Positions 1 to 20,289 of a DNA stretch of 20,289 bases are shown piece after piece. Origin of the DNA: a virus. Made by a program: the position numbers and the translations under genes. The DNA is taken from positions 1 through 20,289 of the IMG/VR virus record IMGVR_UViG_3300028276_000002, one strand, 5' to 3'. The notes beneath the pieces were generated by a model. The model saw only the letters and a list, made by a program, of their open reading frames with translations, made no database searches and had not been told where the DNA came from. Within the stretch, counting starts at the first letter, position 1. The number at the start of each line of letters is the position of its first letter.

Positions 1-232
1 AATAAGAGGGGTGCGGCTTTGGCCGGGGGGTGTGTTTTCTGCTTTGCATTCCCAAGCAGGGGCTTGGGAACGAGATGGTGTGAGGGCTTGGGAACGAGAT
101 GGTGTGAGGGCTTGGGAACGAGATGGTGTGAGGGCTTGGGAACGAGGATGTTTTTACTTGTTCCCAAGTTGAACTTGGGAACGAGATGGTAAATGTCGCT
201 TTTCGCTTCACGCTTTTCGCTCCTCGTTCTCT
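1..232. repeat. Left-end intergenic repeat block
   Basis: No gene is visible. It holds a partial CCCCTCT twin-hairpin unit (1-38); a TTCCCAAG palindrome (48-74) running into a 24-base tandem repeat (60-83, 84-107, 108-131 and a partial fourth at 132-146); a perfect palindrome GTTCCCAAGTT/AACTTGGGAAC (160-182); and a TCGCTTTTCGC-type unit (195-232) next to the tip gene stop. Confidence 0.85.
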
Positions 233-978
233 TAATCCAATTTTGACATTAATATATAAACATCACAAATGCCCTGGCTTCCACCATTGCCTGTGCCCAC
301 AAATGTTGCCTTCAGATCATAAGCTCCGTCTGCGATCCATAATTTGGAATGTTTATCCACACTGTTATCAAGCCGAACTCCCCAATATGTATTATCAAAT
401 CCGTAATATTTTGGAGTTGCAAGTGCTGCACCGAGATCAGTAATAAAAGCATCATCATCCGAGCCGTGCCCAACCTTGAACGCCTTAGAGCTGTCATCCC
501 ATGCCTCGGTAACTTTCACTATCGCTCTATGCACAATATATCCATCTCCAATGCTAAGTATCGTAACAGGACTTGTATCATCATGATTGATCTCTTTTTT
601 CACCCAAAAAGGCATATTAAGGAAAGCAAGAGGGCTGGTGATATTCGGATTACCATCGATCGTTTGAATATTCCCGATCGCTCCGCCGGCACTTCTGCCA
701 ATAAGAGCATTTCCCTTTGCCCCATCATCTCCTAATATATTGATTTGAGTCGTTGACACCAACAATCCATCCAATATGGCAAATTCAGCATTTGAGACTC
801 CCGCACTATGCAAACAATTCAATTCTGCAATGGTTGCAGACAGCAAAACCCCCGCAACCTGCATTCCTGAGCAGTTTACTTCCTTAGTCCCATCCTTAAG
901 AGCATCTAATATCTGATTTATTTCCGCAGAGGTCAGTTTATCTCCAACCCCTTTATCAATAATTGTTATTAAAGCCAT
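232..978 (-). CDS. Tail tip/fibre-like protein
   Basis: A 248-residue protein, the last gene of the module in the window. The N-terminal part (TSAEINQILDALKDGTKEVN, QVAGVLLSATIAELNCLHSA) is helical. Then come repeated short strands (ILDGLLVSTTQINILGDDGA), and a compact beta C-terminus (about 125-248) with INHDDTSPVTILSIGDGYIV and YWGVRLDNSVDKHSKLWIAD, ending CDVYILMSKLD. This is consistent with a small tip or receptor-contact protein, but no family can be named. It has no similarity to the VR, so it is not a second DGR target. AAGGAAGT lies seven bases before the ATG. Confidence 0.7.
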   Translation of the reverse strand: MALITIIDKGVGDKLTSAEINQILDALKDGTKEVNCSGMQVAGVLLSATIAELNCLHSAGVSNAEFAILDGLLVSTTQINILGDDGAKGNALIGRSAGGAIGNIQTIDGNPNITSPLAFLNMPFWVKKEINHDDTSPVTILSIGDGYIVHRAIVKVTEAWDDSSKAFKVGHGSDDDAFITDLGAALATPKYYGFDNTYWGVRLDNSVDKHSKLWIADGAYDLKATFVGTGNGGSQGICDVYILMSKLD

Positions 979-1013
979 GATAATACTTCCTTATTTTTTA
1001 CTTTATATTTCAT

Positions 1014-1043
1014 CTCTCGTTCCCAAGTTGGACTTGGGAATGC
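1014..1043. repeat. Palindromic TTCCCAAG...CTTGGGAA repeat
   Basis: TCTCGTTCCCAAGTTGGACT then TGGGAATGCC, immediately downstream of the hub gene stop. No U-run follows, so I do not call it a terminator. Confidence 0.85.
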
Positions 1044-1058
1044 CATTTTCCCTTTTTA

Positions 1059-2651
1059 TCACGTCTCAAACTCCAAAGGCAACGTATAAGGAAATCCCAG
1101 AGCATCACCTTCGGGACCATCCAGCATAATAACTTTCTTCTGCTCCGCGACATCGAAGCCGATCTCCTGCGCCCTGCGGATAACAGTATCGATCTCAGTC
1201 TCAACATCTAAAACAGTATAATCCCGAGCATAAACATCCATCAGAGAAACCGCATATTCCTTTAATAGCGACTCCACAATAAATATCTCAAAGTCATCAA
1301 TATAAGTAATTGTATGAACAGGAGGGGCTATTTGATTTATAAATTTTATTTTTATTCTTGTTATATCTTGTGGTATTTCAAAATTAATACTCTCTTTAAC
1401 CCAACCGCTGTAAGTACCTGTAGCTTGATTATATATTTCTACCCACACACCATTTTTCCATCCCTCAATATTTACTATTAATGAATTTCCCCATGTACAC
1501 CATCTCCAAAAATGTATTAATCCAAATATTCCCACATAATCAAGATTAATCACTTGATATATATATGCAAAGGATCCCCCAGTAGTATTATGTAATTTTA
1601 CCGAACTTGTGCCTCCATGTACATAAGTAGGATTTGTTTCTTGGAAAACATTTACACCGCCAGTTGTCCATCCTTCTGGCACACCGGATAACCAAGTCTC
1701 GAAGCCACCATTAATTTGTAATCCGTTTGACTTTAAATTAATAAAAATCCCCATATTATTAATTAAAGATTTGTTTTTTATATTTCTATATGTTATATCA
1801 TCTCCCAAAAAATTATATTGATCTAAATCAGTAAAATCTGGGTCTGAATATGCCTCTAAGTCTTTTTTAAAGGACACTTTTACATTTACATTATTATTTG
1901 GTGCATTATAATCTCTGCTCTCACGCTTCCACCGCAAACTCTTATGAAAGCTGTATTGATCCAGATTGCTCTCAATATCCACAACAAAATCATTCCAGAA
2001 ATAAATGTATATTTTGAAAATAGATGTCAATTCACTCAGCAGGGTGAAGGCGCTAATTTTATTATCTTGATATTCATAATAATTTTCATCATCTTCGTTA
2101 TTCCAAACATCATATCTTGCAGCTTGATTTTGACCCATTGAATAAAGCATCTGCTCATAAAAATATATTTCTTCAAACTTAATTCCAGGAAAGATATATT
2201 CGCTTACACCATTCATAGTCACAGAATATGGTGTGCTTATAAGATTCATTAAACACTCAACCAACCATGTTGCTTGTACGTAATAAATTCCGAAAAATGA
2301 AGTACCGTACTGTGCTGATGTTCCTGCTGCGAGTGCAGTATGAAGAGTGTCATGATCTATCTTATAATCCTTGAGTTTTTCAAGGTAATGAATGATCTTA
2401 ATATCATAATCCGTGCCGTCATTGGCGTCCTTCACATTATCAATAAATCCGTAAAAAATAATATCCGTGGCGTAATATATGAGCACAATATCGCCCTTTT
2501 CCGGAACGGTTGTACTGTCCTGAGACATATAAATATTCAATCCAGGTACGATCAAAGAAAAATCCCGATTCCGCTTCAAGCAATATACAGTATCCGCATC
2601 GCAAAATCTGCTTACATCATCGCCATCGACCAAAACTCTAAAATTAGGCAT
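1059..2651 (-). CDS. Tail hub/distal tail protein with inserted carbohydrate-binding-like domain
   Basis: A 530-residue protein that follows the tape measure gene, the usual place of distal tail and hub proteins. The N-terminal part (to about 120) reads VLVDGDDVSRFCDADTVYCL, then KGDIVLIYYATDIIFYGFID, beta-rich like hub or gp27-type domains. Residues 310-458 look like a jelly-roll carbohydrate-binding module of the CBM4/9 type: INGGFETWLSGVPEGWTTGG, VHGGTSSVKL, SGWVKESINFEIP and ITYIDDFEIF. The C-terminal 70 residues (MDVYARDYTVLDVETEIDTV) return to the hub-like type. The CBM lies between the two halves, so it reads as an insertion. The ATG overlaps the tape measure stop. Confidence 0.75.
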   Translation of the reverse strand: MPNFRVLVDGDDVSRFCDADTVYCLKRNRDFSLIVPGLNIYMSQDSTTVPEKGDIVLIYYATDIIFYGFIDNVKDANDGTDYDIKIIHYLEKLKDYKIDHDTLHTALAAGTSAQYGTSFFGIYYVQATWLVECLMNLISTPYSVTMNGVSEYIFPGIKFEEIYFYEQMLYSMGQNQAARYDVWNNEDDENYYEYQDNKISAFTLLSELTSIFKIYIYFWNDFVVDIESNLDQYSFHKSLRWKRESRDYNAPNNNVNVKVSFKKDLEAYSDPDFTDLDQYNFLGDDITYRNIKNKSLINNMGIFINLKSNGLQINGGFETWLSGVPEGWTTGGVNVFQETNPTYVHGGTSSVKLHNTTGGSFAYIYQVINLDYVGIFGLIHFWRWCTWGNSLIVNIEGWKNGVWVEIYNQATGTYSGWVKESINFEIPQDITRIKIKFINQIAPPVHTITYIDDFEIFIVESLLKEYAVSLMDVYARDYTVLDVETEIDTVIRRAQEIGFDVAEQKKVIMLDGPEGDALGFPYTLPLEFET

Positions 2652-5600
2652 CGTCTAAATTTACACCTCTGCGTGTCAGCTCATTCTCGATTGCCTTCAC
2701 CTGTTTTAGCACGAACTTTTCGCCATCAATCTTACTCTCAATTAATATATTCGGTGTCATATCCTTGCTCACCAAATTCATATTCATCGCCTTGATCGCA
2801 TTAGTGTTCGACCTCATCAGCGATTCCAATTCATTCATCTTAATTACATTCTCGTTCCCAAACTCCGATTTGGGAACGCCCCCACCAGCCATCATTACAT
2901 TCCCAAGTTCAACTTGGGAACGAGTCACATTAGATATATAATTATTAACAGCAGAAAAATGACTACTCACCGGTGACTGCTCATACACATTACTAATATC
3001 TGGGATACTCATTCCAATCTTTGCGGTCTCTGCGTTCTTTGTTCCTCCGCGTGCTCCGCGTGAAACTCTGGGAATATGCTCGATCCCGAACCCACCAGGC
3101 AGCGAATAATCTCCTGCAAGGAACGGCACAAATTTGGATATCGGAATAATAACCTCTTTTTCTCCACCTTCACCAACGGTAATGACCTGCTCTTTATCTA
3201 CAAACATTCCTTCTTTTGCACCAACCAATCCACCAAGAGCCATCGCCTGTGCAGCAGTAAAATAAGCAGCATGTGTCGTGGCTGCAGCAACACCAGCTCC
3301 ACCAAAACTTGCAATATTCGCAGCTACAGCAGCCGGTGTATAAGCTATAGCCATAGCAGTACCTGTTTTAGCCGCTTTTACCACCTCGATTGCCTTCAGA
3401 GAATCCGAAATAAGAACCATTTTTATCTGCTCTTTGATCCACTCCATTGCTATACTCGCAAAAGAGTTTATGAATGAAGAAGCTACATCACTTGCAATAT
3501 CCATTGACTCAATCCATTTATTTGCGATCATATCCAATCCAGCCATAGTTGGCTCTAACCAATAATGATTTGCATCATCAAATTGCTTTAATAAAATTGC
3601 TCTTTTCTGCTCATATTTCCACTGCTCAATAGCCACCTCTGCTTCCGCAAGCTCCTGAATACCAATAATTCCACGCTGTTTGAGATCCAGCATAGCTGTA
3701 AATTTCTCGGATGCCTCGATATTCACCAACTTCTTCTGAAGCTCATAATCTGCTTCGGACATCGCAGCCATATCCTTGAAATAATTTAAGTAATCCTGTT
3801 CATCCTTATCAAGCTGCTCTTGCCTGAGATCGTTTATCTTATCATTCTTTGCTTTCTCAAGCTGGAGTAGCATAGCATTGTATTGCTCGGTGCTTATTAT
3901 TTTATGCTCAAGATATTCATCATAAATAACTTTCTGATCTTCATATCCCTGTTCATAAGTTTCTATCTGTCTCTGCATAGAATCTTCAATTGCATTTATC
4001 CGTGCATCCACATACGCTTCCTCGAATTTCTGTCTGTACTGCTCTCGCAATATGTCCAATTTAGTAGCTTTTACTTTTTCGAGTGTAACAATTTCCTCCG
4101 TATAGGTTTCAAATGCCTTCAGATCATCGCCGTGTATTTTTTCAACTCCTTTATGATGATCGATCAGCTTTTGTTTTTCCTTATTCAGCAATGCGATCCG
4201 CTGGTTTATTTGCCCTTCCATAATAAAAGTAGCACGTTCAAATCCCTCATCAATATCTAATGAGCCGAGCGTGATCTGTTCTTCCCCAAGCTCTTCATAT
4301 AATTTCTTCAAACTTTTCTCAAGAGTTTCCAGCTCCTTTTCGTTGAATAATAATCCGGCTTCCTCTTTGCCACCGCCCAAACCCTCGCTTGTAGTTTTCT
4401 GCAGTTCCTTCCAGCGCTGTAAAAGTCTATTAAGAAATTTCTCGTTATTTTTAAGATTCATTCCAAGTTCTGCCGCCAATTCTACAATAGTTACTTTATC
4501 TGGCTCTAAGAACATTGACATAATTCGTTTTACGGCAACGTCTAACGGTGCCTGTAATGAATCCATTTTTCCTTTAAAAACATCAATAATTTTTGATGAT
4601 TTTTTTATTTCTTCTTCAGCCCATTTGAGCTCTTGCTTTGTAAGTTTTCCTAAATTTTCTAATCCGAGCGCCTCAAGAGCTGATTTTTTTTCTTCGGCAG
4701 GTTCTTTATAAAAGACTTTTCTAAATTCAATGCTTCCACTAAGCTCGTCCATCTTTTTCAAATCATCAACAAAATCCTTATATGTGTTTTTCAATTGCTT
4801 GGAAAGAATAAGTCTTAATGATTCTATTTGTAATTCTATTAGAGTTCTCATACTTTCAATATTCACATCGATCACATTCCCAAATTCGTCAAAAGTAGCA
4901 GCCGAAGGAAACGCCTCACCGAGTTTCTGCATCAATCCGTTCATCCTATCAATCTCTTCATTGGATTTGCCGGTGCGGTCCTTCAGGTTCTGGAATTGAG
5001 ATATCATCATATTGAGGTTCTTTTCCTGCCTCTCAAAACCAGCCATAGTACGCTGCAGTTCAGCCAGCTTATTCACAGCCGGTTTTGTCAGCTCGTACAT
5101 AGAGATAAGCAGCTTATTCCACGTTTTTGCAAGAGGAATGAGCTTCTTACCCATACGTTCCATCATATTCTTATACTCGGCATTGCGTCTTTTCTCAACA
5201 TTTACCAAGCTCTCGGAGGTCCGTGCCAGGTCGCCCTGTGCGTCTTGGGAGTTCTTGAAGAGCAGATTGATCGTTGCCTGTGCTTTTGCGGTTTTGCTCA
5301 GCTCCTCACCCTGCGCCACCAGTCCCGCAGTATATGCCTCCTGCTCCACATCCGCCTCATTAATAACAATACCGAGCGTTTTGAGCGATTCCCGCTCACC
5401 GGTTATTGCTTTAATAAACGACTGTATTACTTCGGGATCCTGCCTGTTATTAAAACTTGCGACATCGAGTCCGAGTTCGACCACCTGCTTTGCAAGTGCA
5501 GCGGATTCATTGGTTGCGAATCCGAGGGGTTTGAGCACATCCCCTACCTCAGATGAGAATTTCTTAACATCCTGCCTTGCACGTCCCACGCTATCCGCAA

Positions 5601-6174
5601 AACTCTCAGCCCAATCATTGGTAACATCTTTCACGGACTTGAACACAACATCGAATTTATTTTGTATCTCCTCAGCATCCTTGCTCACTTGTATTGCTTC
5701 CGTGCCGATGTCTAATGTAGTTTTGATCATGCGCCAGGCAAGCAGAAAAACGAGTATCTGGTTACGCATAGCACCGAGTGTCCTTCGCAGTCCCGAAGTA
5801 GCTATTCTCATTCTGTTGAATTGCTGAACTCCCTGTGCTCCCATCTTGCCGGTAGCCGAAGCCAGTTTTTTCTGCTCTATTCTCAGCATTTTTATAGATG
5901 AAGTATATTCCCGGCTTCCGATCACAGCGCTTTTTTGCTGATTCTGCAATATCTTAATATTATGAGTAATATCATTAATTGTACGTGCATTCTTAATATA
6001 AGACTTCCCGACCTTCTTATTGGATTCCTCGACCTCTTTGTTTGAGCTTTTTGTCTTTTCATTCATTCCGACAATAGCATTACGAAGCTCGTGTATTTCA
6101 CCCCTTAGTAGTTTTAGCTCTCTGCCTGCTTCATTACGTGCCGCAATTAGCAACTCAATTTTACTACCTGCCAT
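2644..6174 (-). CDS. Tail tape measure protein
   Basis: A protein of 1,176 residues that sets tail length and is threaded through the tube. The N-terminal 120 residues are coiled coil. Residues 165-350 are the conserved tape measure core (NKFDVVFKSVKDVTNDWAES, GFATNESAALAKQVVELGLD, FIKAITGERESLKTLGIVIN). Long helical coiled coils follow to about 890. Residues 900-990 form a hydrophobic stretch (AMAIAYTPAAVAANIASFGG), then GEGGEKEVIIPISKF, the usual closing motif. Three dispersed repeats lie in frame in the C-terminal 150 residues. I chose the ATG at 6174 over the one at 6189, because AAGGAT sits just before it and the longer start begins inside that site. The stop overlaps the next gene by eight bases. 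Confidence 0.92.
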   Translation of the reverse strand: MAGSKIELLIAARNEAGRELKLLRGEIHELRNAIVGMNEKTKSSNKEVEESNKKVGKSYIKNARTINDITHNIKILQNQQKSAVIGSREYTSSIKMLRIEQKKLASATGKMGAQGVQQFNRMRIATSGLRRTLGAMRNQILVFLLAWRMIKTTLDIGTEAIQVSKDAEEIQNKFDVVFKSVKDVTNDWAESFADSVGRARQDVKKFSSEVGDVLKPLGFATNESAALAKQVVELGLDVASFNNRQDPEVIQSFIKAITGERESLKTLGIVINEADVEQEAYTAGLVAQGEELSKTAKAQATINLLFKNSQDAQGDLARTSESLVNVEKRRNAEYKNMMERMGKKLIPLAKTWNKLLISMYELTKPAVNKLAELQRTMAGFERQEKNLNMMISQFQNLKDRTGKSNEEIDRMNGLMQKLGEAFPSAATFDEFGNVIDVNIESMRTLIELQIESLRLILSKQLKNTYKDFVDDLKKMDELSGSIEFRKVFYKEPAEEKKSALEALGLENLGKLTKQELKWAEEEIKKSSKIIDVFKGKMDSLQAPLDVAVKRIMSMFLEPDKVTIVELAAELGMNLKNNEKFLNRLLQRWKELQKTTSEGLGGGKEEAGLLFNEKELETLEKSLKKLYEELGEEQITLGSLDIDEGFERATFIMEGQINQRIALLNKEKQKLIDHHKGVEKIHGDDLKAFETYTEEIVTLEKVKATKLDILREQYRQKFEEAYVDARINAIEDSMQRQIETYEQGYEDQKVIYDEYLEHKIISTEQYNAMLLQLEKAKNDKINDLRQEQLDKDEQDYLNYFKDMAAMSEADYELQKKLVNIEASEKFTAMLDLKQRGIIGIQELAEAEVAIEQWKYEQKRAILLKQFDDANHYWLEPTMAGLDMIANKWIESMDIASDVASSFINSFASIAMEWIKEQIKMVLISDSLKAIEVVKAAKTGTAMAIAYTPAAVAANIASFGGAGVAAATTHAAYFTAAQAMALGGLVGAKEGMFVDKEQVITVGEGGEKEVIIPISKFVPFLAGDYSLPGGFGIEHIPRVSRGARGGTKNAETAKIGMSIPDISNVYEQSPVSSHFSAVNNYISNVTRSQVELGNVMMAGGGVPKSEFGNENVIKMNELESLMRSNTNAIKAMNMNLVSKDMTPNILIESKIDGEKFVLKQVKAIENELTRRGVNLDDA
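2853..2924. repeat. Two in-frame palindromes inside the tape measure gene
   Basis: CGTTCCCAAA and TTTGGGAACG pair perfectly at 2853-2878, encoding VPKSEFGNEN. TTCCCAAGTT and AACTTGGGAA pair at 2900-2920, encoding SQVELGNV. Both are members of the intergenic TTCCCAAG family, and both are read in the same phase relative to the palindrome. Confidence 0.85.
3021..3068. repeat. In-frame CTCTGCG repeat inside the tape measure gene
   Basis: GCGGTCTCTGCGTTCTTTGT then CCGCGTGCTCCGCGTGAAAC. It encodes PRVSRGARGGTKNAETAKIG and lies in the same family as 8139-8238 and 15058-15110. Confidence 0.8.
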
Positions 6175-6190
6175 AATAATCCTTATCATT

Positions 6191-6394
6191 CCCCTCTAAT
6201 AAGAGGGGTACGGCTTCAGCCGTGGGGTGTGTTTTATCTTCTTCATACTTCGACCGGCTCAGCATGACATTATTATTTTTCTTCATTACAACATTCTCTT
6301 TCTTTTTCGTGTCTTTTCGCCTGCCCCGTAAGGAGGAACGACTGTATCGGGGTGCTTTTCGTGGCAAAAATTCTGGGTATTTTTCGTGGTTGCA
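6191..6394. repeat. Intergenic repeat block upstream of the tape measure gene
   Basis: In order: twin-hairpin CCCCTCT unit (6191-6234), GACCGGCTCAGCATGACATT unit (6252-6274) and a TTTCGTG composite (6303-6394) with the 40-base core shared with 10278-10317. Open frames across it are repeat-derived. Confidence 0.85.
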
Positions 6395-6397
6395 TTT

Positions 6398-7032
6398 TCA
6401 GCTTTCTTTTTTCATTTTCTTCATCATTTCCTGATCACGATAATACGTAATATTAGCAACTGTAAGTGTATAAAGTAAGCTCTTTTTCATATAGAAATGA
6501 CCTACTGACTTTCCGAATCGCTCTGCAAGTCCGATACAGAGTTCTCCAAATCCGTGATTTTCTTGACCATAGCCCGAGCCGTCTCCAGTTTCTCCAGGGT
6601 CGCGATGTATAATTTTTTTTTTACATCTTCAAAAAACTGAAGGATCAGCTCCACATACACCAAAATACGGTCGAGCGGAATATTCATCAGATACAACTGC
6701 CCTTCTTTGGAGAGTTCTTCATGCGTCATATCAGCGAGCTTTTCATCGAATTGATTATCCAGGATATACAATACCACTCCCATCTGCGAGAAATCATCCA
6801 TATTAATGGTTGTAATATCTCCGAAATATTTCTGAATTATATCATAGGCATAGGCATTGGCATACGGAATGGCAGCATCGGCAAACCGGCACTGCTTCTT
6901 ATACAAATCCTCGATCAGAACATGCTTTTGCCTCGACATCTTGGCGATTGCTGCCTTGCTCTTGATATTATTCTTTGCATTTCTGAGACCTTTAAAAATT
7001 TTCCCGAACTTTTCTTTATCTTTATCAGCCAT
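6398..7032 (-). CDS. Tail assembly chaperone, -1 frameshift long form (GT-like)
   Basis: A ribosome slipping back one base in the A10 run after residue 140 enters a frame that stays open for 71 more codons to TGA (6400-6398), giving about 211 residues. The new part reads IIHRDPGETGDGSGYGQENH, continues GFGELCIGLAERFGKSVGHF, then YMKKSLLYTLTVANITYYRD and ends KKES. It is compositionally protein-like. The G/GT frameshift pair is conserved across long-tailed phages, as in lambda. A separate 30-residue start at MKKSLL (6490) is possible, but the uninterrupted frame back to the slip site favours frameshifting. Confidence 0.65.
6502..7032 (-). CDS. Tail assembly chaperone, short form (G-like)
   Basis: A 176-residue helical, charged protein encoded between the tube and tape measure genes, where long-tailed phages keep their tail assembly chaperones. 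It starts MADKDKEKFGKIFKGLRNAK and has SKLADM-type turns and ILVYVELILQFFEDVKKK at 123-140. These chaperones bind the tape measure protein and recruit tube subunits. Codons 138-140 are AAA AAA AAA within a run of ten A (6613-6622). Ribosomes that do not slip end at TAG (6504-6502) and give this form, whose last 36 residues are a coiled-coil-like helix. AGGTG lies nine bases before the ATG. Confidence 0.78.
   Translation of the reverse strand: MADKDKEKFGKIFKGLRNAKNNIKSKAAIAKMSRQKHVLIEDLYKKQCRFADAAIPYANAYAYDIIQKYFGDITTINMDDFSQMGVVLYILDNQFDEKLADMTHEELSKEGQLYLMNIPLDRILVYVELILQFFEDVKKKLYIATLEKLETARAMVKKITDLENSVSDLQSDSESQ
6613..6622 (-). promoter_or_regulatory. Slippery A10 run for -1 frameshifting
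   Basis: The message reads GTA AAA AAA AAA TTA in the chaperone frame. A_AAA_AAA is one of the strongest bacterial -1 slip sites, and A-runs also allow RNA polymerase slippage. The -1 frame is open from this point to 6398. Confidence 0.65.
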
Positions 7033-7058
7033 TTATTTCACCTGCTTTCATTACTATT

Positions 7059-7246
7059 CCCCTCTATCAAGAGGGGTGCGGCTTCAGCCGTGGGGTGTGT
7101 TATCTGCTCTTTATGCTTAGACCGGCTCAGCATGACATTATTTCCAGACATTCCCAAGCAGGGGCTTGGGAACGAGATGACGTGAGGGCTTGGGAATGAG
7201 GTAATTTCCATTTCTTCTCTGCGAGCTTTGCGTGGAATCTTTTCCG
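7059..7246. repeat. Intergenic repeat block: twin-hairpin, GACCGGCTCAG, palindrome, TTTGCGTG units
   Basis: In order: CCCCTCT twin-hairpin (7059-7101), GACCGGCTCAGCATGACATT (from 7120, also at 6252), a TTCCCAAG palindrome with a partial second unit (7149-7200) and a CTCTGCGAGCTTTGCGTG unit (7211-7246). Four repeat families lie end to end with no gene between. Confidence 0.85.
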
Positions 7247-7247
7247 C

Positions 7248-8120
7248 CTATCCCCAATCCTCGGTGTATCCCATGCCGATCAGTTCACCATTATAATCAC
7301 AAATATTATTCCCGGCATAATCAACAATAAGTATAGCAGTACGAATACGTTTCTTCGGGAAATATACTTCCATGTCGCCATCTTCCATCAATTCAGCCAT
7401 AAACTCGAAACTCCAGGACGATGTATTTTCCCGATCCTCAGCACCAACAGTAAGAGCTCCTGTACGGTTCACCTTTGCCAGATGAATAATAATATCTCTA
7501 TTGAGATATTCTGTGGAGATTTCAGCGAGATTACGTGCCCGAAGCATACACCACAATTCCATTCTGCTTGGAAGATCGCTCTTCTTAATAGTGATAGTAT
7601 TTCCCACTCCGCTGTCATCATACAAATAAGCAGGATACATCATCAGACCAACTGCTTGTGAATTGAATTTCAGATCACCAGATTTATAATAAAATTCATA
7701 CGGGAATGGATTACCTATCACTTTTTTATAATGTATCCCATTCTCATCATATACCTCAATTGAATCGGGGACCACATCTGTACCATGAACGAGATCGATC
7801 TTGTAAGGACTACCATTAGGGATACCCTCGTCATCAAAAACAATAGCAGACTCTTCGCCAAGTCGTACACGTGTTTTTGTGCCTGCGGTTTTGGTCCCAC
7901 CTGTGATCTCTGCAAGCAGATCCGCATCTATGCCATTAAAGGTGACGATTCCGGTTACTTTTCTGCCTGTAGCCCAAGTAATTTCACCACCCCCATCACC
8001 AAGAAGATGGCGAACTATCTTCAATTCATCATTAATAGCAACGGTTATAGTATCGGCAAGTTTTAATCCGCCGAGAAAAGCAACACCTTCAGCCCATACG
8101 ACTTCTCTTGTTTTTGGCAT
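7248..8120 (-). CDS. Tail tube-like protein 2 (paralogue with C-terminal extension)
   Basis: A 290-residue protein sharing with its neighbour REVVWAEGVAFLG, GDGGGEITWATGRKVTG, ITGGTKTAGT, YPAYLY, PSRMELWCMLR and IIHLAKVNRTG. It carries about 35 extra residues at the C-terminus (from RIRTAILIVDYAGNNICDYN), a short beta unit absent from the first copy. It may form the tube itself, with the other copy as an alternative or decorated subunit, or the reverse. AGGAG lies seven bases before the ATG. The pair arose by tandem duplication followed by strong divergence, and both frames are intact. Confidence 0.75.
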   Translation of the reverse strand: MPKTREVVWAEGVAFLGGLKLADTITVAINDELKIVRHLLGDGGGEITWATGRKVTGIVTFNGIDADLLAEITGGTKTAGTKTRVRLGEESAIVFDDEGIPNGSPYKIDLVHGTDVVPDSIEVYDENGIHYKKVIGNPFPYEFYYKSGDLKFNSQAVGLMMYPAYLYDDSGVGNTITIKKSDLPSRMELWCMLRARNLAEISTEYLNRDIIIHLAKVNRTGALTVGAEDRENTSSWSFEFMAELMEDGDMEVYFPKKRIRTAILIVDYAGNNICDYNGELIGMGYTEDWG

Positions 8121-8138
8121 ATTAACTCCTATCTATTT

Positions 8139-8238
8139 CTCGCAGAGGACGCTAAGGAGATTAATATAATTTTTAATATTTCTTTCTCTGCGTTCTTTGC
8201 GTTTCCTTCTCTGCGATCTTTGCGTGAAATCTTTCCAC
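8139..8238. repeat. CTCTGCG/TTTGCGTG dispersed repeat
   Basis: CGCAGAGGACGCTAAGGAGA at the left and CTCTGCGTTCTTTGCGTTTC at the right bracket an A+T-rich centre. The two ends are imperfect reverse complements, so the unit can fold back. It fills the gap between the two tube-like genes. Confidence 0.8.
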
Positions 8239-8240
8239 GA

Positions 8241-9002
8241 TTAATATTTGCCAAAATATACTTCAAAGTCGCTGGTATTATCTATGATAGCACTGAACTC
8301 GACTGCGTAATCCTTTGTTTCCTCTGAACTCTCACCACCGAGTGAAATACCGGTAGTTACATTGACTTTGGAGAGATGGATCACCATATCGCTCTGATCG
8401 CCGTCTGCGGAATTCAATTCCTTGGAACGCAATGTGCCCCAAAGCTCCATCTGGCTCGGTACATCATATTTACCAACCTCAACCTTGTTTCCGCCGGAAG
8501 TATCCTTCCAGATATATTGAGGATAGATAAATGTATCTATCTCGTCTGCATGAAATGTACATACTCCGGTAGCAGCAACATAAGAAAATTCTCCAGCTCC
8601 TGATGGTGGGTCTGTAACCTTTTTAAATACAGTACCATTTGCTCCAAAAAGTTCGACCGAATCTTCCTGAACTAATGCATCTGCACCATGAGCAAGTGTG
8701 ATAATATTAACGGCAATTTCGGTAGGACCTTCATCACCTTTACGCACACGTGAATATGTGGTCCCTGCGGTTAAAGTCCCGCCTGTAAGTGCAGCGTATA
8801 TCTCTGCTGTAAGTGCTTTGAATGTGATAGACCCGGTTATTTTTCTGCCGGTAGCCCAAACAACATCTCCACCGCCATCACCCTGTTTATGAGTGACATT
8901 CCGAAATTCCTCATTGACAGAAAAAGCAATAACGTCCGGAAGAACTTCATCTCCAAGCGCCACAATACCATCTGCCCATATAGCTTCTCTAAGTTTTGCC
9001 AT
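8241..9002 (-). CDS. Tail tube-like protein 1
   Basis: A 253-residue protein, rich in beta strands, and a clear paralogue of the next gene. Shared features are REAIWADGIVALG at the N-terminus, GDGGGDVVWATGRKITGSIT near 42-61, LTGGTLTAGT, YPQYIW, PSQMELWGTLR and VIHLSKVN. Tail tube proteins of long-tailed phages are beta-sandwich proteins of about this size encoded between the terminator and the chaperone gene, as here. AGGAG lies seven bases before the ATG. No clear enzymatic residue is visible. Confidence 0.75.
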   Translation of the reverse strand: MAKLREAIWADGIVALGDEVLPDVIAFSVNEEFRNVTHKQGDGGGDVVWATGRKITGSITFKALTAEIYAALTGGTLTAGTTYSRVRKGDEGPTEIAVNIITLAHGADALVQEDSVELFGANGTVFKKVTDPPSGAGEFSYVAATGVCTFHADEIDTFIYPQYIWKDTSGGNKVEVGKYDVPSQMELWGTLRSKELNSADGDQSDMVIHLSKVNVTTGISLGGESSEETKDYAVEFSAIIDNTSDFEVYFGKY

Positions 9003-9062
9003 TTTTATCTCCTAAATTTTATTTTTAATAATTAACATCTCGTTACTAAGTTTTGCAACCCT

Positions 9063-9202
9063 CTCGTTCCCAAGCCCCTGCTTGGGAATGTTCCCGACAA
9101 TTAACGAAACACCTCCAGAGTTCCCAAGCAGGGGCTTGGGAACAAGAATACGGGATTGTGTATTCATTTCCGTTTCGTGTTTTTCGTGCATTTCGTGGTT
9201 GC
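9063..9202. repeat. Intergenic repeat block: two palindromes and a TTTCGTG element
   Basis: TTCCCAAG...CTTGGGAA palindromes lie at 9063-9090 and 9121-9146, followed by TTTCGTGTTTTTCGTGCATT plus TCGTGG at 9171-9202. A half-copy of the TTACTAAG variant lies at 9039-9054. Together they fill the whole gap between the terminator and first tube gene. Confidence 0.85.
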
Positions 9203-9208
9203 CTTTAT

Positions 9209-9652
9209 TTAATTCCTAAACCTAATTAAAGTTATCTTAAATTTTACCATGCCCGCCTGCCAATTAAAATGCTCAGGCGTTTGCACTGGAAAAATCTCAG
9301 CCATGACCGGCTCGACATTCTCCATATCTGCATTATTTGCAAATCCGGGAATAAAACCGGTATCAAAATGCTGAAATACCTCAGCCACTATTTGCTTGCA
9401 GGTATCCTCGCAATGATCGAGTGATCCCGCAACTACTATTGAACATACACCGATGACCTCCATCAGCCCATCTCGTGGAATTATAGAATGACAATACACG
9501 CCAACTGCCGGAAGCTGTGACTGCTTATATGTTTTCACATCCTTAACTATTTTCTCATGAATATAGTTGGCAATAACATTGCTATCCGCCTGCAATCTCG
9601 CAACGACCTTGCTCTCCACGTCATTCAATATATCACGATGATTGATAGACAT
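9209..9652 (-). CDS. Tail terminator / gp37-like protein
   Basis: A 147-residue protein in the gp37 position of Mu-like clusters, directly after the gpG-like gene. It starts with a helix (RDILNDVESKVVARLQADSN), then a strand (LPAVGVYCHSI), ICSIVVAGSL, a helix (CEDTCKQIVAEVFQHFDTGF) and a final strand (AGMVKFKITLIRF). This alpha-beta-alpha-beta order matches tail terminator proteins, which cap the tube and join it to the head. The sequence alone would not prove it. GAGGAGG lies ten bases before the ATG. Confidence 0.72.
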   Translation of the reverse strand: MSINHRDILNDVESKVVARLQADSNVIANYIHEKIVKDVKTYKQSQLPAVGVYCHSIIPRDGLMEVIGVCSIVVAGSLDHCEDTCKQIVAEVFQHFDTGFIPGFANNADMENVEPVMAEIFPVQTPEHFNWQAGMVKFKITLIRFRN

Positions 9653-10175
9653 TGCGTATATCCTCCTCGATCAATTTGCCGATCTCAAGCACGTCCACAG
9701 GATCTTCAAAAAACATGAATTGCCTGAGCTCGTTCTGTCGATACACCTTGCCCTGGTTGTCATCCACTCGCATAATAAGCATGTCGGGAAGAAGAGTGTT
9801 ATCCTGTAAAAGAGCTTTCCTCATTTTGCCGAGATTCTGCATCACACTATCGCCTTTATGGACCCTTCGAGTTGTAGAATCACGCAATCTACCTTTGACA
9901 AGACCTCTTCCTCTCACTTTGGGAATACCTCCCCATGCAGGGACCACCGTACTATCTGCTCGCACATATTGTGGAACAAAATACTTCCACTTCACACCAC
10001 GATGAACACGTCCACTATCTCCAAGATCACCGCTCATATCAAAGAACATACCATCGAGGGCAGAAAGCATATACTGCACGATCTTATTCCACGAAGGACG
10101 CAGATCGTCAGTGTATCTCTCGACCCTCTCCAGAGCCAGAGTTGCATTATCCTGTACCGTGATCTCAATATTCAT
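9633..10175 (-). CDS. Phage virion morphogenesis protein (Mu gpG-like)
   Basis: A 180-residue protein starting MNIEITVQDNATLALERVER and continuing with SWNKIVQYMLSALDGMF, an Arg/Lys-rich centre (VRGRGLVKGRLRDSTTRRVH) and the closing RQFMFFEDPVDVLEIGKLIE. An N-terminal strand, long helix, basic centre and terminal R-x-F-M/L-G/F-...-D-v-..i helix define the phage tail completion / virion morphogenesis family (PF05069). It is thought to help join head and tail. GAAGGA lies eight bases before the ATG. The gene overlaps the next start by 20 bases. Confidence 0.85.
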   Translation of the reverse strand: MNIEITVQDNATLALERVERYTDDLRPSWNKIVQYMLSALDGMFFDMSGDLGDSGRVHRGVKWKYFVPQYVRADSTVVPAWGGIPKVRGRGLVKGRLRDSTTRRVHKGDSVMQNLGKMRKALLQDNTLLPDMLIMRVDDNQGKVYRQNELRQFMFFEDPVDVLEIGKLIEEDIRNVYQSS

Positions 10176-10270
10176 TACTTTTCCTTCTCTGTAATCTCAG
10201 AATAGACTCTTTCTTCATTATAATATTTTCTTTTCTTTTTCGACTGCCACGCCGGAATGGAATGAAGGCG

Positions 10271-10346
10271 GGTGTTCTTTCGCCTGCCCCGTAAGGAGGA
10301 ACGACTGTATCGGGGTGTGCATTTCGTGGCTAAATTCTGGTTGCAT
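10271..10346. repeat. Composite TTTCGTG element with 40-base core
   Basis: A 40-base core at 10278-10317 (TTTCGCCTGCCCCGTAAGGA...TCGGGGTG) is identical to 6315-6354. Short TTTCGTGG arms follow. CCCCG and CGGGG inside the core can pair. It fills most of the gap between two connector genes. Confidence 0.85.
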
Positions 10347-10353
10347 TTCTTCA

Positions 10354-10836
10354 TCATGGGTTTAATATATCCAGTTCATCTCTATCAAAATCCAGATCAT
10401 CTTCATCGTCAGCCCTGTCATTCACGGAATAACTAAAGCTCGTTCTCAAGCTAACACCACTCACGCTGATCACAATCTCACCTTTTTGGATAGCTCTGAA
10501 CTTGTATTCGGCTTTTTCGCGTAGCTTTTTCCGAACTTCTGCATCATCTACATTATACATTCCTTGAAAATATCCAAGTGCATCAGATGTAACCAACCAT
10601 CGGGTGATTCTCTCAATCGTAGAAGGAGTAGCTGGCTCATCGGTAATATCCGGGAACTTCTGAGTATTCGTCTTATAAGAGAAGGGATATTTACTGCCTA
10701 CATTGTCGTCCACATATTGTGAGCACTCGGAAATCAGCTCACCAATCTTGGTCGCCCATGTTTCGGCAGTATAGCCCTCCGGCTGTCCGCTCGGAAGCTC
10801 CGCCTGAACCTTTGCTACTGTAGTATATGTTGGCAT
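10354..10836 (-). CDS. gp36-like (DUF1320-type) head-tail connector protein
   Basis: A 160-residue mostly helical protein. It begins YTTVAKVQAELPSGQPEGYT, continues with a long helix holding ISECSQYVDDNVGSKYPF, then ERITRWLVTSDALGYFQGMY and a Lys/Arg-rich helix, ending in an acidic tail. The layout (short N-terminal YttvaDV segment, helix ending in Y-V-D...Y, helix with a-w....l) matches gp36/DUF1320 and related gp6-like adaptors that seal the portal ring. Context between capsid and gpG-like genes agrees. The ribosome site is weak (GGTAAG). Confidence 0.75.
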   Translation of the reverse strand: MPTYTTVAKVQAELPSGQPEGYTAETWATKIGELISECSQYVDDNVGSKYPFSYKTNTQKFPDITDEPATPSTIERITRWLVTSDALGYFQGMYNVDDAEVRKKLREKAEYKFRAIQKGEIVISVSGVSLRTSFSYSVNDRADDEDDLDFDRDELDILNP

Positions 10837-10856
10837 ATCAACTTACCAAAAAAACA

Positions 10857-10890
10857 ACATTGTCATTCTTGAGCGAAGCGAAGAATCTCC
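10857..10890. repeat. TGTCATTC-TTGAGCGAAGCG type dispersed repeat
   Basis: TTGTCATTCTTGAGCGAAGC followed by GAAGAATCT lies directly upstream of the connector gene that starts at 10836. The unit is of a kind that recurs in many unrelated bacterial genomes. Only one copy is in this window. Confidence 0.6.
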
Positions 10891-10916
10891 CGATTTTTGG
10901 ATTAATCTTCTCATCA

Positions 10917-11426
10917 TCAGTTACCGCTCTGGCTCATCTGCTGCCATTGGGTGCCGTCATACATAAGCATAACAGCCATGCCGGCTTTTATATCATTCGC
11001 CTCAAGAGCAGACTTGTCGTATGCTTCGTATATGTTCTTCTCTGCAAGTGCATCAACTGTAATTGTTGCAGCTCCGGTATTAGCAGAATCAGCAATAAAG
11101 CTGACATATAACCCGGTTTGAAGTGAGTCGAATACAGGTGAATATGTAAGATGTATTGAATCTGCTTTCCCACTAACAGCACCATAATTAAGAAATTCCG
11201 CAGTGCAGGTTCGCATTGCAATAAGCTCAACTCTTCCATCACTATCAATCAGCAGATCATACACCTGCTCGAGGGAATAATATCCGGAATAACCGAGCAA
11301 TGCAGCCATCCTGTTGAGTGCCTGTTCCTGGTTGGAGTTATATTTAGCAGTAAGAAGCCCATTTGTGAGAATAACAGATGCTCCAATAATGCAAACTATA
11401 AACAGGAATGTCATTAATTTCTTCAT
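10917..11426 (-). CDS. Membrane-anchored protein with a tail-fibre-like C-terminal domain
   Basis: A 169-residue protein with an N-terminal hydrophobic segment (about 4-24, MKKLMTFLFIVCIIGASVIL) that looks like a signal anchor, an Asn/Gln-rich helix and a C-terminal beta domain (about 103-165). That domain contains TGAATITVDALAEKNIYEAY, then ALEANDIKAGMAVMLMYDGT and QWQQMS. The pattern of aaTi.V...kni, aL.a.DikaG...l.YDGt.W is common in phage tail fibres and related virion proteins. Its position among head and connector genes, and the anchor, are unusual. It might be exported for attachment to the cell, or the anchor might be cleaved. It is coupled to the preceding gene (ATGA) with AAGGGGG upstream. 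Confidence 0.7.
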   Translation of the reverse strand: MKKLMTFLFIVCIIGASVILTNGLLTAKYNSNQEQALNRMAALLGYSGYYSLEQVYDLLIDSDGRVELIAMRTCTAEFLNYGAVSGKADSIHLTYSPVFDSLQTGLYVSFIADSANTGAATITVDALAEKNIYEAYDKSALEANDIKAGMAVMLMYDGTQWQQMSQSGN

Positions 11427-11602
11427 GATACCCCCTTCTTTGCTTTGGCTTCTACCTCTGCTTTTTGAGATATCACAGGTACAATGATCTTATTATCCAT
11501 CAGCTTTTCAAGTTCCGGTTTCTTCAATTTCTCGAGATCGGATTTTCCACCTGCTGGTATAATAACACCATCATACTTAATATCAGAAAGTATTTTAAAC
11601 AT
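11423..11602 (-). CDS. Small 59-residue protein between capsid and connector genes
   Basis: It starts MFKILSDIKYDGVIIPAGGK and continues with a lysine-rich helix (SDLEKLKKPELEKLMDN), then KIIVPVISQK and an Ala/Lys tail. AGGAGG lies six bases upstream of the ATG, and the stop overlaps the next ATG (ATGA), so it is very probably translated. The length and the opening strand-turn-strand ending in IIPAGG recall the short FluMu-type proteins found near Mu-like head genes. The function is unknown; a head-completion or assembly factor is possible. Confidence 0.75.
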   Translation of the reverse strand: MFKILSDIKYDGVIIPAGGKSDLEKLKKPELEKLMDNKIIVPVISQKAEVEAKAKKGVS

Positions 11603-11613
11603 GTTGCCTCCTG

Positions 11614-12552
11614 TTATGCTACCACATCAATAATCAGATAACCATAGCTTGTGTCGATGTTCTTCACACCCCAGATCTGAGTCTCTTCAATATCCAGAGT
11701 TTTCTTGTTTGCATATTTACGAACAATAGGATATCCCTTCACATTGAATCGGACAGTATGAACAGTAACGCCCTTTGCATTCTCGCCCTGAGTAGGAAGA
11801 TAAATAAGAGCTGCATTGTCACCCCACAGGTCTGTGAATACGCCTGCATCGGTGGAATAGATCGATTTTCCAACAACAATATTGGGAATTCCGGTTATCT
11901 CTTTTGCATCTTCAATAGACACAAAATTGTTTTTACTGTTCTTGATCTTTGCCAGCACGGAAGGATGATTACGGAAAGCATCCCATGCGAGGTATCCCAT
12001 TACTAATGTGTTGGGTTCCACTCCCATGTCTGCACGTGCAGCTTTGATGCCTGTAATAATATCACCAAGAGGATCGGAAGTTGCTTTGACTGACCACTGG
12101 TCATTGCCTGTCAAAGTAGCTTTGTTGCCGATGGCATAGTATGTGCCGGAAAAGAGAATGTCTGCAACTGCTTTTTCCTTTGCAACTGCCTGTGCCAGAG
12201 ATACTGTCTGCTGTGCATTCTGCTCAAGATTGATGACATCAAAATTCGTGCCGTAACGCTGTGCCCTTTTGATCTCTTCATAATCGAGAGGATGTTCGAG
12301 TGCTCTTTCATAGCACGCATAAGTATCGCTTTCTCTTTTGGTGAATATCTTTCGTGCCTCTGCACCATACGCACGCTTTGCATCATAGATGAGGAATCCT
12401 TCTTTGCCAAGTTTGAAGAATGTCCCTGTCTCAGTAAGAACCGGAATTGACGGTACTACAAGGTCAGCGATGAATTTTGGGTTTTTATACCCGATTGCAA
12501 GTTTCGTGAGGACCGGATCTACCGATCCTGTAAGTTCTGCTATTCTTCCCAT
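11614..12552 (-). CDS. Major capsid protein
   Basis: A 312-residue protein located where the coat protein lies in Mu-like clusters, after protease and cement genes. The N-terminal part (DPVLTKLAIGYKNPKFIADL, then VPSIPVLTETGTFFKLG) and the AYGAEARKI segment resemble a group of phage coat proteins that begin with a short arm followed by an extended loop. The middle (ALEHPLDYEEIKRAQRYG) would be the spine helix. The rest is mixed alpha/beta, including VEPNTLVMGYLAWDAFRNHP, ending in a strand (YGYLIIDVVA). A HK97-type fold is inferred from length and context and is not proven by a motif. GGGAGGT precedes the ATG. Confidence 0.82.
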   Translation of the reverse strand: MGRIAELTGSVDPVLTKLAIGYKNPKFIADLVVPSIPVLTETGTFFKLGKEGFLIYDAKRAYGAEARKIFTKRESDTYACYERALEHPLDYEEIKRAQRYGTNFDVINLEQNAQQTVSLAQAVAKEKAVADILFSGTYYAIGNKATLTGNDQWSVKATSDPLGDIITGIKAARADMGVEPNTLVMGYLAWDAFRNHPSVLAKIKNSKNNFVSIEDAKEITGIPNIVVGKSIYSTDAGVFTDLWGDNAALIYLPTQGENAKGVTVHTVRFNVKGYPIVRKYANKKTLDIEETQIWGVKNIDTSYGYLIIDVVA

Positions 12553-12563
12553 TATATACCTCC

Positions 12564-12908
12564 CTATAATGCCTTATAGATACGGATGTAATTGCCGGTA
12601 GTACCTGCGTCCATAGCCATATAAGAACCTTTCTTTAAGTTAGCAATATCTGTCGCTGTGTTTTCAACAGCACAGCCGTTTGCATCGGATTTGACTAATG
12701 CACCAGCACTAAATGTACCCGCAGTATAAACCACCAGTACCCCACCATGAGCGATAGATGCCTGGTTGCCGGATGCACAGTCATGAAGAGCTACGCCAAT
12801 AGGCATTACGTCAACAGTGTGCTTTCCGTCATAGGTGACGAATCTGTTTGCAGTAAGTGCTTCTGCGGCTTCAATAGTTAGTACGCCGAGATAATCAAAT
12901 GATTTCAT
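12564..12908 (-). CDS. DUF2190-like head decoration (cement) protein
   Basis: A 114-residue protein rich in Ala, Gly, Thr and Val with the beta-strand pattern of capsid cement proteins: VLVVYTAGTFSAGALVKSDA at about 69-88 and a closing GNYIRIYKAL. DUF2190 proteins carry the same AGALVKsdanG segment and bind the outside of the mature capsid to stabilise it. The gene lies between protease/scaffold and major capsid, the usual place for this function. GGGGAGG lies six bases before the ATG, which overlaps the protease stop. Small size and low complexity leave some doubt over the exact family. Confidence 0.75.
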   Translation of the reverse strand: MKSFDYLGVLTIEAAEALTANRFVTYDGKHTVDVMPIGVALHDCASGNQASIAHGGVLVVYTAGTFSAGALVKSDANGCAVENTATDIANLKKGSYMAMDAGTTGNYIRIYKAL

Positions 12909-13477
12909 GATGCCTCCCCAGCTTGTTTGACTGCTTCGAGAGCTTCTACGTAAGAAACCTTATTCTCTTCTGAATATTTCTGAACTTTCTTATCCAGTTC
13001 AGCAGATTCAGGATCAACATCTTCATCACCGAAACGTGTCTTTGTCAGGTTTCCCTGATCATGATTCACGTTCTCGCCGGTATCGACAAAGAGCTTGTTT
13101 TCTGATGCCCTCGCAAATATGTTATCGATTAATTCCACCACCGCCTTCTCCATAGTCATGGTATCATCTTTTTCAGCAAATTTTACTTCACCTTTCTTGA
13201 TACCCATGAGAATAGGAGTCACCATCTCATCGAATACAGCAGGAACTACCAATTTTTCTGCATACTTCTTCTCGCGAAGATTCTGAACCGAGCTCGTAAG
13301 CCCTTCCGTGTATGCTTTTTCCGCATTCAGCTTCATCTTGCCTGCCATCTCATCAGGATATATTCCATTTTCTTCTTTGAATTTTTCCCGATAACTGGTC
13401 TCGGCTGTTTTGGAAGCATCTTCCGCTGCCTTTAAGCGTGCTGCTTCCAGGTCATCTTCTGTGAATTTCTTTTCCAC
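12905..13477 (-). CDS. Putative internal-start scaffold protein (Mu Z-like), within the protease gene
   Basis: In the protease frame, GAGGAGGT is followed five bases after GGAGG by GTG (13477-13475), then GAAAAGAAATTC. Starting there gives a 190-residue product (MEKKFTEDDLEAARLKAAED...), almost wholly helical and charged, without the protease domain. In phage Mu the I protease and Z scaffold are made from one frame in just this way. The site is seen in the sequence; its use is inferred. Confidence 0.6.
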   Translation of the reverse strand: MEKKFTEDDLEAARLKAAEDASKTAETSYREKFKEENGIYPDEMAGKMKLNAEKAYTEGLTSSVQNLREKKYAEKLVVPAVFDEMVTPILMGIKKGEVKFAEKDDTMTMEKAVVELIDNIFARASENKLFVDTGENVNHDQGNLTKTRFGDEDVDPESAELDKKVQKYSEENKVSYVEALEAVKQAGEAS

Positions 13478-14191
13478 ATCGACCTCCTCATTGTCATTTT
13501 TGTTGTAATTGTTATCAACTTTCAGGTGTTCATGAACAGCGGTTCTCCCCTGATCAAGCACCTCATCCACTTTATTTTCGACTTCTTTATCTTCTTTTGA
13601 ACTATGAGCTATACGCCATAATCTGTCTGTGATCACATTAATTATCTTTTGAAGTCCCGATCTCTTTTCCTGTACTTTTGCCTCTTGATTAACAGTATTA
13701 TCCCATTCCAGATCATCGTCATCGTTCAGATAAAAATTCAATATTTCATGATCGTCATCATCATGAAAAACTTCTAATACCGGCATTTTATGATATGGTG
13801 CATGACCTCCCAGCAGTGCCAGCGCAGTTATTTTATGAGCTTCGGGATTCACCTCGACAGAGCGGTGCGGATATTCCCTATTCTTAATAGACTCAAACAT
13901 ATCCTTTGTGATCTTTGTAAGATCCGCAAGTATGTTTTTGCCCTTCAATTGTAGGTTCTTCAGCAACCCCTTTGCCGGCTTCTCATCGGACATATCTTCG
14001 CCATTATGCCCTAATATGATCGATGGATAATAATCATTCTCCTCATCTTCTTTATGATTCGCAAGCACCTCTTTGTACCACTTCTCATCATATTTGAAAC
14101 CTCTATGCTTGCCAAGTACGAAAATAGGCACACTCAGAATATCAAATGTCCCATCCTCATTTTCCGTATATTCATATTGTTTAAAATCCAT
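12905..14191 (-). CDS. Mu I-like prohead protease with C-terminal scaffold
   Basis: A 428-residue protein. The N-terminal half (to about residue 150) resembles the Mu gpI protease family: SIILGHNGEDMSDEKPAKGL, the beta-rich KGKNILADLTKITKDM, then IKNREYPHRSVEVNP and LALLGGHAP. Such enzymes trim scaffold and head proteins during head maturation. The catalytic residues are not certain from sequence alone; the conserved His in GHN and the HRS segment are candidates. Residues 190-428 are charged and helical, as expected of a scaffold. An internal GTG at codon 239 has a strong ribosome site and would give the scaffold alone. GAGGT lies seven bases before the first ATG. The stop overlaps the ATG of the cement protein (ATGA). 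Confidence 0.87.
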   Translation of the reverse strand: MDFKQYEYTENEDGTFDILSVPIFVLGKHRGFKYDEKWYKEVLANHKEDEENDYYPSIILGHNGEDMSDEKPAKGLLKNLQLKGKNILADLTKITKDMFESIKNREYPHRSVEVNPEAHKITALALLGGHAPYHKMPVLEVFHDDDDHEILNFYLNDDDDLEWDNTVNQEAKVQEKRSGLQKIINVITDRLWRIAHSSKEDKEVENKVDEVLDQGRTAVHEHLKVDNNYNKNDNEEVDVEKKFTEDDLEAARLKAAEDASKTAETSYREKFKEENGIYPDEMAGKMKLNAEKAYTEGLTSSVQNLREKKYAEKLVVPAVFDEMVTPILMGIKKGEVKFAEKDDTMTMEKAVVELIDNIFARASENKLFVDTGENVNHDQGNLTKTRFGDEDVDPESAELDKKVQKYSEENKVSYVEALEAVKQAGEAS

Positions 14192-14210
14192 ATTTTACCT
14201 CACTTCATTG

Positions 14211-14238
14211 CATTCCCAATCAGGGGCTTGGGAACGAG
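14211..14238. repeat. Palindromic TTCCCAA...TTGGGAACGAG repeat
   Basis: CATTCCCAATCAGGGGCTTG followed by GGAACGAG. It fills the gap between the protease gene and the micro-protein. Related copies lie at 48-74, 1014-1043, 2853-2878, 2897-2924, 7149-7200, 9063-9090 and 9121-9146. Confidence 0.85.
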
Positions 14239-14271
14239 AGAGTTTTATTTTTAATTTTATATTTTCCATTT

Positions 14272-14421
14272 TTATTCCTCTTCCTCATTTTCATCCTCAT
14301 TGGCACATCTCTCATCACAATATTGCATAAAAATTTCTTCAACATCTTTAATCCCATCATCTACTCTTTCAAATTCTTCCCAATATCCCTCAGTTTCTTT
14401 TCCGCAATATAAACATTTCAT
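14272..14421 (-). CDS. Four-cysteine micro-protein, probable zinc binder
   Basis: A 49-residue acidic protein starting MKCLYCGKETEG with Cys at 3, 6, 35 and 39 (CxxC ... CxxxC), a spacing that suits one zinc ion. The C-terminus is DENEEEE. The frame is open further upstream, but that extension runs through a TTTCGTG repeat and into the portal gene, so I chose the ATG at 14421, just after an AAGAGA stretch. It lies between portal and protease. The role is unknown; small zinc proteins of this kind sometimes regulate or assist assembly. Being expressed at all is moderately likely. Confidence 0.55.
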   Translation of the reverse strand: MKCLYCGKETEGYWEEFERVDDGIKDVEEIFMQYCDERCANEDENEEEE

Positions 14422-14430
14422 TCTCTTTTT

Positions 14431-14461
14431 TTCGTGTTTTTTCGTGTGTTTCGTGGCTAAA
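14431..14461. repeat. TTTCGTG-type dispersed repeat
   Basis: TTCGTGTTTTTTCGTGTGTT followed by TCGTGGCTAAA lies between the portal stop and the next small gene. Close relatives are at 9171-9202 and within 6303-6394 and 10271-10346. Confidence 0.8.
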
Positions 14462-14471
14462 CTCTTCATCT

Positions 14472-16685
14472 TCACATCCTGCTCATTACAAACCCCAACT
14501 CTGTCATTTCCGGCACAGTCATGGTTTCCGCTGCTTCTCTCGATCTGTGTAATACGATTCTCGTGCACCTGCAGCCATAATCAAACGGCTCTTTCAGCAC
14601 ACGCCAGATCGGATCATTTATTTTTCTCGTGAATTTATGAAATTTTTTATGAGATGGACGCACCCGAGTATCATTCATGGTCACTACCATACGGTACGGA
14701 AATTCTGAGGGATCTGCATCCTTATAGATCTCCTCACGTCCATTTGCATAATATGTCGCCAGGTTTGTTTGAGCTACAGTTGCCAAATGGGAAGGACTCA
14801 GCTCGGTCAATCCCCAGCTTGCAAGATGTTCTTGTATGGCTGCCTTAACCGCTGCGAATCCATCACCGCTTGCACCTGCAATAATATTGTATAATCTATC
14901 CCCTACCTGCACCGCCTGATCATAAGCTATCACCCCGATCCTGCCTGCAAGCTGCTCTTCCAATTTCTTCAAGCCAGCTTCCGTAATGATCCCAGCACCA
15001 ATAAAATACAATATCCACTCATCATAAGACTTCTTTTCATCTTCATTTTCCACAAAATCTCTGCGTTCTTTGCGTTCTTCCTCTGCGTTCTCAGCGTGAA
15101 ATCTTTCTGGTCCACGCTTCTCGCTCCACGCTACACGCTCCCCGACCATCTGCTGCCCTGCATGATCCTTGCCCTGCAAGTAGCTCAAAACGAGTAATTC
15201 TTTGACCTCTGGGGTTAAAACTTTTGTGATATATTTTTCAATATTCTCTTTCTGGAATTTCTTTTGTTTGGAAATATATGTCGCTACGCTCTGGAAATCC
15301 TCTGCGAATTTCTGAGTATAGATGTCGCTGATAATATCATTATCTCTCCAGAATCGCTCATTCTGCTCGATAATATCATCAATATTATTTTCTGCAAACT
15401 CCTGGTATCCTGTAACTTTATTATCCTCACCTTTTGGCGTGATCTCCTCGCTCTTCGCTCTTCGCTCCTCGCTCTTCAGTGTTTCCTCATTACCTTCCGG
15501 CACATCGATCCCAATTGCTTCATAGATAAACCTTGCTGGCACTTTCAAACCGGCATCCACCAAATTAGCAATATTCTGTGCAATCGTGATGAGCATACTC
15601 ATATTAAAACTGTTCCACTGGAAAACAGGATAATAATCTGTATCGTAATTCATATCAACTAAATTACGTATAAGCTGATGATTAAGAGCAGCAGCGCTCA
15701 CACATACATCAAAAAGTGTATAATTATTCAGCACTCCGGCATGAACGCTCGCCTGTGCATAGGTTCCTGTTCCTTTGACGCTTTCATTCGTGCTCAGGGT
15801 TTGACCCAGTACTATCATTGCTATTTCGGAATTACACCTTTTGATGAATCCGTCATAAGACGCATCTCCGGCACGTGCTGCTTCAAGAAGTTTTATTACT
15901 ATATTTTTGGGAACCAAAGCACCCGAATCTTTTACAAATGAATCCAGAAGAAGTTGTGCTTTAGCTATCGTATCATCGTCTGCATTGTCCGGAACTTCTA
16001 CTGTACTGAAAGGCATCCCAAATCGCTCTTGAAAAATAGCCCAGAACTTTGCGCCATTTTTTTTAAGCCATACCCAAAATGCAAGTAGAGAAGCAGCGCT
16101 CTCACCATACGGATTCTCATCATTCCTGCCACTTATAAAATGTATGAATTTATTTAGATCGAGTACTTTGTTGGAGTCATAGGGATCGACCACTGTTGGC
16201 TGATAATATCCAAATCTGTCAAACTTGAATGAGAATTGCTTTGCCGGTTTGAATCGTATGTTTTTCAAACCAATCTTATTTCGATATTTACCTTTGATCA
16301 GTAATTCATAATTGATCTCGGAAAGCGAAAATCCTTTGGAAATACTATCGAACATTGCAATAACGTCTGTTTCAAATGTAGGTATCCGCTCAATATTATA
16401 TCGCACGAATTCACAAATTTCCAGATCCCTTGCCCTAACAGCAGACTTGCCCTTCACCATGCTCACATGAGGTATTATTTTAAATCCCTTTGAAACAACG
16501 GACTGGATGCGTGTGTTCAGGTAGGACCTATAAGCAGTATCTCTCTCAATATCCTCGATGTAATCCATGCCCTTGAGCTGGATCACCTTATCGGGATTTT
16601 CAGAGTTGGAATGCCCGTGCTTATATCGGAACTCCAATTGAGCTTCGACCTGTTCGCCCATACTGCTATTTGAAAGATAGTTCAT
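14472..16685 (-). CDS. Portal protein (DUF935, Mu gp29-like) fused to Mu gpF-like head morphogenesis domain
   Basis: A 737-residue protein. Residues 1 to about 390 match the Mu gp29/DUF935 portal: DSISKGFSLSEINYELL, the conserved ENPYGESAA segment, FWAIFQERFGMPF and VLGQTLSTNE (about 290). The portal forms the DNA entry ring of the head. The C-terminal 110 residues (RVRPSHKKFH near 675, then PFDYGCRCTRIVL) are the gpF/minor head protein signature, normally a separate gene (gp30) that follows gp29. The two are fused here. Two low-complexity stretches, at about 402-414 (KSEERRAKSEE) and 514-543 (HAENAEEERKERR), are translated copies of dispersed DNA repeats and lie in the linker between the domains. 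AGGG lies eight bases before the ATG. Confidence 0.92.
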   Translation of the reverse strand: MNYLSNSSMGEQVEAQLEFRYKHGHSNSENPDKVIQLKGMDYIEDIERDTAYRSYLNTRIQSVVSKGFKIIPHVSMVKGKSAVRARDLEICEFVRYNIERIPTFETDVIAMFDSISKGFSLSEINYELLIKGKYRNKIGLKNIRFKPAKQFSFKFDRFGYYQPTVVDPYDSNKVLDLNKFIHFISGRNDENPYGESAASLLAFWVWLKKNGAKFWAIFQERFGMPFSTVEVPDNADDDTIAKAQLLLDSFVKDSGALVPKNIVIKLLEAARAGDASYDGFIKRCNSEIAMIVLGQTLSTNESVKGTGTYAQASVHAGVLNNYTLFDVCVSAAALNHQLIRNLVDMNYDTDYYPVFQWNSFNMSMLITIAQNIANLVDAGLKVPARFIYEAIGIDVPEGNEETLKSEERRAKSEEITPKGEDNKVTGYQEFAENNIDDIIEQNERFWRDNDIISDIYTQKFAEDFQSVATYISKQKKFQKENIEKYITKVLTPEVKELLVLSYLQGKDHAGQQMVGERVAWSEKRGPERFHAENAEEERKERRDFVENEDEKKSYDEWILYFIGAGIITEAGLKKLEEQLAGRIGVIAYDQAVQVGDRLYNIIAGASGDGFAAVKAAIQEHLASWGLTELSPSHLATVAQTNLATYYANGREEIYKDADPSEFPYRMVVTMNDTRVRPSHKKFHKFTRKINDPIWRVLKEPFDYGCRCTRIVLHRSREAAETMTVPEMTELGFVMSRM
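15058..15145. repeat. In-frame CTCTGCGTTCTTTGCG and CGCTCCACGC repeats inside the portal gene
   Basis: Bases 15058-15110 are a copy of the CTCTGCG/TTTGCGTG family seen at 3021-3068, 7211-7246 and 8139-8238. Bases 15113-15145 belong to the TCGC-type family. Together they encode a charged, Glu/Arg-rich stretch of the portal linker. Confidence 0.8.
15444..15480. repeat. In-frame TCGCTCTTCGC repeat inside the portal gene
   Basis: A run of CTCTTCGCTCTTCGCTCCTC that encodes KSEERRAKSEE. Related stretches lie at 195-232 outside genes and at 15113-15145 inside the same gene. The reading frame is kept. Confidence 0.8.
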
Positions 16686-16716
16686 CCTATTTTCCCTTTT
16701 TTATTTCCATGCAAAT

Positions 16717-16760
16717 CCCCTCTAATAAGAGGGGTGTGGCTTTAGCCACGGGGTGTGTTT
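16717..16760. repeat. Twin-hairpin intergenic repeat (CCCCTCT type)
   Basis: CCCCTCTAATAAGAGGGG is followed by TGTGGCTTTAGCCACGGGG, giving two neighbouring palindromes. The same unit occurs at 1-38, 6191-6234 and 7059-7101. The second stem carries compensatory changes here (GTGGC/GCCAC against CGGC/GCCG elsewhere), which supports selection on, or recent function of, the paired form. Confidence 0.85.
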
Positions 16761-16778
16761 TGAATCTCATTTTCTTCT

Positions 16779-17201
16779 TCATTTGTTTGTTATTTCCTTA
16801 AATATCTTTTCACCTGAGCGTCCTACAATATACCCACCCATTCCAACTGTGATCGCTGTCCATATATGGGTAGGGAGATCGAGAACCACACTCCAATTGA
16901 ATATTGCCTGTAAATATGGTGCCAAAATATAATTGTTTGCGATGATCGACATGAATGTCACCATAAGCATCGGTCTCCAGTTACGTTGTAACCAGGATTC
17001 ACCACGTGCCTCAGCCCTAACGATTGAGGACTGTGCCTCGATCAGCTTTGTCTCATACTTCATCAAAACTTCGTATGTATTCAGCTCGATCCTTTTCAGC
17101 TCATTTTTCAAAGAAAGCTTTTCCTCTTCGGAAGTAGTAAGCCCATCGATGAGATTTGTAACCGGTGAAATGATTTTTCCAATTGTATCTAATATGCTCA
17201 T
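16779..17201 (-). CDS. Holin of the GTA/3TM type
   Basis: A 140-residue protein with an N-terminal helical region (1-65), then RGESWLQRNWRPML at 66-79 and membrane segments at about 77-100 and 111-128, ending in GGYIVGRSGEKI. The W-x-x-x-N-W-R-P-x-L entry into a helix and the closing GYxxGRSxEK match the holin_3TM family (PF11351) of gene transfer agents and phages. These proteins open the inner membrane at lysis. AGGAG lies nine bases before the ATG. No endolysin is visible in the window; it may lie beyond the right edge or be encoded elsewhere. Confidence 0.85.
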   Translation of the reverse strand: MSILDTIGKIISPVTNLIDGLTTSEEEKLSLKNELKRIELNTYEVLMKYETKLIEAQSSIVRAEARGESWLQRNWRPMLMVTFMSIIANNYILAPYLQAIFNWSVVLDLPTHIWTAITVGMGGYIVGRSGEKIFKEITNK

Positions 17202-17224
17202 GTTAATCTCCTATGAAAACACAT

Positions 17225-17446
17225 CTAAATTCCAGACCTGAGCGCCCAGCCGATTATGCTGAGAGCTATTACACCAATCGATGTCAGAAGCCACCAAATT
17301 AATTTTTTATTTGACTCGATGTCTTTTACGTTTTGCTTAGTATCTTTAACAACCGCATCAACAACTTTTTCTAAATCTACGATCTTATCATAGATCATTT
17401 TATTAGTGATCCGAACAAAAGTTTTACAGCCGTTTTCGTCAGACAT
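17225..17446 (-). CDS. XhlA-like single-TM phage protein, putative holin partner
   Basis: A 73-residue protein made of an amphipathic helix (about 15-48, heptad-like, ending in charged residues) and one C-terminal membrane segment at about 49-68 (LIWWLLTSIGVIALSIIGWA). This plan matches haemolysin XhlA-type proteins, which sit next to holins in many prophages and help membrane disruption. GGGGAG precedes the ATG by five bases. The gene starts nine bases after the preceding stop and is followed after 23 bases by the 3TM holin, supporting a lysis cassette. The XhlA assignment rests on architecture, as the sequence itself is too short to be diagnostic. Confidence 0.7.
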   Translation of the reverse strand: MSDENGCKTFVRITNKMIYDKIVDLEKVVDAVVKDTKQNVKDIESNKKLIWWLLTSIGVIALSIIGWALRSGI

Positions 17447-17455
17447 TTTGCTCCC

Positions 17456-17899
17456 CTATAAATTCATTGTTCGTACTGTAATTGCAAAAATGATAAATCC
17501 GAACAGCCCGATAAATATCATCGTGCTTGCAGCAGGATACCTTATTTTTATGATCTTCCCAAATATAGGGATCCTATAATATCCATCTTTCCTGTGCTGC
17601 CAGTCGCCATCATATTTGATGTGCCTGAATTTCAGTTCATAAATACATATCCCGCTGAGTTCTGCACCGAGCCATATCAACAAACCCATCCAGCCCCAGA
17701 CAACTACAGCCATAACAGCCACCAAAATCCGGTGTCCCATATTCTCTACCAGCTCCCGGAACTGGTGATACTTTGCAGAAAACTCATGAGTATGAGGTTT
17801 TGAGATTTTCCACAGCATCGCCTCTGTTGTACCCTCGCCATAATAATAATACCAGCGAAGCAATAAATAAATGAACGGAAGTATCAATAAAACAAACAT
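17456..17899 (-). CDS. Three-helix integral membrane protein of the lysis region
   Basis: A 147-residue protein with three hydrophobic segments at about 2-17, 58-79 and 123-142. They are joined by a charged, Trp- and Tyr-rich loop (80-120, with HRKDGYYRIPIFGKIIKIRY). No catalytic motif is visible. It lies just upstream of two short membrane proteins that look like lysis genes, so a role in membrane permeabilisation or its control is possible but not shown. The start has only a weak ribosome site (GAGATGTC), provided by the palindrome directly upstream. No better start lies inside the first helix. Confidence 0.7.
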   Translation of the reverse strand: MFVLLILPFIYLLLRWYYYYGEGTTEAMLWKISKPHTHEFSAKYHQFRELVENMGHRILVAVMAVVVWGWMGLLIWLGAELSGICIYELKFRHIKYDGDWQHRKDGYYRIPIFGKIIKIRYPAASTMIFIGLFGFIIFAITVRTMNL

Positions 17900-17909
17900 A
17901 AGACATCTC

Positions 17910-17933
17910 GTTACTAAGCCCCAGCTTAGTAAC
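17910..17933. repeat. Perfect palindrome with 10-bp arms and a 4-base loop
   Basis: GTTACTAAGC and GCTTAGTAAC flank CCCA. It is a sequence variant of the TTCCCAAG...CTTGGGAA palindromes found elsewhere in the window. It sits between two genes, and its trailing GAGATG supplies what little Shine-Dalgarno sequence the next gene (start 17899) has. Confidence 0.85.
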
Positions 17934-17934
17934 G

Positions 17935-18429
17935 CTACAGCCCTACTTTGTTCCCAATTTGCACTTGGGAATGTACCGTGATCCTGCTCATGATCTTATT
18001 TCTTTTCGCAGGTTTCAACGCAGTGCTATAGCTCGGATCAACCAGCTCGACATCCAGCGCTGCTGCGATCTCATCCAGGTCGGGAACACTCTTGGTTTTC
18101 AATACATCTTCAGTATAATCACCACAAACTGCATGTGCCACGATTTTGGCTTTCTCGCAAAGTGCAAGATAATCGGAGTGCTCTTTGTCGGACTTTTTGT
18201 TCAGCTTGTGAGACTTATCTTTGCAAAGCGCTACCTCTGCATCCAAGCTATATTCAGAATGAATGATCGCCGATACAACAGCATCATAGCCGGCTTTTTT
18301 GTTTACATTCACATGCCTGTAATTGTATGAAAGCTCATCATCTTTCTGAACTTTCTCAATATCAAATATCACCAATCCGCCCTGTATAGTATCGTACAGT
18401 GGCAGAATGTGTTTGCTATTTCCTTTCAT
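17935..18429 (-). CDS. Unrecognised phage-associated protein with repeat-derived C-terminus
   Basis: A 164-residue soluble protein that I cannot place. AAGGAG lies nine bases before the ATG. The middle part (about 48-110) is predicted helical and charged, with AGYDAVVSAIIHSEYSLDAE followed by a Lys-rich segment. Similar dYDAivsAiI patterns occur in small proteins near tail or fibre genes, but I recall no defined role. The last dozen codons (VHSQVQIGNKVGL) come from a palindromic intergenic repeat at 17950-17973, so the original C-terminus was probably replaced or extended by repeat insertion. It lies nine bases after the DGR accessory gene and is likely in the same operon. Confidence 0.7.
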   Translation of the reverse strand: MKGNSKHILPLYDTIQGGLVIFDIEKVQKDDELSYNYRHVNVNKKAGYDAVVSAIIHSEYSLDAEVALCKDKSHKLNKKSDKEHSDYLALCEKAKIVAHAVCGDYTEDVLKTKSVPDLDEIAAALDVELVDPSYSTALKPAKRNKIMSRITVHSQVQIGNKVGL

Positions 18430-18438
18430 ATAAACTCC

Positions 18439-18735
18439 TTATGTTAAAGAATAATATCTGTTAATTTTTCTTATTGTTGCTAAAAAGGGAATCTCATTGC
18501 CATACTTCTCCAATTGGTCTATCAGAACATCAGATCCTGTGAAAACTACATTTTTCTTATCTTTATACTCAATCTGCAATGTAAGATATTTCCCGTTACT
18601 ATTTTTGCTATAACGGCTGTCCTTAATACGAAATCCAATAATCAAAATCTCTTCGTTAAGAATGTCGTCAAGCCGAATCTTATCGCCGTCTAAAATGTTT
18701 TCTTTTGAAATATCAGAAAATTTTTTCATTTTCAT
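18439..18735 (-). CDS. Small protein coupled to the DGR reverse transcriptase, possible DGR accessory
   Basis: A 98-residue protein whose ATG overlaps the reverse transcriptase stop by four bases, so the two are surely co-translated. It is not the four-helix Avd protein: the sequence alternates short strand-like stretches (EEILIIGFRI, YLTLQIEY, NVVFTGSDVL, IPFLATIRKI), as expected of a small beta-barrel such as an OB fold. It is lysine-rich. No catalytic motif is visible. A nucleic-acid-binding helper for cDNA synthesis or homing would fit the coupling and the fold guess, but that is inference. I do not recognise a named family with certainty. Confidence 0.8.
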   Translation of the reverse strand: MKMKKFSDISKENILDGDKIRLDDILNEEILIIGFRIKDSRYSKNSNGKYLTLQIEYKDKKNVVFTGSDVLIDQLEKYGNEIPFLATIRKINRYYSLT

Positions 18736-19790
18736 ACTATGCCCTGTAGCGGATTATTAATATTAGAATCCTTGCATTTGGTTTTTATGATCCAAAAAAT
18801 GTCTTTGCCGATAAGTGATCTCAATAGGTTTTTGCAGTTCGCATATTTGATCCAGCCAATATAGCTCATAACCATGCTAACTGCCTGAATGGTGTTTATG
18901 TATTCCCAATTCCTTATTAAATTTTTTATTTTCTGCTTAAAGGATGTTGCTACAGATCTCCTCAAAAGAACATAATTATGATAAAAACGATAGCCCAAAA
19001 AATCTATTCCTCTATCAGCAACGGGGAAAACCTGCCAGTTGTTTTTTATTTGTAACTGCCTGCTTTCACTTAAATATTCCTCAGATTGTTTTCTTATCTC
19101 ATGTAGGAACTTCTTGTCTTTATGTAGAATGACAATATCATCACAATATCTGAAATAATACTTGATCCCCATTTCCTCTTTTGCCCAATGATCATATTCA
19201 GAAAGATATAGATTACCAAAGTATTGGCTTAAATAATTTCCAATTGGTACGCCTTGAACAGAATCAATGATCTCATCAAGAAGATATAATACATCCGAAT
19301 CTTTAATTCTTTTACGAATTACGGATTTTAATATCCCGTTATTAATGGATGGATAATACTGTTTTATATCAAACTTTAAACAATACAGAGTGTTCTCTTT
19401 GTCAAAAAGGGCTTTCTTAATTCTGTTTACCCCATCATGAATACCTCTCCCTTTGATCGAAGAGTAGGTGTCTCGAATAAGTGTCTTATACCATATTGGT
19501 CTAAGTATCTGCATTATGGCATGATGTACGATCCTATCTGGGAAATATGGGAGTTTATATATTTCTCGGACTTTCCCACAATTGGTTTTCTTTGTCATTT
19601 TTACATAATTAGATGTTTTATATATCTTCTCCTTGAGCATATTCTGTATTTTTTTTAGATAGAATTCCTGATTCGAGTTGATCATTCTCACTTCTTTATA
19701 ATGCTTCTTTCCTCGCTGTGCATTCAAGTGCGCGAGTTGGATGTTTTCCATCGCCCATATTTTTTCGTAGAGATATCCAAAGCGTTTCAT
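18732..19790 (-). CDS. DGR reverse transcriptase
   Basis: A reverse transcriptase of 352 residues that copies the TR RNA with errors at adenines, giving cDNA that replaces the VR. The palm motifs are visible: FDIKQYYPSI at 140-149 with the first catalytic Asp (141), GVPIGNYLSQ at 180-189, the YCDD catalytic box at 215-218 and RGIDFLGYRF at 260-269. The IGNxxSQ motif separates DGR enzymes from group II intron and retron enzymes, which carry other residues there. The N-terminal part, YEKIWAMENIQLAHLNAQRG, is also typical of DGR enzymes. No maturase or endonuclease domain follows. GGAGGTGA lies ten bases upstream of the ATG and supports this start. The stop overlaps the next ATG (ATGA), so the small downstream gene is translationally coupled. 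No avd gene is seen beside it; one could lie beyond the right edge. Confidence 0.95.
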   Translation of the reverse strand: MKRFGYLYEKIWAMENIQLAHLNAQRGKKHYKEVRMINSNQEFYLKKIQNMLKEKIYKTSNYVKMTKKTNCGKVREIYKLPYFPDRIVHHAIMQILRPIWYKTLIRDTYSSIKGRGIHDGVNRIKKALFDKENTLYCLKFDIKQYYPSINNGILKSVIRKRIKDSDVLYLLDEIIDSVQGVPIGNYLSQYFGNLYLSEYDHWAKEEMGIKYYFRYCDDIVILHKDKKFLHEIRKQSEEYLSESRQLQIKNNWQVFPVADRGIDFLGYRFYHNYVLLRRSVATSFKQKIKNLIRNWEYINTIQAVSMVMSYIGWIKYANCKNLLRSLIGKDIFWIIKTKCKDSNINNPLQGIV

Positions 19791-19881
19791 TTTGCTTATT
19801 TCACCTCCGAGTATTCGACCCCGAAAAAAACGGGACTACCAACACGAATGAGGCATTGCTTTGTGTTTTGCCAAGGGGCAT

Positions 19882-20035
19882 GGCTTTTATGTGTAAGGTT
19901 ATAATAAGCATAGGTGAGTGCCGATATTGGAATTGGCATTCGAGGAATCGTTATTCGCATTAACGTAGAACACGCCAACTTTCGCACTGTTATTCGCATT
20001 ACTGCCAACATGCACCACACGTTTACATAAAAGCC
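19882..20035 (-). ncRNA. Putative TR-containing DGR RNA closed by an 11-bp stem
   Basis: GGCTTTTATGT at 19882-19892 is the exact reverse complement of ACATAAAAGCC at 20025-20035. In a minus-strand transcript the two arms would pair and close a loop holding the whole TR (19903-20021). Known DGRs use a structured TR RNA as template and primer for the reverse transcriptase, so a closing stem is plausible. No promoter or mature ends can be read, and the RNA limits given are only those of the stem. The leader between TR and the reverse transcriptase start (19791-19902) may belong to the same transcript. Confidence 0.5.
19903..20021 (-). repeat. DGR template repeat (TR)
   Basis: This is the invariant donor copy, located between the target gene and the reverse transcriptase as in many DGRs. 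On the coding strand it is rich in AAT and AAC codons at the diversified positions; read in the VR frame it gives HVGSNANNSAKVGVFYVNAN. AAY codons are the usual DGR template design, because mutating both adenines reaches most amino acids while avoiding stops. Of 31 template adenines, 18 are changed in VR; of the 88 other bases, one is. An 11-base inverted repeat brackets the copy. Confidence 0.93.
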
Positions 20036-20053
20036 GTTCATTATCTTATATCC

Positions 20054-20289
20054 TTAAAATAAGCAAAGGCGAGCGCCGATAGTGGAAGCGGCAAGCGAGG
20101 AATCGTTAAACGCATTAACGCAGAACACGCCAACCTTCGCACCGTAAGACGCATTACCGCCACCAAGCACCACACGCCAGTCTGTAACATAGCCAGGTGC
20201 TAATACACTATATGCCTGATAATAATAATCCGTTAGCTTGGTTGTAGAACTTCCACCAACAGCAGAGGTGTACAAACCGCCCTTGTCAT
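20054..20289 (-). CDS. DGR variable target protein, C-terminal part (5' end outside window)
   Basis: This is the last 77 or so codons of a gene that enters from the right edge; its start is not in the window and the reading frame stays open to base 20289. The product is the receptor-like protein that the DGR diversifies. The visible part contains YYYQAYSVLAPGYVTDWRVV and ends GARLCLF, a layout typical of C-terminal C-type-lectin or formylglycine-enzyme-like folds in DGR targets. The variable repeat covers the last 39 codons and reaches almost to the stop (TAA, 20056-20054). Compared with the template, 13 residues differ, mostly template Asn turned into Ser, Tyr, Phe, Leu, Ala or Thr. The template lies just downstream and the reverse transcriptase follows. 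The role as a tail fibre or surface ligand is inferred, because the N-terminal part that would show the attachment site is missing. Confidence 0.85.
   Translation of the reverse strand, partial: DKGGLYTSAVGGSSTTKLTDYYYQAYSVLAPGYVTDWRVVLGGGNASYGAKVGVFCVNAFNDSSLAASTIGARLCLF
20058..20176 (-). repeat. DGR variable repeat (VR)
   Basis: This 119-base copy aligns without gaps to 19903-20021, offset by 155 bases. There are 19 mismatches. Eighteen fall where the template coding strand has A (T on the plus strand) and one does not (20163, coding-strand T to G). The VR forms the 3' end of the target gene. The G+C-rich stretch near its coding 3' end (about 20062-20085) is the likely initiation-of-mutagenic-homology site. 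That last point is inferred from the position in known DGRs. Confidence 0.93.

Follow-up and report, generated by a model that had tools for sequence, protein, structure and literature searches.

A phage-borne diversity-generating retroelement without Avd and a predicted OB-like candidate partner of its reverse transcriptase

More than 30,000 diversity-generating retroelements (DGRs) are known (PMC8144416), and an Avd-like domain co-occurs with 62% of DGR reverse transcriptases (RTs) in complete genomes (PMC8934634). The best studied DGR needs Avd; avd-less DGRs are also known, and these were described as having no accessory gene (PMC7290462). One end of a viral contig of 20,289 nt (IMG/VR record IMGVR_UViG_3300028276_000002, analysed over its whole length and called the window below) carries a DGR of the latter kind, and it raises the question of how such an element diversifies its target and with which partner its RT might work. 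The DGR is real and, taken by itself, ordinary: phage-borne DGRs that lack Avd are a known kind. With a probability of about 0.93, it reads target gene-VR-TR-spacer RNA-RT-ORF98 along the minus strand and rewrites the target by mutagenic retrohoming.

The repeats and the gene that they diversify are located as follows:
20054..20287, minus strand: 3' end of the target gene, cut by the contig end (fragment matching phrog_5302, tail protein, 3.2e-15)
20054..20176, minus strand: variable repeat (VR)
20054..20078, minus strand: IMH, the 3' end of VR
19899..20021, minus strand: template repeat (TR)
19899..19923, minus strand: IMH*, the 3' end of TR

Aligned without gaps over 123 nt, TR and VR differ at 20 positions, 19 of which are template adenines (minus strand); adenines constitute 34 of the 123 TR bases (hypergeometric p = 3.3e-12 for the bias), and the lone remaining difference is T>G. 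A previous sequence-only reading of this DNA had placed the repeats at 19903-20021 and 20058-20176, with 19 differences over 119 nt, 18 of them at template adenines. These coordinates are correct and the recount was exact, with the repeat extending to 123 nt. The 18 adenine-site changes of the 119-nt core comprise 7 to T, 7 to G and 4 to C, and the statement that all four bases occur at the changed sites holds only across alleles, not for the window VR. The 13 amino-acid changes counted from TR to VR are likewise correct within 119 nt (14 over 123 nt). A systematic scan of positions 17001-20289 for adenine-specific repeat pairs gave this pair as its sole result. Near-identical repeats differing almost solely at TR adenines are found both in the window and in another contig of the same phage, L003, in which all 22 mismatches of an ungapped 120-nt TR/VR match fall at A.

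The phage is represented by three further IMG/VR contigs: L003 (3707 bp), L026 (22,632 bp) and a contig of 42,556 bp, of which L002 and L027 are the two ends. TR is identical in every contig that covers it, while VR is distinct in each. Five VR segments, taken from the four contigs, contain 67 changes relative to TR, of which 66 lie at template adenines (27 to G, 26 to T and 13 to C); 23 of the 24 polymorphic VR sites are template adenines too (Fisher p 1e-15). Between the window and L003, substitutions affect 15 of 123 VR positions, compared with 2 of about 1516 in the flank (p 7e-16); where VR ends, 2 nt are also deleted. Over the 2183 bases preceding VR, L003 and L027 are identical except for a single base. 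The sequence-only reading had suggested mapping reads, on the expectation that an active element would vary only at the template adenines of VR, with TR invariant, and this partial version of the check, run on four contigs, gave that picture. Such varied VRs, with their changes at adenine sites, an identical TR and near-identical flanks indicate that the DGR is active now or was so recently.

Since the element is known here from assembled contigs alone, it could be asked whether it is a degenerate fossil with old VR differences and no current activity. This is highly improbable: nearly every adenine site of VR differs between alleles, while the flanks of the same genomes show no more than about 1 difference per 1000 bases, and neither RT nor TR is damaged. 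In addition, the 42.5-kb contig has both of its ends inside VR, where an assembly would be expected to break if VR is mixed; it probably did so here, and the genome map would close at this point. That every sequence of the phage is a metagenome assembly also gives some footing to the view that the TR/VR difference arose from a chimeric assembly or a mixture of strains. The same arrangement with an identical TR recurs in the window, L002 and L003, comparable TR/VR pairs are present in dozens of relatives, and we give this view almost no credence. Judged from the sequences, the process behind the TR/VR pattern would be the adenine-specific mutagenic retrohoming proposed before, which is supported by the adenine-specific differences and the natural VR alleles.

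VR ends at the stop of the target gene, and its IMH differs from IMH* at repeat positions 103, 107, 111 and 120, where the TR adenines are replaced by G, G, T and T, respectively, fixed in all three VRs covering this region. The 27 template adenines upstream of IMH make about 3e15 protein variants possible. Extension past the contig end, also suggested by the sequence-only reading, was achieved with L003, which supplied the complete target gene of 441 aa (L003:987-2312; phrog_5302, 5.7e-78). Its best PDB profile match is 5vf4, presumably a DGR variable protein, and this match is weak (E 0.004); the AlphaFold2 model has a pLDDT of 41. The C-type lectin fold is common, though not universal, among DGR targets, and from its sequence the target protein may adopt such a fold and may serve in binding, possibly of the host.

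The DGR lies beside a lysis/head module, as stated earlier, in which a holin, a Mu-type portal fused to a Mu F-like head protein, a protease and a capsid protein were found:
16779..17201, minus strand: holin (PF11351, GTA_holin_3TM, 2.5e-19; phrog_3427, 1.8e-40)
14472..16685, minus strand: Mu-type portal fused to Mu F-like head protein in one 737-aa ORF (PF06074, 1.4e-60; PF04233, 8.3e-12)
11614..12552, minus strand: major capsid protein (PF03864, 5.4e-9; phrog_1005, 1.7e-68)

The phage also encodes two tyrosine integrases, a DnaB helicase and a PAPS reductase, and this set, together with the Mu-type head genes and the holin, suggests that it is probably temperate. The PAPS reductase-domain gene (L027:8762-9490) is of a kind associated with auxiliary metabolism or DNA modification. 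Palindromic repeats of the type TTCCCAAGCAGGGGCTTGGGAACGAG occur in many copies and both orientations, mostly between phage genes (window 47-146, 161-188, 1015-1044, 2850-2925, 7148-7200, 9036-9170, 14198-14262 and 17904-17975); they look like a host REP-type family that has spread in the phage, and might identify the host. Three more repeat families (CCTCTAATAAGAGGGGTGCGGCTTCAGCC..., CGCCTGCCCCGTAAGGAGGAACGACTGTATCGGGGTG and CTCTGCGTTCTTTGCG), with copies up to 96% identical, are found at window 1-49, 6178-6274, 7046-7142 and 16704-16772; 6309-6354 and 10272-10317; and 8170-8235 and 15065-15107.

Downstream of the repeats lies the RT gene:
18732..19790, minus strand: DGR reverse transcriptase, 352 aa (PF00078, RVT_1, 1.6e-15; phrog_1423, 2.6e-111)

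DGR-type RTs are recognized by the motifs [IVL]GxxxSQ and YxDD. The IGNxxSQ and YCDD motifs reported before are present as IGNYLSQ and YCDD, and the frame, a break in which would have spoken against the element, is intact over all 352 aa. Together with the phrog_1423 match and the TR/VR pairs accompanying related RTs, these motifs assign the enzyme to the DGR type. Models of group II intron RTs and of defence RTs (DRTs) match the RT domain as well, which could suggest an RT of a group II intron, retron or DRT next to a coincidental duplication. The score of 108.7 bits against the group II intron RT/maturase model TIGR04416 is far below the cutoff of 300, and this interpretation is refuted by 77 related loci with TR/VR upstream of the RT, in which 1301 of 1335 mismatches lie at A; its probability is negligible. 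In four LoVEphage-type loci (L043, L047, L048 and L049) the DGR RT extends over three overlapping frames, with the same pattern in relatives about 65% identical, which may reflect conserved frameshifting, a split RT or another interruption.

The RT does not follow the repeats directly, as had been claimed, and a structured spacer of 108 nt separates it from TR:
19788..19885, minus strand: structured spacer RNA, Rfam RF03020 (RT-17 RNA)
19905..19909, minus strand: TR side of the TR-spacer duplex (GCTTA)
19794..19798, minus strand: spacer side of the duplex (TAAGC), immediately before the RT start codon

The spacer belongs to RF03020 with a score of 59.4 bits (gathering score 40.4, E 1.5e-10), and 6 of the 11 other loci of the RT group that were tested also score as RT-17. 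An alignment of 27 loci contains five helices (87% paired), including helix 1 (79% of cells paired), in which the TR 3' end pairs with the bases preceding the RT start. The covariation score was 0.50 versus 0.23 for shuffled and at most 0.17 for slid alignments; the structure played no part in building the alignment, but the helices were picked after viewing it, so that the slid controls carry the same bias. The Rfam entry offers only a name and a type, whereas the window ties the RT-17 family to a DGR template spacer, placed here as pairing with the TR end. The sequence-only reading had noticed neither this RNA nor the IMH/IMH* signature, the lack of avd or the conserved gene overlapping the RT.

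Compared with Bordetella phage BPP-1 (mtd-VR-avd-TR-brt), the element shares the adenine-specific TR to VR exchange, IMH/IMH*, a structured spacer 3' of TR and a tail-protein target. BPP-1 has avd, and its spacer recruits the RT-Avd complex (PMC12875486), whereas the window has no avd, an OB-like gene after the RT and a spacer matching RT-17. Searches for bAvd (PF22296) gave no match in 49 contigs of the RT group, including the 42.5-kb genome (the positive control, W04, was matched), and the HRDC accessory domain (PF00570) was found in none of 11 contigs. The gene in question is:
18439..18735, minus strand: ORF98, 98 aa, predicted OB-like accessory protein, overlapping the RT stop by 4 nt (ATGA)

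This prediction draws on its linkage to DGR RTs, its modelled fold and its homology with an RT-fused domain. ORF98 has no match in Pfam, NCBIfam, PADLOC or PDB sequence profiles, does not belong by sequence to a known SSB family (Pfam, PDB), and matches PHROG families of unknown function only weakly. Its high-confidence AlphaFold2 model (13 sequences; pLDDT 91.7) has the order b-b-b-a-b-b, in agreement with the OB topology b1-b2-b3-a-b4-b5. Against PDB folds the model gives weak matches (best E 0.07), among them OB domains of RPA, RecG, RuvBL DII and CST, and in a viral fold search its top matches are RT proteins. ORF98 is homologous to the C-terminal domain of the hankyphage and LoVEphage RTs (hhalign 96.3%, E 1.6e-9; best of 30 column shuffles, 13.8%). 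The C-terminal extensions of crAss-like RTs were considered as a further form of this domain and rejected, as the sequence comparison gave no support (hhalign 7.5%, inside the shuffle range); one crAss-like RT is among the weaker viral fold matches.

Searches with ORF98 retrieved 22 testable loci (one of which, L034, is the same element as L018), and in all 22, bacterial as well as archaeal, a DGR RT adjoins the homologue; nearly all ORF98-found loci with enough DNA contain an adenine-specific TR/VR pair. The homologues come from phages, archaeal viruses (ANMV-1, vir525) and genomes labelled Chlorobi, Deltaproteobacteria, Bacillota, Omnitrophota, Nitrospirae and Methanogenium. In the reverse direction, ORF98 is present in 51 of the 79 loci retrieved by the RT profile alone, separated from the RT by no more than about 590 nt. 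In five loci ORF98 precedes the RT, and in those where TR/VR could be located it lies between VR and TR, i.e. in the position of avd. On the RT tree its presence and absence need 12 changes and are strongly clustered, and dN/dS is about 0.04-0.08 in three close pairs. In one RT subgroup (L015, L016, L067, L073, L074, L077, L080, L081, L086 and L090) ORF98 stands 300-530 nt from the RT without overlap, and in L127 and L128 a single DGR RT has an OB-type domain on either side, the first downstream of it and the second between VR and TR.

The 28 of 79 RT-found loci without ORF98, some of them with clean adenine-only TR/VR pairs, led us to reject the gene as an obligatory part of the RT group: it is not required in all DGRs of the group. 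ORF98 may therefore aid retrohoming without being needed, or the loci without it may use a host protein. The same absences, the clean TR/VR pairs of ORF98-less RT relatives about 60% identical, and its frequent position among late phage genes would also suit a passenger phage gene with a separate role (e.g. general ssDNA binding in replication, or virion assembly) that shares the operon with a genuine DGR by chance. Such a gene would be hard to reconcile with the lack of any testable homologue away from a DGR RT, with its occurrence upstream of, downstream of and fused to the RT, with its presence in unrelated phages and archaeal viruses, and with the correlation between RT and ORF98 distances (r 0.40; highest of 500 permutations, 0.21), and we consider the passenger explanation unlikely. 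We favour instead the view that ORF98, OB-like and encoded in an element where Avd was not found, is an alternative accessory protein that works on template RNA or cDNA together with the RT; on the evidence of linkage, homology to an RT-fused domain and predicted fold, this is probable, though well short of certain.

A second family of small genes, with the pattern INFDIxEV...YxY...IIxxxY...AY, is often found directly after the RT where ORF98 is missing; in the window its member comes after ORF98:
17935..18429, minus strand: ORF164, small gene, similar by eye to the gene directly after the RT in loci without ORF98

Other members are L054:5053-5466, L078:2779-3084, L083:5022-5366 and L089:2822-3133. 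ORF164 has no Pfam or PHROG match and the family no Pfam match; one phage relative is annotated DUF4376.

Three further sets of known DGRs are close to that of the window. The DGR of crAssphage LMMB (lineage 3; PMC7290462) has the same target-VR-TR-RT order, is avd-less and has an RT of the same wider family (44% identical), but it has no ORF98 gene, and its RT bears a C-terminal extension of its own. The archaeal virus ANMV-1 (PMC4372165) and vir525 of Methanosarcinales resemble the window in having an adenine-specific TR/VR pair and an ORF98 homologue (44-47% identical) directly after the RT, while their RTs are 32-40% identical to that of the window. In the passages of PMC4372165 that were searched, the archaeal Avd candidates are small ORFs, the nanoarchaeal one having been chosen by size and charge, and the ORF98 family is not named among them there. 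Hankyphage p00 and LoVEphage (PMC6199706) share the adenine-specific TR/VR and carry the ORF98-homologous domain at the RT C-terminus, which is fused to the RT in hankyphage p00 and placed on a separate RT reading frame in LoVEphage, whereas in the window it is a separate gene; the spacer of hankyphage p00 is Rfam RT-3, not RT-17.

In the proposed mechanism, the RT would copy the TR transcript, whose spacer (RT-17 RNA) is folded and folds back onto the TR end, into cDNA, making errors at adenines. This cDNA would then take the place of VR, where the tail-protein gene has its 3' end, and IMH, unlike IMH* at four adenine sites, would mark the 3' limit of the exchange. With no Avd found, ORF98 would be the candidate partner of the RT, the template RNA or the cDNA.

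In the literature searched, no paper joined a DGR with an OB-fold or ssDNA-binding accessory, and neither the OB-like gene or domain nor its fusion to the RT was found described. According to PMC10053308, the main DGR survey (Wu et al. 2018) proposed an additional protein that has no Pfam or CDD entry; ORF98 could be this unnamed protein, and the survey may list the gene without its fold.

More broadly, a large group of Avd-less DGRs in phages, archaeal viruses and bacterial genomes may use an undescribed OB-like accessory, separate or RT-fused (as in hankyphage), which with a structured spacer RNA would keep the mutagenic cDNA or its template in place for retrohoming; we give this generalization even odds. 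If true, a conserved OB-like partner, encoded by its own gene in some lineages and as part of the RT in others, would account for some of the gap between avd-less DGRs and the Avd-dependent one studied best. It is directly testable in the culturable hankyphage and by reconstitution in E. coli, and it is a candidate part for targeted mutagenesis tools.
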